From Bacteriovoracaceae bacterium (lineage in GTDB: Bacteria > Bdellovibrionota > Bacteriovoracia > Bacteriovoracales > Bacteriovoracaceae): a stretch of 64,000 bases of DNA. Positions 1 to 64,000 of the stretch are shown in pieces. The stretch covers positions 1 to 64,000 of the forward strand of contig JAIEMA010000017.1 of assembly GCA_019752535.1 (NCBI GenBank), in the 5' to 3' direction. Position numbers and translations under genes: made by a program. Position 1 is the stretch's first letter. Every line of letters begins with the position of its first letter. The notes under the pieces were generated by a model. It ran no database searches. It was not told where the DNA came from and saw only the letters and a list, made by a program, of their open reading frames with translations.

Positions 1-1
1 G

Positions 2-193
2 ATGGCCAAGAGTCGCGCTTTTGTAGAATGCATGGTTGATCGCTCTTTTGAACTTCTTTGTATGAGAAAAATTAAATCGACAGAGAAAGATATCAAAACA
101 GAACTCACAGATAATTTCATAGGCACTCAAAACTACAATATGAAAAGTTTATTTGCCTCTACTCTTAGCAAGTGTGTGACTGATGAAAACTAA
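2..193 (+). CDS. C-terminal part of an unidentified protein, cut by the left edge
   Basis: An open frame runs from the left edge to a stop at 191-193. Its first ATG, at position 2, is probably internal to a longer gene, because no ribosome binding site can be seen. The 63 visible residues hold cysteines at 10, 20 and 58 and match no family I can name. It overlaps the next lipoprotein gene by 11 bp, which suggests translational coupling with the export cluster that follows. Given those neighbours it may be the tail of a large exported cytochrome-like protein, but that is a guess. Confidence 0.5.
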   Translation: MAKSRAFVECMVDRSFELLCMRKIKSTEKDIKTELTDNFIGTQNYNMKSLFASTLSKCVTDEN

Positions 194-857
194 CATAAAA
201 AAAGAATTTGCCCGCTGGGGCGTGATTGTGGCGATGGTGGGTATTCTCATCGGCTTTACTCAATGTATTGGGACTCAATCAACCAGCGATGATTACAGCT
301 CTACTCATAGTGAAATTTTACTCCCCGAAGAGCCCGTGGATGAAGAAGCTCCGGAAATTGGAGTCAAAGATGCGGATCGTTTATTTGAAACGATGAGTGT
401 CCTGACTGGTGTTCCTTCCAACAATGGAACGATCAGAGGCATCTTCAACAGTGACTATAAAGCGCAACTTCCGGTTGGAAGTCGTGTCGAAGCAATGCTT
501 GAAACGCATATGCTTGGAGCGACTAAACTGGCGACTGAATTCTGCAACGTGCTTATCAATGATGGCACTCTTCGAGCAGCGATTTGGCCAGCTAATATTT
601 TTAATTTCGGTGCCAACAGTAATACTGTTTTTGCTCCAGGTTCAGCATCAAGAGATCAATTCATCGTTCTTATGCTCGAAAGATTTTGGGGCAAGAATGT
701 CCTAGAAATCTCAGAGTATGAGAAGGGCTATGATGCTATCGATAAACTTATAACTGATGTTCTAAATGGACAGACAGGAAGCGCAGCTATGACGGTTAAC
801 ACCGCCAAGTCCGCTTGCACTGCTGCTCTCTCTAGTTCTCAAGTCATTTTTCAGTGA
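183..857 (+). CDS. Predicted lipoprotein, unknown function
   Basis: The 224-residue product starts with a basic segment and a hydrophobic stretch ending in GFTQC, a plausible lipobox with the lipidated cysteine at 28, so it should be anchored in the envelope. An acidic, proline-containing linker follows (about 45-65), then a globular part with two cysteines. No catalytic motif is recognisable. It overlaps the preceding gene by 11 bp and lies 6 bp before the Tat-exported DUF1501-like gene. The N-terminus resembles that of the haem lipoprotein two genes downstream (RWG, then a hydrophobic stretch ending in FTQC), so the two may be targeted alike. Confidence 0.7.
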   Translation: MKTNIKKEFARWGVIVAMVGILIGFTQCIGTQSTSDDYSSTHSEILLPEEPVDEEAPEIGVKDADRLFETMSVLTGVPSNNGTIRGIFNSDYKAQLPVGSRVEAMLETHMLGATKLATEFCNVLINDGTLRAAIWPANIFNFGANSNTVFAPGSASRDQFIVLMLERFWGKNVLEISEYEKGYDAIDKLITDVLNGQTGSAAMTVNTAKSACTAALSSSQVIFQ

Positions 858-863
858 GGCATT

Positions 864-2321
864 ATGGAAGATAATAAAAAAGATAAAAAACCACTGAACA
901 TCGATAAAGACCATCCCCTTAAAACGCGTCGAGATTTCCTCGCTCAAGGTTTACTGGCTTCCGCAGCGACGATGGTTCTTCCCTTTGATGCCATGGCACA
1001 AGACGGATGCGATCTTGCCTCAATTACGGCCGTAGACAATCCCATGATCCCAGTCATCATTCTCGATCTTGCCGGCGGAAGTAATATCGCAGGCTCCAAT
1101 GTGATAGTGGGCGGAGCAAATGGACAGATGGATTATCTTCCAGATTATAAGACCGTTGGTCTTCTTTCAAATGAACATCCATCCATCGCCGGAAAAGTTT
1201 CTGATCTTACAGGAAACACGACATCCCCTTCAGGCTTATTATTTCATTCGCAATCTCAAATGCTCGCTGGAATTATGTCTCAGGCCCCCCTCGCCGTTCG
1301 TCAAAGAACGGATGGAATTCTTCTTTGCTGCTCATCCGATGATGACACTGGCAACAATCCACACAATCCGATGTACTGGTTTTATAAGGCCGGAGCTCGT
1401 GGAAAACTCACTCAATTGATCGGGTCTCAAGGTGGGCAATCTGGTGGTAACTCTCAAGCTCCCTCCACTTCTGTCGATCTCTCAGTAGCTCCTCTCACAA
1501 TTAATGAGCCTAAAGATGTAACCAACCTCGTGGGTCTTGGCAGACAAGGATTCACGACCGGTCGTGAATCATTCATCTTGCGCGCTCTTGACTCACTCTC
1601 AAACGCACGAGTCAGTGCTCTCTCGCGTCGCCAGATGCCAGATGCAGTGAAAGACCTAGTGCTTTGTAATGTTAAAAAGACTGAAGTGCTACTGCAAAAC
1701 TTCAACCCAACGTTACTAGATCCTGTCAATGATGCGAACGTCACGGCCGTGTTTACTAACATTGCTGGTGATGGCAACCAAAGAAAAGCTGCATCCGTTT
1801 GTAAAATGGTTCTTGATGGATTAGCTGCAACTGGAACAATTACTCTTGGTGGATTTGATTATCACACAGGTGACCGAGTCACCGGAGATCAAAGGGACAG
1901 AGAAGCTGGAGAGATGATTGGAAAGATTCTAGCTGTTGCCGCAAGAAAAAATACACCTGTAGTCGTTTATGTCTTCACCGATGGCGGTGTCAGTGCGGGA
2001 ACATCAGTTGATGGGGCCAATGGACGCCTCGTTTGGGGTGGTGACAATGGACAGCGCTCTGGTTCAGTCATGTTGGCCTACAATCCAACTGGTAAACCTC
2101 AAATGCGTTCTAACTCAAGACAGATGGGTCGCTATAAAGTTGGTGCCAGCGTCGATAACTCGGCCACTCCAATGAGTAACTCGGTGACGAATCTGGCAAA
2201 GTCAGTCGTACTGAATTATCTCGCCCTTCATGGGATGGAGAATGATTTAGATAAAGTCGTTGGCGACAATCCATTTGCCGCTAATATTAATCAACACCTC
2301 TTCTTTCGGAAAATAGCATGA
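864..2321 (+). CDS. Tat-exported DUF1501-like protein
   Basis: A 485-residue product. After a charged N-terminus it has a twin-arginine signal, TRRDFLAQG (arginines 22-23), a hydrophobic stretch and an AMA cleavage site near 45, so it should be exported folded through Tat. The body has the layout of DUF1501 proteins (sulfatase/alkaline-phosphatase-like fold): an early LDLAGGSN segment, a central GGFDYHTGDR segment and a late VVYVFTDGG segment. The substrate is unknown. DUF1501 genes usually sit beside genes for exported haem proteins, as here. The stop overlaps the next start by 4 bp (ATGA). Confidence 0.7.
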   Translation: MEDNKKDKKPLNIDKDHPLKTRRDFLAQGLLASAATMVLPFDAMAQDGCDLASITAVDNPMIPVIILDLAGGSNIAGSNVIVGGANGQMDYLPDYKTVGLLSNEHPSIAGKVSDLTGNTTSPSGLLFHSQSQMLAGIMSQAPLAVRQRTDGILLCCSSDDDTGNNPHNPMYWFYKAGARGKLTQLIGSQGGQSGGNSQAPSTSVDLSVAPLTINEPKDVTNLVGLGRQGFTTGRESFILRALDSLSNARVSALSRRQMPDAVKDLVLCNVKKTEVLLQNFNPTLLDPVNDANVTAVFTNIAGDGNQRKAASVCKMVLDGLAATGTITLGGFDYHTGDRVTGDQRDREAGEMIGKILAVAARKNTPVVVYVFTDGGVSAGTSVDGANGRLVWGGDNGQRSGSVMLAYNPTGKPQMRSNSRQMGRYKVGASVDNSATPMSNSVTNLAKSVVLNYLALHGMENDLDKVVGDNPFAANINQHLFFRKIA

Positions 2322-3619
2322 CACCAGGATTTATTCGTTGGGGGCTAGTTGGTTTTTTACTTGGACTAGCGTTCATGTTCACTCAGTGCGGGAAACCCTT
2401 TGCCACAAAAGGTGATCTCATCTATTCAGTTGATGGCGTAGGTGTTGTCTCTCCGATCGCTGGAGGAACGGCAGAAAGTTCACTGTCTGCCTTCCAGCAA
2501 ACTGTTTATCCGCTGACACGCTCTCACTGTGTTTCTTGCCATGGAGGAAGTCAAACTCCCCTGCATGCATCATCTGACCCGGCCGTGGCCCATAATGCCG
2601 TTTTACAGAAAGTAAATTTCACAGATCCTTCAAACTCACGAATGGTGAGAAAACTTCGTGACGAATCCCATCACTGTTGGACGTCTTGCAGTCAAAGTGC
2701 ACAAATCATGCAAGACGCGATTGCTGAGTGGACCTCTCGTATGACAACAGTCAACACAGATCCTCCAGGTGGAACAAACGATTATAACTTAGTGACAGGC
2801 CAATCACAGACAGTGGCGCAAGAGAGACAACTTGTCACGGCCGGGGCGTTTTTAATGACATCATCTGCAGGAACAGCGATGTATTCCACTCCGTTTGTTT
2901 ATAATTCAACGATCTCTCCGGGTTTTATTGAAGCGCCAAATGATGGAAGCAACCAAACATTCTCGAGCACTGATCCAGCGGCAGGCCAAGCCACATTTGC
3001 GATGAGTTCAATGGCCAATAGAACTGGCGGAGCGCTTTGGGGTCTTGTTCAAGCTGCGGCCAATAATGATGATTCATTCTTTATTAAAATGAATAATGGC
3101 AATCTCATTCAATGGAATATTCCTGATACAAATGGAAAGTTTCAATGGGTGCGTGTTCCAAACAACTATAACGTCAATGCTGGCAATAACGTTGTGACGG
3201 TTAGAGAGAGAGAAGATGGCACGAAAATCGCCATGCTGCTTTGGACTCAAGACCAAAACTTTGTGCCAACAGGGGCCGGTACGGCCGGCGAGATCAAACT
3301 GACTTTCCCGCTCTCAACTCTTCTTGGCGGAGTCAGTGGTGTGAGTTTAGAAGTGAAGCTTAACGACTATGACAGCTATAGCTACAAGCTCACGTCATTA
3401 CGTTTAAACAATACTTCTGGCCGCATGATTTATGTAAAAAATATTCGTCTCATGCTTAATGGCCACTACAGCCCGCAAAATGCGAACTATACGTACGTTG
3501 ATCAAACGGTGCCTAATGGCGGGGCCAACCTCAATCCAGGAAGTATGATTGTGCTGAAAGAAAAAGGCGAAGCAGTAGATAAGCTCAGCTTCGCCTTTGA
3601 GATCTTAGAAGTTAGATAA
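2318..3619 (+). CDS. Haem c-binding lipoprotein with a large C-terminal domain
   Basis: A 433-residue product. A hydrophobic segment ends in MFTQCG (lipobox cysteine 24), and one c-type haem motif, CVSCH, lies at 71-75. An HHCWTSC segment follows near 125. The remaining 270 or so residues are rich in G, N, S and T and look like a beta-sandwich, possibly a ligand-binding module. It is probably an envelope-anchored monohaem cytochrome working with the Tat-exported protein encoded upstream (4-bp overlap). The redox partner is unknown. The 3' end overlaps the convergent antiporter-like gene by 8 bp. Confidence 0.7.
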   Translation: MTPGFIRWGLVGFLLGLAFMFTQCGKPFATKGDLIYSVDGVGVVSPIAGGTAESSLSAFQQTVYPLTRSHCVSCHGGSQTPLHASSDPAVAHNAVLQKVNFTDPSNSRMVRKLRDESHHCWTSCSQSAQIMQDAIAEWTSRMTTVNTDPPGGTNDYNLVTGQSQTVAQERQLVTAGAFLMTSSAGTAMYSTPFVYNSTISPGFIEAPNDGSNQTFSSTDPAAGQATFAMSSMANRTGGALWGLVQAAANNDDSFFIKMNNGNLIQWNIPDTNGKFQWVRVPNNYNVNAGNNVVTVREREDGTKIAMLLWTQDQNFVPTGAGTAGEIKLTFPLSTLLGGVSGVSLEVKLNDYDSYSYKLTSLRLNNTSGRMIYVKNIRLMLNGHYSPQNANYTYVDQTVPNGGANLNPGSMIVLKEKGEAVDKLSFAFEILEVR

Positions 3620-4958
3620 ACGAAAGCACGTGTTTCAGAAGTAAATTGGGAAATAAACCAAAACCAAAAAGCAGCACGAGGAGAATTCCAAGTGCTGTTT
3701 TTTGCCAAATTCCAAACTCAATCCTGTCATCTCTTGAATCATAGCGAGTGCCTCGAAAGAGGAATGTCACCACTTTAAAGAGAGAAATACCATTAAGACA
3801 TGCCGTGAGAATTAATCCGAGCCCCACAAAGGGATACTTCTCAATTACGGCATGAAAAATCAGATCCTCCCCTGCAAAGCCCATCGTTAAAGGCATGGCC
3901 ACTGCACAAAGCGAAAAGAGTAAAAAGAAAATACTTAAAGTGCCATTCCTGTGCTGAAGACCGTGGAAGCGTCGAGAATGCAACTCACCCATATGCCACT
4001 CAAGAATATAGAGACAGGCAATAAGCCCTGAGAAAGAGAGTCCAAGAGAGAGGAACTGAAAGAGGACTCCAGATTTCCCCGTTAAACTAGCCGAATCTAA
4101 TCCGCAAAAAAGAATTGAGAACTGGGCCAGCATGACATAAAAAACAGTCGATCGAATTTTTTCTTGAACAAGAGACATATTAGCAAAATACAAACCAGAG
4201 ACAATCCCACAAACCATGACATAGGGAAAGAAGTCAGTAAAAGCTCCTTGAAGCAGAGGCATGATGGTTTTAACAAAAAGAAAGAATCCAAGATTCCCAA
4301 TATAAAGACCAATATTTAGTGGGAACGGAAGAGTTTTGTAGCCGGCCTTAAACCATAAATGAAAGGGAAAAACTCCTTGGCGAATAAATGCGGCCAAAAT
4401 TAAGCAGCCCACAAGAATATGCTCGGCTTGACCGTGCGTGAGTTGCTCAATATGTGAGAGATCAAGCGGCAGAGCCGTTGTACTCGAGAGAAACTTTAAT
4501 CCCACAATAAGCAGGACAAAAGAGAGCACGTGATGGCCGATGTAAATATTTCTGGCCCGTGATTGCTCTGGCGTGAATGAAATGACCTGCGGGATGACAC
4601 TAATACCCCAAAGGATTGAAAAAACCCACGGGTCATTGATGAAGTAAGCCCACCCCATAATGAGCATCGAAGCGGCTCCAATGATCTTCACTTTCATCGG
4701 CGTGGCATAGCGGTTGAGCATCATCGTGAAAAGTAGCCGCATGAGGCAAAGGTTAAAGAGAAAGAACAAACCGATATTTAACGGGCCATCTGAATGAGGA
4801 TGATTCCATAACTCCCACCCACTCCCGATGATAGCGGAGAGCGGAGAGAGAATAAGCCAAAATCTTTTTTGATGAAAAGAGTAAATGACTAGCCCAATGA
4901 GGGTCATCATGGTCCAAATCAGCAAAAGGAAAAAATAGCTATCCGTTATACCAAACAT
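3612..4958 (-). CDS. Proton-conducting membrane subunit (NuoM/N, Mrp-like), third gene of the dab operon
   Basis: A 448-residue, very hydrophobic protein with about a dozen membrane spans. It resembles the proton-channel family shared by complex I NuoL/M/N and Mrp antiporters (PF00361). A segment around FPFHLWFKAGYK matches the central channel region of that family, but the position of the usual buried lysine just before it reads FIRQG. No other complex I or Mrp gene is nearby. It starts 3 nt after the dabB stop and is clearly co-transcribed with dabA-dabB. It is probably an extra or regulatory subunit of the carbon pump. The exact role is inferred. Confidence 0.75.
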   Translation of the reverse strand: MFGITDSYFFLLLIWTMMTLIGLVIYSFHQKRFWLILSPLSAIIGSGWELWNHPHSDGPLNIGLFFLFNLCLMRLLFTMMLNRYATPMKVKIIGAASMLIMGWAYFINDPWVFSILWGISVIPQVISFTPEQSRARNIYIGHHVLSFVLLIVGLKFLSSTTALPLDLSHIEQLTHGQAEHILVGCLILAAFIRQGVFPFHLWFKAGYKTLPFPLNIGLYIGNLGFFLFVKTIMPLLQGAFTDFFPYVMVCGIVSGLYFANMSLVQEKIRSTVFYVMLAQFSILFCGLDSASLTGKSGVLFQFLSLGLSFSGLIACLYILEWHMGELHSRRFHGLQHRNGTLSIFFLLFSLCAVAMPLTMGFAGEDLIFHAVIEKYPFVGLGLILTACLNGISLFKVVTFLFRGTRYDSRDDRIEFGIWQKTALGILLVLLFGFGLFPNLLLKHVLSFI

Positions 4959-4961
4959 ATT

Positions 4962-6299
4962 TTACTCCGCTAAATCTGATTGTAGTTTTGCTGGAACATG
5001 CTGATGATGAACATCACCCATCGCAATGGAATTCTCAAAGCGATTGACTTTGATCCAAAATCTCATCCACGGTCCGACTAAAACCTGCAGGATAAACCAA
5101 TCAAGTCCAAATCCATTCATGGCCCTATAGTAGAGATGCTTCTGCCAACTCTCTGGCAGCCAACGCAAAATGGTAGGAGCAGGCCGGTGAGGGGCTCCTC
5201 GATAAAAGAGTGGATTGTCATAAAAATCTTGAATTGAATTCATTGACCTTAAGAATTGAAATACTCTCAAGAAAGCATTGGCCACATAATGGAAAACAAC
5301 CCAGTGATAGAGCCCTAAGCCCACTTCGACGACCATCACTGAAATTTCAAAAACGGCAGATAAACCAAGAATACTTTTCGCGTCACTTCTGGTTTTCGCC
5401 ACTAAATAGGAATAAATCGCAGTGAGCACACCTATGAAAATGATTGTCACTTGAACAGAGGGATAAAATAAAATCAAGCCACGAAACTTCAAAAGAAGCA
5501 ATGGACCAAGACCGATTGAGAGTGCTCCGTAGTAAAGCGCACTAGATGGAGTTGGGCCTTCCATCGCCCTTGTAATCCATGAAGTCAGTGGAAGTTGAGC
5601 GGCTTTACCTAGTGAGGCAAAAACAATACAGATCGCCACAAAAAATATCCAATTGGCATGCTCTGGATGAAGAAGAGATAAATGAGCGGGGTCATTGAGT
5701 TCACGAATATTGGTCGTATGAACAGCATAATGCGCCAAAGTTGTCGCTGCTAATAAACCGACATCACAAAAGCGATAAGTGCTAATGGCCCACCAAGAAT
5801 TCACGGCCACATGTTCTCGATTTTCATAAAAACCAATTAATAGAACAGAGGTTATACCGATGATCTCCCAACCAATAAAGACGACATCAATATTGTCTCC
5901 ATAAAGAACAAAAGGAAATGCCGCCATGAAGACAGAGAGAAGAAAGAAGAATCGATGAAAGCCATTTTCTTTATGTAGATACGACTCTGAATATTTAATA
6001 ATCACACTTAACAGAAGTAGCATGCCTAGACCTGCGACTCCCATGGTGCGATTGAAGTAAAACTCTAGTGGGAAGTCATACTGAGAAGGAATATCTATCC
6101 ATCCAGGAAAAGAGATACTGACATCTCCAGTTTTCATGACTAAGGCATAGAGGATGAATAATATTCCGGTTAAGACTTTAAGCCCGATGACAGGGATTTT
6201 CTCCCCCACTCTAATGCGAAAGGCGAGTAAAGTTCCATAAAAGACCAACCAGATGAGAGGCAAAACGAGAACAAAGGTGAACAATTCATTTTCACTCAT
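4962..6299 (-). CDS. dabB: DabB, proton-channel subunit of the inorganic carbon pump
   Basis: A 445-residue membrane protein with the NuoL-type proton-channel domain. It shows GWEIIGITSVLLIGFY (the family's conserved membrane glutamate) and SLGKAAQLPLTSW followed by EGPTPSSALYYG, the lysine-bearing channel segment. NuoL has a histidine after SALI; here the segment reads SALYYG. DabB partners of DUF2309 proteins power CO2/bicarbonate capture with the cation gradient. The start overlaps the dabA stop by 4 bp, so the two are translationally coupled. At 445 residues it is short for the family, as if the distal spans were missing. The next gene might supply them. Confidence 0.85.
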   Translation of the reverse strand: MSENELFTFVLVLPLIWLVFYGTLLAFRIRVGEKIPVIGLKVLTGILFILYALVMKTGDVSISFPGWIDIPSQYDFPLEFYFNRTMGVAGLGMLLLLSVIIKYSESYLHKENGFHRFFFLLSVFMAAFPFVLYGDNIDVVFIGWEIIGITSVLLIGFYENREHVAVNSWWAISTYRFCDVGLLAATTLAHYAVHTTNIRELNDPAHLSLLHPEHANWIFFVAICIVFASLGKAAQLPLTSWITRAMEGPTPSSALYYGALSIGLGPLLLLKFRGLILFYPSVQVTIIFIGVLTAIYSYLVAKTRSDAKSILGLSAVFEISVMVVEVGLGLYHWVVFHYVANAFLRVFQFLRSMNSIQDFYDNPLFYRGAPHRPAPTILRWLPESWQKHLYYRAMNGFGLDWFILQVLVGPWMRFWIKVNRFENSIAMGDVHHQHVPAKLQSDLAE

Positions 6300-9031
6300 A
6301 AAACACTCCGCTGCTCAGATACGACGGCAAAGGGAAGAGGCCCACTGCGATGAGGGGCGTAAATCTTAGATGAAATCGTACGTGCAAGGTCAAGAGAGAG
6401 AGGCTTATAAGGTTTAAATCCACCATCTTTAAATAAACTCATCTCTCCAGTCACAGGATGAATGATGGCAAAGTGAATCCACTCATTGTGAGTCATGCGC
6501 TTCATTCTACCGTGAGCATTAATGAGTCGCTCCACCACTTCTGGCTCAGCTTCTACCACGATCGTGTTTCTCACTGGCTCATGGATCTCAACCATTTGGC
6601 GGGCAAGTCCGATGCGAAGATCGGAGCTTGATCCAGTCATCACTCCGAGTAATGAAGCGATGTTCAAAGGAAGTTTTGTTCCGCTGCCGTAAACTTCATT
6701 ATCAATACGTGAAAAATAATAATCTAGAGCAATACCACCAGCGACGGGTACGGCGCCCGCAAGAACACCCGCCAAAGTCACTCCTTCTGGATCCGTGGAA
6801 GCGTCATAAGAAGTGAGAAAACTTCTGCGATCCAGATACAAACCACGAGTGAGATCACGACGGCCAATCACAGTCATGGCCGTGTTATTATGGCCATATT
6901 CTGGTCTAAGCTCAGCAAGACTTGCACCGCGATCGAGTACGTGTTTAAAAGTAATCTTTTCGTTGAGGAAATCCCGTGCACTTGAAAAGTGGCGGCAGCG
7001 CTCAAGAGAGTTATGCCTTCCCGCTTCTCTTAAATCATTCACTCCTTGATCGGCCATCTCTCTTAAGTTTTCAGGCAGATCAGAGCGATTAAAAAATAAA
7101 ATCTCATCTGTACTTGTGTCATGGTAGCAAGCGACAAAATAACTTGAGGATGGAATATCTATATTATGCTTTTGACGAAGCTCTTCTCTCACGTTTGGCA
7201 TATTGGCCATGCCACAAAAGATCTGACTATTCGGAATTCCGGCCTTCCCGCTGCAAGCCCCACAGCCGTAGGCGTTTTTGTAAGGATTGTTTGAACTTGA
7301 AGCACCATGCGCGACAATATAATTGAGCTCAGGAAAATCTTTAATCGACCCAGTGAACTTTAAAATTGTCGCCACAATCGTGGCCATCTCACCCACATTG
7401 TATCCGCCTTGAGTGGCATCTTCTTTATTAAAACGAATTCTTGTTTTAATTGGAGGAACAATCCAATTCTTCAAGCGCAGATGAAGTCTTGTGGCAAAAT
7501 ACGGAAAAAACACGCGAAGTAAAAGCACCAGTGATGTCACAGGCCCTGCAAGAATGGTGAACGGCAGTGAACGGAATGCTGCTCTTGATCCATACCAAAT
7601 GCCATAAAGACCTTTGCCCCACTTTCTGCGATTAGCAACTTGCTCTTTAGGAAGATCACTCAAGGCAATCTCTTCAACAACTCTTGAGGGGTTCACAACT
7701 GGAGGGCACTGAGTAATGGGCTCAGGATGATTGACGCTTTTAAACTTCATATCAATCCCAAAAAATCCAACGACACCATGGGTTTCATAGTCTGGATGCG
7801 ACTCTTCGAGGATTCTTCGAATAGATTCTTCTCGATCATCAATGCAGAAATAAAATTTCGCTTTGGGCTTAGGCTTAAAAGGATGCTTTATATTTCGATA
7901 AGACGCTAAAGTGCCGAGGCACTCATCTCTCATCGAAAGGTCGAGGGCCGTTTGCCAAACATACCCTCTTTCATGAGAATGAAACATTGAGGCCACATCT
8001 AACATAAGCTGTAAGGTTTTCTCATCGACATGATCTAACTTATAATTTTTAGAAAGAGCTTTTAAAACATAAGCACACTGAGAGGCAGAAAGTCTCTCCG
8101 ACTCGAGCGACTGATAATAGCTCTTCATCTCTTCAAGTGAGTGAGAGCGCAAAATCGCATCATGTGTGGCCCTCTCCATCATGAGATACACAACTAAATA
8201 TTCACTCACACTTATCTTAGGGGCAAAGCGAGGCATTAAGTGAGGTTCGGTTTCAAATTTATTCACCATCCCAGCCCAGCCACGAAGTTCTAAGAGAGTA
8301 TCCAAAAGATACATTCTCGGCTCAGCGACATACGGAAGATGGGTAATATTTTTCTCTAACCAGGACTCGGCAGTTTGAGCACTCACTTTCTCAAGTTCGA
8401 TTTCAACTTGCTTGATCCATGGTGGGCCAAACGTGTCGTTGCTCATAATAAAGCTCTTAAAACTTTCTATCAACCCTCTGTGAGTATCTGGGTTATGCCA
8501 TGTCGACATGCCTTGATCGATGTAGGCAGAGATGAATCGAATAAAGAGTGGATGAAACTGAGAGTTAACATCTTCTCCTAAACTCTTTCTAAAAACTCTT
8601 TTCCATTCCTTCTCTCGGCGATGATACTGAGGAAGAATGGGTTGACGAAGTCGCTGAGCGCGCTCGAAAAATTCCGTCACACTCTCTTCAGGCACTCGAA
8701 TGGGGATAGAGAGAGATAAATCCATCAGCTGTCTGACATAATCCTCCATTCTCCCAAGACTAAATGTTTCGGGGAGATTTTGAATCTTCATCCAACGCTG
8801 AATTTCATCTCTAATATTTTTTTCTTGAATTCGTTTCGCTTTGAATTTTTCTTGATAATATTCTTCAGGTAGAGAGAGTTGGGCCCCAAAAAGCTGGCCT
8901 GCTTCTTTCACACCGTCATGAAACGTACTCTCTTCAAATCTGAAAAGCATATTGTTGTGGATAAAGACACCCAGCGGAAATTGAATAGGTAAATAGCTTC
9001 GAAGATCATTGAGTGTTTTCTGAATATCCAT
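6296..9031 (-). CDS. dabA: DabA (DUF2309), zinc subunit of the inorganic carbon pump
   Basis: A 911-residue DUF2309 protein. DabA proteins are remote beta-carbonic-anhydrase relatives that, with DabB, accumulate dissolved inorganic carbon; the staphylococcal version is MpsB. All four zinc-site residues known from Halothiobacillus DabA can be placed: FCIDD gives C396 and D398, and HGASS followed by YGCGACSG gives H575 and C590. The spacing of 15 residues matches H524/C539 of the reference. An AGAGER-free, mostly soluble sequence with one hydrophobic stretch near 490-512 fits a peripheral membrane protein. The start follows an AGAGGA ribosome site. It is first in a three-gene operon, which in a likely heterotroph would feed carboxylases with bicarbonate. 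Confidence 0.92.
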   Translation of the reverse strand: MDIQKTLNDLRSYLPIQFPLGVFIHNNMLFRFEESTFHDGVKEAGQLFGAQLSLPEEYYQEKFKAKRIQEKNIRDEIQRWMKIQNLPETFSLGRMEDYVRQLMDLSLSIPIRVPEESVTEFFERAQRLRQPILPQYHRREKEWKRVFRKSLGEDVNSQFHPLFIRFISAYIDQGMSTWHNPDTHRGLIESFKSFIMSNDTFGPPWIKQVEIELEKVSAQTAESWLEKNITHLPYVAEPRMYLLDTLLELRGWAGMVNKFETEPHLMPRFAPKISVSEYLVVYLMMERATHDAILRSHSLEEMKSYYQSLESERLSASQCAYVLKALSKNYKLDHVDEKTLQLMLDVASMFHSHERGYVWQTALDLSMRDECLGTLASYRNIKHPFKPKPKAKFYFCIDDREESIRRILEESHPDYETHGVVGFFGIDMKFKSVNHPEPITQCPPVVNPSRVVEEIALSDLPKEQVANRRKWGKGLYGIWYGSRAAFRSLPFTILAGPVTSLVLLLRVFFPYFATRLHLRLKNWIVPPIKTRIRFNKEDATQGGYNVGEMATIVATILKFTGSIKDFPELNYIVAHGASSSNNPYKNAYGCGACSGKAGIPNSQIFCGMANMPNVREELRQKHNIDIPSSSYFVACYHDTSTDEILFFNRSDLPENLREMADQGVNDLREAGRHNSLERCRHFSSARDFLNEKITFKHVLDRGASLAELRPEYGHNNTAMTVIGRRDLTRGLYLDRRSFLTSYDASTDPEGVTLAGVLAGAVPVAGGIALDYYFSRIDNEVYGSGTKLPLNIASLLGVMTGSSSDLRIGLARQMVEIHEPVRNTIVVEAEPEVVERLINAHGRMKRMTHNEWIHFAIIHPVTGEMSLFKDGGFKPYKPLSLDLARTISSKIYAPHRSGPLPFAVVSEQRSVL

Positions 9032-9124
9032 AAGGTCCTCTTCTATCAGTTAAGATATTTTAGAAGGGTCTATGACAGCTCACAACAAGAAAGCATGACT
9101 ATGAAAGGGAATTCATCCCGACAA

Positions 9125-9562
9125 TTAAGGGTCGATTCCCTCAAGAGGAGCTCCTTGTCCCTTCAATGACTCATAGGGCTCAAGGACAGTGGCGCGAAGT
9201 TTTCGACCCAGAAAATACTGAAGCGCCTTGCCAGAGCGATTTCCTGAGTCACAGTAAATAAAATATCTCTTTTTTGAACTTAACTTTTCCACTTCATTCT
9301 CAAATTGATCATTTAAAAAATTGATGTTCAAAGCACCCGAAAGATGGCCATTCACAAACTCTTCGGGGCTGCGGACATCAATGATGACACTATTTTTTGA
9401 GTTTAATTGAGTTATTAGGACTTTATTGATCTTAACAGGCTCAGAAATACTCTTACTAGACTTGGGCTTTGATCTCTTAGCGGCCGATGTTATCAGATTG
9501 TTCGTTTTATTCAGCGTCGAGCAGGCACCTAAAAGCAATAAAACCAAAAACCAATGATTCAT
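9125..9562 (-). CDS. Rhodanese-domain lipoprotein
   Basis: A 145-residue product with a lipoprotein signal ending in LLGAC (cysteine 14), a lysine/serine-rich linker to about 45, then a single rhodanese domain. IDVRSPEEFVNGHLSGA and the active-site loop CDSGNRSG (cysteine 104) are intact, so sulfur transfer or a related thiol reaction in the periplasm is plausible. It is much smaller than the cytoplasmic tRNA hydroxylase TrhO and is exported, so it is not a candidate for that role. It is transcribed away from hrpB across a short shared control region. Confidence 0.85.
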   Translation of the reverse strand: MNHWFLVLLLLGACSTLNKTNNLITSAAKRSKPKSSKSISEPVKINKVLITQLNSKNSVIIDVRSPEEFVNGHLSGALNINFLNDQFENEVEKLSSKKRYFIYCDSGNRSGKALQYFLGRKLRATVLEPYESLKGQGAPLEGIDP

Positions 9563-9573
9563 TTTCTAACCTT

Positions 9574-9594
9574 AGAAATCATGAAATGATTTCT
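9574..9594. promoter_or_regulatory. Perfect inverted repeat in the divergent rhodanese/hrpB control region
   Basis: AGAAATCAT and ATGATTTCT form 9-bp arms separated by 3 nt, in the 61-bp gap between the rhodanese lipoprotein and hrpB. AT-rich promoter-like sequence (ATACTATAAC) follows on the hrpB side. A dimeric regulator site or a small hairpin in either leader are both possible. Confidence 0.4.
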
Positions 9595-9623
9595 ATACTA
9601 TAACACAGGATGAACATTTACCC

Positions 9624-11780
9624 ATGCTCCCAATAGAAAAGCATCTTCCCGCCATTATTGATCAGGTATCTGTTCAGCAAGCCACTTTGCTTGAGGCTTC
9701 ACCCGGGTCAGGAAAAACCACCATGGTCCCTCTTGAATTGATGAAAAAATTCACGGGTAAGATCTTAGTCCTAGAACCAAGACGCTTGGCAACAAAGTGG
9801 GCCGCTGCAAGAGCCGCTCAACTCCTGGGTGAAAAAATTGGTCAAAGTGTGGGCTACATTTATCGCTTCGAGAAGAAAGTCTCAGATCAAACGCGACTGA
9901 TCTTTTTGACTGAAGGCTCATTTCTAAAATACCTACAAACTGATAGCGCGATGAAAGATGTCTCTGTTGTGGTGATTGATGAATTTCATGAACGACATCT
10001 CAATACTGATATTGCCTTTGGACTAATTAAACAATTTAATTTCTCACACCTCAAACTTCTCATCATGTCGGCCACACTTGATGAGGCTCCTCTGAAGAAA
10101 TTTTTTCCAGCTCTTGGCAAAATCACCATAACAGCACCTATATTTCCGCTTGAAATTCGCTGGTCTCCAGATGAGGCGGAATGGTTAAAAAGAGATTTAG
10201 AAAAAAAAGTTCTTTGGGGAATACAGCAAGCCCTGCAACTTGAAGGTGATATCCTGGTTTTTCTTCCTGGTCTCGGAGAAATAAAAAAGATTCACTCGAT
10301 TCTTGAAGAGCGACTCTCCTCTCATCCTCATCTACTCCTCACTCTTCATGGTCAGGAATCATCAGATGAAGATTTAATTTTAAAGCCGCAAAGTTTAAGA
10401 AAAATTATTCTTGCCTCAAATGTTGCCGAATCATCCATTACTATTCCGGGTATTAAAATAGTGATTGATTCAGGACTTCAGCGAGAAGCACACTTTCTCG
10501 AATGGAGCTCTCTCACTGAGCTCGTGACTCTTCCCTGCTCTCAAGCCTCTGCCATTCAGCGAGCAGGCCGATCTGCGAGGACAGGTCCTGGAGTCTGTTT
10601 GCGCCTTTATACTGAAAAAGATTTCAATTCACGCCAAGCCTTCACAACACCAGAAGTACTTAAGAGTGATTTAGCAGAAGTCATGCTAGAGCTCGCCTGG
10701 TGGGGCATTAAGCTTGAAGACTTCTCATGGATAAACTCACCGGACTCAAAAAAAATTCAATTCGCAAAAGAGCTACTCCACAAACTGGGCGCCCTTGAAG
10801 ACAGTAAGCTCTCTTCAGTTGGTAAGGAGATGCTTCAAGTTCCTTTATCGCCAAAAGTGGCCAGAGTTTGGGTTGAGGCTAAGCGTAAGGGATCTCAGAA
10901 AAGTTTTAATGAAACTTGCACAGAGATTTCACACTGGATTGAAAAAGGGCCCAATAGAAAGAGGCTTGAGGAAAGATTAAAAAGCTTCAGAGCAAATGGT
11001 GAAGAAGAGCATTGTGAAATGTTTTGGCTCACTGGCTTTGAGGACTCGATCGCAAGATACCGCCAGGATAAACTCAACACTGTTCGAGGTGACATCTTCT
11101 CCATAGGCTTTGAAGCGAAAAAAAACTTCAACCCCTCAAAGGAATTCTGGCTTGTGATGGATGTTAATCCCGTCACCAAACAGGCCACTCGCCTTCTCCC
11201 TTTAGAAGATGATTGGGTGAAATCTCGAGCTCAAAGCTTAGTTGAAATGATCCAAAGAGATAATACGACTCAAGTGATTAAGCGCACGATTCTAAAGATT
11301 GGCTCACTCACACTTGAATCCATTGATGAGATTCTAAGTGTTAAAAACATAACTCCGATCAGTCTTAAATTATGGATTGAGGAATTTAAAAACGAAGAGA
11401 CTTATATTCGATGGACCCTGTTTCAAAAGTCTGTGGCCCCAGAAAAGCCTTTAGAAGGATTCGAATGGGACCTCTTTGTTGAGGAATGTTTACTTGATCC
11501 AGAGAATCTTTCAAGAGAGAGGTTCTTCAACCTCCTTTGCGATGAACTGCAGCTCTATATTGATCACACCTTTCATTTTACTTTAAAAAATGTCTGTCCC
11601 AAAGAATTCTCATTGCATGAAAAAAAGAGTGTTCCTATCCATTACGAAATGAATCAAGCCCCCTGGATTGGATCGTATATACAAGATTTTTTTGGCCATC
11701 AAACTCATCCCCATTTCGGCTTAAAAAGCTTCCACTCACCTTGCATCTTTGGGGTCCTCACGGAAGAGCTTTACAAGTAA
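9624..11780 (+). CDS. hrpB: HrpB-type DEAH ATP-dependent RNA helicase (main frame; the 3' end is shifted)
   Basis: The helicase core is complete: Walker A SPGSGKTT (around 26-33), DEFH box at 119-122, SAT at 149-151, then the helicase C domain with the QRAGRSAR motif, and the HrpB-specific C-terminal half. The protein is a putative 3'-5' RNA helicase. This frame stops at 718 residues, short of the 800 or so usual for HrpB. Its last 17 codons, after AAA at 11724-11726, do not look like HrpB. The expected C-terminus continues in the -1 frame to 11920 (separate entry). A run of five A at 11723-11727 marks the switch. Mutation, sequencing error and programmed slippage are all possible. Confidence 0.9.
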   Translation: MLPIEKHLPAIIDQVSVQQATLLEASPGSGKTTMVPLELMKKFTGKILVLEPRRLATKWAAARAAQLLGEKIGQSVGYIYRFEKKVSDQTRLIFLTEGSFLKYLQTDSAMKDVSVVVIDEFHERHLNTDIAFGLIKQFNFSHLKLLIMSATLDEAPLKKFFPALGKITITAPIFPLEIRWSPDEAEWLKRDLEKKVLWGIQQALQLEGDILVFLPGLGEIKKIHSILEERLSSHPHLLLTLHGQESSDEDLILKPQSLRKIILASNVAESSITIPGIKIVIDSGLQREAHFLEWSSLTELVTLPCSQASAIQRAGRSARTGPGVCLRLYTEKDFNSRQAFTTPEVLKSDLAEVMLELAWWGIKLEDFSWINSPDSKKIQFAKELLHKLGALEDSKLSSVGKEMLQVPLSPKVARVWVEAKRKGSQKSFNETCTEISHWIEKGPNRKRLEERLKSFRANGEEEHCEMFWLTGFEDSIARYRQDKLNTVRGDIFSIGFEAKKNFNPSKEFWLVMDVNPVTKQATRLLPLEDDWVKSRAQSLVEMIQRDNTTQVIKRTILKIGSLTLESIDEILSVKNITPISLKLWIEEFKNEETYIRWTLFQKSVAPEKPLEGFEWDLFVEECLLDPENLSRERFFNLLCDELQLYIDHTFHFTLKNVCPKEFSLHEKKSVPIHYEMNQAPWIGSYIQDFFGHQTHPHFGLKSFHSPCIFGVLTEELYK

Positions 11781-11920
11781 CTGGGGATTTATTAGGTTTT
11801 TGGGAAAGACATTACCCAGAGCTTAAGAGAGAACTTTCTCGAGATTATCCAAGACATTTTTGGCCGACAGATCCTCAAAAAGCTGAACCTATTCTAAGAA
11901 TACCAAGGAAGAAGTCATGA
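11726..11920 (+). pseudogene. hrpB: C-terminal end of HrpB in the -1 frame
   Basis: Read one base back from the main frame, codons from AAG at 11726 encode 64 residues, including LTLHLWGPHGRALQVTGDL, then FWERHYPELKREL and YPRHFWPTDP. This is the conserved HrpB tail; E. coli HrpB has FW, a YPKHVWPDDP-like segment and a basic end in the same order. The stop TGA overlaps the ATG of the following hydrolase (ATGA), as expected for the true end of an operonic gene. Joined to the main frame it gives about 765 residues. Confidence 0.85.
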
Positions 11921-12582
11921 GAGATATCATTCTAATTCACGGAGCTCTTGAGACTTCCGATTGCATGCGTCCACTTGGTGAATTACTCAACGAGAGTTTT
12001 AAAGTTCATTATCTTAATCTTTCAGGCCATGATCAAAAAAGTGCGATGCCTGAACCTTTTCGAATTGAAACCTTTGTCATTGAGCTTGATGAATACATTA
12101 AAAAACATAAAATTCTCAACCCTACTGTGATGGGGCACTCCATGGGAGGCTACATCGCACTCTCGCACAAAGCTTTTGTAGAAGACTCACCCATTCAGCG
12201 AATCATTACCTATGGAACAAAATTCAATTGGAGTGAGACCACCGTTTCACAAATGTTGGTTCAGCTTCATCCAGAGAATGAAGCCCTGGTTGAGCATCTC
12301 AAAAAAGTTTTTGGAGATAATGGACTTCGACTTCTCGCCTCTACCCAACACTTGATGAATCATCTTGAACGGCTTGATGGACTTACCCCTCTAGATCTAG
12401 AAGAGATTGATATTCCAATTGATCTCATCTTAGGTGATAAAGACAAAGTCGTAAGCATTGAAGAGACTCAAAATATCAAAAATTGCCTCTCGCAAGCTCA
12501 GCTTCACATTCTCAACGACTCTCGCCATGAAATGGAGAGGTGTAATTTGAATGCACTAGCAGCAATTATTCTAGGTCAGTAA
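11917..12582 (+). CDS. Alpha/beta hydrolase
   Basis: A 221-residue, apparently cytoplasmic alpha/beta hydrolase. It has an early HGALE oxyanion segment, the nucleophile elbow GHSMGG (serine 75), a likely acid in LGDKDKV (about 174-176) and the catalytic histidine in DSRHEME (204). The substrate is unknown; family members include esterases, lipases and thioester hydrolases. The start overlaps the shifted-frame end of hrpB (ATGA), so the two form an operon. The 3' end overlaps the convergent TonB-like gene by 7 bp. Confidence 0.85.
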   Translation: MRDIILIHGALETSDCMRPLGELLNESFKVHYLNLSGHDQKSAMPEPFRIETFVIELDEYIKKHKILNPTVMGHSMGGYIALSHKAFVEDSPIQRIITYGTKFNWSETTVSQMLVQLHPENEALVEHLKKVFGDNGLRLLASTQHLMNHLERLDGLTPLDLEEIDIPIDLILGDKDKVVSIEETQNIKNCLSQAQLHILNDSRHEMERCNLNALAAIILGQ

Positions 12583-13133
12583 TTAAAATTAATTGGGACT
12601 GTGAAAGTGATTTCTTCTGTTTTTAAGTCTTCTGGGAATTTTGGAAAATCACCAATTCCCTCAATCGTATCAAGCGAAGCTTTGTCTAAAGAATAGAATT
12701 GAGATTTTTTGATCACATTGGCATCTTTGAGTTTTCCATCTTTTAGAATAGTCAGTGAAACAAAAACCAATCCCGCTTGTTTTAGAGCTCGCGCCGAGCG
12801 TGGATAGCGCTTGTTCTGGTTAATAAGGCTTTCTACTTTTGAAGCATAACTCGTGATAGCAGCTGGAGCTGCCGGGCTTGTGTCTGTGGATGTTTCTTTT
12901 GATGACTCTGGCGATGAAGTTTCGGCCGTTGATTTTGTCGGAGTGATTTTTTTAACGATCTTCGTTTCTATAGGCCTAGTTGCGGTGTGGATGAGCTGAA
13001 CAGATATTTGATGAGCCTCTTTGCCTTCAAATTTATGCTCTACAGATTCACGTAAAAAAGCACCCATCAAGAGTAAATGGATAAAAACGCTGGCCGAAAT
13101 AAAATACTTTAAACCCGAGAGACCTTCAGTCAT
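12576..13133 (-). CDS. TonB-like energy transducer
   Basis: A 185-residue protein with a single N-terminal membrane anchor (about 9-27), a periplasmic linker rich in T, S, P and K (about 50-95), and a C-terminal TonB domain with RYPRSARALKQAG and a final FTVPINFNY strand. Such proteins carry proton-motive force from ExbB/ExbD to outer-membrane receptors. No exbB, exbD or TonB-dependent receptor lies nearby, so the partners are elsewhere. The first 26 residues give a typical Sec-independent anchor. Confidence 0.85.
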   Translation of the reverse strand: MTEGLSGLKYFISASVFIHLLLMGAFLRESVEHKFEGKEAHQISVQLIHTATRPIETKIVKKITPTKSTAETSSPESSKETSTDTSPAAPAAITSYASKVESLINQNKRYPRSARALKQAGLVFVSLTILKDGKLKDANVIKKSQFYSLDKASLDTIEGIGDFPKFPEDLKTEEITFTVPINFNY

Positions 13134-13184
13134 AAATATTGAAATATCAGAGACTTACGCCTGAGTCAATGAAGAGTGAAATAA

Positions 13185-13517
13185 TCACAGGGAGCGAGCG
13201 CGCCTATTCCATAGAGGGGCCGTGACTAGGCGAAACCAAATAGTGAAAAATGCTAGGCACTTAAGAGAGAAAACGGCCCAGAGATGAATGTTAAACTCTT
13301 CTGAGAAAATCCATTGTTTGAGAGGCCAAAACAGTGAGCCATAAGCCGTAAAACACATCACCATCACAAGTCTTCGGGCGTGAGTGATCAGCTCATTAGG
13401 CTTAGGTTTTAAAAAGACAAACGGAAACCAAATGGCCGAAGAATCAGAAATCTTTCCATGCCAAAAAGTCAGTTTATCTAAAAAAGAGGGGTCAGCTGAC
13501 CCCTCATTATTATTCAT
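13185..13517 (-). CDS. Small membrane protein, unknown
   Basis: About 110 residues when started at the ATG of 13517. This start overlaps the glutathione transferase stop by 4 bp (ATGA), and the longer frame reading back to 13601 lies inside the transferase gene. An acidic N-terminus is followed by two or three hydrophobic segments (roughly 45-65 and 80-100) and a basic end, RRARSL. I recognise no domain. The first codons include a perfect 20-bp palindrome, so the N-terminus may derive from an inserted repeat. It is probably co-expressed with the transferase. Confidence 0.6.
   Translation of the reverse strand: MNNNEGSADPSFLDKLTFWHGKISDSSAIWFPFVFLKPKPNELITHARRLVMVMCFTAYGSLFWPLKQWIFSEEFNIHLWAVFSLKCLAFFTIWFRLVTAPLWNRRARSL
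13486..13505. repeat. 20-bp perfect palindrome inside a coding start
   Basis: GAGGGGTCAG and its exact complement meet at CAGCTG. It covers codons 5-10 of the small membrane protein gene. GGGGTCA ends are typical of REP-type palindromes mobilised by RAYT transposases in many proteobacteria. No RAYT gene is in the window. Confidence 0.6.
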
Positions 13518-14128
13518 TTTAAAAGACCTTCTGTCTTCATCGCCGTTTGAACTGCTGGACGCGCATACACACGTGAGTTCCACGTCGCGAGATTTTTCCA
13601 CTTTGAGGTATCAAGGCTCACATATTTACTCCAAGAGAAGCATGTAAATAAGTAGGCATCACAAAGAGTAAAGTCTTTGCCGAGCAAATAGTCTTTTCCT
13701 GCGAGCTGAGCATCAATCCAATCAAATTTTTGTGAAAGTGCATCTTTCACTTTCGCCTTGAATGTATCGCGCTCTCTCTCTTCACCAATCAAGCGGTCTG
13801 CTGTGAAGAGCGGAGAGTATCCCTTGTGAATTTCTGTTGAAATATAATTGAGCCACTCAAGAGCACGGTAGCGCTCAGTGGTGCCCATTTTAGGCATAAG
13901 ATTCAACTCTGGCTTCTGGTCGGCTACGTATTGCATAATGGCCACTCCTTCAGAGAGGATTTCGCCGTTATCCATTTTTAAAAGAGGAATATATCCTTTG
14001 GGATGAATCGCCACGATGGCCGCTTTATCTTTTGTTGATTTCATTTCCGTTTCAAATGGAATGCCTGTTTCATTAAGAATGATATGTGAAGCCAGAGAGC
14101 ATGCGCCGGGAGAATAATATAGTTTCAT
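13514..14128 (-). CDS. gst: Glutathione S-transferase (GstA-like)
   Basis: A 204-residue cytosolic GST. It opens with MKLYYSPGACSLASHI, the beta-class signature that carries the tyrosine, serine and cysteine of the active site (Y5, S11, C10 region). It has HPKGYIPLL and the proline turn of the thioredoxin-like domain, then EGVAIMQYVAD before the helical C-terminal domain. Its role is conjugation or reduction of electrophiles with glutathione. The downstream membrane protein gene overlaps by 4 bp. The length is normal for the family. Confidence 0.92.
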   Translation of the reverse strand: MKLYYSPGACSLASHIILNETGIPFETEMKSTKDKAAIVAIHPKGYIPLLKMDNGEILSEGVAIMQYVADQKPELNLMPKMGTTERYRALEWLNYISTEIHKGYSPLFTADRLIGEERERDTFKAKVKDALSQKFDWIDAQLAGKDYLLGKDFTLCDAYLFTCFSWSKYVSLDTSKWKNLATWNSRVYARPAVQTAMKTEGLLK

Positions 14129-14196
14129 AGAAACTCCTTAAAATTGATTGAAAGACAGTGTGAACCGAAATGAGATTTTCGCCAAGGGGGTTTGCG

Positions 14197-15375
14197 CTAG
14201 AGCTTGTGAAGCATAAGCGCTTCAGTCAAATACCCAGCTCCCCAAGCAAACGGACGCTCAGAGTCAATCAGCCAGGAATTCCAGGGAAGCCACATATTTT
14301 CTGGGTCATAGAGTTCCACAACTTCACCGTCCCGCAAGAGAAGTCCATGAATTTTATTTTTAAGTTTTTCAATCATTTGTTGATCTTGACGGAGAATCGC
14401 GATTTTTAACCCAAGTCCAACTAACCAACTCCAGGCCAAACCTCCATGATAGCGCTCAAGACCGGCGAACTTTACATGCATCGCCACATCTTTTCTTGGC
14501 CATTCAGGATAGCTACAGCGACCAATCTGCCCCCCATCGAGCTGAGTGAGAGGATGACTCTTCAATGCACTCCAAAGTGATTTTTTTTCTTCTTCGTTTA
14601 AAAATTCTTCTGCCTCAATCGCCAGTAAATTCCCATCCAGACTTACTCTTTCATGATCGGGCATAGAGCGATAGAGCTTTGATTTATCATCAAAGAAAAT
14701 CGTCTTCAATTTACCCTTCAGCTCCTCCAAATCAATTTGAATATCCCATCCGCAACTCTTCAAACGTGAGGCGACAATAAAATAGTAAAAGTTCGTCAAA
14801 AAACTTGTCCCCACTCTTTTCACACTATCTTGCCAATCAGCAAAAGCCGCTTGATAAATCAGGCCTTCTTTTTTCTTTCCCTCATACCAATGCCAAATGA
14901 GCTTGAGCTTCTCTTGATTTTCATTCCACCAATTGGCATCAACTTCCTTTAACTTTAGGGCCGCAATGAGAAATAGAAGATTTGAATCAATCGCATGTGA
15001 CCCATGTTCATCTGTGTACTGGGGCTTGAGTGGTTCACCTAAACTTAATTTGGGCAGAAAAGGCATCATTCGCCTTGCCGTCTGATAACTCACTCTCCAT
15101 TGAACAAGTCGATTATCAAGAACCCTCGGGACGAGTCCATCAGCTCTTAGAGAATGAATTAATTTACTAAGATGATTTTTTACAACTTCACTCTCTCCTA
15201 TGGCAAAGAGCCCTCTTGAAGCGTGACAGAAGTCTCTTGTCCAAAGAGTATGAAATTGATTTTGGCCTGCTGTGAGAAATTTTCCAGAAGAGAGTTCAAG
15301 AATATTTGCTCTGAGAGAGGCTTCGGCAATAACCAGTGCAGAGAGTTCAGACACGAGTCTTTCCTTTCTCATCAC
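14197..15375 (-). CDS. Six-hairpin (alpha/alpha)6 glycosidase-like protein
   Basis: A 392-residue protein without a signal peptide. LWTRDFCHASRGLFAIGE with HSLRADGLVPRVLDN near the N-terminus and the late YHGGLAWSWLVGLG segment recall the (alpha/alpha)6-barrel glycoside hydrolases (amylo-alpha-1,6-glucosidase, GH100 or GH15-like). It may act on glycogen-type glucan or a sucrose-like sugar, but the substrate cannot be read from sequence. The start overlaps the upstream DUF1653 gene by 29 bp, indicating coupled translation. Confidence 0.65.
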   Translation of the reverse strand: MMRKERLVSELSALVIAEASLRANILELSSGKFLTAGQNQFHTLWTRDFCHASRGLFAIGESEVVKNHLSKLIHSLRADGLVPRVLDNRLVQWRVSYQTARRMMPFLPKLSLGEPLKPQYTDEHGSHAIDSNLLFLIAALKLKEVDANWWNENQEKLKLIWHWYEGKKKEGLIYQAAFADWQDSVKRVGTSFLTNFYYFIVASRLKSCGWDIQIDLEELKGKLKTIFFDDKSKLYRSMPDHERVSLDGNLLAIEAEEFLNEEEKKSLWSALKSHPLTQLDGGQIGRCSYPEWPRKDVAMHVKFAGLERYHGGLAWSWLVGLGLKIAILRQDQQMIEKLKNKIHGLLLRDGEVVELYDPENMWLPWNSWLIDSERPFAWGAGYLTEALMLHKL

Positions 15376-15589
15376 CTACGTATTCAAAACGTGGAATGGA
15401 TTGACCTTCAATCACAACTTTTTCTAGAAACATCTCTTTCGGTCTCACCCACCACTTTCCAAGTTTATTTTCATAAAGCGTTTCATACAAAACCATCTCT
15501 TCAAGTGTTTCTGAATGTCTTACAACATGATGCACATGATAAAGCTTGCCCTTGTAATAGCGATAAATTCCACCTTCCACAAGATTCAT
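15347..15589 (-). CDS. DUF1653 protein
   Basis: An 80-residue protein that is almost entirely one DUF1653 domain. It shows GIYRYYKGKLYHV, RHSETLEEMVLYETLYE, WVRPKEMFLE and a final IPRFEYV, matching the family from end to end. The fold is small and beta-rich; the biochemical role is unknown in the literature I recall. Upstream lies an AGGAGAGTGTT ribosome site. It is the first gene of a pair with the glycosidase-like gene. Confidence 0.85.
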   Translation of the reverse strand: MNLVEGGIYRYYKGKLYHVHHVVRHSETLEEMVLYETLYENKLGKWWVRPKEMFLEKVVIEGQSIPRFEYVGDEKGKTRV

Positions 15590-15667
15590 AACACTCTCCT
15601 AAGATGCTCAATTATTAATTTGCTCAACCTATTGTAGATTTGCCCCCATAATTATGTAAAATAACTT

Positions 15668-16273
15668 ATGACTAATTCCAGCAGCTCTGCCCCTGAACAT
15701 GACGAAAAGACTGGCTCTTTTGCTCCTCGAACTTCAGGACAGCAAGAAGAGCCAAGAAAACCCAAAAGCTTTAAGCCCTCTAAGAAAACACTCACGATTA
15801 TTTTGGCTTTCATTTGCGTCACGGGCCTACTCGTTTGGAAGTTTTGGTATCTCCCTAAACTTGAGAATGATCGAAATAACAATTATCCGGCCAGAGAGTT
15901 ATTTGCACAAATTGAGAGAATAAATGAAATCGAAACTCTTGAAGGGCAAGGTGCTGCTGCGGAACCACTCTTAGAGATGAGACTTGCTCTTGAGGGACAA
16001 ATTAAAAAATCTCAATCACGCTTTCCCAATCTCAACACAATTATTACTCCCTGTGTGCTAAGTGAGCATGATTTTCATCTCATTGATTCGACGGGACGTA
16101 TTCTCACGCATTTTATGATTGAAGAAGAGATGCCAGAAGATTTAGCTGACTTTAGAGATTGGTATGGGCTTCAAAAATTTCAAAGCCCACCTGTCATTTT
16201 AAAAATGGCCCATGAGTATTTGGCTTTTAATTCTCAGGGTGATCTTCTGCCTACGACTTCCTCACGCCCTTAA
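15668..16273 (+). CDS. Single-pass membrane protein, unknown
   Basis: A 201-residue protein. A hydrophilic N-terminal tail of about 40 residues rich in S, P, K and E is followed by one membrane helix (about 43-60) and a mostly helical outer domain with one cysteine near 120. No family is recognised. The ATG has no visible Shine-Dalgarno sequence. A TAAAAT box ends 5 nt before it, so the message might be leaderless. The 3' end overlaps the convergent transglutaminase-like gene by 23 bp. Confidence 0.65.
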   Translation: MTNSSSSAPEHDEKTGSFAPRTSGQQEEPRKPKSFKPSKKTLTIILAFICVTGLLVWKFWYLPKLENDRNNNYPARELFAQIERINEIETLEGQGAAAEPLLEMRLALEGQIKKSQSRFPNLNTIITPCVLSEHDFHLIDSTGRILTHFMIEEEMPEDLADFRDWYGLQKFQSPPVILKMAHEYLAFNSQGDLLPTTSSRP

Positions 16274-16889
16274 GATCACTTCCTAAAAAACAGGCCTGTC
16301 TTAATCGCTCTGGTGCGCGCGGCAGATGACTTAATTCTCTTGGGCTTGAAAGGGTCGTGTGTTTGAGCTTGTTAAACTGAAGACCTAAATCAATCATGTC
16401 TTCTTTTCCATAGCGCCAATCAAATTTTTTATACTTTCTCAAATCAATTGGGCCGGCAAAATCTTTCATGGCATAGCGCCCTTTCCAATTAAAATACATG
16501 GCCCAATAGCTCATCGCAAGCTCTCGAGGATCACGAAAAAATGCCGGACGAAAATCCAAAACGGTTGTATTGGTTTTACTGATCGCTCCCCATTTCCCTT
16601 TAAGTTTGTAGAGGGCCACCACATGATCATCATCACCATGACCGCGAAGATCCATCATAAGAGGTGCCTGACCGTTGTACTCAAGCGCTAAGCAAGCCAG
16701 AAGCGCCCCCTCAAAACAGTGTGCTTTTTTCGCCTTAAATGCCTCTAGCGCAGAGCGAGTTTCATCTCCACTATTATAGGGAAACCGAGAAACCCACTCC
16801 TGAATTTTATAAGGATGATTAAGTTTACGCAAAATTGATTCTAAGCGGGCCGGCAGCATGAGTTCTCCTTTACAAGCAACTCTAATCAT
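16251..16889 (-). CDS. Transglutaminase-like (papain-fold) protein
   Basis: A 212-residue protein; a second ATG at 16859 (MLPARLE), preceded by an AAGGAGAAC site, is the better supported start. The central AHCFEGALLACLALE segment, followed by DDHVVALYKLKGKWG, has the cysteine-then-histidine arrangement of transglutaminase-like proteins, where Cys lies at the start of a helix and His in a strand. An acidic third residue may be the aspartate of VLDFRP. It might cross-link or cleave peptide bonds in the cytoplasm. The substrate is unknown. Confidence 0.6.
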   Translation of the reverse strand: MIRVACKGELMLPARLESILRKLNHPYKIQEWVSRFPYNSGDETRSALEAFKAKKAHCFEGALLACLALEYNGQAPLMMDLRGHGDDDHVVALYKLKGKWGAISKTNTTVLDFRPAFFRDPRELAMSYWAMYFNWKGRYAMKDFAGPIDLRKYKKFDWRYGKEDMIDLGLQFNKLKHTTLSSPRELSHLPRAPERLRQACFLGSDLKGVRKS

Positions 16890-16930
16890 TCCACCATAAG
16901 AATGAAATTTTGTGAACGAAGGAGATCAAT

Positions 16931-17437
16931 GTGAGTGCTTGCCCATGTCGTGTTCTAGATGCCACCTCTAAATCTTATGAAGATTGCTGTGCCCCACTTC
17001 ATTTAGGGAAAAGCCAAGCCTCTACTCCTGAACAACTTATGCGTGCTCGCTATAGCGCTTATGTAAAAAAGACTATTCCTTTCATTGCTGAGACTCAGCT
17101 GACTGAAGTGGCCGAAGAGTTCGATCAAAAAGAAGCTGAGAAATGGGCGGAAAGCGCAGACTGGAAAGGGCTTAAAATTCTAAGCACTAAGAAAGGTGGC
17201 CCTGCCGATAATGATGGAATCGTCGAATTTGAGGCCCACTATACAGACAAGGCCTCAGGCAAAGATCTCATTCACAAAGAGACATCACTTTTTCATAAAG
17301 TCTCAGGCAAATGGCTCTTTAAAGAAGGCGTCATTGCTGGGGCTCAGGCATTTAAGAGACTTGAACCCAAGATCGGTCGTAATGACCCTTGCTCATGCGG
17401 ATCGGGGAAAAAGTTTAAAAAATGCTGTGGTGCCTAG
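16931..17437 (+). CDS. YchJ-like protein (UPF0225) with SEC-C zinc motif
   Basis: A 168-residue protein starting with GTG behind a strong GAAGGAGA site. The N-terminus [17 protein letters not shown] is a cysteine motif of the YchJ family. The middle ([15 protein letters not shown]) is the NTF2-like core, and the end [16 protein letters not shown] is a complete SEC-C zinc-binding motif. SEC-C motifs link proteins such as SecA to SecB or the ribosome. For YchJ the role is not established. Both zinc motifs are intact. Confidence 0.9.
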
Positions 17438-17508
17438 GAAATTTTTACAGAGTGAACTTTTGAATCGCTTGGGCCGTGGTAAATCGAATCCAATTAAAGG
17501 ATGTATTT

Positions 17509-17577
17509 ATGAACATGACCATGATTTTGGGTTTAGGACTTTTGTTAGGGACGATGCTTCAAAGCTATCTCGCCTAA
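17509..17577 (+). CDS. Possible 22-residue hydrophobic peptide
   Basis: ATG at 17509 follows AAAGGATGT at good spacing and reads 22 codons to TAA. The peptide is MNMTMILGLGLLLGTMLQSY plus two residues. It is almost entirely hydrophobic with GxGxxxG spacing, consistent with a tiny membrane peptide. It lies between the YchJ-like gene and the porin. Without conservation data it may be chance. Confidence 0.3.
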   Translation: MNMTMILGLGLLLGTMLQSYLA

Positions 17578-17656
17578 ATTAATCTTAACGTTATTTTCTC
17601 TTCATACAGCTTGCTCTAAAGCTTGCTCCTCTCACACAATGGGTGTGGAGGATTTT

Positions 17657-18790
17657 ATGAAGAAAATACTGATCACCGCTCTCACTCTTGCTGCCCCATT
17701 CGCCTTTGCTGAAACCACCTTCACTCCTTATGGATTTATTAAAGTCAGCGGCAATTATGCTGATAAAGCCGTTTCAAGCTTTAACAACGTAAACATGTCG
17801 GCGCCCACCAGCGCAGCACCTGAGGATAGTTCAAGGCTTCACTCCACTTCTCGCTCAAGCTTTCAAGCGGCCCAATCTCGTTTTGGCGCTGTCATGAAAA
17901 AAAGCGATAAGCTCTCGGCCCGTCTAGAATTTGATTTGATCGACTTCACCAAATCTTCTCCCACGACACAGATGTATCCTCGTGTCAGACGCGCTCTCGT
18001 CAATTACAAAAAAGAAGACTGGAGTTTTGATATCGGTCAGGACTGGGATCTTTTCTCACCTACCACTCCTTACACGTATGACATTATCGGAAATTATTTT
18101 AACGCTGGTAACTCAGGCTTCATGCGCCAACAAATGCAAGTTCACAAGCAGATCGGTTCATGGGAAATTTCTGGCGCCCTTGGTATGGCGACGAGTAACC
18201 CTGGAACAGCTGACTCTGATTTAGAAATTGGTAAAGCTCCAAGTTACTCTGTCCGTATCTTAAATAGCGTGAACAACTACAAGTATGGTGTGTCAGGAAT
18301 TTACTCCAACCTTCAATACACCTCGAACAATTCACGCCATGAATCTTTTGCGGGAAATGCTTTCTTTGAACATGAAGTCAGTACATTTGGAATTAAAGCC
18401 GAACTCTTTGCCGGACAAAACCTCTCTAACCTTGGAGCTTTAACTCTCGCGAAGGGTACGGCGACGGCCGATCTTCGAGAATGGGGAGGCTTCTTAAGTG
18501 CTCAGGCCAAACTGAATGAAGAATGGAAAATGTTTGGTGGCGTGGGTATCGATCAGATCGATAATAAAGGTTCACTCTCACCTTATGCTGTGGCCGGTAC
18601 TGGAACTCTTTCTTCTTTAGGGGCCCGCAAAAATGGTCTTACTCGCCTCGGCGTGGAACATATTATTGAGACTGACTTTTCTTGGATAACTGAGATAAGT
18701 CATTTTGAAACGAGTTCTATGCTTGCTGCAAATAGTTACAAAACCACAGTCGCTAATGTTTTGGAGACTGGTATTATGTGGAAATTTTAG
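17657..18790 (+). CDS. Outer-membrane porin-like protein
   Basis: The start at 17657 is set by GGAGGA just upstream; an ATG 18 nt earlier would place that site inside the gene. The product of 377 residues has a clean Sec signal (MKKILITALTLAAPFAFA, then ETTF). The mature part alternates polar and aromatic residues in many short strands (YGFIKVSGNYAD, RLEFDLIDF, SFDIGQDWDLFSP) and ends in WKF, a typical beta-barrel terminal phenylalanine. It looks like a DcaP-type or general diffusion porin. The solute is unknown. Confidence 0.75.
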   Translation: MKKILITALTLAAPFAFAETTFTPYGFIKVSGNYADKAVSSFNNVNMSAPTSAAPEDSSRLHSTSRSSFQAAQSRFGAVMKKSDKLSARLEFDLIDFTKSSPTTQMYPRVRRALVNYKKEDWSFDIGQDWDLFSPTTPYTYDIIGNYFNAGNSGFMRQQMQVHKQIGSWEISGALGMATSNPGTADSDLEIGKAPSYSVRILNSVNNYKYGVSGIYSNLQYTSNNSRHESFAGNAFFEHEVSTFGIKAELFAGQNLSNLGALTLAKGTATADLREWGGFLSAQAKLNEEWKMFGGVGIDQIDNKGSLSPYAVAGTGTLSSLGARKNGLTRLGVEHIIETDFSWITEISHFETSSMLAANSYKTTVANVLETGIMWKF

Positions 18791-18813
18791 TCGCTGCCCT
18801 TTATGATTAACGG

Positions 18814-19488
18814 ATGCGAAGTCTCTTAGGTTTTTTTATTGTGATGATAGTTAAGGTGTTCTCACACCTTTTCTATCGTTTGGAACTTAAATGGCTTACT
18901 CCTTTTTCAAAAGATAATTGGGATAAAATACGTGTGGTCGTGGTCTTAAACCACACGTCACTTTACGAACCTCTTTTTAGTCAGGCCCTTCCTCCAAAAT
19001 TCATCTGGCGATTTGTTCACAAGATGGTCGCCCCTGCGGCCGACAAGACCTTCAATCGACCAATCGTGGGAACCTTTTGGAAAATGATGATTCCCCATGC
19101 CTCTTCCATTTCAAGAAAGCGTGATGAATCCTGGGATCAATTCATGGATCGCGTCTCTGAGGACTCTCTCATAGTGATCGCTCCCGAGGGTCGAATGAAG
19201 AGGCCAAACGGTTTAGATAAAGATGGAAAACCTATGACGGTGAGAGGTGGTATTGCTGATATCATCGCTAAGCTTGATTCCGGTCTTATACTCATGGCCT
19301 ATAGCGGTGGTCTTCACCACGTACAATCTCCGGGTGAGCATTTTCCTCGCTTCTTTAAAACCATAAAAATGAATATTGAAACGATTGATATCGCAGAATA
19401 CAAAAAATCGATGCCCACGGAAGTGAGGGCTTTTAAATTAAAATTAGTAGAAGATTTCCAGCATCGTCTGGAAACGAAGTGCCCTTAG
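18814..19488 (+). CDS. PlsC-like acyltransferase
   Basis: A 224-residue protein with an N-terminal membrane helix and the 1-acylglycerol-phosphate acyltransferase layout. NHTSLYEP is the catalytic block (H47), but with glutamate at 52 where the family usually has aspartate (HX4D). IAPEGRMKR corresponds to the EGTR substrate-binding block. It probably acylates a lysophospholipid or related lipid at the inner membrane. The unusual HX4E makes the acceptor less certain. The stop is interlocked with that of the convergent peptidase gene (TTAG shared). Confidence 0.75.
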   Translation: MRSLLGFFIVMIVKVFSHLFYRLELKWLTPFSKDNWDKIRVVVVLNHTSLYEPLFSQALPPKFIWRFVHKMVAPAADKTFNRPIVGTFWKMMIPHASSISRKRDESWDQFMDRVSEDSLIVIAPEGRMKRPNGLDKDGKPMTVRGGIADIIAKLDSGLILMAYSGGLHHVQSPGEHFPRFFKTIKMNIETIDIAEYKKSMPTEVRAFKLKLVEDFQHRLETKCP

Positions 19489-20489
19489 CGGCAATTTGAA
19501 TTCACGGGAAGAGAATTCAAAATCACATCAAGATTTTTTTGTTTATTTTGATCAAATGAAATGTTTGCGGCTACTCTTTCTGTCCGAATCTTATTAAAAA
19601 TATAATTCATCGATGTCCCAAAATTCGTATCATTGAGGTTTGTTGAGACAAAATTTTCATTGGGATTGCTGTGTCCAAAATTAAGACCCATGACTTCTCC
19701 ATTTTTATTAAAAATCGGAGAACCTGAGGCCCCACCCACCATGGGGACTTTGTGCTTAAATTGCCCATTGCTCATTTGAGCTTCAACGTCCCCATCGCTC
19801 GCCTGAATGCCAAGCTTGAAATTATTTCCAATCAGCTTCGCCTCTTGAGCCGCCACTTTCTGACAATTAATTTTCACTTTAGGAGTCACATCGGTTATGG
19901 CCTCTCTTCCAAATGGAGGATTCATTTCCACGAAACAGAAGTCATGCTCTTTTTCACAGTAAAGTATTTTTTTGCATGATAGCCAAGTTTGCTCTCCTGG
20001 CTCATTGAGAGCAATCTCAACTTTTCGACAATCGTTGGGATTTGCTCCACCACCAGCGATATGATAGTTCGTCATCACAACGTTTTTTCCGACTAGAAAT
20101 GATGTGCCTTCATTTTTGGATCCACTGGCCACTCTTGTCTCAAATACACTCTGTCCTAAGATTCTCTCTCTTTGAAACTCACTTTTGGGCATACAAAAAC
20201 TACTACCCAACATTGAATAAGTTGGGCCGTCTGCCTGCGATTTATTCCCATTGCTATCCACTCCATGCTCAGCAAAAAGTGGGCCCTGCACCCAGACCTC
20301 AGATGAAGAGCAAGAGGCATGGTTATATTTATAATTTCGATGGATATAGTGCACATTTCTCTTCATGGCACCAGGAAAAATAACGGCCGGCATGTTTAAA
20401 AATTCTTCACTCACTAAATGGCCAAAAGCTGAGCAAGAGTCAGCTTCGGCTTGAACATTTAAACTCAAAGCGAGAAGGACAAATAGCAT
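19485..20489 (-). CDS. Exported trypsin-like serine protease
   Basis: A 334-residue protein with a short Sec signal (cleavage near VQA-EA). The catalytic triad of a chymotrypsin-fold protease can be placed: MTNYHIAGG (H143), EHDFCFVEM (D183) and GGASGSPIF (nucleophile S255). Seven or more cysteines suggest disulfides and a periplasmic or secreted enzyme. The start overlaps the stop of the YiiX-like gene by 1 bp (TAATG). Two exported hydrolases in one operon suggest a shared envelope or prey-directed process; that is inference. Confidence 0.85.
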   Translation of the reverse strand: MLFVLLALSLNVQAEADSCSAFGHLVSEEFLNMPAVIFPGAMKRNVHYIHRNYKYNHASCSSSEVWVQGPLFAEHGVDSNGNKSQADGPTYSMLGSSFCMPKSEFQRERILGQSVFETRVASGSKNEGTSFLVGKNVVMTNYHIAGGGANPNDCRKVEIALNEPGEQTWLSCKKILYCEKEHDFCFVEMNPPFGREAITDVTPKVKINCQKVAAQEAKLIGNNFKLGIQASDGDVEAQMSNGQFKHKVPMVGGASGSPIFNKNGEVMGLNFGHSNPNENFVSTNLNDTNFGTSMNYIFNKIRTERVAANISFDQNKQKNLDVILNSLPVNSNCR

Positions 20490-21910
20490 TACTCACCCTT
20501 ACTTTTTACGGGATGAAACATTTTATGCAATTTCTTTTTCTTGGCCCCTAAATCTTTCAATCGAACTTCATCAAGAACCTGGTACATTTCTTGGCGAATC
20601 AAGGGAAGGCCTCGCTCTGCGATGGCTTTTTGATCGGCTACTTTAAGCTCTTCGTGAAGAAGCTCACCTATACTTTCAAGCACTCCAAAATAGCCGATCA
20701 GTTTTCGGCTCATATTCAGAGGAAGTTTTTTGACAAAGTATTTTTTGAGAAAGGGTACTCGGCGCAGAGGCCAGGCGACGTTTCTGTAGAGAAAACTATT
20801 CTTACTTGATCCTTGCACCATTTTATAATCATAAAGATCAACCCAAGCAAACATGGCCTGAAGGACTGCATCTTTTTGCAGATTATCACTGACTCTCGCA
20901 GCATCTCTCCACTCAGCGACCACTTCAAAACGCGGATCAATTTCCATATCAGCAGGGATAAAGCTTTCATTGGATTCAATCCCAATATCTCTCACAAAGC
21001 TCTCCTTTCTTAGAAGAAGACGACTTTGGAACATGGGCATCATGACCGTTTTGCTTGAAGCCACTTCATAGGCATTTGACGCGACTTCTGAGCAGAATAA
21101 TTTCTCTCCTCCATCGGCCATGCTGAATGCAAAGTCATAAAGGATATTCCCTTTCGTGTCTGAAGCTTTCTTCACTCGCTCATAAGCATATGTTCCTGCT
21201 CGCTTAGCGATTTCTGGATCATCAAAGCGAAAGATCATGGATCTAAAGTTACTATCCTTAATGTGATCCTCAAGCGGGCGAACGAAAGATCCCACCTCGA
21301 TATGCGCCTCTACTGTCCAGATTTTTTTATTCTCATCTACATACACCACACTGAGGTGAGAGAACTGTGTATCAAACTCACCAAGAGAGGCAATCGCTGC
21401 AGACGTATAGGCATTACCTCTTGAAAGAATTAAATCCCCAGTCTGCAGGTCTTTTTGCAAATTGAAGTTTTCATATTTTGGATTTCTTCTCACATGTGGA
21501 TTTCCCTCTTCAAAAGCAGAATTAGGAAACGAGATTCCAGTGGGATTATTTCTAAACTGATGCTCCTGCACCATATCTTCAGCATAGCGAACAACTCTCA
21601 GAGCTCCACGGTAAGCATTGGCGCAATCACGATCAAGTTTTTTATTTTGATGAAATGAGCGTAAGAGCCCGTGCACTTTGAGTTTAAAATCCCAAAGTTC
21701 TTTCGCCAAAATCTCAGGTTTTGTTTGTGAGAGCTCTTCAATAAAGTCTTGCGCAGAAAGCTTCGCCATCGTCGTTTCAACTTTGCTCATCTTGGCGACA
21801 CAGTTATCAGTTGAGAGTGAATCTATTGTCTCTCTTAAGATGGGTCGAATATCACCCGCTAACGCAGTGGTAGTGACGAAGGCCAAAAGCCAAAATGGTG
21901 CTCTCTTCAT
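20489..21910 (-). CDS. Exported YiiX/YebB-like permuted papain-fold hydrolase
   Basis: A 473-residue protein with a Sec signal (cleavage near ALA-GD), a helical N-terminal region to about 140, then a permuted NlpC/P60-type domain. LQTGDLILSRG opens the domain, FSHLSVVYVD holds the histidine (H185), WTVEAHI a likely acid (E201) and LFCSEVASNAY the cysteine (C273). Permuted papain-fold enzymes act as amidases or peptidases on cell wall or lipids. A C-terminal region of 170 residues, basic at the end, has no assignment. It is first in a two-gene operon with the serine protease. Confidence 0.8.
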   Translation of the reverse strand: MKRAPFWLLAFVTTTALAGDIRPILRETIDSLSTDNCVAKMSKVETTMAKLSAQDFIEELSQTKPEILAKELWDFKLKVHGLLRSFHQNKKLDRDCANAYRGALRVVRYAEDMVQEHQFRNNPTGISFPNSAFEEGNPHVRRNPKYENFNLQKDLQTGDLILSRGNAYTSAAIASLGEFDTQFSHLSVVYVDENKKIWTVEAHIEVGSFVRPLEDHIKDSNFRSMIFRFDDPEIAKRAGTYAYERVKKASDTKGNILYDFAFSMADGGEKLFCSEVASNAYEVASSKTVMMPMFQSRLLLRKESFVRDIGIESNESFIPADMEIDPRFEVVAEWRDAARVSDNLQKDAVLQAMFAWVDLYDYKMVQGSSKNSFLYRNVAWPLRRVPFLKKYFVKKLPLNMSRKLIGYFGVLESIGELLHEELKVADQKAIAERGLPLIRQEMYQVLDEVRLKDLGAKKKKLHKMFHPVKSKGE

Positions 21911-22022
21911 AGATTTCTCCCCTTATATGAGGATCTTTTCGGAAAATGAGGCTAAAAGCTTGATTTTTCCCGTCGGAATTGGTGCAATCATCAATACTTA
22001 AACAACTTTCTTAAGGTTTCCC

Positions 22023-23837
22023 ATGAATCGCGAACTGACTGCAACCTCCATTATTTTAGGCCTCACGATTGGTCTTATCATGACGGCCGCCACTGTTTAC
22101 CTAGGCCTTTATGCCGGTATGACTGTTTCGGCCTCAATCCCAGCTGGGGTGCTTGCGATGGGTTTTTATCGCGGAGTTCTTCGCCGCTCGGATGCTGTGC
22201 TTGAAAGTAATATTGTACAAACCATGGCGAGTGCTGGGGAATCCCTGGCGGCCGGGGTGATTTTTACTGTGCCGGCTCTTTTAATCGTAGGCGCATGGAA
22301 TGATTTTGCATTCTGGCCTACAACTCTCATCGCGGCCTGTGGTGGAGTTTTAGGTGTGGTCTTCATGGTGCCACTACGCAAAGCCTTGATCGAAGATGAT
22401 AAAGAGCTGATCTATCCTGAAGGAGTGGCGTGTGCACAAGTTCTCAAGGCCGGAGCTAAGGAAGGCGATCAATCGGGCTTTCACACTATTCTTCAAGGTT
22501 TAGGGATCTCTGCTCTCTTTAAATTTTTCTCCGCCTCTCTTGGAATCTTTAAAGGCTCTGTTGAGAAGGCCATGTTTGTGGGAAAAAGCTCAATCTTTGG
22601 TGGTGGTGATATCTCACCTGCCCTTTTAGCTGTGGGCTACATCGTGGGTCTCCCCGTCTCCCTTCTCGTTCTTCTTGGTGGAGGCCTTGCTTGGCTTGTG
22701 GCGATTCCTCTCATGGGAACCCCAGCTGGTCTTGAAAATGCAGCAGCTCTAGATGTGGCTTGGGAATTATGGTCTACCCAAGTGCGCTACATTGGTGTGG
22801 GAGCGATGGTTGTTGGTGGCCTTTGGTCACTCGTGAGCGTGAGAAAAAGTTTTGTCTCAGGCATTAAAGCCTTGGGTGGCAGCAAAGAGACACGCAAAGA
22901 TCTCTCACCAAGTGTTTTGGGTACTCTTCTTCTACTTAATATCGTCGTCATGTTTGGACTCTATCATTCAATGATCGGCTCATGGGGATTCACTCTCATC
23001 ACAACTGTGGCCATGGTGCTCGCCTCGTTTCTCTTTGTTGCCGTTTCAAGTTATGTTGTGGGTCTTGTGGGTTCATCAAATAATCCCGTCTCAGGAATGA
23101 CCATCTCGGCCCTTCTTGGAACTTCAGCACTCTTCTTAGTTTTTGGATTTGAAGGTCAATCGGCCATCATCGCCACACTTGGTGTGGCAGGAGTGGTTTG
23201 TTGTGCCGCTTGCTCCGCCGGAGATTGCTCACAAGATTTAAAAACCGGATCGCTGGTGGGCGCGAGTCCGCGCAATCAGCAGATCGCTCAAATCATTGGT
23301 GTCCTCATTCCAGCTTTTATTATTGCACCCACTCTTACTCTTCTTCATCACGCTTACGGTATTGGTGATAAACTTAAAGCTCCTCAAGCCACATTATTTG
23401 CCTCTCTCACGAAAGCTATTTTTGGTGATGGCACACTTCCCATGGATAAGCTCTGGCTTGGAGCGGGTCTTGGTGTGCTGGTGATCTTTATTGATGAAGT
23501 CTTCTTGAAAACAAAGAAATTTCGCCTGCATCTCATGCCGATCGCCGTGGGAGTTTATCTTCCAGTCACCCTTGCAACTCCGATGGTCTTAGGTGGCATT
23601 GTTCAATGGCTTGTGAAGCGCAAACATCCCAATAGAGATGAAGGCAGTGACCCTGGAATTCTTTTAAGCTCAGGCCTTGTGGCCGGGGAATCACTGATGG
23701 GTGTGCTCGTCGCTCTTTTAATTACATTTAAAATTGATCTTGCGATCAGTGGAATTTCAAGCGGACTGCAGGATGCACTTTCAGTCGCTGCTCTCTTAGG
23801 GCTTGCCCTGTTTTTAAAGAAAAAGGCTCAATCATGA
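22023..23837 (+). CDS. OPT-family oligopeptide transporter
   Basis: A 604-residue inner-membrane protein with about 14-16 hydrophobic segments. TATVYLGLYAGMTVSASIPAG near the N-terminus and SSNNPVSGMT in the middle are OPT-family signatures, and the C-terminal GEGLMGV-like motif appears as GESLMGVLVAL. Prokaryotic members import oligopeptides or metal chelates. A TTGATT (21960) and TGCAAT (21983) pair at 17-bp spacing is a weak promoter candidate. The stop overlaps the next small secreted protein gene by 4 bp. Confidence 0.9.
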   Translation: MNRELTATSIILGLTIGLIMTAATVYLGLYAGMTVSASIPAGVLAMGFYRGVLRRSDAVLESNIVQTMASAGESLAAGVIFTVPALLIVGAWNDFAFWPTTLIAACGGVLGVVFMVPLRKALIEDDKELIYPEGVACAQVLKAGAKEGDQSGFHTILQGLGISALFKFFSASLGIFKGSVEKAMFVGKSSIFGGGDISPALLAVGYIVGLPVSLLVLLGGGLAWLVAIPLMGTPAGLENAAALDVAWELWSTQVRYIGVGAMVVGGLWSLVSVRKSFVSGIKALGGSKETRKDLSPSVLGTLLLLNIVVMFGLYHSMIGSWGFTLITTVAMVLASFLFVAVSSYVVGLVGSSNNPVSGMTISALLGTSALFLVFGFEGQSAIIATLGVAGVVCCAACSAGDCSQDLKTGSLVGASPRNQQIAQIIGVLIPAFIIAPTLTLLHHAYGIGDKLKAPQATLFASLTKAIFGDGTLPMDKLWLGAGLGVLVIFIDEVFLKTKKFRLHLMPIAVGVYLPVTLATPMVLGGIVQWLVKRKHPNRDEGSDPGILLSSGLVAGESLMGVLVALLITFKIDLAISGISSGLQDALSVAALLGLALFLKKKAQS

Positions 23838-24070
23838 TTGCTCTATTGATGATTCTTTCAAGTTTTGCCGCTTCAATCCCTAAACACTCTCATCCGGTGG
23901 ATCGTCTCTGGGGCTGGGAGTGTGACCGAGGGTATATTCAAAATAGAAATGAATGCATTAAAGTGAAAGTTCCAAAAAATGCCGTCCTCAATGAGGACGG
24001 ACACACTTGGAACTGTCTTGAAGGGTATGAGAAATATCGTGATGTGTGTGAAAAGAAAAAAAAGAACTAA
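23834..24070 (+). CDS. Small secreted protein with four cysteines
   Basis: A 78-residue protein with a signal peptide of about 13 residues and a mature part containing two similar cysteine units: WGWECDRGYIQNRNECIKV, then WNCLEGYEKYRDVCEK. Each unit is W..C..GY......C, so the protein looks like an internal duplication held by disulfides. Its ATG overlaps the OPT transporter stop (ATGA), which implies co-translation. It might be a periplasmic partner of the transporter. Its stop is interlocked with that of the convergent dehydrogenase. Confidence 0.7.
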   Translation: MIALLMILSSFAASIPKHSHPVDRLWGWECDRGYIQNRNECIKVKVPKNAVLNEDGHTWNCLEGYEKYRDVCEKKKKN

Positions 24071-25968
24071 GGCCTCTTAGCCTTCTGTGAATAGCTCTCA
24101 AGCTTCAATCCACTCAAAGCAAAGCCAATCCATTTCTTTTTAAATAGTGCTTGAGTGAGATCCGTGAACAGACGATATTTCTTCGGAGTATACGGATACC
24201 AATTCGCTTCAATCTTCTTTGAATTGCCATCAATCAAGACACTCTTCACATTACAAAAAGACCTGAGACCCATCACACCCTTGTAGCGCCCAATACCACT
24301 GTCTTTCACGCCGCCAAATGGAAGCGCGTGATTGCCTTCCGAGATCATGACATTATTAATCGACACATTTCCAGTGATGAGTTTTCGAGCGACGCGCTCA
24401 CATTGATCACCCTTTCCCCACACACTCGCTGATAATCCAAAAGCCGAATCATTAGCAAGTTCAATAGCTTCATCTTCGCTATTAAATCTCATGAGAGGCA
24501 GCACAGGCCCAAAGATCTCTTCTTGATTAATGCGCATCCCATGTGTGGTGCCTTCGAGCACAATCGGGGGAATGGTGTCTGAGTGAAAATCCCACTCCTG
24601 GCCAGTCAGCATCACGGCCCCTTGCGAGAGAGCATCTTTCACCAGATCGGCGACGATTTTCACTTGCTTAGGAGAAATCATCTTCCCCATATCAGCATCG
24701 CCATCCGTGTCCACACCAATCTTTACGGTCTGAACCTTGGCGAGCAATTCCTTTTTAAATTCTTCATAGATCGAACTCTCTACATAAAGTCTCTCAACTG
24801 ATGTGCATGACTGACCAGAATTGGTGAACGCTCCCCAAATCGCTCCTGCGACTGCGCGATTCATATGCGCTTCCTTGAAGACGATCATCGGATCTTTTCC
24901 ACCTAATTCAAGTTCAACAGGAATGAGATATTCTGAGGCCTGGGCCATGATCTTTTTCCCTGTGCCTACTGAGCCAGTGAAAAAAATCTTATTCGGTTTT
25001 TGAGCGATGAGTTCTTGAGCCACTTTTCCATCTCCATAAACCACTTGGGCCCATGATGGAGCAATACCCGCCTCCGTTAAAACACTTTCTACTAGGCCTT
25101 GAAGAGGAGTGAGCTCACTTGGTTTATAGACACAGGCATTGCCGGTCACAAACGCACAAGTGATCGGCACGATCGCTTGATAGAAGGGATAATTCCAAGG
25201 GGAGATAATAAGTATGACTCCCATTGGTTCATAATAGATTTTTGATTTCTTCCCCATCATCGCCACAGGAGTGGGAGCTGTTTCATCTTTAATCGCCGCT
25301 TCGACATGCTTCTCTAAAAATTCGAGATGCTCCATGATTCCAAAAATCTCTGAGGTCAGAACATCTGTCCGAGCTTTTTGAGTTTCTTTTTGAATCCACT
25401 CCACAATTTCTTCTTGCCTAGCGAGAATGACTCTCTTTAAACGCTTAATCGCTTTAAGACGAGTACTCACATCAAGTTGAGCTATTTCTTTTTGAGCGAC
25501 TCGAGCTTTCTCAATCACCTGACTCTCACCCAGCATGACTGGTCTTTTGAGCGGATGAGCACTGGCGAGGAGTTCTTGCATTTCAATGTCCTGAGGAAGT
25601 TTAGTATTAATTTGTGAATGAAAGCCCAAATGATCAAGGATGCCTTGCTGATCAATTCCAGAATAATAGAGAGTAAAGATCACTCCTCTCACTCCAATAT
25701 AAATTTGTCTGAGAATGCTTGCGATAAATTTTGGGAAAAGATGATCAAGACTTGAGACCCAAAGGATCAAACGAATCATAAAAGATGGCATTAATCCAAA
25801 AGCTGAAGTGAGAAGAATAAATCCCTCACGGTCATCCTTGTACATGTCATCCATCATTCGCGGCAGTGCCACATAAAGATCAGTTTGAGAGAAGCGAGGA
25901 AACTTATCATCACCTGGGATCAAAATATCGCCGGCCTTTTTTAATCCTCTGATTGCTAATGGTGTCAT
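24067..25968 (-). CDS. Aldehyde dehydrogenase with extra N-terminal domain
   Basis: A 633-residue protein, about 130 longer than a usual aldehyde dehydrogenase. Residues 135-600 form the NAD(P)-linked ALDH: PWNYPF (N259), VELELGGKDP (E354) and NSGQSCTS (catalytic C388). Residues 1-110, beginning LIPGDDKFPRFSQ and ending with a hydrophobic patch, resemble the small subunit/N-terminal region associated with GMC-type gluconate dehydrogenases. That resemblance is by eye only. The GMC oxidoreductase gene ends 1 nt upstream, so alcohol-to-aldehyde-to-acid oxidation in sequence is plausible. Confidence 0.85.
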   Translation of the reverse strand: MTPLAIRGLKKAGDILIPGDDKFPRFSQTDLYVALPRMMDDMYKDDREGFILLTSAFGLMPSFMIRLILWVSSLDHLFPKFIASILRQIYIGVRGVIFTLYYSGIDQQGILDHLGFHSQINTKLPQDIEMQELLASAHPLKRPVMLGESQVIEKARVAQKEIAQLDVSTRLKAIKRLKRVILARQEEIVEWIQKETQKARTDVLTSEIFGIMEHLEFLEKHVEAAIKDETAPTPVAMMGKKSKIYYEPMGVILIISPWNYPFYQAIVPITCAFVTGNACVYKPSELTPLQGLVESVLTEAGIAPSWAQVVYGDGKVAQELIAQKPNKIFFTGSVGTGKKIMAQASEYLIPVELELGGKDPMIVFKEAHMNRAVAGAIWGAFTNSGQSCTSVERLYVESSIYEEFKKELLAKVQTVKIGVDTDGDADMGKMISPKQVKIVADLVKDALSQGAVMLTGQEWDFHSDTIPPIVLEGTTHGMRINQEEIFGPVLPLMRFNSEDEAIELANDSAFGLSASVWGKGDQCERVARKLITGNVSINNVMISEGNHALPFGGVKDSGIGRYKGVMGLRSFCNVKSVLIDGNSKKIEANWYPYTPKKYRLFTDLTQALFKKKWIGFALSGLKLESYSQKAKRP

Positions 25969-25969
25969 C

Positions 25970-27358
25970 TTAAAGCTCCTTAAGCATCACGCTGGCCGCT
26001 AATTTTGAGAGCGCCATGATAGTGAGCGAAGGATTAATACCTGGAGCATTGGGAAAAATGGATGAGTCAGCCGCATAAATATTTTTGTGCTGATGAAGCT
26101 TGAAATCATGACCCACCACTGAGCTCTTCTGAGAGCTCCCTATGGCAAGCCCTCCCATGAGATGCAGTCCAATTCCTAGACGACCTGGAACAATTTCTCT
26201 CGCACCCGTAGCTGAAAAAATATCATGAATCGCCTTCATTCCATGCGCTTTACGTTCTCGATCAAGTCCATTGAGCTCTTTATAAATTACAGCGCGTCCA
26301 CTTCCATTCACGCGGATGCGACCGGCATTGGTATCTCTTACGGCGACTTCGATACAGGCCATTTTTGTGATCTGCTTCATCTTCGCCAGATGCCCAACTC
26401 CGCTATTTGGAACCAGCATGCTTATCGCGACTGGTGGGGCAAAAACATTTTCAAGCTTAAAGCCTTTCAGACGAAAGCCAGCATCATAAGATTTATACGA
26501 TTGCAGAGGGCCTTTGTGCGCGTTGATTTCGCGGTCATAAAGTCCCATCACCATGTATTGAGGATGAGTATAAAAGCCTTTTCCAAGATAAGGCAGTTTG
26601 CGCTGAAAATTTGAATTCAAAAGCAAACGGGAATTTCCAATCGCTCCACCGGCCAGAACTAATTTTCTGGCTTCAAAAGAAAAATTTCTTCCCAAACGAG
26701 TGACTCCGGAGACGACGACATTTTCATCAGTGTGCTTCACTTGCTGAACTTCACACTCACTGGCCAAATGGCATCCCGCGCGAAGAGCTCGTCTTAAAAC
26801 TGTAACCGGTGTACTCTGTTTGCTATCAATCCTGCAGCCGGAGAGACATTCGATGCAGTCGTTACCTTCTTCAAATTTACATCCACTTTGCGCGCGCGAA
26901 AGTGGCTTACAGGTAAAGCCACAGGCCTTGAATCCTTCCGCAAATATTTCGGCATTCCCATTGCGTGTGCTTTCAGGAATATCTTGAATGATTAATTCAT
27001 TTTCGGCTGCTTCATACCATGGGGCCATGGCCGCTTCAGAAAAAAGTCCGGCCCCACTTTGTGAGCGCCAAGAATCAAGAGCGATATGATCGAAGCGATC
27101 CATTAAGGCTTGATTCACAATCGAGCCACCACCCACAACTTTTGGTCTAAGGAGTGCCAAAGTCGCCGAAGAATTTAGCTCAACACCACCGCCCCAATAA
27201 AGTTGGGCATTGGCATCAATCTCTTTTCTTGGATAGGTATCTCTTGTAAAAGAGCGACCGGCCTCAATCACTAAAACTCGAACACCTTTGACTGCTAAAT
27301 CTTGAGCAATAAAAGATCCCGAAACTCCAGCTCCCACAATGATAACGTCGTATTTCAT
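25970..27358 (-). CDS. GMC-family FAD oxidoreductase with cysteine cluster
   Basis: A 462-residue flavoprotein. IIVGAGVSGS with VLVIEAG binds FAD. VVGGGSIVNQ is the GMC segment. The end has HLMGGLAIG, ADSSIFPNAPGINPSLTIM, supplying the catalytic His and Asn-Pro. Between the domains C160, C168, C171 and C175 form C-x7-C-x2-C-x3-C, like the iron-sulfur loop of FAD-glucose dehydrogenase and related GMC enzymes. Electrons would then leave to a cytochrome or quinone, not to oxygen. It is co-transcribed with the aldehyde dehydrogenase. The substrate is unknown, probably an alcohol or sterol-like compound. Confidence 0.85.
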   Translation of the reverse strand: MKYDVIIVGAGVSGSFIAQDLAVKGVRVLVIEAGRSFTRDTYPRKEIDANAQLYWGGGVELNSSATLALLRPKVVGGGSIVNQALMDRFDHIALDSWRSQSGAGLFSEAAMAPWYEAAENELIIQDIPESTRNGNAEIFAEGFKACGFTCKPLSRAQSGCKFEEGNDCIECLSGCRIDSKQSTPVTVLRRALRAGCHLASECEVQQVKHTDENVVVSGVTRLGRNFSFEARKLVLAGGAIGNSRLLLNSNFQRKLPYLGKGFYTHPQYMVMGLYDREINAHKGPLQSYKSYDAGFRLKGFKLENVFAPPVAISMLVPNSGVGHLAKMKQITKMACIEVAVRDTNAGRIRVNGSGRAVIYKELNGLDRERKAHGMKAIHDIFSATGAREIVPGRLGIGLHLMGGLAIGSSQKSSVVGHDFKLHQHKNIYAADSSIFPNAPGINPSLTIMALSKLAASVMLKEL

Positions 27359-27411
27359 AGACCCTTATTCTACCCTGGACGAAGCCCGCAAGGAAACGGC
27401 ACAATTTATTT

Positions 27412-29061
27412 ATGACATTACCGATCATTGCTGTCGTCTTTTTGATTTTTCTCTCTCTTGCCTATCACCTCTATGGAGGATGGGTGGCCCGTCAATTTCA
27501 ACTCGACGATTCACGTGTCACACCGGCCCATACTCATGAAGATGGAGTGGACTATGTTCCCACCAAACCATTTTATCTTTTTGCTCAACATTTCTCCGCC
27601 ATTGCTGCGGCTGGTCCTATCGCCGGCCCGATAGTGGCTTGCCAACAATTTGGCTGGCTCCCCTGTCTTCTTTGGATTTCCTTAGGAGTGGTCACAATTG
27701 GAGCCGTTCACGATTTTGCCTCTCTCACTATAAGTGTTCGCCATGGCGCCCATTCAATCGCCGATATTACGGGCTCTCTCATGGGACGCACGGCCGGTCG
27801 CGCGATGATGAGCTTTATCTGGATTGCTCTTCTCTACATCATCGTGGCTTTCACTGACATCACGGCCGGAAGTTTTGTGTCCACTCCAGAAGAGTTAAGC
27901 GGCATGAATTTACAATTTCATCCCGGAGGCGCTGTCGCTGCTGCCTCTGTGGGCTATATGATTCTCTCCGTGATCTTGGGCCTGGTTGAAAAATACATTA
28001 AGCCACCTCTTTGGCTCTCCACTGTTATTTTTGTTCCTCTGACGTTTCTCACTTGCTGGGCCGGAACCTATTTTTCTCACCTCTTTGTGTTCTCTGCCAC
28101 GACTTGGGGATTAATGATTCTTGCTTACTGTGGAATAGCTTCAGTCATTCCCGTCTGGCTGCTCTTACAACCGCGAGGCTATCTGGGTGGCTTCGTTCTC
28201 TATTCAGCGCTCGCTCTTGGAGTGATCGGTCTCTTTTTTGGAGGCTATGAAATTAAGCAGCCGGCCTTCACAAGTTTTAATCCACTCGTCGGTGGCACTC
28301 TCTTTCCCTTTCTCTTTGTCACGATTGCTTGTGGCGCCTGTTCAGGCTTTCACGGACTCGTGTGCTCGGGCACCACTTCCAAACAAATTGATAAAGAGAA
28401 ACATATGCACGGCGTGGGCTATGGCGCCATGCTCGCAGAAGCTTTTGTGGCCCTGATTGCACTGGCCGTGGTCATGATCATGGCCCCTGATGAAATCAAA
28501 GGGCTCAAACCGGGAACCATTTATGGAAGAGGCCTTGGAGAATTTCTCACACTGATTATTGGAAAAGAGAATCTGGCTTTTGCGATCACATTTGGAGCAA
28601 TGGCTTTTTCCACGTTTGTTTTTGACACCCTTGATGTCTCCACTCGCCTAGGTCGCTATCTTATTCAAGAACTCACTGGCATGAAAGGCAAAGCGGGGGC
28701 AGCGATTGGCACAATTGTAACTTTGGCCATTCCCGCTTTAATTCTTGTCACCATGAAAGAAGGCTCTTGGACAAAATTCTGGACGCTCTTTGGAGCTTCT
28801 AACCAATTACTAGCGGCACTATCCCTTCTCTCGATAACACTTTGGTTGCATGAGCAAAGGAAACGAATTGCTTTCACACTGATCCCAATGCTCTTTGTTC
28901 TGGTCATCACTTTCTGGGCTCTAGGAGATATGACTTGGACTCAGTGGCAACATTCTCAAGGCATGGACATCGCTCTTTTAAATAGTTTCGCCAGTCTCTC
29001 TCTTTTAATACTTGCAGTGTATTTAATCATCACAGCGATTTTAAAAGTTAAACGAAAATGA
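27412..29061 (+). CDS. cstA: CstA-type carbon starvation transporter
   Basis: A 549-residue membrane protein with about 14-16 helices. GGWVARQFQLDD and HFSAIAAAGPIAGPIVACQQFGW at the N-terminus are CstA signatures, as are GACSGFHGLVCSGTTSKQ and DTLDVSTRLGRY further on. CstA proteins import peptides or pyruvate during carbon limitation. It is shorter than E. coli CstA (about 700) but normal for short members. The ribosome site (AAGGAAACGG) is rather far upstream. The stop overlaps the DUF2914 gene by 4 bp. Confidence 0.92.
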   Translation: MTLPIIAVVFLIFLSLAYHLYGGWVARQFQLDDSRVTPAHTHEDGVDYVPTKPFYLFAQHFSAIAAAGPIAGPIVACQQFGWLPCLLWISLGVVTIGAVHDFASLTISVRHGAHSIADITGSLMGRTAGRAMMSFIWIALLYIIVAFTDITAGSFVSTPEELSGMNLQFHPGGAVAAASVGYMILSVILGLVEKYIKPPLWLSTVIFVPLTFLTCWAGTYFSHLFVFSATTWGLMILAYCGIASVIPVWLLLQPRGYLGGFVLYSALALGVIGLFFGGYEIKQPAFTSFNPLVGGTLFPFLFVTIACGACSGFHGLVCSGTTSKQIDKEKHMHGVGYGAMLAEAFVALIALAVVMIMAPDEIKGLKPGTIYGRGLGEFLTLIIGKENLAFAITFGAMAFSTFVFDTLDVSTRLGRYLIQELTGMKGKAGAAIGTIVTLAIPALILVTMKEGSWTKFWTLFGASNQLLAALSLLSITLWLHEQRKRIAFTLIPMLFVLVITFWALGDMTWTQWQHSQGMDIALLNSFASLSLLILAVYLIITAILKVKRK

Positions 29062-30131
29062 AAAGAGTTGTTCAATTCTATTTTCGCTTTCAAACATTTT
29101 TCGCCCTCATCTCTCTTGGCGCTGGATTCGCTCTCAGCATGTGGCGCTCAAAACCGATTGATACTGATCTCGCTCTCATTGTTCAGGCCATCACTCTTGT
29201 GTTTCTTTTTATTCTCCTTATTAAAGAGATGCAGTGGCGATCTGGCTCATGGGAGCCTTCAAGGAAACTCGCTCAATGGTGGCGCTTTCATGAAATTGCT
29301 TCACACTTTCTGCTCGGTGGTCTTCTGCGAGGTTATGCGATTTTCTTTATCAAAAGTGGAGGCACTCAAGGCTCAATTGCCTTTCTCATCCTCATCTCTC
29401 TTTTAATGCTCGCCAATGAATTACCTATCATCCAAAACCGTGGGACTTTAGTTCGAAGTATCCTCTGGTCAATGTCTCTCTCCTGTTTTCTGACTTATCT
29501 CATTCCTAGACTCACCCATCGCCTCGATTCGTGGATCTTTACTTACTCTCTGGCCCTGGCAGCCGTTTTAATTTTGATTGCGTTTTATTTTTTAAGAAAA
29601 AAAACCACTCCAGAATTTTCACTTAAACTCTTTCTCTTCCCTTCTCTGGCAACTCTTGCCACTTACTTAACTCTCTATCATCTTTCATTCATTCCACCTG
29701 TCCCACTCATGCTCTCGCGCTTTGATGTCGCTCACCTCGTCCAAAAAGATGGTGCTACATGGTATGTGATGCAGCAGCCACAAAAACTGGAGCGCTGGCC
29801 TTGGGCCCCACAAGATTTCTCTCTGCGTGCGGGAGATAAAGCGGTGGCCGTCTTTAAACTTGTCGCCCCTCCACAATTTGTGGAACAACTTGTTGTGCGC
29901 TGGGAACACAAAACGTCGGATGGCTGGAAGGAAACTGATCGCATTCCCGTTTTCATTCAGGGCGGAAGAAAAGATGGTTTTCGTGGCACCACAGAAAAAT
30001 CCAATTTATGGCCAGGCCACTGGCGAGTGCATATAGAAACAACTCAGGCCAAAGAGATTGGTCGACTCAAATTTGATGTCAAACAAGACACCACAAATGA
30101 GTATAGAGAATTTAAGGCATCAGTTTTTTAA
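29058..30131 (+). CDS. Membrane protein with C-terminal DUF2914 domain
   Basis: A 357-residue protein. Residues 1-215 hold about seven hydrophobic segments. Residues 235-355 are soluble and match DUF2914: VAVFKLVAPPQ, VVRWEHKTSDGWKETDRIPV and LWPGHWRVHIETTQAKEIGRL. The role is unknown; the domain is likely periplasmic. It overlaps cstA by 4 bp, so it may assist or sense that transporter. Confidence 0.75.
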   Translation: MKRVVQFYFRFQTFFALISLGAGFALSMWRSKPIDTDLALIVQAITLVFLFILLIKEMQWRSGSWEPSRKLAQWWRFHEIASHFLLGGLLRGYAIFFIKSGGTQGSIAFLILISLLMLANELPIIQNRGTLVRSILWSMSLSCFLTYLIPRLTHRLDSWIFTYSLALAAVLILIAFYFLRKKTTPEFSLKLFLFPSLATLATYLTLYHLSFIPPVPLMLSRFDVAHLVQKDGATWYVMQQPQKLERWPWAPQDFSLRAGDKAVAVFKLVAPPQFVEQLVVRWEHKTSDGWKETDRIPVFIQGGRKDGFRGTTEKSNLWPGHWRVHIETTQAKEIGRLKFDVKQDTTNEYREFKASVF

Positions 30132-30141
30132 AAAGGTATTT

Positions 30142-30495
30142 ATGACAAATCAGCTCATTCCCATCATTCTCAATCTTATCGCTTCAGTGTTTGGAGCGTA
30201 CGGACAATGGCTCTATAAAATTGGGGCGCTAAGACTCACCGATCAGCCCATTTGGAAAAACTATCCTTTCTTAGGTGGCATGGCGTGCTTTACAGCAGTG
30301 ATGCTGCTCTTCATGGCCGGCTTTCGTCTGGGAGGACGAATCTCAGTCACATTTCCCATCTACGCTCTCACCTTTGTCTGGGGCACTCTCATTGGTGTTT
30401 TCATTGATAAAGAACCCTTCAATACGGCCCAAGCCGTAGGCGTGGGACTCGTGTTTGTAGGAGTGGCGATCGTGGGAGCTCTCGCCCCCCGCTGA
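30142..30495 (+). CDS. Small EamA/DMT-like membrane transporter
   Basis: About 117 residues in four membrane helices when started at the ATG of 30142, which follows AAAGGT. An ATG at 30058 would overlap the DUF2914 gene by 74 bp. SVFGAYGQWLYKIGA, MAGFRLGGRISVTFPIYALTF and a final GVGLVFVGVAIVGA resemble half-size drug/metabolite transporters, which dimerise. It is probably part of the cstA operon. Confidence 0.75.
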   Translation: MTNQLIPIILNLIASVFGAYGQWLYKIGALRLTDQPIWKNYPFLGGMACFTAVMLLFMAGFRLGGRISVTFPIYALTFVWGTLIGVFIDKEPFNTAQAVGVGLVFVGVAIVGALAPR

Positions 30496-30554
30496 CTAAA
30501 GCTTTGACACTGTCATAATCTAGTCGGTTTTCTCATCTAGAATCACCGCCTTAG

Positions 30555-30608
30555 ACCCCCAAATCCTGGCACCCCCCTTGCGATAAAAGGGGTACAGGGA
30601 TTGGGGGT
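30555..30608 (+). promoter_or_regulatory. Long hairpin covering the ribosome site of the lytic transglycosylase
   Basis: Arms ACCCCCAAATCCTG (30555-30568) and CAGGGATTGGGGGT (30595-30608) pair almost fully. A second small stem (ACCCC/GGGGT) sits inside. The right arm holds the GGGGG that should act as ribosome site for the ATG at 30612 and is followed by TTTT. It may end the cstA transcript, hide the start, or both. Confidence 0.55.
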
Positions 30609-30611
30609 TTT

Positions 30612-31271
30612 ATGAGATTTTTAACGATTATTCTATGCTTTGCAGTGAGTTTGAACACACTTGCCGCACGCAAAAGAGAGCTCGCGAGCATCAAAGAAGA
30701 TGAGCGTATGGTTCATGCAAAAGAGCTCATGGGTAAAGGCTACAAAAAGAGCGTTTTAAGAAATGCTGAGCACGTGGAATTTCTAGAGCAAAGTATTCTG
30801 AAAACAGTTGAGAGCCGTCTTCCAAAAAAATACAAAAATCGTGCTCATGACGTAACTGAAGCCATTATCGTTGAGGCCAACAAACATGGACTCGATCCGT
30901 TTTTTGTCATGGCCGTGATCTCAGGTGAATCAAGCTTTAATCCGGAAGCTAAAGGTCCAGTCGGTGAAATTGGACTTATGCAACTGCGCTCTTCAACCGG
31001 TAAATGGATTGCTAAACTTTCAAAAATCAAATGGGGTGGAGAGAAGGATCTTAAAGATCCGGTCAAAAACATCCGCCTTGGCGCTGCTTATCTTTCATGG
31101 TTACGTGAAAAATTTGAAGGTCACGGACAGCTCTATCTTGCTGCTTATAATATGGGACCAAAAAACGTGAAATCTGCACTTGCTAAGAATGTGCGCCCAA
31201 AAGACTACCCTATTCACGTCATGAAGCGTTACTTAGCTTTCTATAAGTCTTTAGAAAACCATAAGATCTAA
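30612..31271 (+). CDS. Lytic transglycosylase (Slt family)
   Basis: A 219-residue protein with a Sec signal (MRFLTIILCFAVSLNTLAA) and an N-terminal basic helical region, then a Slt-type domain from about 78 to 205: ISGESSFNPEA (catalytic E106), GPVGEIGLMQL and YLAAYNMGP. It cuts peptidoglycan glycan strands in the periplasm. The leader has a strong hairpin that covers the ribosome site. Confidence 0.9.
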   Translation: MRFLTIILCFAVSLNTLAARKRELASIKEDERMVHAKELMGKGYKKSVLRNAEHVEFLEQSILKTVESRLPKKYKNRAHDVTEAIIVEANKHGLDPFFVMAVISGESSFNPEAKGPVGEIGLMQLRSSTGKWIAKLSKIKWGGEKDLKDPVKNIRLGAAYLSWLREKFEGHGQLYLAAYNMGPKNVKSALAKNVRPKDYPIHVMKRYLAFYKSLENHKI

Positions 31272-31281
31272 CCTCTATTTG

Positions 31282-31312
31282 CTGAAAGTCTAGCCTCTTG
31301 TTAGACTTTCAG
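31282..31312 (+). terminator. 11-bp hairpin between the transglycosylase and the PilZ-like gene
   Basis: CTGAAAGTCTA and TAGACTTTCAG form a perfect 11-bp stem with a 9-nt loop. It lies 10 nt after the transglycosylase stop and ends one base before the next ATG (31314). There is no T run after it, so it may be a processing or control hairpin rather than a classical terminator. Confidence 0.55.
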
Positions 31313-31313
31313 T

Positions 31314-32006
31314 ATGAGTCTTACTCAAGAAGAAATTCTCGCCTCTTATCAAACTTGCCGCGACTGGAAAGAGATCATCAATTTAATTTTAAAAAGTGCA
31401 AACGAAGGTGAATCTTTCTTGTGGCAAAGTATTGGCCATCAACGTCTGCAGAGAACAATATCTAAGATTGACCTCAGACTTAATACCAACAAACTTCATA
31501 TCTTTGTTGATAACACTGATGGAATCGACATCACTCATGTCCTGTATTTAAAACTGGCCTTTCGCCAATCTGTTTTTAAGGCATCAATCATTCAGATAAA
31601 GAAATCTGAATTGGTTTTAAGTATTCCAAAAGATATCCGCTGCCGAGATTTTAGAAATCTTCCTCGTAAAACTTTTAAATCCGCTCAGTACTATGTGGGT
31701 TTGAGACCTCACCTCTCATTTATGCGCTCTGAGCAATTAACACTCATGAAAACTGAGCTCAATGACATCACGATCAAAGGAATGGGGGCCTTTATCTCTG
31801 AAAATAACTCCCATTTTTTCGCACCAGGAAAACTTCTGGAACTGGTTGATATTGAAGAGCGCCCACTTAATCGTCCGCTTTTAGCCATGGTCGTCTATCA
31901 AGAAAAATTGCGCTCAAAAGCCGAAAACAGCCGTGGCTTGTTCTATCGAATTGGAATCAAAATGATTGATTCTATTCCTGCAAAAAACTTAGAATCCTTG
32001 ACCTAA
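31314..32006 (+). CDS. PilZ-like protein, divergent
   Basis: A 230-residue cytoplasmic protein. The central part has RDFRNLPRKTFKS and then LNDITIKGMGAFIS, which recall the RxxxR and D/NxSxxG motifs of PilZ domains that bind cyclic-di-GMP. The fit is loose, so binding is uncertain. The N-terminal 110 residues form a separate unassigned region. The ATG follows a strong hairpin with no Shine-Dalgarno sequence. Confidence 0.55.
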   Translation: MSLTQEEILASYQTCRDWKEIINLILKSANEGESFLWQSIGHQRLQRTISKIDLRLNTNKLHIFVDNTDGIDITHVLYLKLAFRQSVFKASIIQIKKSELVLSIPKDIRCRDFRNLPRKTFKSAQYYVGLRPHLSFMRSEQLTLMKTELNDITIKGMGAFISENNSHFFAPGKLLELVDIEERPLNRPLLAMVVYQEKLRSKAENSRGLFYRIGIKMIDSIPAKNLESLT

Positions 32007-32054
32007 AGAGAGTCTCCATCATAAAGTTTTCCCTCACATATCAAGGAAAATTTT

Positions 32055-34511
32055 ATGTCTCAAACGACTCTTCCTCAAGACGCTCGCGTAGTGATTGTTG
32101 GGGGCGGAATTATTGGCACTTCAATCGCGTATCATCTGGCCCATATGGGTTGGAAAGATATTGTTCTTCTTGAACGTGACCGCCTCACCAGTGGAACCAC
32201 TTGGCATGCAGCCGGCTTGATGGTGACCTTTGGATCTACATCAGAAACTTCAACCGAGATGCGTAAATACACACGCGATCTCTACTCTCGCCTTGAAGCT
32301 GAAACTGGACTCTCTACTGGATTTAAACCAGTGGGCTTTATTGAAGTTGCTTCTGACAATGATCGCTTAGAAGAATACCGCCGCGTCTCGGCTTTTAATC
32401 GCTACTGTGGTGTGGATGTTCAAGAGATTTCTCCTAATCAAATCAGAGAGCTCTTTCCTTTAGCAAAAGTGGATGACCTGAAGGCCGGCTTTTATGTGAA
32501 AGAAGATGGCCGTGTGGATCCTATTGGCGCGACCATGGCGATGGCCAAAGGCGCGCGTATGAAAGGCGTGAAGATTATCGAAGAAGTGGCCGCCACTGGA
32601 GTGCTTCAAAAAAATGGAAGAGCGACTGGTGTGAGAACGAACCTTGGAGATATCAAAGCTGAATACGTAGTGAACTGCGCTGGCATGTGGGCCAGACAAT
32701 TTGGTGAACTTGCGGGAGTGAATATTCCCAATCAAGCGGCCGAGCATTACTACCTCATCACTGATGACATTAAAGACATGCCTTCGATGCCTGTCCTTGA
32801 AGATCCTTCGTGCTATGGCTACTACCGCGAAGAGATGGGAGGACTCATGATTGGTTTATTTGAACCCGTCTGTGCGCCATGGAACGTGGGGCGCATCCCC
32901 CAAGATTTCTCATTCGGTGAAATCTCTCCGGATTGGGAGCGCATGACACCGTATCTTGAGAAGGCCATGAGCCGTGTGCCGATCACAGGTCAAATTGGCA
33001 TTCGTAAATTTTTCTGTGGCCCTGAATCATTTACTCCAGACCTTCGACCGATCGTGGGTGAAGCGCCGGAGCTGAAAAATTATTTTGTCGCTGCGGGATT
33101 AAACTCAATCGGTATCTTGACTGGTGGAGGCCTAGGTCGTGTGGTTGCCAACTGGATCATGACTGGCACGCCTGACGTTGATGTCACGGGTTTTAATATT
33201 GATCGCCTTCATACGTATCAGAGAACACCTGAATACCGTCGCACACGCACTGTGGAATCCCTTGGCATGGTTTATAAATGTCACTACCCGACAAAAACTC
33301 CTGAGACTGCTCGTGGAGCGAAGAAATCTCCTTTCCATGATCGTCTCGCGGCAGCGGGTGCTTACTTCAAAGATGTCTCAGGCTGGGAAGGAGCAGACTG
33401 GTACGCTCCACAGGGTGTGAAAGCAGAGGTAGGAGAGCTCAATTGGGGTCGCATGCACTGGTTTGACTACTGGGCAGCGGAACATAAGGCCTGCCGTGAA
33501 AATGTGATTTTAATGGATATGTCTTTCATGAGTAAGTTCATGGTGCAAGGCCGTGATGCTGGAAAAGTTTTAAACAATATTTCTGCGAACAACGTAAACA
33601 CTGAAACAGGACTCATCACCTACACTCAGTGGCTCAACACGAAAGGCCTACTTGAAGCTGACCTTACCGTGACAAAACTCGCTGAGGATAAGTTCTTTGT
33701 GGTCGTCACAGATACTATGCATCGCCATGCTGAGACATGGATCAAGCGCAATACACCTGAAGACGCTCACTGCTTCGTGAGTGATATGACTGGCGCTTAT
33801 GGCCAACTTAATATTCAAGGCCCACGCTCTCGTGAGCTTTTACAAACTCTCACGGACACTGATCTCTCTAATGAGGCATTCCCGTTTAGAAAAGCTCAAG
33901 AGATTTCAATCGGCTTTGCTCGTGTGCTACTTGTGCGCATCACTTATTTAGGTGAACTGGGCTATGAGCTCTACATTCCTTCAGAGCAGGCCACCCATGT
34001 TTATGACTTGATCGTAGAAGCTGGGAAAAAATTTGATATGAAGCACGCGGGACTTAAAGCTCTCGCTTCACTTCGTATGGAGAAAGCTTATCGTGATTAC
34101 GGCCATGATATTGATAATACCGATAATGCTTTTGAAACGGGTCTTGGTTTTGCGGTAGATTTCAAAAAACCGGAAGGCTTCATTGGAAGAGAAGAAGCCT
34201 TAAAGCAAAAAGAGATGGCCCCATACAAGCGCCGTTTAGTTCAAGTTCTTGTAAAAGATCCATCCGCATTCTTGTATCACGCAGAAATTCTTAAACGTGA
34301 TGGCAAAGCCGTGGGCTACAACCGCGCGGGCTCTTATGGCCACACGCTTGGTGGAGCTGTGGGACTAGTCATGATTGAAGCGGGTGTTCCTGTGACCAAT
34401 CAATACATTACTGAAGGGAAATGGGAGATTGAGATTGCGGGCAAAGACTACCCTTGCACGTTATCACTGAAACCTATGTATGATCCGGAAATGAAGAAGA
34501 TCAAAGCGTAA
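32055..34511 (+). CDS. Dimethylglycine/sarcosine dehydrogenase-like flavoprotein
   Basis: An 818-residue two-part enzyme. Residues 1-390 are the FAD oxidoreductase: VVIVGGGIIGTSIAYHLA, and TSGTTWHAAGL with the histidine that binds FAD covalently in DMGDH. A linker follows. The C-terminal 380 residues are GcvT-like (aminomethyltransferase) with YLGELGYELY and LASLRMEKAYRDYGHD, binding tetrahydrofolate. It demethylates dimethylglycine or sarcosine and passes the one-carbon unit to folate. The ribosome site is AAGGAAAA. Confidence 0.88.
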   Translation: MSQTTLPQDARVVIVGGGIIGTSIAYHLAHMGWKDIVLLERDRLTSGTTWHAAGLMVTFGSTSETSTEMRKYTRDLYSRLEAETGLSTGFKPVGFIEVASDNDRLEEYRRVSAFNRYCGVDVQEISPNQIRELFPLAKVDDLKAGFYVKEDGRVDPIGATMAMAKGARMKGVKIIEEVAATGVLQKNGRATGVRTNLGDIKAEYVVNCAGMWARQFGELAGVNIPNQAAEHYYLITDDIKDMPSMPVLEDPSCYGYYREEMGGLMIGLFEPVCAPWNVGRIPQDFSFGEISPDWERMTPYLEKAMSRVPITGQIGIRKFFCGPESFTPDLRPIVGEAPELKNYFVAAGLNSIGILTGGGLGRVVANWIMTGTPDVDVTGFNIDRLHTYQRTPEYRRTRTVESLGMVYKCHYPTKTPETARGAKKSPFHDRLAAAGAYFKDVSGWEGADWYAPQGVKAEVGELNWGRMHWFDYWAAEHKACRENVILMDMSFMSKFMVQGRDAGKVLNNISANNVNTETGLITYTQWLNTKGLLEADLTVTKLAEDKFFVVVTDTMHRHAETWIKRNTPEDAHCFVSDMTGAYGQLNIQGPRSRELLQTLTDTDLSNEAFPFRKAQEISIGFARVLLVRITYLGELGYELYIPSEQATHVYDLIVEAGKKFDMKHAGLKALASLRMEKAYRDYGHDIDNTDNAFETGLGFAVDFKKPEGFIGREEALKQKEMAPYKRRLVQVLVKDPSAFLYHAEILKRDGKAVGYNRAGSYGHTLGGAVGLVMIEAGVPVTNQYITEGKWEIEIAGKDYPCTLSLKPMYDPEMKKIKA

Positions 34512-34512
34512 A

Positions 34513-34540
34513 AAAAAGCCCCTCAGGAGAGGGGCTTTTT
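34513..34540. terminator. Bidirectional intrinsic terminator
   Basis: AAAAAGCCCCTC, loop AGGA, GAGGGGCTTTTT. A-rich left and T-rich right flanks make it work both for the dehydrogenase gene and for the convergent secreted protein gene that stops at 34544. Confidence 0.9.
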
Positions 34541-34543
34541 AAT

Positions 34544-34981
34544 TTATTGATGAAAAGACTTGATTGAAGACATCGCGCGGGCAAATTCAATTAATTCAGA
34601 TCCGCCTGAAACTTCCGAATCACGGCATCCCACTCTCTGATAGATCACAACGGACTTACCACTTGGCTTGGTGATCTCAATTTTTGTTGAAGGAGCATCC
34701 ATACAACGTGGTCCCTCTTCACCTTGAAGCTTCGTGCTTCTTAGAGCTTTAACCTTAGCCTCTAGAGTTGAAAGAACATCCGCAGACAATTGCGCCAATT
34801 CGGTCTCAACACCTTTATTATTAAAGGCGACTACGGCGCCAGTATCCAAAACCTTTACACCTGAAGTGCCGCGCATCTCAGCAGGAGCAAAATAGACTGA
34901 AGTTGAAAAACTTAACAAAGTTGAAGAAGCAAATGTCGCTGTCGAAAATAAGACTAAAGCAAATGAGAAGAGAGTTTTCAT
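34544..34981 (-). CDS. Small secreted protein, unknown
   Basis: A 145-residue protein with a Sec signal (cleavage near TFA-SS). The mature part has two cysteines (near 92 and 119) that may pair. No domain is recognised. It uses the bidirectional terminator shared with the dimethylglycine dehydrogenase-like gene. Confidence 0.65.
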   Translation of the reverse strand: MKTLFSFALVLFSTATFASSTLLSFSTSVYFAPAEMRGTSGVKVLDTGAVVAFNNKGVETELAQLSADVLSTLEAKVKALRSTKLQGEEGPRCMDAPSTKIEITKPSGKSVVIYQRVGCRDSEVSGGSELIEFARAMSSIKSFHQ

Positions 34982-35115
34982 AAGACCTCGCAGGGTTAAT
35001 ATTGAGGCTTACTTATCGCTTCTCATTCAATCTGGCTTCCGTGAGTGAAATTGAGTAGGAAAAAAATACAGGGTTAATCTAAAAAGTGAAAGCTGTGAAA
35101 TCAAAACAACAATTC

Positions 35116-35697
35116 CTAATAATCACCTGTCACGGCCTCTAAGCGATTTTTAATATTATCTCCACCAGTGATAAGATCCATTTCATCAAGAAGAGCATCA
35201 ATGTTTAAATCTAGGTTAATATCTCCTGTGCTAGAGAAGTTTCCTTCAAACTTTATAGTCATCCGATCTATGGAGCTATAATTAAAAGGCGCAGTCGAAT
35301 TCGTGAATTCAACCGAGGGACGATTGATCACTCCATCACACTCTTTTTCCAAATCAATTTCAATCCTCTGATAGCTACCTGCTTCAATATTTATGTTCCC
35401 AAGAGAAGTACCGTTTGGATCAATATTTATACGTCCTAAAGTTAAGTCAATATTCCCGGATCCTCCAGAGGAGGCTGAAGTATCAAACTTAAATCTCAAG
35501 CGCTTAAAGCAAAGATAAACGTTTGAAACAGCTGCGTGAGCCTCAGGAATTAAGATTGTATTCTTTATTGGTTTCCACCAAGCAAAAGGCTGCTGATCCA
35601 CTAAACGTAGAGATACTGTTATTGGATTTCCAGTCGTGGTTCCACCTGAGCAAGCAGTGACAAGGACAAGGGAGAATAGAATGAGTGATTTAATCAT
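35116..35697 (-). CDS. Lipoprotein, second paralogue beside the TIGR02147 regulator
   Basis: A 193-residue lipoprotein (lipobox LVTAC). It shares several blocks with the lipoprotein upstream of the regulator: A-AAVSN with CFKRLRFK, LG..N-EAGSYQRIEIDLEKEC, IKFEGNF and a terminal NRLEAVTGDY. Both resemble DUF4382-like surface proteins. The ribosome site AAGGAGGGG lies inside the end of the regulator gene. It is the last gene of the three-gene operon. Confidence 0.75.
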   Translation of the reverse strand: MIKSLILFSLVLVTACSGGTTTGNPITVSLRLVDQQPFAWWKPIKNTILIPEAHAAVSNVYLCFKRLRFKFDTSASSGGSGNIDLTLGRINIDPNGTSLGNINIEAGSYQRIEIDLEKECDGVINRPSVEFTNSTAPFNYSSIDRMTIKFEGNFSSTGDINLDLNIDALLDEMDLITGGDNIKNRLEAVTGDY

Positions 35698-35698
35698 C

Positions 35699-36511
35699 TT
35701 ACCCCTCCTTCTTCGTCATTGGTGCTGCAGTTAAAGCGACGTGATAAACTTCTCCCTCACTGCCAACGTCCTCACCTAGTTGTGAGATCTCATCTAAAGC
35801 ACGGTCCATGATTTTCTTTAATGCGCTCATTTTTTTCCGGGAGATCCGAAATGTATGTCCCAAGATATGTCTTTCTTCCGTTTGTGTTTTATAAATTGAA
35901 TCCGATGCTCTCTCAAGCATTTGATTATGAAAACTTGCCAGCGCTAACTTGTAGACTCCTCCATGACAATCTAAATGCAAAAAATCTCCCTGCCTGGCCA
36001 ATAATTTATTTTCTATCAAAAACGAGAGAGCCTTTCTGATTTCCTCGATGGCAACTGGATACTTTAATTTTTTGCGAATCCAATCGGGGTTTTCAACAAA
36101 ATCCTTCATGGCACTCATTTCTCTAATGACCACGACATACCATTTTTCTAGATAGCGCCAAGTCACCACTTCTTGTGTACTTCGCTCTTTATATTTTTTA
36201 AATTTTACAATTTTCCTAAAAGCCAACTCTTTTTGATCTCTGTCTTCACCATTTTGAAAATGAAGCAATTTTTCTAAAAATGAAATCTCACTTACATTCC
36301 ATTCAAAATAACTCGACCAAGAATGAAGTTGCTCAGCGGTTAAATTTCTTCTTCCCTGTATAATTGAGGATACGAGTGCCACGGAAACATCCAATTTTGA
36401 AGCTATACCTCTCATAGAAATCCCTTTGATTTTATACCAAGAGATTAGAGCGGCCAAATATTCCCTGTAGTCTTTGAAATCATATGGGGAAGGTTTAGCC
36501 GCTCTTTTCAT
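35699..36511 (-). CDS. TIGR02147-family transcription regulator
   Basis: About 270 residues from the ATG of 36511, which has AAGAGG at the right distance; a longer start at 36535 would overlap the previous gene. PYDFKDYREYLAALISWYK, then SMRGIASKLDVSVALVSSIIQGRRNLT is the HTH and the signature of TIGR02147 proteins, common in Fibrobacter and Bdellovibrionota. The rest is a helical domain ending in a predicted dimerisation part. It lies between two paralogous lipoproteins and probably controls this operon. Confidence 0.85.
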   Translation of the reverse strand: MKRAAKPSPYDFKDYREYLAALISWYKIKGISMRGIASKLDVSVALVSSIIQGRRNLTAEQLHSWSSYFEWNVSEISFLEKLLHFQNGEDRDQKELAFRKIVKFKKYKERSTQEVVTWRYLEKWYVVVIREMSAMKDFVENPDWIRKKLKYPVAIEEIRKALSFLIENKLLARQGDFLHLDCHGGVYKLALASFHNQMLERASDSIYKTQTEERHILGHTFRISRKKMSALKKIMDRALDEISQLGEDVGSEGEVYHVALTAAPMTKKEG

Positions 36512-36521
36512 AAATTGCCTC

Positions 36522-37091
36522 TTAAAGTTGTCCATTTATGGCTTCGAGTGAATCTCTTAATGCTCCAGAATTATGAGCATTCGCTGCATCTAAGATATTT
36601 TGTACACCCAGCTCAAGAGTCTCTGAACCGTTCACAACAAACACACCATCAAATTTAACGGTAATTCTCTGAGTTGAGACAAAAGTTCCGAAGTCATTAG
36701 TCAGTTGCACGCTATTACCAGCACACTCAGGCTCGAGATCAAACTCAACTCGGTAATACGTTCCTTCTGGTACCATTACTGTTCCTAGCAATGCACCGGA
36801 ACTCGAAATAACTTGTTCGCCTAGGACAAAATCAACATTATCGTCATCAGCGGCCGGATCAAGTGTGTCAGTAAGATCTTTTTTAAATCTTAGTCTTTTA
36901 AAACAGAATCTTAAATCACTAACCGCGGCCCTGGCTTCTGGAAGCATCCATTTAAAGAATGAAGCCGTTGTGTAACCACCAGTCTGAAGCGTGACAGGGT
37001 GAGATTGATTACCAGTTATTGAATCCTGAGATGCTGGCTGACAAGCTGTGAACATTGAAAAGATCATCAAACTTAACAATAGTGATTTCAT
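36522..37091 (-). CDS. Lipoprotein, first paralogue beside the TIGR02147 regulator
   Basis: A 189-residue lipoprotein. The start at 37091 follows GAGGAGGAAATC; an ATG 75 nt upstream is in frame but lacks a site. The lipobox is MFTAC. The mature part shares with the downstream paralogue AAVSDLRFCFKRLRFK, LGTVMVPEGTYYRVEFDLEPEC and ITVKFDG, ending in RDSLEAINGQL. The ligand is unknown. It is the first gene of the operon. Confidence 0.75.
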   Translation of the reverse strand: MKSLLLSLMIFSMFTACQPASQDSITGNQSHPVTLQTGGYTTASFFKWMLPEARAAVSDLRFCFKRLRFKKDLTDTLDPAADDDNVDFVLGEQVISSSGALLGTVMVPEGTYYRVEFDLEPECAGNSVQLTNDFGTFVSTQRITVKFDGVFVVNGSETLELGVQNILDAANAHNSGALRDSLEAINGQL

Positions 37092-37158
37092 GATTTCCTC
37101 CTCACTAAGCGAAAGCTTATGCCCTCGACGTAACTTAATGATCGGATACATCTCGAAA

Positions 37159-37270
37159 ATTATCACTCAAACAGATATACTATGTAAACACAAATGGAAG
37201 TTAGTTCAATAAAATCAACAAAATAGAGAGTGCACCTTACATCGGCACGTGTTTAAAAGTAAACACAAAT
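37159..37270 (-). promoter_or_regulatory. Promoter and operator-like repeats of the TIGR02147 operon
   Basis: On the minus strand TTTACA (37188-37183) and GATAAT (37164-37159), 18 bp apart, make a good promoter for the lipoprotein operon. The -35 lies in a copy of GTAAACACAAAT (37184-37195). The same 12-mer recurs at 37259-37270, where it also forms the right arm of an inverted repeat (GTGTTTA, AAAG, TAAACAC at 37249-37266). Confidence 0.55.
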
Positions 37271-37275
37271 CAGTA

Positions 37276-37305
37276 CCTTGCGGGGACTTCATCATCCCCA
37301 CAAGG
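37276..37305 (-). terminator. Hairpin after the 37315-37734 gene
   Basis: CCTTGCGGGGA and TCCCCACAAGG pair with one mismatch around an 8-nt loop. It lies 9 nt after the stop of the minus-strand gene. There is no clear T run. Confidence 0.5.
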
Positions 37306-37314
37306 CTAGACCAA

Positions 37315-37734
37315 TTAGCGATTTGTCACAAGCAAGACTTGAGTGACCCAGACTTTATAAACTCTGTAGCCATCATCTACAGAAACTTTTAAACCTTTCG
37401 TCTTAAACTTACACTCGCCAGTTGCCTTAAGAAACAGCGTACGGAAAATCCCACCGCGGCGAAGCTTTGCACACTCAAATCTCTGGCCTTCAACATCATA
37501 AACGACAGTGTCTCCTTCGAGACGCATACCTGGAACTTTGACTCGTTCATAATCATCTGTGCTATCGCTGTCAGGATTTACTATTGTCAGTTCAACCCAA
37601 GCTCTTTGGCTATTTTGGTCATAATCAAAATCGGCCTTAACTGTATTAGTGGTTTGGATCTCAGCGATTTTTGTTTCAACTGCAAATACATTCATCGAAA
37701 CAAAGACTAGAGCAAATAAAAGCTTTTTCATCAT
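37315..37734 (-). CDS. Small secreted protein, unknown
   Basis: About 139 residues from the ATG pair at 37734/37731, placed by AAAGGATGT. A Sec signal (MKKLLFALVFVSMNVFA) is followed by a beta-rich mature part with two cysteines. A longer frame to 37788 would run through upstream DNA without a ribosome site. No domain is recognised. Confidence 0.65.
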   Translation of the reverse strand: MMKKLLFALVFVSMNVFAVETKIAEIQTTNTVKADFDYDQNSQRAWVELTIVNPDSDSTDDYERVKVPGMRLEGDTVVYDVEGQRFECAKLRRGGIFRTLFLKATGECKFKTKGLKVSVDDGYRVYKVWVTQVLLVTNR

Positions 37735-37821
37735 TACATCCTTTTCAATTTTAAATTGGATGCAAGATTTATCACTCTCCACTGTCAAGATCTGCCAAGA
37801 GTTCGTTAGGAAATGGTTAAT

Positions 37822-40095
37822 TCACATCAAATCAAGACTTTCATCAGGACGAACTTTAAATTCTTTCTTTATTCCTCTCTCCAAAAGCTTGATACGACGA
37901 ATAAACTTCAATGAATCAAGATTATCTGGATTGGCACGATCTCTTATCGGTGAAGTTGTGATCTCAAGACTTTCAAAGATATAACTTCCTCTCTCCGGAT
38001 GAATTTTTAAAGGAAGATTCGCTTCTAGCCAATCTTTTCCATTTTCTTGAAAAAACTTATCTCCCTTTCTCTCAAGACTACTCTCTGATATCAAAAAACT
38101 AAGGTTCGATCCGCTTGGCGTTCTCACTCGAACCCAAATTGAAAACTCCATCCTTGAATCTCTTTTGAGTGGGATTTTCATTTTTATATTCCACTTCCCC
38201 CCATCACTATTATCACCTTCAAAGGCCGAAAGCTTCATGGCATTTACGTCTAAATCTCCTCTTAGATCTTCACCAGAAGTCACAATATGAGTGGGAGCCT
38301 TCTCACCCTTTGGAACTGGGTACTCATCTGTATAGGGCTTTGTCGTTGAGCTACCTTCATAATGAATCCGCATATTGCTCAATACAAGTGATCCAGGATG
38401 ATGAAATTTCGAAAAATAAACTTCCATCTTCAGGTTTTCACCAGGATTTGATTTCAAGTAACGACTGCTAATGTAGTGAGTGGATTCTTCTTGAGTCGAT
38501 TGATGATACCAACTCATTAATATTGATCGTAAGGTCGAAAGATGCTTGATGGGAAGTTCTAACAGGTACCCCAAGTGTCCGTTAGATGGATCTATAGGTG
38601 AGAACTTTACTAAGCTCCAATTTAATTCTTCCTTGGGAGGTTGAACACTACCCATCCCTCCAGCAATAAAAATGGAGGGCATATTATCTTCTTTCAGGAA
38701 ATCACGGTTGCCTGCCTTATCAATCAAACCTAAAGTCTTAACTAAATACTCTCCAGTAATAAGTTTTTCAGCAAGCTCAGACCCCTCACCTTCCAAAACC
38801 CATGGCTCCCCTAATTTTCTTCCTTCAATAGGTTTGATACTAATTAAAATTCTCGAGTCTTTTTCTGTTTTATGCTCAAGACCTAAGACCATTTCATCAG
38901 GGCCAGACATAATATCCCAAACACAGCCTAATGTCGCTTTGATAGTTATCTTCTCTTTTAAGAGAGAGACCTTTTCAAACTTGAGGCATTTTTTAATTTT
39001 ATCATCGAGGTAAGGCGGTTTTTTATCCGTCGTTTGCGAGTCTACAAAAACTTTTGCATTTTCAGCTACCGTTGAAAAATAGGTAATATCCTTAAAAACA
39101 TATTGTCTTAAAAATAAGAATTTCATTTTTGCGACATCAATAATCTTCTCTGGTTCATGAACAAATGCGGAAAATGATTCTGCAAAATCCTCTACTGGAT
39201 CTTTTGTTGCATATTCAGAAACAAAACCTTCGATCCCACGCCCTTTTTTCATCCAGTCTTTTCCATCTCTCTTCCATGAGATATTCGAAAAGGTCTCCTG
39301 AAGCCTACCGGTTTGCATAAACCACCAGGCATGGCCAAATTCATGAAGAACGGTCCCTTCTCCATAAATGTCGCCTCCACTAAAGAAAGCCCCATCAGTA
39401 AGTAATATTTTTTTCTTTTCTGGATAATAAATTCCTGCAGCTCCCTTCACATTTCGACCAACTTTCGCCCGGGCCATATACTGAATTCCAAAAGCTCTTA
39501 GAACTTCATAGGGAAGATCTATAAACTGCTTCACAATAGTCACAACTTCTTCATCACGAAAAGGTTGCTCTAGGAGATGATCAGGATCACTGGCCGGACT
39601 CTCCATCTGCCATCCAGAGACTTGTATAAATCTTCTCGTTATGGATTTAGGCTCAATAAGATTTCTTAGAATTTGTTCGTAAACAGTATTAGTCCAAGAG
39701 ATAGAGAGTTCATGCACCTTATCTGATTTGTCATTGCATACTTTATTAACGACCTTTTCGATCTCAACACCTAAAACAAGATCGCTGGCGTTTTTTGCTA
39801 ACCAAAGAGTTTTATCTTTCCCGACTCCAGTCACCCAGGCTTTTTTGGGTCCTTCGGAATCCGCTAACTTAATTTTTAAAGGGCCATAGAACTGGTACTC
39901 TCTAAAAATCCCTGCCAAAACGCCAAGCAGATGAGGATTTATCTCATCTTCAATCTTAATATTTCGTGTTAACAGCTCTGTTCTCACGGCCTGAGGGCCC
40001 GTTCCAGCTGCATACTCTAAGCAGAAATCTTTACGAGTAATCTCAACGGCAAGAAGTTGAGAAGAATATATCAACAAAAAGAGAAGCCATTTCAT
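37822..40095 (-). CDS. Large exported zinc metallopeptidase-like protein (HEFGH)
   Basis: About 757 residues from the ATG of 40095 (GGAAAGAT upstream). A Sec signal ends near LLA-VE. TVLHEFGHAWW gives the zinc motif (H251, E252, H255), and DPVEDFAESFSAFV, some 50 residues on, supplies the glutamate ligand of a gluzincin. The C-terminal 350 residues look like beta-sandwich modules. The fold class is known from lethal-factor-type and related peptidases. It is probably secreted or surface-held; the target is unknown. Confidence 0.75.
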   Translation of the reverse strand: MKWLLFLLIYSSQLLAVEITRKDFCLEYAAGTGPQAVRTELLTRNIKIEDEINPHLLGVLAGIFREYQFYGPLKIKLADSEGPKKAWVTGVGKDKTLWLAKNASDLVLGVEIEKVVNKVCNDKSDKVHELSISWTNTVYEQILRNLIEPKSITRRFIQVSGWQMESPASDPDHLLEQPFRDEEVVTIVKQFIDLPYEVLRAFGIQYMARAKVGRNVKGAAGIYYPEKKKILLTDGAFFSGGDIYGEGTVLHEFGHAWWFMQTGRLQETFSNISWKRDGKDWMKKGRGIEGFVSEYATKDPVEDFAESFSAFVHEPEKIIDVAKMKFLFLRQYVFKDITYFSTVAENAKVFVDSQTTDKKPPYLDDKIKKCLKFEKVSLLKEKITIKATLGCVWDIMSGPDEMVLGLEHKTEKDSRILISIKPIEGRKLGEPWVLEGEGSELAEKLITGEYLVKTLGLIDKAGNRDFLKEDNMPSIFIAGGMGSVQPPKEELNWSLVKFSPIDPSNGHLGYLLELPIKHLSTLRSILMSWYHQSTQEESTHYISSRYLKSNPGENLKMEVYFSKFHHPGSLVLSNMRIHYEGSSTTKPYTDEYPVPKGEKAPTHIVTSGEDLRGDLDVNAMKLSAFEGDNSDGGKWNIKMKIPLKRDSRMEFSIWVRVRTPSGSNLSFLISESSLERKGDKFFQENGKDWLEANLPLKIHPERGSYIFESLEITTSPIRDRANPDNLDSLKFIRRIKLLERGIKKEFKVRPDESLDLM

Positions 40096-40139
40096 ATCTT
40101 TCCATTGTCTTTTAAAACCCAAAATGCCACAAATGAATT

Positions 40140-40544
40140 ATGAATATTCTCTTTATGTGTGTCGCCAATTCAGCCCGCAGCCAACTCGCGCATGGCTTGG
40201 CCCTTAACCTTTTTGGCTCCTCTCATCAAATTGAAAGCGCAGGCTCCAAGCCTAGTCGGGTCAACCCTTTGGCCATTGAATGTTTAAAGGAAGTGGGGAT
40301 TGATATTTCGACCCACACATCTAAGTCGGTTGATGAATTAGCTCCAGCATTCGTCGACAAACTTGATTTCGTCATCACTCTTTGCGCCGAAGAAGTTTGT
40401 CCCATTATTATTAGCAAAGCGAAAAAACTTCACTGGCCTCTTCCCGATCCGGCCGGAGCCTCTGAGAGCCTTGAGCGATTTAGAGAAACACGAGCGGCTT
40501 TGATTCAAAAACTTACGGCGTTTAAAAATGAAAATCATCTCTGA
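40140..40544 (+). CDS. arsC: ArsC-type arsenate reductase (LMW-PTP fold)
   Basis: A 134-residue protein with FMCVANSARS (CX5R loop, C7 to R13) and CAEEVCP, the extra cysteine pair of thioredoxin-coupled arsenate reductases, then HWPLPDPA. It reduces arsenate to arsenite. Its stop overlaps the aquaporin start by 17 bp. A ribosome site is weak. The pair resembles the aqpS-arsC arrangement of Sinorhizobium, in which arsenite leaves by the channel. Confidence 0.9.
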   Translation: MNILFMCVANSARSQLAHGLALNLFGSSHQIESAGSKPSRVNPLAIECLKEVGIDISTHTSKSVDELAPAFVDKLDFVITLCAEEVCPIIISKAKKLHWPLPDPAGASESLERFRETRAALIQKLTAFKNENHL

Positions 40545-41151
40545 ATTTTTTGGCACAGCTTTTTTAATCATGATTGTTGTGGGCTCTGGCATCATGGCCA
40601 GTCGCTTATCTCAAGGCAATATTGCACTCGCTCTACTCATTAATGCCCTTGTCACGGGTCTTGGTCTTTATGTGCTAATTCTTTGCCTCGCTCCGCTTTC
40701 TGGCGCGCATTTCAATCCAATCGTGACACTCACTGAGATGCTTTCAAAGCGATTAGACAAAAACCAATTCATACTTTATTTTGTGGCGCAAATGAGTGGC
40801 GCTTACTTTGGTATCCTCCTCACTCACTTGATGTTTGATCTTGCGCTCTTCCAAATAGCTACTCAACCTCGTGAAGGATTTGCTCTTTATTTTTCTGAAT
40901 TCATCGCCAGTTTTGGCCTTATCATGGTGGTTAAACTTTCTAGAGATAAAGCCGCAATCGCTGTAGCTGCTTTCATTGCTGCAGGCTATTGGTTTACGGC
41001 TTCTAGCTCTTTTGCCAATCCGGCAGTTACTGCCTCAAGAATTTTCACAGATACTTTTTGCGGCATTGCTCCCTCAGGTGTGATCGGCTTTATCACTGCG
41101 CAACTATTAGGCGCTCTACTCGCCTACAAAATAACTAAAAAGCTCAATTGA
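40528..41151 (+). CDS. aqpS: AqpS-like aquaglyceroporin
   Basis: A 207-residue MIP-family channel with six helices. The first half-helix motif reads HFNPIVT (N63-P64-I65), the second FANPAVTAS (N164-P165-A166). The position after the second NPA is usually arginine of the selectivity filter; here it is valine, as I recall for Sinorhizobium AqpS. That fits passage of arsenite or methylarsenicals. It overlaps arsC by 17 bp. Confidence 0.88.
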   Translation: MKIISEFFGTAFLIMIVVGSGIMASRLSQGNIALALLINALVTGLGLYVLILCLAPLSGAHFNPIVTLTEMLSKRLDKNQFILYFVAQMSGAYFGILLTHLMFDLALFQIATQPREGFALYFSEFIASFGLIMVVKLSRDKAAIAVAAFIAAGYWFTASSSFANPAVTASRIFTDTFCGIAPSGVIGFITAQLLGALLAYKITKKLN

Positions 41152-41165
41152 CCACCATCCCCTCT

Positions 41166-41184
41166 CTCTCTAAACTCTAGAGAG
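41166..41184 (+). promoter_or_regulatory. Hairpin overlapping the ribosome site of the catalase-fold lipoprotein
   Basis: CTCTCTA, loop AACTC, TAGAGAG. The right arm runs into GAGGAG (41182-41187), the likely ribosome site for the ATG at 41194. Confidence 0.4.
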
Positions 41185-41193
41185 GAGATATTC

Positions 41194-42399
41194 ATGAAAA
41201 AAATTGTCACCCTCACACTCATCACTCTACTTTCAAGCTGTGCTTCAAATAAAGAGACTGACAGAGGCCCCGGTTCTGTTTCTATGCAAACTCTTAATGA
41301 GCCCACCATTGATGTCGCTCTCAATGAAGAGTATGAACCCAATGAAGACCAAGCGATCCAAAACGTTATTCATGAAGCGATGGTCGCTCTCAAGAGAGAT
41401 TACCATCCTCCTCATGTGCCTAGAGATGCTCATGCCAAATCCCATGGCTGCCTTCAGGCCTCATTCACTGTCAAAAATCAAAATCTGCCCGCAGACTTAC
41501 GAGTCGGTGTTTTTAAAGAGAACAAATCTTATCCGACGTGGGTAAGGTTCTCGAACAACACCAGCGATCCGATGTCTCATGATAAAGATCTCGATCTTCG
41601 TGGGATTGCGATTAAGGTCATGTATGTGAATGGAAAAAAACTCATGACTCGCGAAGAGGATGAGCTCACACAAGATTTTTTAATGTTCGCAAGTCCCATC
41701 TTTTTTGTAAAAGACATCAAAGACTACTCTGAGTTTATTAAGGCCTTAGGAGATGGTCGCGCCTTTCAAGATCTTCTCACTCGTCCGCGCTCACTTGTAC
41801 AATTAGCGACGGCGCAGCTTAAGGCGAAGAGTAAAAAGAATCCTTTAAAGCTCACTTATTTTAGTGCCACACCCTATTGCTTAGGTCTTAAGAATAATCC
41901 GGCGAAACGTCCGGTTAAATATTCAGTTACGGCCTGTGATGCTGAAGCCACAAGACTTGCGCCTAATGGAGATTCAAGCCGTCCGAACTTTATGCGCGAG
42001 GCTTTAGTTCAAAGTTTAAATCAAAAAGATGCCTGCTTTAATTTTCAAGTTCAGCTTGGGGATGCTAAAGAGCCTGCTGTTTATCCGGTGGAAGACCCAA
42101 GTGTTTTATGGCCTGAGAAAGGAAGTCTTCTTCACCCCAATCGCTTTAGCCCCTACGTGACTGTAGCGACTCTTCGTATACCGAAACAAATTTTTGATAA
42201 TCCTGAGCGCGATCAATTCTGTGAGCACTTAAGCTTCACGCCTTGGCATGCCCTTCCTGAACACCGCCCTCTTGGAAGAACCAATCGCATGCGCTTGAAG
42301 CTCTATGAAGCCATTTCAAGCTACCGTCATAAATCCAATGGTGTAGAGAGGAGAGAGCCCAAAACGCTTGATCCAAAAACAGCTTATCCGAATCAATAG
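41194..42399 (+). CDS. Catalase-fold lipoprotein (y4iL-like)
   Basis: A 401-residue protein with a lipobox (LLSSC) and the heme-dependent catalase core. SHGCLQASFTV holds a possible distal histidine, YPTWVRFSNNTSDP is conserved in the family, and FTPWHALPEHRPLG with RMRLKLYEAIS gives the RxxxY proximal tyrosine. Members of this subgroup are often not true catalases but other peroxide or lipid oxidases. An envelope anchor is unusual and suggests work outside the cytoplasm. Confidence 0.85.
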   Translation: MKKIVTLTLITLLSSCASNKETDRGPGSVSMQTLNEPTIDVALNEEYEPNEDQAIQNVIHEAMVALKRDYHPPHVPRDAHAKSHGCLQASFTVKNQNLPADLRVGVFKENKSYPTWVRFSNNTSDPMSHDKDLDLRGIAIKVMYVNGKKLMTREEDELTQDFLMFASPIFFVKDIKDYSEFIKALGDGRAFQDLLTRPRSLVQLATAQLKAKSKKNPLKLTYFSATPYCLGLKNNPAKRPVKYSVTACDAEATRLAPNGDSSRPNFMREALVQSLNQKDACFNFQVQLGDAKEPAVYPVEDPSVLWPEKGSLLHPNRFSPYVTVATLRIPKQIFDNPERDQFCEHLSFTPWHALPEHRPLGRTNRMRLKLYEAISSYRHKSNGVERREPKTLDPKTAYPNQ

Positions 42400-42402
42400 A
42401 AA

Positions 42403-42423
42403 AGCCCCGCTCTAGGCGGGGCT
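42403..42423. terminator. Intrinsic terminator hairpin between convergent genes
   Basis: AGCCCCGC, loop TCTAG, GCGGGGCT. On the minus strand it is followed by TTTT, so it serves the gene ending at 42430; for the plus-strand gene no T run follows. Confidence 0.75.
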
Positions 42424-42429
42424 CTATAA

Positions 42430-43107
42430 TTATAAATCGCGAGTTAAAAAACTCATATCCTTCATTTCGCAATCATTTTGTGAATCTTCAGGCAAAGTGT
42501 AATCACAGAACGAGACATTGCTCAAATCAATCTTTTTGACAGCATCAACTGAAATCATAGATCCACATTTTGTGACTATGTTTGTTTTCACTGGAAAGAT
42601 GCTCCCTGAAGAGAGGTCAGTATAAGTGCCTACTAAATTCATACTTGAACCGCAAAACATTGAAGAGAGTAAGTCTTTAGAAACATCCCCTTTCACATTA
42701 TAGACAGAATATTCATCAGTGCTATTCATCTCGAACTTTGCAAACAAGACATCATTCACGACTTTAATATCTGTAATATTATCACCGCTAATATCAGCGT
42801 GATCATTCAAGCTCACCAAAATCTCTTCTTCACCAGTTAAGTTATTCTTTTTGACTTCGTATTCATAAGTCTTTGCGCCTTCAACTTTTAAAACAGTTGT
42901 CATGAGAGTTGATTTCACCAATTTTGTACTAAGAGTTCCATTTTCATCGAATTCAAACTCTGTACTCTCTTGAGCACCAATCGCCGTCATCCCGACTTTG
43001 TGGTTCAACAAGGTCGATTCATATTTCTTAAAGATCAAATCGAGTTCAGGATTGTTTGCAAATGCAGAAGTAGAGAGAACAACTAAGCCAATCAATAAAG
43101 CCTTCAT
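42430..43107 (-). CDS. Secreted protein, unknown
   Basis: A 225-residue protein with a Sec signal (MKALLIGLVVLSTSAFA). The mature part is acidic, beta-rich and holds four cysteines. No recognised domain. The terminator downstream is shared with the catalase-fold gene. Confidence 0.65.
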   Translation of the reverse strand: MKALLIGLVVLSTSAFANNPELDLIFKKYESTLLNHKVGMTAIGAQESTEFEFDENGTLSTKLVKSTLMTTVLKVEGAKTYEYEVKKNNLTGEEEILVSLNDHADISGDNITDIKVVNDVLFAKFEMNSTDEYSVYNVKGDVSKDLLSSMFCGSSMNLVGTYTDLSSGSIFPVKTNIVTKCGSMISVDAVKKIDLSNVSFCDYTLPEDSQNDCEMKDMSFLTRDL

Positions 43108-43212
43108 AGGACCCCTTTAAAGTTAATAAACAGATGCGTTTACCTTTAATATAAAAAAATATATAAGGTGCCAATGTGTAATAAGTTCATCTTCCTCATA
43201 AAAGGTAAGCCA

Positions 43213-43668
43213 ATGAAATCTTTATTCTTTGTAATCACAGTCCTCTTCAGCTTGAACTCTCTTTCTTCTGAAACCAAATGCTCAACTGCCAATGGTCTCT
43301 TCAGCTTCTCTTCCATCGGTTACTCAGGTGGACCGGCACCCTACCCTGGAATGCTTATCAATAGAATTCAGTGGCTGTTTAATAATACTGTTGTCTTTCA
43401 AGAAAGCACTTACGCTGATTGCTCTTCTCGCAGTGAATTCTGTGATCAAGAAATTGATCCAAGCTCAAATATTTTGTGGAGTGAAGTGAGAGGGCCAAGA
43501 ATAGTGATCTTTAATGAAGGCGGCCCCCAAGATTATTTCACTCATACCATTTACGCCACTCAGTTTGAACTAAAGAGCAACGACTCCACAGAGCCGATGA
43601 CTGGCACCAACCTGAATGAATTCAGGGATTGGTTTATCTGTGATTACAGAAATGAGCTGCGCCCTTAG
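43213..43668 (+). CDS. Secreted protein, unknown
   Basis: About 151 residues from the ATG of 43213, which follows AAAGGTAAGCC; an ATG 45 nt earlier would lie before that site. A Sec signal ends near LSS-ET. Four or more cysteines in the mature part suggest disulfides. No domain is recognised. AT-rich dyad sequence (ACCTT to AAGGT, 43142-43169) precedes the gene. Confidence 0.65.
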   Translation: MKSLFFVITVLFSLNSLSSETKCSTANGLFSFSSIGYSGGPAPYPGMLINRIQWLFNNTVVFQESTYADCSSRSEFCDQEIDPSSNILWSEVRGPRIVIFNEGGPQDYFTHTIYATQFELKSNDSTEPMTGTNLNEFRDWFICDYRNELRP

Positions 43669-43670
43669 AA

Positions 43671-43786
43671 ATGGCCACCCCATTGTACTCGCGCTCCTGC
43701 GCTCGACCCTACGGGCTGCTCCGCAGACCGATTTTATCATCCTGATAAAATCGTCGGACGAAGTCCTGAGCTGGCTAATGACACAA
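43671..43786 (-). ncRNA. Hairpin array behind tRNA-Arg, ending in a copy of the tRNA 3' end
   Basis: Read on the minus strand, downstream of the tRNA terminator, the DNA holds successive short stems: GGAC-TTC-GTCC (43766-43756), an 11-bp stem around GGA (43753-43729), CTGC-GGA-GCAG (43726-43716), CCC-GTA-GGG (43715-43707) and GCGC-AGGA-GCGC (43702-43691). It ends with TGGGGTGGCCAT (43682-43671), identical to the tRNA end at 43834-43823. It may be a transcribed tRNA-tail element or a repeat. Confidence 0.5.
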
Positions 43787-43822
43787 AAATAGAAAAGGGA
43801 GCCTAGGCTCCCTTTTCTATTT
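43787..43822. terminator. 36-bp perfect palindrome, terminator of tRNA-Arg
   Basis: AAATAGAAAAGGGAGCC and its exact complement meet at CCTAGG. It starts one base after the encoded CCA of the tRNA and has T-rich ends on both strands. Confidence 0.85.
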
Positions 43823-43823
43823 A

Positions 43824-43899
43824 TGGCCACCCCACCCGGACTTGAACCAGGATTAAAGACTTAGGAAGTCCTCGTTTTATCCAGTTAAACTATGGGGTG
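43824..43899 (-). tRNA. tRNA-Arg(CCU)
   Basis: A 76-nt gene. Acceptor arms CACCCCA and TGGGGTG pair fully. The anticodon stem AGGAC/GTCTT encloses TTCCTAA, giving anticodon CCU, which reads AGG. The T arm is CCTGG-TTCAAGT-CCGGG. Discriminator G and CCA are encoded. A copy of its last 12 bases lies 152 bp downstream. Confidence 0.93.
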
Positions 43900-43908
43900 A
43901 CGGCGCCT

Positions 43909-43937
43909 ATCATACCGATGACTTAGGCCCTCTTCAA
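43909..43937 (-). promoter_or_regulatory. tRNA-Arg promoter
   Basis: On the minus strand TTGAAG (43937-43932), 17-bp spacer, TATGAT (43914-43909), then a GC-rich discriminator AGGCGCCG before the tRNA. GC-rich discriminators are typical of growth-rate-controlled stable RNA promoters. Confidence 0.7.
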
Positions 43938-44004
43938 TCTCAATTCCAACCCTAAATTCAAGCTATTGACCTAAGCTTCCGAAAAGCTGCTTAAGGAGTG
44001 ACTT

Positions 44005-44412
44005 ATGAAACTAATGCTTTTGGTAGTACTTGTCCTAACTGTGGCCTGCGGGAAAGATAAAAGCTCTTCCAGCTCAAACGTGTTTGGCAGTCAGTACGGA
44101 GTCGCTCAAACAGCTGAAGCTTTTGTAGTCATGCCTAGAGCAGGTCAAGCAGGGCAGCTCTATATCGAAGCCGGCGGTCGTCAATATCAACTCGGCCAAG
44201 TTCAACAGCAAGCCCAAATGGTCCTTCAGCAGATGGCCCAGGGAATGTACCAGCCTTACGTGATCAATACTCAAATCGTGAAATTTCGTTGCCGAGTCAC
44301 TGCGACTCCAAGTGCTTATGGTTACGGCGGCGGTGTAGGCTATCCTAACGGTGGCTACCAACAGCCTGTTAATTCGAACATTCTTGATGTTCAGGCCATT
44401 CAGCCCTATTAA
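44005..44412 (+). CDS. Small lipoprotein, glutamine-rich
   Basis: A 135-residue lipoprotein (lipobox LTVAC, then a KDKSSSSS linker). The middle is rich in Q and the end in G and Y (YGYGGGVGYPNGGY). No domain is recognised. A bulged stem (CCTAAGC with GCTTAAGG, 43970-43996) reaches the AAGGAG ribosome site. Confidence 0.7.
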   Translation: MKLMLLVVLVLTVACGKDKSSSSSNVFGSQYGVAQTAEAFVVMPRAGQAGQLYIEAGGRQYQLGQVQQQAQMVLQQMAQGMYQPYVINTQIVKFRCRVTATPSAYGYGGGVGYPNGGYQQPVNSNILDVQAIQPY

Positions 44413-44450
44413 AAAAATTACTGTCTAACGCTCGTTAAGTGACATTCAAC

Positions 44451-44482
44451 TTCTCCTGTGGGATTTAAAATCAACAGGAGAA
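44451..44482 (+). promoter_or_regulatory. Hairpin hiding the blc ribosome site
   Basis: TTCTCCTGT (44451-44459) and ACAGGAGAA (44474-44482) pair perfectly over 9 bp around a 14-nt AU-rich loop. The right arm contains the AGGAG of the lipocalin gene (ATG at 44487). This could act as a thermosensor or protein-controlled switch. Confidence 0.55.
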
Positions 44483-44486
44483 CTTT

Positions 44487-45023
44487 ATGAAAATTTCACT
44501 CATACTCAGCTTATTTATTTTCTCATTCGTGGCTTGCGCAAGCAATGCCGGAACACCAGTTCAAACTGTCTCTTCAGTTGATCTTTCTCGTTATGTGGGT
44601 AAATGGTACGAGATTACTCGCTTCCCTAACAGCTTCCAAAAGAAATGCTTAGCCACAACTGCTCAGTACTCTCAGCGCAACGATGGAAAAATCAACGTTC
44701 TTAATACTTGTAAGACTGCTAAGGGCGTAAAAGTTGCTAAGGCGATCGCTTCAATTGCAGACAAAGTCACAAATTCAAAACTCAAAGTAAGCTTTGTTCC
44801 TTTCTTTAACCGCTTTGGCTGGTTCGCAGGAGATTACTGGATCCTTGATCTTGCTGATGACTACTCTTACGTGCTCGTAGGCTCTCCAGACCGTAAGTTC
44901 CTCTGGGTTCTCTCACGCAAACCGACTCTTGATGCCAACATCATTGAGGCACTCAAGACTGTAGCGCAGAGAGAAGGCTTTGATGTTTCAAAGCTTCGCG
45001 ATACTCCGACTTGGACTGAATAG
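44487..45023 (+). CDS. blc: Outer-membrane lipocalin (Blc)
   Basis: A 178-residue lipoprotein (lipobox FVAC). The lipocalin signature YVGKWYEITRFPNSFQKKC opens the barrel, GWFAGDYWILDLADDYSYVLVGSPDRKFLWVLSR is the second conserved block. Blc proteins bind lysophospholipids or fatty acids at the outer membrane, often under envelope stress. A strong terminator follows. Confidence 0.93.
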   Translation: MKISLILSLFIFSFVACASNAGTPVQTVSSVDLSRYVGKWYEITRFPNSFQKKCLATTAQYSQRNDGKINVLNTCKTAKGVKVAKAIASIADKVTNSKLKVSFVPFFNRFGWFAGDYWILDLADDYSYVLVGSPDRKFLWVLSRKPTLDANIIEALKTVAQREGFDVSKLRDTPTWTE

Positions 45024-45042
45024 TTTTTTGTTAAAACGTGAC

Positions 45043-45084
45043 ATCTCCCTAACGCAATCTTGAAACCGTTAGGGAGATTTTTTT
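45043..45084 (+). terminator. Intrinsic terminator after blc
   Basis: ATCTCCCTAACG and CGTTAGGGAGAT form a 12-bp stem (loop of 12 nt) followed by a run of seven T. Confidence 0.92.
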
Positions 45085-45116
45085 GCTACAAAGCCTCTCA
45101 ATCAAACGGAGGTTTT

Positions 45117-45473
45117 ATGAAAATGATACTCGCTTCAATTCTATTCTCACTTTCAGTTCATGCATCATCAGTCTTTAAATCTGACACTCGCCTTCCTCTA
45201 GAGCTTCAAAACAAAGTTCTTCAAGCGGTTTACACTTGCGGAGATTACACACGCAGCTGGAGCCTTCAGGAAGAAAACACTAGCGTTTCCGAAATAAGAG
45301 TGGATCAAGGAGTGATTGACTACCGCTTCGAGACCATCTTCAGCGTCAACTACTATTTCGATGGCACTCACCCGATGACGAAAAAAATTGGAGTCGTGAG
45401 CATGGAATGGGACATTGATAATCCCGCTGCTGAAAAATGGACTGTTGAAAGTCTTGATTGCCCAAATCTGTAG
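45117..45473 (+). CDS. Small secreted protein, unknown
   Basis: About 118 residues from the ATG of 45117, right after GGAGG. A Sec signal (MKMILASILFSLSVHA) is followed by a mature part with two cysteines (CGDYTRSW and the terminal SLDCPNL), which may form a disulfide. No domain is recognised. It stands between two hairpin terminators. Confidence 0.65.
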   Translation: MKMILASILFSLSVHASSVFKSDTRLPLELQNKVLQAVYTCGDYTRSWSLQEENTSVSEIRVDQGVIDYRFETIFSVNYYFDGTHPMTKKIGVVSMEWDIDNPAAEKWTVESLDCPNL

Positions 45474-45483
45474 GTTGCTCGTG

Positions 45484-45509
45484 CCGGAGGGAGAAAAATC
45501 TCCCTCCGG
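45484..45509 (+). terminator. Hairpin after the small secreted protein gene
   Basis: CCGGAGGGAGA, loop AAAA, TCTCCCTCCGG: a perfect 11-bp stem, without T run on the plus strand. Confidence 0.65.
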
Positions 45510-45608
45510 AAAACTGACTTAAACACATCTTTAGTTAGACCTAACAGAAAACACACATTGTCATTTAGATTTCTTTGCTATAACACTCTCACTCAAGAAG
45601 GTTATAAA

Positions 45609-45782
45609 ATGAAAAATTCATTCATGATTGCATTTGCTCTTGTTGGAACCGCTGCAGTGGCCACTGCTGTTGAAAAAGCATGCAAGAAATCAACTTCTCT
45701 TTCTGAAGATACAAAAGCACGCCTGATAGCCGCTGTTGAAGCTCAATGCGCCCAAGTTTTAACACGCGTTCAAATTCAATAA
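45609..45782 (+). CDS. Very small secreted protein, unknown
   Basis: 57 residues from the ATG of 45609 (AAGAAGGT upstream). A hydrophobic signal-like N-terminus (MKNSFMIAFALVGTAAVATA) and a helical remainder with two cysteines (KACKK, EAQCAQ). No family is recognised. Confidence 0.55.
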   Translation: MKNSFMIAFALVGTAAVATAVEKACKKSTSLSEDTKARLIAAVEAQCAQVLTRVQIQ

Positions 45783-45870
45783 TCGACAACCCATCTGGGC
45801 AGCTCAACCAGCTTTCAATACCTTAAAATTTCTGACTTAAGTCATTGGTTTTCCTAAGTACTTGAAAAAG

Positions 45871-45889
45871 TATTAAGTTTTCCTTAATA
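45871..45889 (+). promoter_or_regulatory. AT-rich inverted repeat before the 45915 gene
   Basis: TATTAAG, loop TTTTC, CTTAATA, 26 bp before the ATG, flanked by GAAAAAG and AGTTTTTC that extend the pairing imperfectly. It may be an operator or leader hairpin. Confidence 0.35.
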
Positions 45890-45914
45890 AGTTTTTCCAT
45901 GGCATTATCAGTTC

Positions 45915-46382
45915 ATGAAAAAAACTCAAACATACATTTCTTGGCAAAACTCTAAACTCTCTCAAGATTCATCAGAAGAGCTCTCCTCTTTCAAGAATTT
46001 GTGGCTAGAAGGCTTCAGATCCCTCGACGTTCACGGAAGAATGATTGAGCTCATTGTTGATTGCCCTGATTTTGCCGCAGAGTTATTAGCTTCTCACTAC
46101 GTACCTCATGAAGATGAGCTCGTGGCAGATATGCTGATTAAGCATTTGGCCCCATTTACTAAATATGTCCCTCAAACAGAAATCTCTAAAATGATCCTAG
46201 TTGAGCATATGGCGTGGGAGAGGATTACCAATATACATTCCTCCTTTGAAATTCTCGCGATGGCCTCAAGCCATCTCCACACTCTTCCAGAATCTAAAAA
46301 ACAGTGGCAAGAATTTGCAACACTTAAAGAAATTGAGCTCTTTGAAAATCGTTTAATCCTTCTAGGCGAAGTCGCCGCATAA
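45915..46382 (+). CDS. Cytoplasmic helical protein, unknown
   Basis: A 155-residue protein without signal or membrane segments, predicted mostly helical, with several histidines (SHYVPHEDE, VEHMAWE, SSHLHTL). An iron- or metal-binding helical bundle is conceivable but not supported by a known motif. It stops 1 nt before the convergent haem lipoprotein gene. Confidence 0.55.
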   Translation: MKKTQTYISWQNSKLSQDSSEELSSFKNLWLEGFRSLDVHGRMIELIVDCPDFAAELLASHYVPHEDELVADMLIKHLAPFTKYVPQTEISKMILVEHMAWERITNIHSSFEILAMASSHLHTLPESKKQWQEFATLKEIELFENRLILLGEVAA

Positions 46383-46383
46383 A

Positions 46384-46989
46384 TTAATTCTCCGGCATCC
46401 CAATCACAATCCATTCTTTGAAAGCGGCTAACACTTCTTCACTTGGTACGGGTGCTTTCGGATTGCCTTCAGCATCAAGCGGCGGCATCTCGTAATTCTC
46501 GATTGCAGAGAGTATATCACTACTTTCTTCTACCACTGTTTCATAGTGAGCAAATGAATCGAGTCTTGTGGAATTATCGTTGTGGCACATCGTGCAGCTT
46601 TTATCAAAAAGATGAACCTTCAAGGATTTAAAAGTTGGCTTTAAGGGAATCGGTGGTGGAACGTTCGTCCCGGCTCCCATGATATAGCCTTCCACTAATT
46701 TTAATTGTTGTTGAGAAAGTGCGCCTGCCCCTTTAGGCATTTTGCCAGAAGCTAGCTGCACATAGAGAGTAGAAGCATTCAAATTTCCTTGAACAACTCT
46801 CATTCGCACCTGTGACTCATCAGCAACCCAACCATGACAACTAATACATTGAGGTTTGAGAATAAATTCTTGAAGCGTTTGAAAACTCACCCCATCTTTT
46901 ATCGAAGGTACGGAGCGATAAATTTGACTCTCATTTGTTCCGCTTTTCTCGCAACCAATAAGGCATAACAGTAAAATTAAAAATTTCAT
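46384..46989 (-). CDS. Di-haem c-type cytochrome lipoprotein
   Basis: About 201 residues from the ATG of 46989. The lipobox is LIGC. Two c-type haem motifs, CISCHGW (near 50) and CTMCHND (near 135), with methionines after each (MPKGAGALS, MPPLDAEG) as possible sixth ligands. It is the last gene of a four-gene periplasmic electron-transfer operon and overlaps the end of the porin-like cytochrome gene. Confidence 0.8.
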   Translation of the reverse strand: MKFLILLLCLIGCEKSGTNESQIYRSVPSIKDGVSFQTLQEFILKPQCISCHGWVADESQVRMRVVQGNLNASTLYVQLASGKMPKGAGALSQQQLKLVEGYIMGAGTNVPPPIPLKPTFKSLKVHLFDKSCTMCHNDNSTRLDSFAHYETVVEESSDILSAIENYEMPPLDAEGNPKAPVPSEEVLAAFKEWIVIGMPEN

Positions 46990-46991
46990 CA

Positions 46992-48059
46992 CTACCACCA
47001 ATTTAAATAAAGTTGGAACAGTTTAATCTCATCGTTTATGCTTCCCGTTTTCCTTACTCGATCTTCAAATGAAAATGTTAAGTTTTTAGTGAGACGTATC
47101 TCAGCTCCAAGAGCAATGCGAGACTCTCTTGAAAGAAACGCCCTATCCTTCTCTAGCCCCTGCCAAGAAGTGAAGAGATGTAAAAATTCGGCTGGATAAA
47201 AAGACAGTTGTTGATACCAAGTCCACTGCCTAAACTCTGTTTTATCTTCTTTGATTTCTCTCCAGGTGCGATCGACTTCCGCTAGGTAGGAAAATTTCCC
47301 ATAACCAGCCTTCAGTAAAAAGCCAACGAGATCTCTTTTAATACTAGGACTATTTCCACTTAATCCTTGGAATCCTAAAGCGATATGCCGGATGGGCTTA
47401 AACCAGATCTGTGATCCTACACCATTTTCTTGATTGCCCTTCTCTTCGTTGGGATTAGCCGCGTACAGAAATGTGTGTGATTGAAATTTTAAAGACTCAA
47501 AGTAATGTTTGATTAACAGAGGCAAGTCCGTCACTTGATTGCGATTATTGGCCCTCACATAAGAGGTATGATCGATGAGACCAAGACCTATGGGTAAACT
47601 TGAGATCCCTAAACTCATTCTTTGTTGCTTATTCACCCAACTGAGGAGCAGGGATCTTGCATACAATCTTTTATGAGCTGGTTTTGCGTCTTCAGGTGCC
47701 ACATCTTTGGGCTTTGGAGCGACGGCTAGAATTCCCTCTACTCTTAAATTTTCACTTATTTTATATTGAGCAAGATAATCCATCTGCATGGGAAAAGTTC
47801 GCGTCTCTTCCACTTCCTGAAGACGCAACACTCTTCCCTGAAAGGCTTGTATATACTTTTTTTCACCTTCATCTTCGGAGGGCTCAGAAGAGATAAGGGA
47901 TTGTGTCGTAGCAATCCCTTGACCATAAGGAGTGAGAAGTCCGCCACCTTGGGAAGACATATGGCATCCCGTGCAGCTGGCATAGCCAAGGCGAATGTAG
48001 GTGGGATGGGCCTCAGTTCTTTCTATCATCAATATTAAAAATAAAAGCCCAACCCACAT
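46992..48059 (-). CDS. Outer-membrane barrel-like protein with one haem motif
   Basis: A 355-residue protein with a Sec signal (cleavage near TEA-HP) and an immediate haem motif, YASCTGCHMSSQGGG. The rest alternates in barrel-like strands and ends in YLNWW, a typical outer-membrane terminal aromatic. A haem plug on a barrel suggests electron passage across the outer membrane. It is third in the operon, 2 nt after the YceI gene. Confidence 0.75.
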   Translation of the reverse strand: MWVGLLFLILMIERTEAHPTYIRLGYASCTGCHMSSQGGGLLTPYGQGIATTQSLISSEPSEDEGEKKYIQAFQGRVLRLQEVEETRTFPMQMDYLAQYKISENLRVEGILAVAPKPKDVAPEDAKPAHKRLYARSLLLSWVNKQQRMSLGISSLPIGLGLIDHTSYVRANNRNQVTDLPLLIKHYFESLKFQSHTFLYAANPNEEKGNQENGVGSQIWFKPIRHIALGFQGLSGNSPSIKRDLVGFLLKAGYGKFSYLAEVDRTWREIKEDKTEFRQWTWYQQLSFYPAEFLHLFTSWQGLEKDRAFLSRESRIALGAEIRLTKNLTFSFEDRVRKTGSINDEIKLFQLYLNWW

Positions 48060-48061
48060 AA

Positions 48062-48550
48062 CTACTCCATTGTCTTAAATGTCACTTCAACATTATCTTC
48101 AACTTGAACTCCCATAAAACTGGGCCTTGGAAGATCATATTGAGAGAGAGCAATGGTGGCTTTTCCAGCTAAACTCTTTTTATTAGAACTCATCTCGACT
48201 GGAAGTTTTATTTCACGAGCTTTATCTTTTATGGTCAGAACTCCCATAAGCTCACATTTATTTGAAGCGCAGACTAAATCTTTTGCCTCAAAAGAAATAA
48301 AGGCATCGCCCTTGTTTTTCGCTTTAAAAACTTTTTCGCGTAAATGTTTATCGCGGGCCTCCATTCCTGTTTCTAATTCAAAAACATCAAACTTCAGTGT
48401 CGCTCCCTTTACATTTTCCAAACTTCCAGCGAAGACCATCTTCTGGCTCTTTCCCTCCACAGAAACACCTGGCATATTTGTATTAGCGACAAATGAAACT
48501 TCTGAAAAACCTGCAAAGACACTCGATATAAAAAATAACAAAAACATCAC
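48062..48550 (-). CDS. YceI-family periplasmic protein
   Basis: A 162-residue YceI protein: Sec signal, then FVANTNMPGVSVEG, DVFELETGMEARDKHLREKVF and PRPSFMGVQVEDNVEVTF. YceI forms a lipocalin-like barrel that binds polyisoprenoids or quinone-like tails. An AGGAGGAAG site precedes the start. Its position between haem protein genes suggests quinone handling. Confidence 0.88.
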   Translation of the reverse strand: MMFLLFFISSVFAGFSEVSFVANTNMPGVSVEGKSQKMVFAGSLENVKGATLKFDVFELETGMEARDKHLREKVFKAKNKGDAFISFEAKDLVCASNKCELMGVLTIKDKAREIKLPVEMSSNKKSLAGKATIALSQYDLPRPSFMGVQVEDNVEVTFKTME

Positions 48551-48556
48551 TTCCTC

Positions 48557-48991
48557 CTAAAGTTTAAATTCATCATGGCCGACTGTTTTAAGAGCACCCA
48601 TTTTCTTAAATGCGATTTGAGACTTTGAGACATCACTTCCAGCAATAGCACTCTCAAGCTCTTCAGTGGCCACATGAAGTTGGTTCATAAGTTCTTGGTA
48701 GCGAGTGATCTTAGCTTCGCGCTCTACGACGGGAAGAGTCAGAATAAAGTCAGGCAAAAGGAGAGCCGCTTCATCCACAAGCTGTAAAATCTCATGAGCA
48801 ATCACTGCTTCTCTGCTGCCAGCAGTCCCACTCATCACTGGACGGGCCACTGATCCAAGCTTAGTCCCCATCAATTTCATCACAGCCGCTAAACTTCTTG
48901 CTTCTGCGTAAGCTGAAGCAGTTAAGCCAATGTGAGTAAGAAGAGCCGTAGCTGACAAAAGACATCCGAAAACAAATTTATTTAAGTTCAT
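48557..48991 (-). CDS. Cytochrome b562-like periplasmic protein
   Basis: About 144 residues from the ATG of 48991, preceded by AGGAGGTAACT; a frame reaching 49054 lacks a site. A Sec signal ends near AYA-EA. The mature part is an acidic four-helix bundle with MKLMG near its start and GHDEF at the end, positions that match the Met and His haem ligands of cytochrome b562. No CxxCH is present, so haem would be non-covalent. First gene of the operon. Confidence 0.65.
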   Translation of the reverse strand: MNLNKFVFGCLLSATALLTHIGLTASAYAEARSLAAVMKLMGTKLGSVARPVMSGTAGSREAVIAHEILQLVDEAALLLPDFILTLPVVEREAKITRYQELMNQLHVATEELESAIAGSDVSKSQIAFKKMGALKTVGHDEFKL

Positions 48992-49062
48992 AGTTACCTC
49001 CTGGAATAGTTTTAAAGGCAAACCCTCTAACTTGACACAAAGAGCAACTAACAAAAAATGAT

Positions 49063-49082
49063 GGGATTTGACGGGATTTAAT
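49063..49082. promoter_or_regulatory. Tandem 10-bp repeat in the divergent haem-operon/regulator region
   Basis: GGGATTTGAC and GGGATTTAAT follow each other at 10-bp spacing, in the 105-bp gap between the cytochrome b562-like gene and the TPR regulator. Direct repeats on one helical face suit an OmpR-like winged-helix protein such as the adjacent regulator. Confidence 0.45.
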
Positions 49083-49096
49083 GCTAAGTTTTAACT

Positions 49097-50824
49097 ATGA
49101 AAGAGCAACTTTATAAGGGTCAGTACAAAAAGATCCTTGAGAAGAATCAATCCATTCAAAACACTGAATCGCTCATAGCGCAAATAGGTGCCCTGTGTTT
49201 TATGGGAAGAGTCGAAGAAGCAGAATCACTTTATCTGACACAAAAAATATCACACATGAGCGATAGGATTGAGGCGAGATTTTTTTTGGCTTTAGGCCTT
49301 ATCAGAACCTCCGAGTACCCAAGAGCAAGAAAATATTTAGGTGAGAATCTCAGGTCGATAAGAAATGTTAAGAAGAATCACACGGCGCTTTTTTACATTT
49401 ATCAAGGTTTAGCCTTCTACCGCTATTTTTGCGGTAAATGGGATCTAGCCCTCCTAACTGTTCAAAAGGCCTACAGAGAGTCACTGCTAGCAGACTTTTC
49501 TTACGGCAAAATTTTATCCAGTGACTTAAGAGGACATCTTCTCGTTCAAGTCACCAATGTTGATGAAGGTATTAAAGAGCTCTTTATTACATCACAACTT
49601 TCTAGAGATTTTGGGAACACTTCAATAGCAGAAGCTTGTGATATTTCAATTTTATCTTATGAAGCCCAATATGGACTTAAGCCAGAAAAGATCATTCATG
49701 AGATTAAACTAAAGCTCAAGGGGCTTAAATCAAATGACACCTATTCGAAATCCTCACTCCTTTTGGAGCTTACAAGGCAATTAATCATCAGAGGACAAAT
49801 CTTAGAAGTTGAGCCTTTGCTAGATGAAGCGAGTCGACTCATATATATGTTCAGAAATAGAAGGCAGGAGGCCGTTCTCAATCTACGTTGGGCTTATCTC
49901 AGTCTACTCTCTAATGACCTTTACCGGGCCTTAAGTTTTACTCAATCCTCTTTGCGATCTCTTGATCTAGCCGTCGATCGTGTGATTGAATTATCTGCTT
50001 TGGGTCTTCAGTTAAAAATTATCGAGCGATTACCCCTGCAGAAAGAAAAAGCCGCTCTCATTAAAGAACTTAAAGTTAAATCCATTGCATATGGTGGAAG
50101 TGTTCATAAGCAAATTCTTAATCGCTATAGTAAAAAACATTTTCCCTATACTTCAAATTATACAGGGGATCGGATCAATCAAATTATCAATGAAAATGAG
50201 CCGACCAAGATCATTTCGTCTGGCTATAATTTATTTTTATACCAAGCGCTTAATCTTCCCTTCGGTGAAAAGATCATTCATTTTAATATCGCTTCATCCG
50301 AGATTATTTTTCTCTCTTCAGGTCAAATCCACCTACTCAGTGATCTCACCTCAACATTAAAAAAATTCCTTGAGAATGTTGTCAATGGTGTGACTACAAA
50401 AGAGGAAATCATCAAAAATGTTTGGGGCTATCAGTATCATCCCCTTCGTCATGATCCCTTGATATACAATACTGTTTTAAATCTTAGAAAAAGACTTGGC
50501 TCATTTTCGGAATGGCTCGAAACGACTGAGAAAGGCTATCGTTTGCATCCTGGGATTCAGGTCAAAGTGCTAAATACAATCGATAAGCCAGCGAATATTC
50601 ATTCGGTGAATCTTTCATCTCACCTTAATCATAGACAGTTGAATTTCCTAAAAAAACTCAAAGCGGATGTATTTATTCATGTCAAAAAATATCAGGAGCA
50701 ATTTGGCGTCTCGGAAATTACGGCATGCAGGGATCTGGCCATGTTGCAAAGAGAAGGATATGTCTTAAGAGTAGGCCGAGCTCGTGCGACTCGTTATGTT
50801 TTGAATAATGGAGTTATATTATGA
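49097..50824 (+). CDS. TPR regulator with OmpR-type winged helix and extra C-terminal HTH
   Basis: A 575-residue protein without membrane segments. Residues 1-350 are helical repeats (TPR-like). About 415-490 form an OmpR/PhoB-like winged helix: TTKEEIIKNVWGYQYHP, VLNLRKRLG and TEKGYRLHP. The last 70 residues form another HTH: FLKKLKADVFIHVKKYQEQFGVSEITACRDLAMLQREGYVLR, DeoR-like. It is divergent from the haem operon. No Shine-Dalgarno precedes the ATG. It probably senses a ligand or protein through the TPR part. Confidence 0.75.
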   Translation: MKEQLYKGQYKKILEKNQSIQNTESLIAQIGALCFMGRVEEAESLYLTQKISHMSDRIEARFFLALGLIRTSEYPRARKYLGENLRSIRNVKKNHTALFYIYQGLAFYRYFCGKWDLALLTVQKAYRESLLADFSYGKILSSDLRGHLLVQVTNVDEGIKELFITSQLSRDFGNTSIAEACDISILSYEAQYGLKPEKIIHEIKLKLKGLKSNDTYSKSSLLLELTRQLIIRGQILEVEPLLDEASRLIYMFRNRRQEAVLNLRWAYLSLLSNDLYRALSFTQSSLRSLDLAVDRVIELSALGLQLKIIERLPLQKEKAALIKELKVKSIAYGGSVHKQILNRYSKKHFPYTSNYTGDRINQIINENEPTKIISSGYNLFLYQALNLPFGEKIIHFNIASSEIIFLSSGQIHLLSDLTSTLKKFLENVVNGVTTKEEIIKNVWGYQYHPLRHDPLIYNTVLNLRKRLGSFSEWLETTEKGYRLHPGIQVKVLNTIDKPANIHSVNLSSHLNHRQLNFLKKLKADVFIHVKKYQEQFGVSEITACRDLAMLQREGYVLRVGRARATRYVLNNGVIL

Positions 50825-51276
50825 AATTTCTTATTCTCACTCTTTTTTTAAGCTGTTCAGCCTTTGCTCAATCGTATGGAACTTACCACGTCCCAGTTCC
50901 TGCTGAATTAAATCAGTTTGCAAGCTTCGAAGTGATTGATGCAAACATTCAAATTGTAAATGACAAAATTAATGTGAGCTACCGTCTGCCAACTGAACTT
51001 GTGGGTCCAATAGAAAACACTGTTACTCTGAGTGGCACAATCAAACAGAGAAAAATTTTAAAGCTTAGAGGTCCAAATTCTAGGGCCACATGTGTAAACA
51101 CTGAAACTCAACTGGAATGCAAAGTAACCTACCCAGACTTAATTATTGATAACGCATCCGTTGAAGAATATCTTAAGCAAACCATTCAAGACCCAGCAGA
51201 ACTTAAAGCCAGACTTGAGGTCGCTACAACATTTTCCACTGAGCCAGTTGGAATTGTGACATTAAATAAGTTCTAG
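50821..51276 (+). CDS. Secreted protein, unknown
   Basis: A 151-residue protein whose ATG overlaps the regulator stop by 4 bp. A Sec signal (cleavage near AFA-QS) precedes a beta-rich mature part with two cysteines (RATCVN, LECKV). No domain is recognised. Co-translation with the regulator suggests a shared role. Confidence 0.65.
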   Translation: MKFLILTLFLSCSAFAQSYGTYHVPVPAELNQFASFEVIDANIQIVNDKINVSYRLPTELVGPIENTVTLSGTIKQRKILKLRGPNSRATCVNTETQLECKVTYPDLIIDNASVEEYLKQTIQDPAELKARLEVATTFSTEPVGIVTLNKF

Positions 51277-51333
51277 CTCTGTAATTATTTCAACCAGAAA
51301 CACATTCGTTCCCGAAGCTGATAAATATGCTTC

Positions 51334-51690
51334 ATGAAACTCATACTCATTCCAATCATGATCCTAAGCTTAAATGCTTTTGCTGCTGAGTCACCTGAAT
51401 TCATCTGTGCCACGATTAAAGGCCGCGCTCTTTATAGCAAACTCAAAGAGATGCCCCTTAGAGATAAAACCAAACACTGCACACTCTCCTGTCATCTCAC
51501 TTTAAAGTGCTCTGCCATTGAATCTTGGAATATGGGACTGCTCAAGGAAATCATCGATGTCTTTGGGCCTGGCAATGCCGAATGGGACGATCTCAAGGCC
51601 GATGTAGCAGGAATTCATCTTGCTGAAGATAAACGTGCGACCACCACACCAGAGTGTCTTCGAGAGTGCAAACTTCTCTTTGAACCCTAA
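51334..51690 (+). CDS. Small secreted protein with seven cysteines
   Basis: A 118-residue protein with a Sec signal (MKLILIPIMILSLNAFA). The mature part carries seven cysteines (HCTLSCHLTLKC, ECLRECKL), suggesting disulfides. No Shine-Dalgarno is seen; a GAAGC/GCTTC stem ends at the base before the ATG and a TAAATAT box lies 6 nt upstream, so the message could be leaderless. The stop interlocks with the BASS transporter stop. Confidence 0.6.
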   Translation: MKLILIPIMILSLNAFAAESPEFICATIKGRALYSKLKEMPLRDKTKHCTLSCHLTLKCSAIESWNMGLLKEIIDVFGPGNAEWDDLKADVAGIHLAEDKRATTTPECLRECKLLFEP

Positions 51691-52547
51691 GCTTTATTTT
51701 TTTTCGCGAGATAAACACTAAAGAGCGCCGCTGTTAAAAACATCACAATGCTATAAATCGCTGATGGCAAGGCCATCGTGAAAGATTTAAGCACCGAGAG
51801 TGCAATAAAAAACGAGATGGTGCTATTGTGAATCCCCACTTCCATGGCAATGGCCGTGGCTTCTGGTCCTGAGAGCTTTAACAGTTTTGGCACACCAAAT
51901 CCGATACTCATTGAGAGCAGATTGAATGTCACCATCGCAAGACCAATCTGTGGCAAAGAATCCATCAACATCGCTCTCTCTTTAATAATGGCACCAACAA
52001 TGATCACTAATAAAATGACCACTGAGAAAATCCTCACCGGCTTATCCATTTTTTTTGAAAAATCTGGTTTAAAATGATGAATCACCATTCCTGCGCCCAC
52101 TGGAAGAATGACAATCATAAAAACTTCAATGGATTTCATAAACTGAAGACCGATGGTTTGATCACTCACTTCGAAGTAAGAAACAGCAAAGTTTACAAAC
52201 AGAGGTAATGTAAAAGCACCGAGAACACTGCTGATCGCTGTCAGTGTAAGATTCAAAGCAATATCACCATGGGCCAAGTGAGAGAAAATATTCGCTGCCA
52301 CTCCACCTGGACTCGCGGCTAGAATCATCATTCCTACGGAGAGCTCAGGAGAGAAGTTAAAAAACTTTGCAATAAAGATCGCAACAATCGGAATAATTAA
52401 AACTTGGCAGCTAAGTCCCACTAAAACACTTTTTGGGTATTTAAAAATTCTTTTAAAATCTTCAACTTTCAAAGAGAGACCGAACCCCAGCATAATAATC
52501 CCCAATGAGAGTGGGAGAATGGTGGAGATTAAAAATTGTGTTTCCAT
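51687..52547 (-). CDS. BASS-family bile acid:sodium symporter-like transporter
   Basis: A 286-residue protein with about 9-10 helices. LAASPGGVAANIFSHLAHGD and VGIHNSTISFFIALS are the crossed-helix motifs of BASS transporters. It moves an organic anion with sodium. It starts in TAATG overlap with the methyltransferase gene. Confidence 0.88.
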   Translation of the reverse strand: METQFLISTILPLSLGIIMLGFGLSLKVEDFKRIFKYPKSVLVGLSCQVLIIPIVAIFIAKFFNFSPELSVGMMILAASPGGVAANIFSHLAHGDIALNLTLTAISSVLGAFTLPLFVNFAVSYFEVSDQTIGLQFMKSIEVFMIVILPVGAGMVIHHFKPDFSKKMDKPVRIFSVVILLVIIVGAIIKERAMLMDSLPQIGLAMVTFNLLSMSIGFGVPKLLKLSGPEATAIAMEVGIHNSTISFFIALSVLKSFTMALPSAIYSIVMFLTAALFSVYLAKKNKA

Positions 52548-53329
52548 TAGACCTCGTACATTTTGAGAAAATTAGTATGTTCGCTGACAAGATTTAGCCA
52601 TGGGTGATGATCTGCTATGATAGTGTTGGTCACTTTTCCGCGAACAACCACTTTTATTTTTCTCTTCGTCGCCTCTTCACTGATCTGACCCAATGTTGCG
52701 CTTATATGTTCATGCTTTCCATAATCATAGATAAAATAAACATCCACCTCTGGCATGACAAAGCTAGAGTCGAAAAGATCACAGACTTCGCATTGAGCAT
52801 TTGTCAGACCAAGTTTTTTATAAATTCGATTCGCCTCTTCCACTCTCTCAGGAACAAACTCAAGACCCTTAAAGTAGGCGTTTGGGCAAACCTGGTTCAT
52901 GACAATTCCTAATCTTCCGTGGGCAGAGCCTAAGTCAACGACACTCATGCCATGTTTCAAATTCAACATCTCACAAATCTCATGAAGAACTTTGTAGGGA
53001 GAATTGAGAGTCTGAACATCCAGGCCAACCCAAGTTTGATTCCCCTCATGCAAAGCAGGCCCCCAATATTCATAACTTCCGTCAGGAAGTTTTTTTTGGG
53101 CATTCTTGATGAGTTTCTCTTCAACAGATCTAATATCAAAACCTAAAATTTTATCAATCAACGAAGAGTGCTGTCGAATCGTGCTCTCATGATCATCGTC
53201 GATCGTGAAGAAATCTTTTTGCTTTATATATTTTAAGAGGACTTCAGTCTCAATTGGAGACGAGATTAACTTCTGCCAGTCAGGAAGGGTTTGAAACGTA
53301 GTTTGCGTAGACTGAAAAGTTTTTTTCAT
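52547..53329 (-). CDS. SAM-dependent methyltransferase, second tandem copy
   Basis: A 260-residue class I methyltransferase. VVDLGSAHGRLGIVMNQ is the SAM motif, followed by FKGLEFVPERVEEANRIY. It is a paralogue of the gene just upstream; both share HG.HVVDLG, NQ-P-A-F-G-E-V-ERVEE-NRIY and VYFIYDYG. The 50-bp overlap with the upstream gene depends on the ATG at 53329, which has only a weak site. The target is unknown. Confidence 0.75.
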   Translation of the reverse strand: MKKTFQSTQTTFQTLPDWQKLISSPIETEVLLKYIKQKDFFTIDDDHESTIRQHSSLIDKILGFDIRSVEEKLIKNAQKKLPDGSYEYWGPALHEGNQTWVGLDVQTLNSPYKVLHEICEMLNLKHGMSVVDLGSAHGRLGIVMNQVCPNAYFKGLEFVPERVEEANRIYKKLGLTNAQCEVCDLFDSSFVMPEVDVYFIYDYGKHEHISATLGQISEEATKRKIKVVVRGKVTNTIIADHHPWLNLVSEHTNFLKMYEV

Positions 53330-53975
53330 GCTTCGTATCGCCTACATCACTCAACCAGGGGTGAGCGTATTGGATTAATGAGCGAATCGTCTCCCCTCGG
53401 GCAATGAGTTGAAAACGATGCACTTTCGCTAAGTTTTCTAATTGTCCCATGGTCCAACGAATATGGTCTAGGGCCCCATAATCATAAATCAGGTAACAGT
53501 CGGCCAAGGGCAGCTGAAAATTACCGGCGAACATATCATGGTGAATAAGACGCGCATTTTGGCAGCCCTGTTCAACATAGATACGATTCCCCTCTTCCAC
53601 TCTCTCTTGAACAATCTCAATTCCAGTGAAATGGGCATCAGGGTATCTTTGATTAAGAACGATTCCCATTCTTCCATAAGCGGCCCCAAGATCCACCACA
53701 TGGGCACCGTGGGGAAGATTAATGAGATCACACATGCGATCCAGCTCATCATAGGGTGTCAGCAGAGTTTGGGGGCACAGACCAATCCAGCTTTGCGCTT
53801 CATGCATGCGCTTGCCCCAAGAATTCACACTTCCTTCGGGATCAAGCTCAATGGCTTCTCGTCTTAAATTTTCTTCAATTTGATCAATCTTAAAACCTAA
53901 CTCACGGTCGATTTTTTCTGAATGTGATCGAACACATCCACCAGGGGATTTAAATGAGGCTTCTAAGATTTGCAT
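53280..53975 (-). CDS. SAM-dependent methyltransferase, first tandem copy
   Basis: About 231 residues from the ATG of 53975, 11 nt after the EamA stop; a longer frame would overlap that gene. VVDLGAAYGRMGIVLNQ is the SAM motif, then FTGIEIVQERVEEGNRIYVEQG. It is paralogous to the next gene, so the pair arose by tandem duplication. The fold resembles DOT1-like methyltransferases; the target is unknown. Confidence 0.75.
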   Translation of the reverse strand: MQILEASFKSPGGCVRSHSEKIDRELGFKIDQIEENLRREAIELDPEGSVNSWGKRMHEAQSWIGLCPQTLLTPYDELDRMCDLINLPHGAHVVDLGAAYGRMGIVLNQRYPDAHFTGIEIVQERVEEGNRIYVEQGCQNARLIHHDMFAGNFQLPLADCYLIYDYGALDHIRWTMGQLENLAKVHRFQLIARGETIRSLIQYAHPWLSDVGDTKHEKNFSVYANYVSNPS

Positions 53976-53986
53976 AAGGCATGAAC

Positions 53987-54811
53987 CTACCTGCTCCCGA
54001 GCGCTCCGACAACCGAGCCAAGAGTCATTAACCCCATAGCAATCCAAGTCGCTGATGTTGCATTCTGATGGGCCACGAAAACAAGTAATACTGTTGAGAT
54101 CACAGGTGTGAGATAGCTGATGGCCCCAATCATTCTTGGATCACCACGCTTTAAAGCCTTATCCCACAAGAAGAAAGCCGCACCAAAGGGCCCAACCCCA
54201 AGCCACACTAAGAGAGCCCATTGAGTGCTTTGAGGTGTCACAGTATTCTCAGTTAATAGATGAGTCACAAAGCAAAGAATGGCAGCAACTAAACAAACTC
54301 CAGAAGTCATAAGGGCATTCGTCTCTGGTAGCTTTTTCTTTGTCAGTGAGTAAAGCGGCCAAGTGACAGCAGCTGCCAGAGCGCAGAGATAACCAATGAG
54401 GGAATTGATTTCAAATCCCTCACTGCGCGCTCGCATGAGAATAATCACTCCAACAAAGGCAAAAAAAGCTCCAAGAAAATGCGTCCAATGGAGCTTAGCT
54501 TCTTTAAAAAATAAAGGCGCCATCAGCACCATTAACATGGGCCAGAGATAATTGATGAGATTTGATTCGACTGGAGGAGCGAGCCGAAAAGCAGTGAAGA
54601 GAAAAAAGTGATAACCGTAAAATCCCATCACCGAAACCAGTAAAGTTTTCAGAGGAGGAAAACTTTTTTTAGGAAAGAGGAGAGCTGGAATCGCTCCAAT
54701 GCCAAAGGCGAAAGAGAGCTGCATAAAGGGCGGAATCCCTTTAAGAAGGTTACTGGCCATGGCCAGCGAGGCCCATAAAAAGATGGCGATCAAAGCGAGA
54801 ACGTTATGCAT
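53987..54811 (-). CDS. EamA/DMT-family exporter
   Basis: A 274-residue protein of ten helices in two repeats typical of EamA drug/metabolite transporters: LWASLAMASNL in the first and VTWPLYSLTKKKLPETNALM in the second. It exports an amino acid or metabolite. The first of a minus-strand run into the tandem methyltransferases, so a modified product might be exported; inference. Confidence 0.85.
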   Translation of the reverse strand: MHNVLALIAIFLWASLAMASNLLKGIPPFMQLSFAFGIGAIPALLFPKKSFPPLKTLLVSVMGFYGYHFFLFTAFRLAPPVESNLINYLWPMLMVLMAPLFFKEAKLHWTHFLGAFFAFVGVIILMRARSEGFEINSLIGYLCALAAAVTWPLYSLTKKKLPETNALMTSGVCLVAAILCFVTHLLTENTVTPQSTQWALLVWLGVGPFGAAFFLWDKALKRGDPRMIGAISYLTPVISTVLLVFVAHQNATSATWIAMGLMTLGSVVGALGSR

Positions 54812-54904
54812 TCCTTAAGGTTAGCTCACATGAGTGTCAAAATGCACCTCTTGTCAGGTGTTTACGACTAGGGCAAGGTGTCAAAATCGATTTTTGGAGA
54901 TCAG

Positions 54905-55639
54905 ATGGACGCCTCAAAGAAGGACCAATATTTCGCTCAGCCGATGGATAAGGTGACACCCTTTAGCTTTAACGCTGAAGTGGCCGAAGTTTTTGATGAC
55001 ATGGTCAAACGCTCTGTTCCTTTGTACCGCGAAAACCAACAGCTCACTGTTGATCTGCTCTCTCGCCTGCTGAAGAAAGGCGACACCGTTTATGACCTTG
55101 GATGCTCAACCGGAACCGTGTTGCATTTGATTGGCAATGCCTTAAAGCCCATGGATTTAAAACTCATCGGCCTTGATGCTTCAGCCCCTATGGTTGAGAA
55201 GGCCCGCTTAAAGATGAAAGCCTTTGGTCACAAAAATGCCGAGATCGATAAGGCCGACATTACTCGTGCTGAGTTTGAACCATGCGGCGCTGTGATCATG
55301 AATTACACACTTCAGTTCCTTCCCGTTGAAACACGTTTGCCGCTTTTGAAGAAAATTTTTAAAGCTTTACGCCCGGGCGGAGTACTCATCTTGGCAGAAA
55401 AAATTCAAACCGATTCACCTGGACTTCAAGACCTGGTGACCCAGACCTATTATGATTTCAAAGGTCAAAACGGTTATTCAGAATTAGAGATCTCTCAAAA
55501 ACGTGAAGCGCTAGAAAACGTTTTGATCCCCCTCACCCCCTCTGAGCAGAATCAACTTCTTCAAGAAGCAGGCTTTGGCCCAGTTGAGATGCTTTTGCGC
55601 TGGGGACCATTTGCCACATTCCTCGCCGTCAAAGCATAA
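54905..55639 (+). CDS. cmoA: CmoA, carboxy-SAM synthase
   Basis: About 244 residues from the ATG of 54905, after GGAG; a GTG at 54878 could extend it. PFSFNAEVAEVFDDMVKRSVP opens the CmoA family, VYDLGCSTG is the SAM motif, and ANGYSELEISQKR-like NGYSELEISQKREALENV holds the arginine that binds the carboxylate. CmoA makes carboxy-SAM from SAM and prephenate for the wobble base cmo5U34. cmoB follows. Confidence 0.92.
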   Translation: MDASKKDQYFAQPMDKVTPFSFNAEVAEVFDDMVKRSVPLYRENQQLTVDLLSRLLKKGDTVYDLGCSTGTVLHLIGNALKPMDLKLIGLDASAPMVEKARLKMKAFGHKNAEIDKADITRAEFEPCGAVIMNYTLQFLPVETRLPLLKKIFKALRPGGVLILAEKIQTDSPGLQDLVTQTYYDFKGQNGYSELEISQKREALENVLIPLTPSEQNQLLQEAGFGPVEMLLRWGPFATFLAVKA

Positions 55640-55646
55640 TGGCGGC

Positions 55647-56516
55647 ATGTTTTCTCTGCCAAAAAATTTAACTGACAAACATCTCGATAATCTTAAGGTG
55701 CTGGATCTTCCTCGCTGGAAGCCTTATGTCGATGCAGTAAAAAAACTCAACTCCCAAGACTCAAAAAGTATTGAAGAGACGGCCCAAAGCCTTAAGCCTT
55801 GGAAGAAAGGCCCCTTTCAATTTCAAAATACTTTCATCGATGCTGAATGGGATTGCCAAAAAAAGTGGAATCGCCTTTCAACTCATCTCGATTTAAACAA
55901 TAAAATCGTTCTCGACATTGGAACTGGCAACGGTTGGTATCTCTCAAAGTGCGTAGAAGCTGGGGCCGAATGGGCCATCGGTTTTGATCCTGGGCCTCAA
56001 AACTATGCTCAATGGATGTTCTTACAAAAAATGAATCCTGATGAGCGCCAAAAACTTTTCATGCTTGGGGCCGAAGACATCACTGACATCAAAAATACCT
56101 TCGATGTCATCATGCATATGGGAGTGCTCTATCACCATCGTGATCCCATCAATCATTTAGTGAATATGCGTGAAACACTTAAACCTGGAGGCACACTCTA
56201 TTTGGAGACCATTGGCATTCCTGGATTGGAGAATCATCTGCTTATCCCTCCAGATCGTTATGCTCTGATGCCAAACGTGTGGTTTCTTCCAACCTTAAAT
56301 GCACTCAAGGCCATGCTCTCAAAGGCTCGATTCACAGACATAGAAGTACTCTCAACGAATTGGGATAAAGAGCTTGAGCAGCGATCCACTTCTTGGAGCG
56401 AGGGACCGAGTTACAAAGGGGCTCTTGATCCTGAAAACCCGAAGCTTACCGTGGAAGGTCACCCAGCTCCCGAGCGCTTTTTAATTAAAGCGAAAACCAA
56501 GGTGATGAATGGATAA
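55647..56516 (+). CDS. cmoB: CmoB, tRNA U34 carboxymethyltransferase
   Basis: About 289 residues from the ATG of 55647, just after cmoA; a longer frame would run inside cmoA. LPRWKPYV, IDAEWDCQKKWNR (lysine for carboxy-SAM), IVLDIGTGNGWYLSKC, MGVLYHHRDPINHL and VEGHPAPERFLIKAK match CmoB. It transfers carboxymethyl to ho5U34 of tRNA. The hydroxylation enzyme (TrhO or TrhP) is not in the window. The next gene overlaps by 8 bp. Confidence 0.92.
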   Translation: MFSLPKNLTDKHLDNLKVLDLPRWKPYVDAVKKLNSQDSKSIEETAQSLKPWKKGPFQFQNTFIDAEWDCQKKWNRLSTHLDLNNKIVLDIGTGNGWYLSKCVEAGAEWAIGFDPGPQNYAQWMFLQKMNPDERQKLFMLGAEDITDIKNTFDVIMHMGVLYHHRDPINHLVNMRETLKPGGTLYLETIGIPGLENHLLIPPDRYALMPNVWFLPTLNALKAMLSKARFTDIEVLSTNWDKELEQRSTSWSEGPSYKGALDPENPKLTVEGHPAPERFLIKAKTKVMNG

Positions 56517-57300
56517 GATCATTCTTGAACACTATAAAAAGCTCTCCGTCGAGTGGGGCCTTCAAGGACAGATGTCCATGCAAGACCAGGTCATTCGTGA
56601 AAGAGAAACGAAATTTCTTATAGAACAAACAAAACACTGCTTGAGACTTTTAGGAGTGGCCCCCGAGCAAGCTCAAATTCTTGATACGGGCTGTGGCAAT
56701 GGCTACCTCTTGCAAGCACTTTGGGAGGAGCTGGCCGGAGCGCAAATGACAGGCCTTGAGTTTGTGCCTGAACTTGTCCATCTCGCTCAATCAAGAAATC
56801 TGCCAGGGATCAAGATTGAACATTCAGATATGAGAGTTGCTCAAGAGCATAAGGCCCATATTGTGATCAGTGAGAGATCGGTCGTGAATCTTTTGACCTG
56901 GGAAGAGCAAAAACTTGCCCTCACCCAAATTTCTCAATGGGTGAGGCCCGGCGGTTTCTATTTGATGGTTGAGAGTTTTCATGAACCGTGGATAAAGCTC
57001 AATGATGCGCGTCGCGAAAACAATTTACCAGAAATTCCTGTTTCTCCTCATAATCGCTACCTTCGAGAAGCCTGCCTAGAGACTCTAGCAAAATTGGGGC
57101 TGCGCGAAGTAGAAGGAATAGAGCCAAAAAATGCCCTTTCAAGCCATTTTTTCCTCTCAAGAATATTTCAACATCTTCTCAAGAGTGACAGTCGGCCGGG
57201 GCTAGAAAAGATCTGGTCTGCCTTAGCTGAGGGTCTAAAAGACAACTTTGGCGATTTTTCACCTATTTTGTTTCGAGTTTTTCGAAAAGACTCACTCTAA
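56509..57300 (+). CDS. Class I SAM methyltransferase after cmoB
   Basis: A 263-residue methyltransferase with ILDTGCGNGYLLQAL (SAM motif), MTGLEFVPELVHLAQ and VRPGGFYLMVES. It overlaps cmoB by 8 bp and so is co-translated. CmcA-type methylation of cmo5U (mcmo5U) is a conceivable role, but the target may be something else. Confidence 0.75.
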   Translation: MDKIILEHYKKLSVEWGLQGQMSMQDQVIRERETKFLIEQTKHCLRLLGVAPEQAQILDTGCGNGYLLQALWEELAGAQMTGLEFVPELVHLAQSRNLPGIKIEHSDMRVAQEHKAHIVISERSVVNLLTWEEQKLALTQISQWVRPGGFYLMVESFHEPWIKLNDARRENNLPEIPVSPHNRYLREACLETLAKLGLREVEGIEPKNALSSHFFLSRIFQHLLKSDSRPGLEKIWSALAEGLKDNFGDFSPILFRVFRKDSL

Positions 57301-57304
57301 TCTC

Positions 57305-57333
57305 TTGGCGATGCGCTGAGAGCCGACTATGAT
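57305..57333 (+). promoter_or_regulatory. Promoter of the 31-residue basic protein
   Basis: TTGGCG, 17-bp spacer, TATGAT. It lies 42 bp before the ATG of the small basic protein gene. Confidence 0.55.
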
Positions 57334-57374
57334 GCCTGGACTAAAATTATTCGATCGGATCAAAGGAGAAATCA

Positions 57375-57470
57375 ATGGCCAACGGAAGCCGTCATCGCCG
57401 CAAGCATTCAAAGGGTCGCCGCAAGGTTGGATCTAAGAAGAGAAGAGCTGCGCGTTTGAGAAAAGCATAA
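57375..57470 (+). CDS. 31-residue very basic protein
   Basis: ATG at 57375 behind AAAGGAGAA. The product begins MANGSRHRRKHSKGRRK and ends LRKA, with about half of its residues Arg, Lys or His. It has its own promoter-like sequence and a strong terminator, which argue for a real, well-expressed gene. It might be a small ribosomal (bTHX or bS22/COX24-like) or nucleic-acid-binding protein. Family membership is not established. Confidence 0.75.
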   Translation: MANGSRHRRKHSKGRRKVGSKKRRAARLRKA

Positions 57471-57500
57471 GCTTAATCGCTTATTAAGTTATTACAAAAT

Positions 57501-57526
57501 AGCCTCCCTTTGGGAGGCTTTTTTGT
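57501..57526 (+). terminator. Intrinsic terminator after the basic protein gene
   Basis: AGCCTCCC, loop TTT, GGGAGGCT, then TTTTTT. A classical rho-independent terminator. Confidence 0.92.
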
Positions 57527-57555
57527 TTGGCCTTTATTTCAATCCCCCTTACAAT
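57527..57555 (+). promoter_or_regulatory. Promoter of the 57581 membrane protein gene
   Basis: TTGGCC, 17-bp spacer, TACAAT, ending 25 bp before the ATG, which has AAGGGGAA as ribosome site. Confidence 0.5.
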
Positions 57556-57580
57556 TAAAGAAACATCATAAGGGGAATCT

Positions 57581-58300
57581 ATGCGTTCATTTGCTCATCT
57601 GCTCCAATCTTGGGTTTCAAGTGCTCTGATCTCTTTGGGCACCATCATTTTTCCTGGTATCTGCGCCCTTTTTCTTATCGATCTCAACTTCAATGTCTTT
57701 CGTGGTGAGTTTAGCTTCGAAGACATGATCAATTTTAACAAAATGGTTGAGTATTATGTAGCGAAGCTGGATGTCGCGGGACAAGAGACATTTTTGTATA
57801 TCGCAGTCATGGCCATGATTGTTTATCTCTTGGGCTACTTCCTCAATTCTTCTTCAAAATTTTTCACTGGCACTCATAAGTTCCATCGCCTCTTTCAAGT
57901 AGGGGAATATATCGAATCTCCTACAATGACTCTTCCCGTGACAGCTAAGAATTTTCTGAATCTTCAAGACGATGATTTAATTTCAGGGGCTGAGGAAGAG
58001 CTTTGCCAATCACTGATTGCTTCTTCTGACATACCTTCTAAGCTTGGCTCTTTCGAGAGACGCTCTGGACTTTATCGCTGCCTAGGTTACTTGTTCTGCT
58101 TTATGGTTCTTCTCGATATCGGATTGTTTGTAGTCGCTTTTGACTTTGAAGATATTGTTTTAAAAATGTGCGTAACTGTATTTAATATCGCCTTTGCGTT
58201 CCTGTTCTTTAAAGGGCATCAAGAAAATGTCTCTCACTGGAAAGAGCAATTAAATGCAGAGACATTGATCGCTGTTAAAAAACTTTCTCTTAAGTTTTAG
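57581..58300 (+). CDS. Membrane protein, unknown
   Basis: A 239-residue protein with four hydrophobic segments (about 15-38, 75-92, 168-186, 190-208) and a cytoplasmic loop of some 75 residues in the middle. No domain is recognised. It has a clear promoter and ribosome site. The 3' end overlaps the LysR gene by 11 bp. Confidence 0.7.
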   Translation: MRSFAHLLQSWVSSALISLGTIIFPGICALFLIDLNFNVFRGEFSFEDMINFNKMVEYYVAKLDVAGQETFLYIAVMAMIVYLLGYFLNSSSKFFTGTHKFHRLFQVGEYIESPTMTLPVTAKNFLNLQDDDLISGAEEELCQSLIASSDIPSKLGSFERRSGLYRCLGYLFCFMVLLDIGLFVVAFDFEDIVLKMCVTVFNIAFAFLFFKGHQENVSHWKEQLNAETLIAVKKLSLKF

Positions 58301-59171
58301 ATTTTGATTTAAACTCAGACCCTATCCCATCAAGGATAGGGTTTTTTAAAGCCTTCTTTGGAATACCAAGCCAATAATTTTGAGAAAATGGCAGCCTTCC
58401 TACCATCTCAAGCCTTCCTGCACGCACCCATGAGCGCACAGTCGTTTCACCAAGAGCGATCATTCCAATCCCATTGATTCCCAACTCTTTAATTAAAGCC
58501 GTATCCGGAATCTCTGCAGCGACTTTTGGCGAAATTGAATTTTCTAGAAAAAATTTCTCTATATTCATTCGCAACACATGCCCAGGAGTGGGCAGCACAA
58601 AATCTTGATTATCAATATTTTGTGGATATTTACCATTTAAAGCGGGAAGCTGACTTGAACGCCAAATAGCGAGTCTCTCACTTCCTATAGGAAGATAAAT
58701 CATCCCTGAGGTATTAGAGAACTCATGATCGGTGACTAGGATATCTATATGTCCCTTCACTGCTTCTTCAATCAACTCACTCGCACCACCTTCAATCACT
58801 CTAACTCTTGCATTCAATCTCTTTTTGACTCGAATAATAGTGGCAGCCAAAATGGCTTTTGGTACACCTTCTTGAGCTCCGAGGATCACTTCCTTCTGTT
58901 CAGCAAGCTCTCCCCTTTCAATCACTCTCATCAATTCATCGCCACGACTGAAAATATCACGAGCATATTTTAAAACAACTTTTCCTCTTTCATTTAAAAT
59001 GAGTCTGCGACTTCTCCTCTCAAACAATACACCCAGCTGAGTCTCTAGACTTTTTATCTGAGCACTCAAAGAAGGCTGTCCAATTAAAAGCAACTCAGAG
59101 GCTTTACTGAGAGAGCCCGTCTCGGCCACTTTTAAGAAATAGTAGAGATGATGGTAATTCAGCCAGTTCAA
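58290..59171 (-). CDS. LysR-family regulator, NhaR-like
   Basis: A 293-residue LysR protein. NYHHLYYFLKVAETGSLSKA with PSLSAQIKSLE is the winged HTH, close to NhaR in its NYxHLYYF opening. The C-terminal substrate-binding domain follows. A TTG at 59171 is 6 nt behind AAGGA; a TTG at 59177 would be too close. It is divergent from the small membrane protein/isocitrate dehydrogenase operon and may control it. Confidence 0.85.
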   Translation of the reverse strand: MNWLNYHHLYYFLKVAETGSLSKASELLLIGQPSLSAQIKSLETQLGVLFERRSRRLILNERGKVVLKYARDIFSRGDELMRVIERGELAEQKEVILGAQEGVPKAILAATIIRVKKRLNARVRVIEGGASELIEEAVKGHIDILVTDHEFSNTSGMIYLPIGSERLAIWRSSQLPALNGKYPQNIDNQDFVLPTPGHVLRMNIEKFFLENSISPKVAAEIPDTALIKELGINGIGMIALGETTVRSWVRAGRLEMVGRLPFSQNYWLGIPKKALKNPILDGIGSEFKSKSKT

Positions 59172-59180
59172 TTTCAATCC

Positions 59181-59195
59181 TTCGTTTAAAACGAA
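59181..59195. promoter_or_regulatory. Inverted repeat at the LysR gene start
   Basis: TTCGTTT, A, AAACGAA. It overlaps the ribosome site of the LysR gene. It lacks the usual T-N11-A spacing of LysR boxes but could be an autoregulatory site. Confidence 0.35.
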
Positions 59196-59265
59196 TCTAT
59201 ACCATCAATTTATCTATTTTTAATAAATATAGCAATCCCCTAATATGTTTTAAAAAGGAGTCTCT

Positions 59266-59406
59266 ATGAAAGGCATCAAAGTAAATGCGACATTGATTGG
59301 GCAGCTACTCTTCGTATTAGCACTGGCGACAGCAATATATTTAAAAAAGCAAATGGCAGAAGAGACTCAATCTCACATGACTGACAATCATCATTCATTA
59401 ATATAA
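59266..59406 (+). CDS. 46-residue membrane protein before isocitrate dehydrogenase
   Basis: ATG at 59266 behind AAAAGGAG. The product is a single membrane helix (about 9-26) followed by a short polar tail ending in NHHSLI. It ends 10 bp before the isocitrate dehydrogenase start and is in the same operon. The role is unknown. Confidence 0.6.
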   Translation: MKGIKVNATLIGQLLFVLALATAIYLKKQMAEETQSHMTDNHHSLI

Positions 59407-59416
59407 GGGGACAAAT

Positions 59417-60850
59417 ATGAAAAGGATTCCTATCACAATTATCCCAGGTGATGGCATTGGGCCTGAGATTATGGATATGACAATAAGCGTGCTTAAAGCT
59501 GTCAACGCTCCTCTTGAATATGAGGTTTTTGAGGCTGGTGGTAATAGCTTTAAAAAAGGGATCGCAAGTGGCGTCCCGCAAGAGACAATCGATTCAATTA
59601 AAAGAACAAGACTTGTTCTCAAAGGTCCTCTAGAGACTCCCGTCGGTTTTGGCGAGAAATCGGCGAACGTCACATTGAGAAAACTCTTTGAGACATTTGC
59701 CAACATTCGCCCTATTAGAGAATTTGCTGGAGTTGAAACTCCCTATAAATCGAGGGGCATTGATCTCGTTGTAGTGAGAGAAAATGTGGAAGATCTTTAT
59801 GCGGGGATTGAGCATATGCAGACGGCCGACGTTGCTCAATGCCTCAAGCTCATCACAAGAAAAGGGTCTGAGAAAGCGATTCGAACGGCCTTCGAACTTG
59901 CTCGCTCTGAAGGTAGGAAATCAGTTCACTGCGCGACTAAAGCCAATATCATGAAAATGACAGAGGGTATGTTTAAAAGAGTCTTCGAAGAGGTCTCAAA
60001 AGAATATCCAGAGATTCAGGCTCATCATATCATCGTCGATAATTGTGCTCATCAATTAGTCAAAAAACCCGAACAATTTGAAGTCATCGTTACGACCAAT
60101 ATGAATGGCGATATTTTAAGCGATTTAACCAGTGCCCTGGTAGGTGGATTAGGTTTTGCACCTTCGGCCAATGTAGGAAAAGATATTGCTATTTTTGAAG
60201 CGGTTCATTGGAGTGCTCCAAAATATGCAGGCAAAGACACCATTAACCCGGCCGCAGTCATGCTCTCCTCCGTCATGATGCTTCGTTATTTGAAGTTAGA
60301 AGATCAAGCATTACAAATTGAAAATGCGATCAGGCTTACTCTTGAAGATGGAATAGCGACGAAAGATGTCCTCGATCCAATTAATGCAGTAGGGACCAAG
60401 GAATTTACAAGTGCAGTGATAAGAAATCTTGGTAAATCACCAAAGAATTATCCGGCCAGGAAATCTCAATTGGTCGATATGTCAAAAGTGGTTCTCTCTC
60501 CAGAAAAAACAAAAACATTATTCACAGATGGAGCAGACGTATTTATTGAATTTAAGGGAACTCAATACGACTTAGGGCCAATGCTTGAATCTATTGCTGC
60601 TGGAACAGCCGTGAAACTTAAGATGATCTCAAATAGAGGTACAAAAGTTTATCCTGGTACGAGTGAGACAGATTGTGTGGATCACTGGAGATGCCGTTTT
60701 GTGAATAGAAATGGTAAAGAAATATCAGATCGACAAATTTATGATTTACTCTGGAGGGTCACCGAGAAAGGATTAAAATGGATGCATATTGAAAAGCTCC
60801 AGCTCATCGATTCCGTTCCAGGTTGGACAAAGGCTCAAGGCGAAGACTAA
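59417..60850 (+). CDS. icd: Isocitrate dehydrogenase (Thermus-type, extended C-terminus)
   Basis: A 477-residue enzyme of the isocitrate/isopropylmalate dehydrogenase family: IPGDGIGPEI, the substrate helix SANVTLRKLFETFANIRP, VVRENVEDLYAG, and NMNGDILSDLTSALVGGLG (metal aspartates). AVHWSAPKYAGKDTINP has lysine and tyrosine at the coenzyme site, suggesting NADP. The final 130 residues form the extra domain seen in the Thermus enzyme. A TCA-cycle enzyme. A terminator follows. Confidence 0.92.
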   Translation: MKRIPITIIPGDGIGPEIMDMTISVLKAVNAPLEYEVFEAGGNSFKKGIASGVPQETIDSIKRTRLVLKGPLETPVGFGEKSANVTLRKLFETFANIRPIREFAGVETPYKSRGIDLVVVRENVEDLYAGIEHMQTADVAQCLKLITRKGSEKAIRTAFELARSEGRKSVHCATKANIMKMTEGMFKRVFEEVSKEYPEIQAHHIIVDNCAHQLVKKPEQFEVIVTTNMNGDILSDLTSALVGGLGFAPSANVGKDIAIFEAVHWSAPKYAGKDTINPAAVMLSSVMMLRYLKLEDQALQIENAIRLTLEDGIATKDVLDPINAVGTKEFTSAVIRNLGKSPKNYPARKSQLVDMSKVVLSPEKTKTLFTDGADVFIEFKGTQYDLGPMLESIAAGTAVKLKMISNRGTKVYPGTSETDCVDHWRCRFVNRNGKEISDRQIYDLLWRVTEKGLKWMHIEKLQLIDSVPGWTKAQGED

Positions 60851-60852
60851 AA

Positions 60853-60880
60853 AATTGGCCCCGTAAAATCGGGGCCAATT
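60853..60880. terminator. Terminator between icd and the histidine kinase gene
   Basis: AATTGGCCCC, an 8-nt loop, GGGGCCAATT. It lies just after the icd stop and reaches the kinase stop, so it may serve both convergent units. Confidence 0.8.
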
Positions 60881-62276
60881 ATGACCTCAGCCGAACTTTA
60901 AAAATACATCCACCCTCTAGAGAATTTGAAACTGAAATACTAGAATGATGAAGTTCACAAATTCTTTTGGCAAGAGCGAGTCCAATTCCATACCCCTTGG
61001 TGATATCTTCAACCATACCAGACCGATAAAATTTATCAAATATTTTTTCGCGATCTTCTTCTTTTATGCCAGGGCCCTTATCCTCAATACTTAAAACTAA
61101 ATCTTTTTCAGAACGGCTAAGAATGACTTTTATATCCATTCCTTCAGGAGTGTATTTGATGGCATTCTCTAATAACACTTCTAACATCGTTGCAATCAGC
61201 TCAGGCTCACAAAAATACTCAAAATAATCACTCCCCGCCTCTTCTGGGAGTACAAACGTGGAACGCATTTTTATATTTTTTTGAATCGCGATCTTGTTAA
61301 TTCTAAAAAGCACTTCACCGACCAGCTCATCTAGTCGAATTTTCATTAATTCTAATTGTCCCCATCTCGCTTCAGCTCTTGTCATGGCCAATAAACGATC
61401 AATTAATCGCCCCATTGTTCGTACTTCTTTATCGACAGATGAAACTAACTCTTTGGTCTCTTCATTTTGTTCTTGAGTCAAAAGCATCTGCACTTCATTT
61501 CGAATTATAGAGATAGGAGTTTTTAGTTGATGTGAGGCATCCGCAATAAAATGCTCCTGAGCTCTAAATAGTGATTCCAAACGAGAGATAAGATCATTGA
61601 TGGTTTCTGCTAATTCTCTAAACTCAGAGTCTTGAGGGACATTTTGAATTCGACCAGTGAGATCTTTGTCGCGAATTTTCTTTGTGTCTTCAATAAAGCT
61701 GTTAATGACTTCGTAGCTATAATCAATAAGCTTCCTTCCGCGCTTATAAATGAAGAAGGCAGAGAGAGGAATAATAAATATTAAACTAAAAAGAAACTTA
61801 AATTCCTGAGAGAAGGCTCTGTCGTATAAAACATTGGAGACGATCGTGTAATTGATTCCATTTTTTTCAAACTGATGAATCTCTTCAAGGCTTGAGGTTT
61901 TAAGCTGAAATATTGAATGATTAGGTAGGACTGAAAAGTGTTTAAAAATTTTCTGATCCGCTTCAACTGAGCTCGAATATATTCTTTCATCACCTTTAAA
62001 GACTTCAAATGCGAAAACATTTATCCAATCTGGTCTCTGGCTCTGTTTAGGACTTAAATATTGATGAATGCCAGATTGATTTAAAGCTGAATCAGGCAAT
62101 AATTTAATTTGATTCTCAATCATGTGAGACATTCGAATGAGAAAGTTCTTGTTTACATTTATCTCATCATAAGAAGTGACGAGAAAAAATAGAAACAAAA
62201 GCGCTAATTGAAATAAAGTGAGGGAGAGAACTAAATTCTTGAGTGTTTTCTTTCGAATATTTTGTTTGCGAAACAT
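60879..62276 (-). CDS. Sensor histidine kinase
   Basis: A 465-residue kinase. Two membrane helices (about 14-34 and 160-177) enclose a periplasmic sensor part; HAMP to about 235; DASHQLKTPISII is the phospho-accepting box (H249); then the N box ENAIKYTPEG and the G boxes DKGPGIKEED and GYGIGLALAKRI. It forms a pair with the upstream response regulator gene (1-nt gap). The CusS/QseC type is likely given the adjacent RND adaptor. Confidence 0.9.
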   Translation of the reverse strand: MFRKQNIRKKTLKNLVLSLTLFQLALLFLFFLVTSYDEINVNKNFLIRMSHMIENQIKLLPDSALNQSGIHQYLSPKQSQRPDWINVFAFEVFKGDERIYSSSVEADQKIFKHFSVLPNHSIFQLKTSSLEEIHQFEKNGINYTIVSNVLYDRAFSQEFKFLFSLIFIIPLSAFFIYKRGRKLIDYSYEVINSFIEDTKKIRDKDLTGRIQNVPQDSEFRELAETINDLISRLESLFRAQEHFIADASHQLKTPISIIRNEVQMLLTQEQNEETKELVSSVDKEVRTMGRLIDRLLAMTRAEARWGQLELMKIRLDELVGEVLFRINKIAIQKNIKMRSTFVLPEEAGSDYFEYFCEPELIATMLEVLLENAIKYTPEGMDIKVILSRSEKDLVLSIEDKGPGIKEEDREKIFDKFYRSGMVEDITKGYGIGLALAKRICELHHSSISVSNSLEGGCIFKVRLRS

Positions 62277-62277
62277 A

Positions 62278-62949
62278 CTATTTTATCATGTAACCCACAC
62301 CAACAACGGTCTGGATGAGCTTTCTATCGAAATTAGAATCAACTTTTTTACGCAATAACTTGACATAAGTATCTATCACATTTGAATCATTGTCATAGTG
62401 AATGTCCCAAACATTTTCAGCGATTGAAACTCGAGTCAGGGCTTTTTTTGGATTTCGAAGCAGGTATTCAAGAAGGGCAAACTCTTTTCTTGTGAGCTCA
62501 ATGAACTGGTCTTGACGATGAACTTCTCTAGAGACGAGATCCATTTCAAGATCTTCGTATTTGAGTTTAGTGATATTTTTAGAGACATCTAGTTTACGTC
62601 TAAGATGCACATTGATCCGGGCCAAGAGTTCATCAAATTCGAAGGGTTTAGTCAGAAAATCATCGGCTCCAATATTCAAGCCATGGACTCGGTCTTTTGT
62701 CCCACCGAGAGCACTTAATATGATGATCGGTCCTTTGTATCCGTTGTCACGTATCTCTTTAATAAGGCTAAATCCGCTCCCATCTGGAAGCATTAAATCG
62801 AGAAGGACGAGATCATAGTCATGAGCATAGAGAAACTCTTTAGCAGACGCCAAAGTATCTGAAGTATCGGCCATGAAGCCATTTTGCTCTAATCCCTTTT
62901 TTAGGAAACTCGCCATTTTGGGCTGGTCTTCAATAACGTGAATTCTCAT
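62278..62949 (-). CDS. OmpR-family response regulator
   Basis: About 223 residues from the ATG of 62949, which has GAGGT upstream. The receiver domain has VIEDQ, D51 in LVLLDLMLPDG and lysine in FLTKPFE. The winged helix has ELTRKEFALLEYLLRNP and the terminal VGVGYMIK. It is paired with the kinase and is divergent from the RND adaptor, with 11-bp CATCT repeats in between. Confidence 0.92.
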   Translation of the reverse strand: MRIHVIEDQPKMASFLKKGLEQNGFMADTSDTLASAKEFLYAHDYDLVLLDLMLPDGSGFSLIKEIRDNGYKGPIIILSALGGTKDRVHGLNIGADDFLTKPFEFDELLARINVHLRRKLDVSKNITKLKYEDLEMDLVSREVHRQDQFIELTRKEFALLEYLLRNPKKALTRVSIAENVWDIHYDNDSNVIDTYVKLLRKKVDSNFDRKLIQTVVGVGYMIK

Positions 62950-63001
62950 AGACCTCATTTAAGCATAGGCCTCTGCTGTTTTAAAGGGGATGAAAAAAAA
63001 A

Positions 63002-63042
63002 CATCTCGTTTACATCTGGAATTCATCTGAAATGACTATAGT
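63002..63042 (+). promoter_or_regulatory. Response-regulator box with promoter of the RND adaptor gene
   Basis: CATCT recurs at 63002, 63013 and 63024 with exact 11-bp spacing (CATCTC, CATCTG, CATCTG), as is usual for OmpR/PhoB-type sites. TATAGT at 63037-63042 is a -10 candidate; the middle repeat lies over the -35 position, so activation is likely. Confidence 0.65.
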
Positions 63043-63085
63043 AAGTCGATAATAATACTTAGAAATATGCGAAAGGATGGGTTAT

Positions 63086-64000
63086 ATGAGGTCCGCAATT
63101 TTCATGACATGCCTCCTAGGAATACTGACCCTTACTGCCTGCAAAGAAGAAGAACATCATAAAGAGAATACAGTCTTTAGCGTCACAAAGCCATGGCGCC
63201 AAGATGTTCAAATTAACCTTGAGTATGTGGCCCAAATCAAGGCCATTCAACACATTGAAGTACGAGCTTTTGAGAAAGGGTATTTACAAAATATCTATGT
63301 CGATGAAGGCCAAATGGTACCAAAAGGTACAAAAATGTTTCAACTTATGCCGATGTTAATGCAAGCAGAATACGACAAAGCAAAAGCTGAATTTGATGTC
63401 TCAACTATTGAATACAATCAAACAAAAAGACTAGCTCAGCAAAAAGTTGTCTCACAAAATGAATTGGCCCTTACAAAAGCCAAGTATGAAAAAAGTAAAG
63501 CCGTCTTAGATTTAGCGAAAGCTCACCTTGATCTTACGAGTATCAATGCTCCTTTTGACGGAATAATGGATCGATTCCGAGTCAGATTAGGAAGCCTCGT
63601 TGAAGAGGGAGAGCTGCTGACGACACTTTCTGATATTACAAAACTATGGGTCTATTTCAATGTCTCAGAGAGAGACTATCTAAATTATATGAACATGAAG
63701 AAGGATGCTGGAAAAGGAGATGCCGTTAAGCTCCGTATGGCCAATGGTCAATTTTTTGATCAACCCGGAATAATTGATACCATCGAAGCAGATTTTGACA
63801 GTGAAACGGGAAACGTCGCCTTTAGGGCAACCTTTGAAAACCCAAAACAAATATTACGTCACGGTGAAACGGGAAACGCAATTCTTACCCAGGAATTAAA
63901 AAATGTATTAGTTGTTCCACAGAAAGCGGTTTTCGATGTGCTTGATAAGCACTTTGCCTATGTAATTGATCCAAAGGGAAAGGTTATTCAAAAAGAATTA
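63086..64000 (+). CDS. RND efflux periplasmic adaptor (HlyD-like lipoprotein), cut by the right edge
   Basis: The first 305 residues of a membrane-fusion protein. A lipobox (LTACK, cysteine 19) anchors it. A barrel-sandwich half (YVDEGQMVPKGTKMFQL), a coiled-coil hairpin (about 95-150), the second half (INAPFDGIMDRFRVRLGSLVEEGE) and a beta-barrel segment follow. There is no stop before the window end. It would link an RND pump to an outer-membrane channel. The nearby two-component system probably controls it. Confidence 0.9.
   Translation, partial: MRSAIFMTCLLGILTLTACKEEEHHKENTVFSVTKPWRQDVQINLEYVAQIKAIQHIEVRAFEKGYLQNIYVDEGQMVPKGTKMFQLMPMLMQAEYDKAKAEFDVSTIEYNQTKRLAQQKVVSQNELALTKAKYEKSKAVLDLAKAHLDLTSINAPFDGIMDRFRVRLGSLVEEGELLTTLSDITKLWVYFNVSERDYLNYMNMKKDAGKGDAVKLRMANGQFFDQPGIIDTIEADFDSETGNVAFRATFENPKQILRHGETGNAILTQELKNVLVVPQKAVFDVLDKHFAYVIDPKGKVIQKEL

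Follow-up and report, generated by a model that had tools for sequence, protein, structure and literature searches.

A haem-plugged porin operon with a divergent TPR regulator as a candidate outer-membrane electron conduit in Bdellovibrionota

Within a 64,000-nucleotide stretch of a Bacteriovoracaceae genome (the window), genes for predicted haem proteins lie next to one for an outer-membrane barrel and face a regulator of unusual architecture, which raises the question of whether this set carries electrons across the outer membrane and, if so, under what control. An earlier note, made from the sequence, had described four such genes in tight order with the regulator gene divergent from them, and we recovered all five genes in that arrangement. 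The b562-like, YceI, CxxCH-barrel and di-CxxCH lipoprotein genes follow one another on the minus strand with gaps of 2–6 bp; the regulator gene, on the plus strand, starts 105 bp away from the first of them (b562-like) and overlaps a downstream gene for a secreted protein by 4 bp. The features are as follows.

46384..46989, minus strand: di-CxxCH c-type cytochrome lipoprotein (201 aa from ATG 46989, probably the true start; Cytochrome_CBB3 and PSCyt1 matches)
46992..48059, minus strand: predicted fused monohaem cytochrome-porin with signal peptide, CTGCH plug and 16-stranded outer-membrane barrel (AlphaFold2, Foldseek, Cyc2-related plug)
47961..47975, minus strand: CTGCH haem-binding motif, residues 29–33 (Cys, Cys and His invariant in 68 relatives)
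48062..48550, minus strand: YceI-family lipocalin-like protein of an isoprenoid/quinone-binding family (Pfam PF04264, E 4.8e-15)
48557..48991, minus strand: cytochrome b562-like periplasmic protein with signal peptide (144 aa from ATG 48991, probably the true start; Pfam PF07361)
49032..49059, plus strand: promoter-like TTGACA-16-AAAAAT for the regulator gene (consensus scan only)
49060..49079, plus strand: predicted operator, two head-to-tail 10-bp units TGATGGGATT TGACGGGATT (direct repeat across regulator loci)
49097..50824, plus strand: regulator with TPRs, OmpR-like winged helix and DeoR-like HTH, 575 aa (Pfam; AlphaFold2 pLDDT 86.7)
50821..51276, plus strand: small protein with signal peptide, 151 aa (accompanies the regulator in 20 of 20 surveyed loci)

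Gene content and linkage of the haem operon

Pfam support for the window proteins was strong for YceI (PF04264, 56.7 bits with a cut-off of 23.7), moderate for the lipoprotein and the DeoR HTH, and weak for the b562-like protein, the OmpR-like domain and the TPRs. The b562-like protein scored 20.5 bits with PF07361 (E 7.5e-4), under the curated cut-off of 30; its same-genus orthologue (L043:5341-5763) matched the whole profile with 25.3 bits (E 2.4e-5) against that cut-off, and relatives in L115 and L136 exceeded it (E 5e-9 and 2e-8). As read from the sequences, a Met near the mature N-terminus (MKLMG) and a His near the C-terminus (GHDEF) are placed as in cytochrome b562, with MGLMG and GHEEF as the L043 counterparts. 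The lipoprotein carries two CxxCH motifs and a lipobox-like LIGC and matched Cytochrome_CBB3 (E 5.6e-6) and PSCyt1 (E 1.7e-4), and the Pfam search returned no match for the secreted 151-aa protein. A cytochrome c assembly protein and two haem-copper oxidases are encoded in the same genome, so that covalent haem and an electron sink would be available to the operon.

The complete gene order recurs in a second species of the genus (L043) and in a different genus (L184), and the cluster therefore exceeds a chance arrangement. Using a profile of 17 barrel sequences, we detected the barrel family in 176 of 291 phylum genomes (60% of those sampled). Among 60 loci fetched by the barrel alone and then annotated (gene calling was mechanical, and several loci are truncated by contig ends), barrels bearing the window-type motif had a YceI gene within 2.5 kb in 32 of 36 cases, on the same strand and within 60 bp in 29 of 36, and a CxxCH gene in 28 of 36; for barrels of the GNG/GGGAL type, told apart by a simple text pattern, the corresponding counts were 17 of 23 for YceI and 21 of 23 for the CxxCH gene, where "haem lipoprotein" denotes any related small CxxCH protein. 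The earlier note had named two observations that would speak against it, one being that relatives carry these genes in unrelated places; the YceI linkage and the regulator loci described below instead place the relatives' genes together. The membership of the set is not fixed, and in L142 and L200 the place of the soluble carrier is taken by a cupredoxin-like protein, a label that stands for Copper-bind matches below the Pfam cut-off combined with copper-ligand-like residues. Paralogous cassettes also have widely differing neighbours: metal repressors with a multicopper oxidase, YHS proteins with a nitroreductase, or Tat-exported proteins. A single substrate for all of them is therefore unlikely. 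A single scan of genome contigs returned the same-genus relative only, and plasmid searches beyond the phylum with the barrel and with the plug gave no match. Our literature search found no paper on the window's system; MtrAB, which has been reported in Bdellovibrionota (PMC13200544), differs from it.

Barrel fold and the relation of the plug to Cyc2

By itself, the window barrel matched no Pfam or NCBIfam model, and a PDB sequence search with it yielded nothing informative; among its relatives, 7 of 68 matched Porin_O_P in Pfam. The absence of a predicted beta-barrel was the other observation named by the earlier note, and what we obtained was a 16-stranded porin: the AlphaFold2 model, based on 68 aligned relatives, has 16 beta strands (mean pLDDT 80.8, pTM 0.80; no haem in the model), with plug residues 28–64 as its low-confidence part, and its Foldseek matches are 16-stranded general porins, including OprP (2o4v) at rank 4 and OprO (4rjw) at rank 29. 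The protein is 355 aa long in the window and about 357–398 aa in relatives. Eight residues are invariant in all 68 aligned relatives (C29, C32, H33, G38, Y45, M91, G151 and H164), and in the model H164 falls in the loop joining strands 5 and 6, which corresponds in position to the constriction loop L3 that in general porins folds into the pore. M91 was considered as a distal haem ligand and placed behind H164, since strand parity assigns it to the hydrophobic residues of strand 2.

The characterized protein to which we compared the plug is Cyc2, the fused cytochrome-porin of Acidithiobacillus, Mariprofundus and Gallionellaceae. We composed a 37-residue peptide on the basis of its published motif (AxPxFAR[Q/K][T/Y] before CxxCH and PxL after; PMC8406198) and used it to search plasmid records for Cyc2-like proteins. 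They were found on plasmids of Methylocystis, Caballeronia, Paraburkholderia, Ideonella, Polymorphobacter, Acidiphilium and Acidithiobacillus, and six aligned plasmid proteins served as the reference profile. Full-length profiles matched with E 1.9e-7, the match being confined to the plug, and hhalign of the plugs alone gave E 5.6e-11 over 42 columns, compared with E 2.6e-6 over 14 columns for control CxxCH domains from the neighbouring lipoproteins. Judged by these profile comparisons, the window haem plug is related to the Cyc2 plug beyond what generic haem-motif controls give. The barrel parts of the two families could not be aligned, so a common plug could sit on independently recruited porins.

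The likeness extends beyond the profile scores. Both proteins have a signal peptide, one CxxCH in an N-terminal plug and a 16-stranded barrel that resembles OprP and OprO in structure, the two porins identified by Keffer et al. (2021) as structural homologues of Cyc2 (PMC8406198); they also share A-x-P-x-[F/Y]-x-R before CxxCH and L-T-x-[Y/F]-G after it. The window sequence reads AHPTYIRLG before and GGGLLTPYG after, keeping the A, P, aromatic and R positions, and most Cyc2-like plasmid loci, like the window, have a c-type cytochrome gene adjoining. Unlike Cyc2, the window barrel has neither the [Q/K][T/Y] nor the PxL element of the published Cyc2 motif, for which reason the family is not filed as Cyc2, and its 355 aa fall below the 365-aa minimum of the FeGenie cut-off. 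M91 and H164 are invariant in the window family, whereas across the six Cyc2-like proteins neither a Met nor any His of the barrel is invariant, and the window barrel differs further in being linked to YceI, to b562 or cupredoxin-like proteins and to the TPR regulator. We accordingly rate the window system as a variant of the Cyc2-like cytochrome-porins with other partners.

The TPR regulator and its predicted operator

The combination of TPRs, an OmpR-like winged helix and a DeoR-like HTH, which the earlier note had singled out, held up in Pfam searches of relatives and in the structural model. In the window protein, HTH_DeoR scored 24.6 bits (E 2e-5), over its cut-off of 21, and Trans_reg_C scored 19.8 bits (E 8.6e-4), under its cut-off of 26.2; across nine family members, DeoR was matched in seven and Trans_reg_C in six at E<=0.01 (best 5e-6). 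The AlphaFold2 model comprises TPR helices (2–384), a winged helix with N-terminal strands (392–491) and a second winged helix (512–569). Its TPR part resembles LGN, and Rap ranks lower yet has the higher TM-score. The regulator family was detected in 50 of 291 phylum genomes, and it is a conserved family, no one-off, and apparently undescribed. In 20 loci fetched by the regulator alone (mostly the best-scoring, not a random sample), the secreted-protein gene was present in all 20 and haem-cassette genes in 13. We also placed 80 barrels on a tree. Twelve of those linked to the regulator, drawn from several families, group in one supported clade, and the window belongs to a second group; the regulator label requires 4 changes on this tree compared with 15.5 in shuffles.

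Upstream of the regulator, a direct repeat with a 10-bp period was present at 24 of 28 loci (at least 9 of 11 positions matching), against a mean of 0.7 for other periods, and the mean repeat score was 9.39 of 11 compared with 6.79 (sd 0.17) in 200 dinucleotide shuffles. The repeat unit varies among loci (TGATGGGATT, TGGTGCAATT, TGTTGTGATT), and the paired copies within a locus stay alike. On this pattern, the window's direct repeat (49060–49079), new here, is probably the operator. It lies directly 3′ of the promoter-like sequence, a position that suggests self-repression. L046 has lost the divergent arrangement, its regulator gene following the haem genes, and there a repeat-like site is present upstream of the haem operon and keeps the same orientation relative to that operon. 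A genome-wide regulon was considered and set aside: the window's genome held no second convincing copy, the best other site having two mismatches, an estimated chance level, and being the only one, and a weak one, within that limit.

Tandem direct-repeat sites of OmpR/PhoB regulators are spaced at 10–11 bp. The window regulator shares with these proteins the winged helix and the tandem direct-repeat DNA site, but has TPR helices in place of their N-terminal receiver domain, and its winged helix follows the TPR domain and is itself followed by the second, DeoR-like HTH. A similar TPR fold also links it to the RRNPP proteins (Rap, NprR), from which it differs in that the adjoining gene encodes a 151-aa secreted protein and no short peptide.

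A proposed electron route weighed against its rivals

We consider an outer-membrane electron conduit under dedicated local control to be the best explanation of these observations, and a fairly probable one. The operon would build a single-haem path across the outer membrane, in which the N-terminal c-haem plug would sit in, or at the periplasmic mouth of, the 16-stranded porin, as proposed for Cyc2. The haem would be attached via Cys29 and Cys32, with His33 as its proximal ligand, and the invariant His164 in the strand 5–6 loop is the best candidate for the distal one. Along this path, electrons would be exchanged between the di-haem lipoprotein and a small redox partner outside the cell, and a soluble shuttle (b562 here, cupredoxin-like in some other loci) would link the lipoprotein to the respiratory chain. 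YceI proteins bind isoprenoids including ubiquinone-8 (PMC9113575), and the window's YceI may supply or carry an isoprenoid quinone. The TPR regulator would bind the paired 10-bp units that lie between the two transcription units, repress itself and switch the haem operon, by repression or activation, on a signal read by its TPR domain. The conduit reading gains weight because the plug is related to that of Cyc2 and because the soluble redox proteins, b562 and cupredoxin-like, exchange for one another.

The main rival is an envelope oxidative-stress module, in which YceI as an isoprenoid antioxidant would quench lipid peroxyl radicals in the outer membrane while the haem proteins feed or drain electrons, and the barrel would be no conduit outward. 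Its precedent is BcnA, a YceI lipocalin that acts with LcoA, a cytochrome b561, to protect membrane lipids against peroxyl radicals (PMC9113575), and YceI is the most constant neighbour of window-type barrels. The two systems share a YceI protein encoded alongside a haem protein, but where LcoA-BcnA has a cytochrome b561, the window operon encodes none and combines c-haem and b562-like proteins with a haem porin; a haem-plugged porin, moreover one whose plug is related to Cyc2, would be superfluous for that job, and we regard this reading as unlikely. Gating is in our judgement quite unlikely; on this reading the haem plug would open or close the channel to a substrate, for instance a metal ion, depending on a redox state that the cytochromes set. 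The barrel fold is that of a diffusion porin, and metal-sensitive repressors or a multicopper oxidase neighbour some of the paralogous cassettes (L055, L116), yet the conserved separate c-haem and b562 or cupredoxin-like partners fit electron traffic better. We consider it highly improbable that the neighbourhood is fortuitous and the barrel's CxxCH binds no haem, a reading favoured by the barrel's lack of any Pfam or NCBIfam match, since CxxCH is present in 68 of 68 aligned relatives and the linkage is kept across several families.

Within the conduit reading, the direction of flow may also be outward, from quinol to extracellular oxidants or enzymes, instead of inward from Fe2+ or Cu+. YceI has been seen with ubiquinone bound in several structures (PMC9113575), and proteins of the Cbp2D type, which combine YceI and cytochrome domains, are candidates to feed extracellular LPMOs (PMC8981238). 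The nearest characterized relative, Cyc2, is however an iron oxidase that takes electrons in (PMC8406198), and export seems possible but doubtful. The pairing of YceI and c-haem in the window has a precedent in Cellvibrio Cbp2D, where c-haem domains accompany a YceI-like domain in one protein and one of the haem domains, which is redox active, can reduce LPMOs (PMC8981238); Cbp2D and Cbp2E share with the window system this combination of domains and a proposed extracellular electron-transfer role, but are multidomain secreted proteins with a carbohydrate-binding module and no porin. With MtrCAB, PioAB and MtoAB the common element would be a haem electron path through an outer-membrane barrel. 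In complexes of the MtrCAB type, the cytochrome is a separate multihaem protein enclosed by a barrel of 26 strands (PMC10654088), whereas the window has one haem site fused to a 16-stranded barrel, and its operon proteins carry one or two CxxCH motifs only, with no multihaem cytochrome of the MtrCAB type.

More broadly, we tentatively propose that single-haem conduits form a class found throughout the phylum, tied to Cyc2 by the plug alone and assembled from exchangeable parts (a c-haem lipoprotein, YceI, and b562 or a cupredoxin-like protein), with a His of the L3 loop as haem ligand; in part of the loci, a new family of TPR regulators carrying two DNA-binding domains would control them through a tandem 10-bp repeat. 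This analysis locates the regulator, its predicted site and the operon it would target, which makes the system directly testable. Cyc2-type cytochrome-porins are marker proteins of iron oxidation. If the conduit works as proposed, these bacteria would exchange electrons with the outside, and surveys that require the Cyc2 motif would miss it; since versions of the set recur across the whole phylum, they may use an undescribed electron route over the outer membrane.

Metal-handling-like surroundings and cassette versions

In the window genome, L049 and L050 (contigs C24 and C30; L-numbers denote related loci from genomes of the phylum) each hold a paralogous cassette that encodes a di-haem lipoprotein, a YceI protein and a haem barrel (a fused CxxCH plug and porin), surrounded by copper/metal-handling-like genes with pairs of ECF-sigma-like and membrane-protein genes. 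CsoR/RcnR-like metal-sensitive repressors lie close to haem-barrel cassettes at six loci (L055, L094, L101, L116, L121 and L122), among which PF02583 was confirmed in L116 only; a multicopper oxidase is also present at L055. In a further version of the cassette, a YHS-domain-like protein is encoded upstream (L134, L118, L141 and L052), with a nitroreductase immediately 3′ of the barrel in L134. In L128 a 560-aa ORF with 21 CxxCH motifs adjoins a haem-barrel cassette.

Other genes of the window

At the left end, a trio encoding a lipoprotein-like protein, a Tat-signal RRDFL protein and a CxxCH protein (183-3619) resembles, by eye, the gene set adjoining barrels of the second, GNG motif type in L057, L062, L099 and L104; no GNG-type barrel was seen within the window. 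Nearer the operon, a lipoprotein-like protein (41194-42399) has a catalase-domain match (Pfam PF00199, E 4.6e-7), and a Blc-type lipocalin look-alike, judged by eye (44487-45023), lies ~3 kb from the YceI gene.

Small secreted proteins opposite the regulator

At four loci, a gene divergent from a member of the TPR-regulator family encodes a small secreted protein with motifs around GF.SES.E.S and GGTVLKKEV.C:

L198:4555-4881, small secreted protein of this family
L201:900-1226, small secreted protein of this family
L047:9619-10005, small secreted protein of this family
L048:5392-5727, small secreted protein of this family

Proteins of the GF.SES.E.S type occur at regulator loci both with and without the haem cassette.
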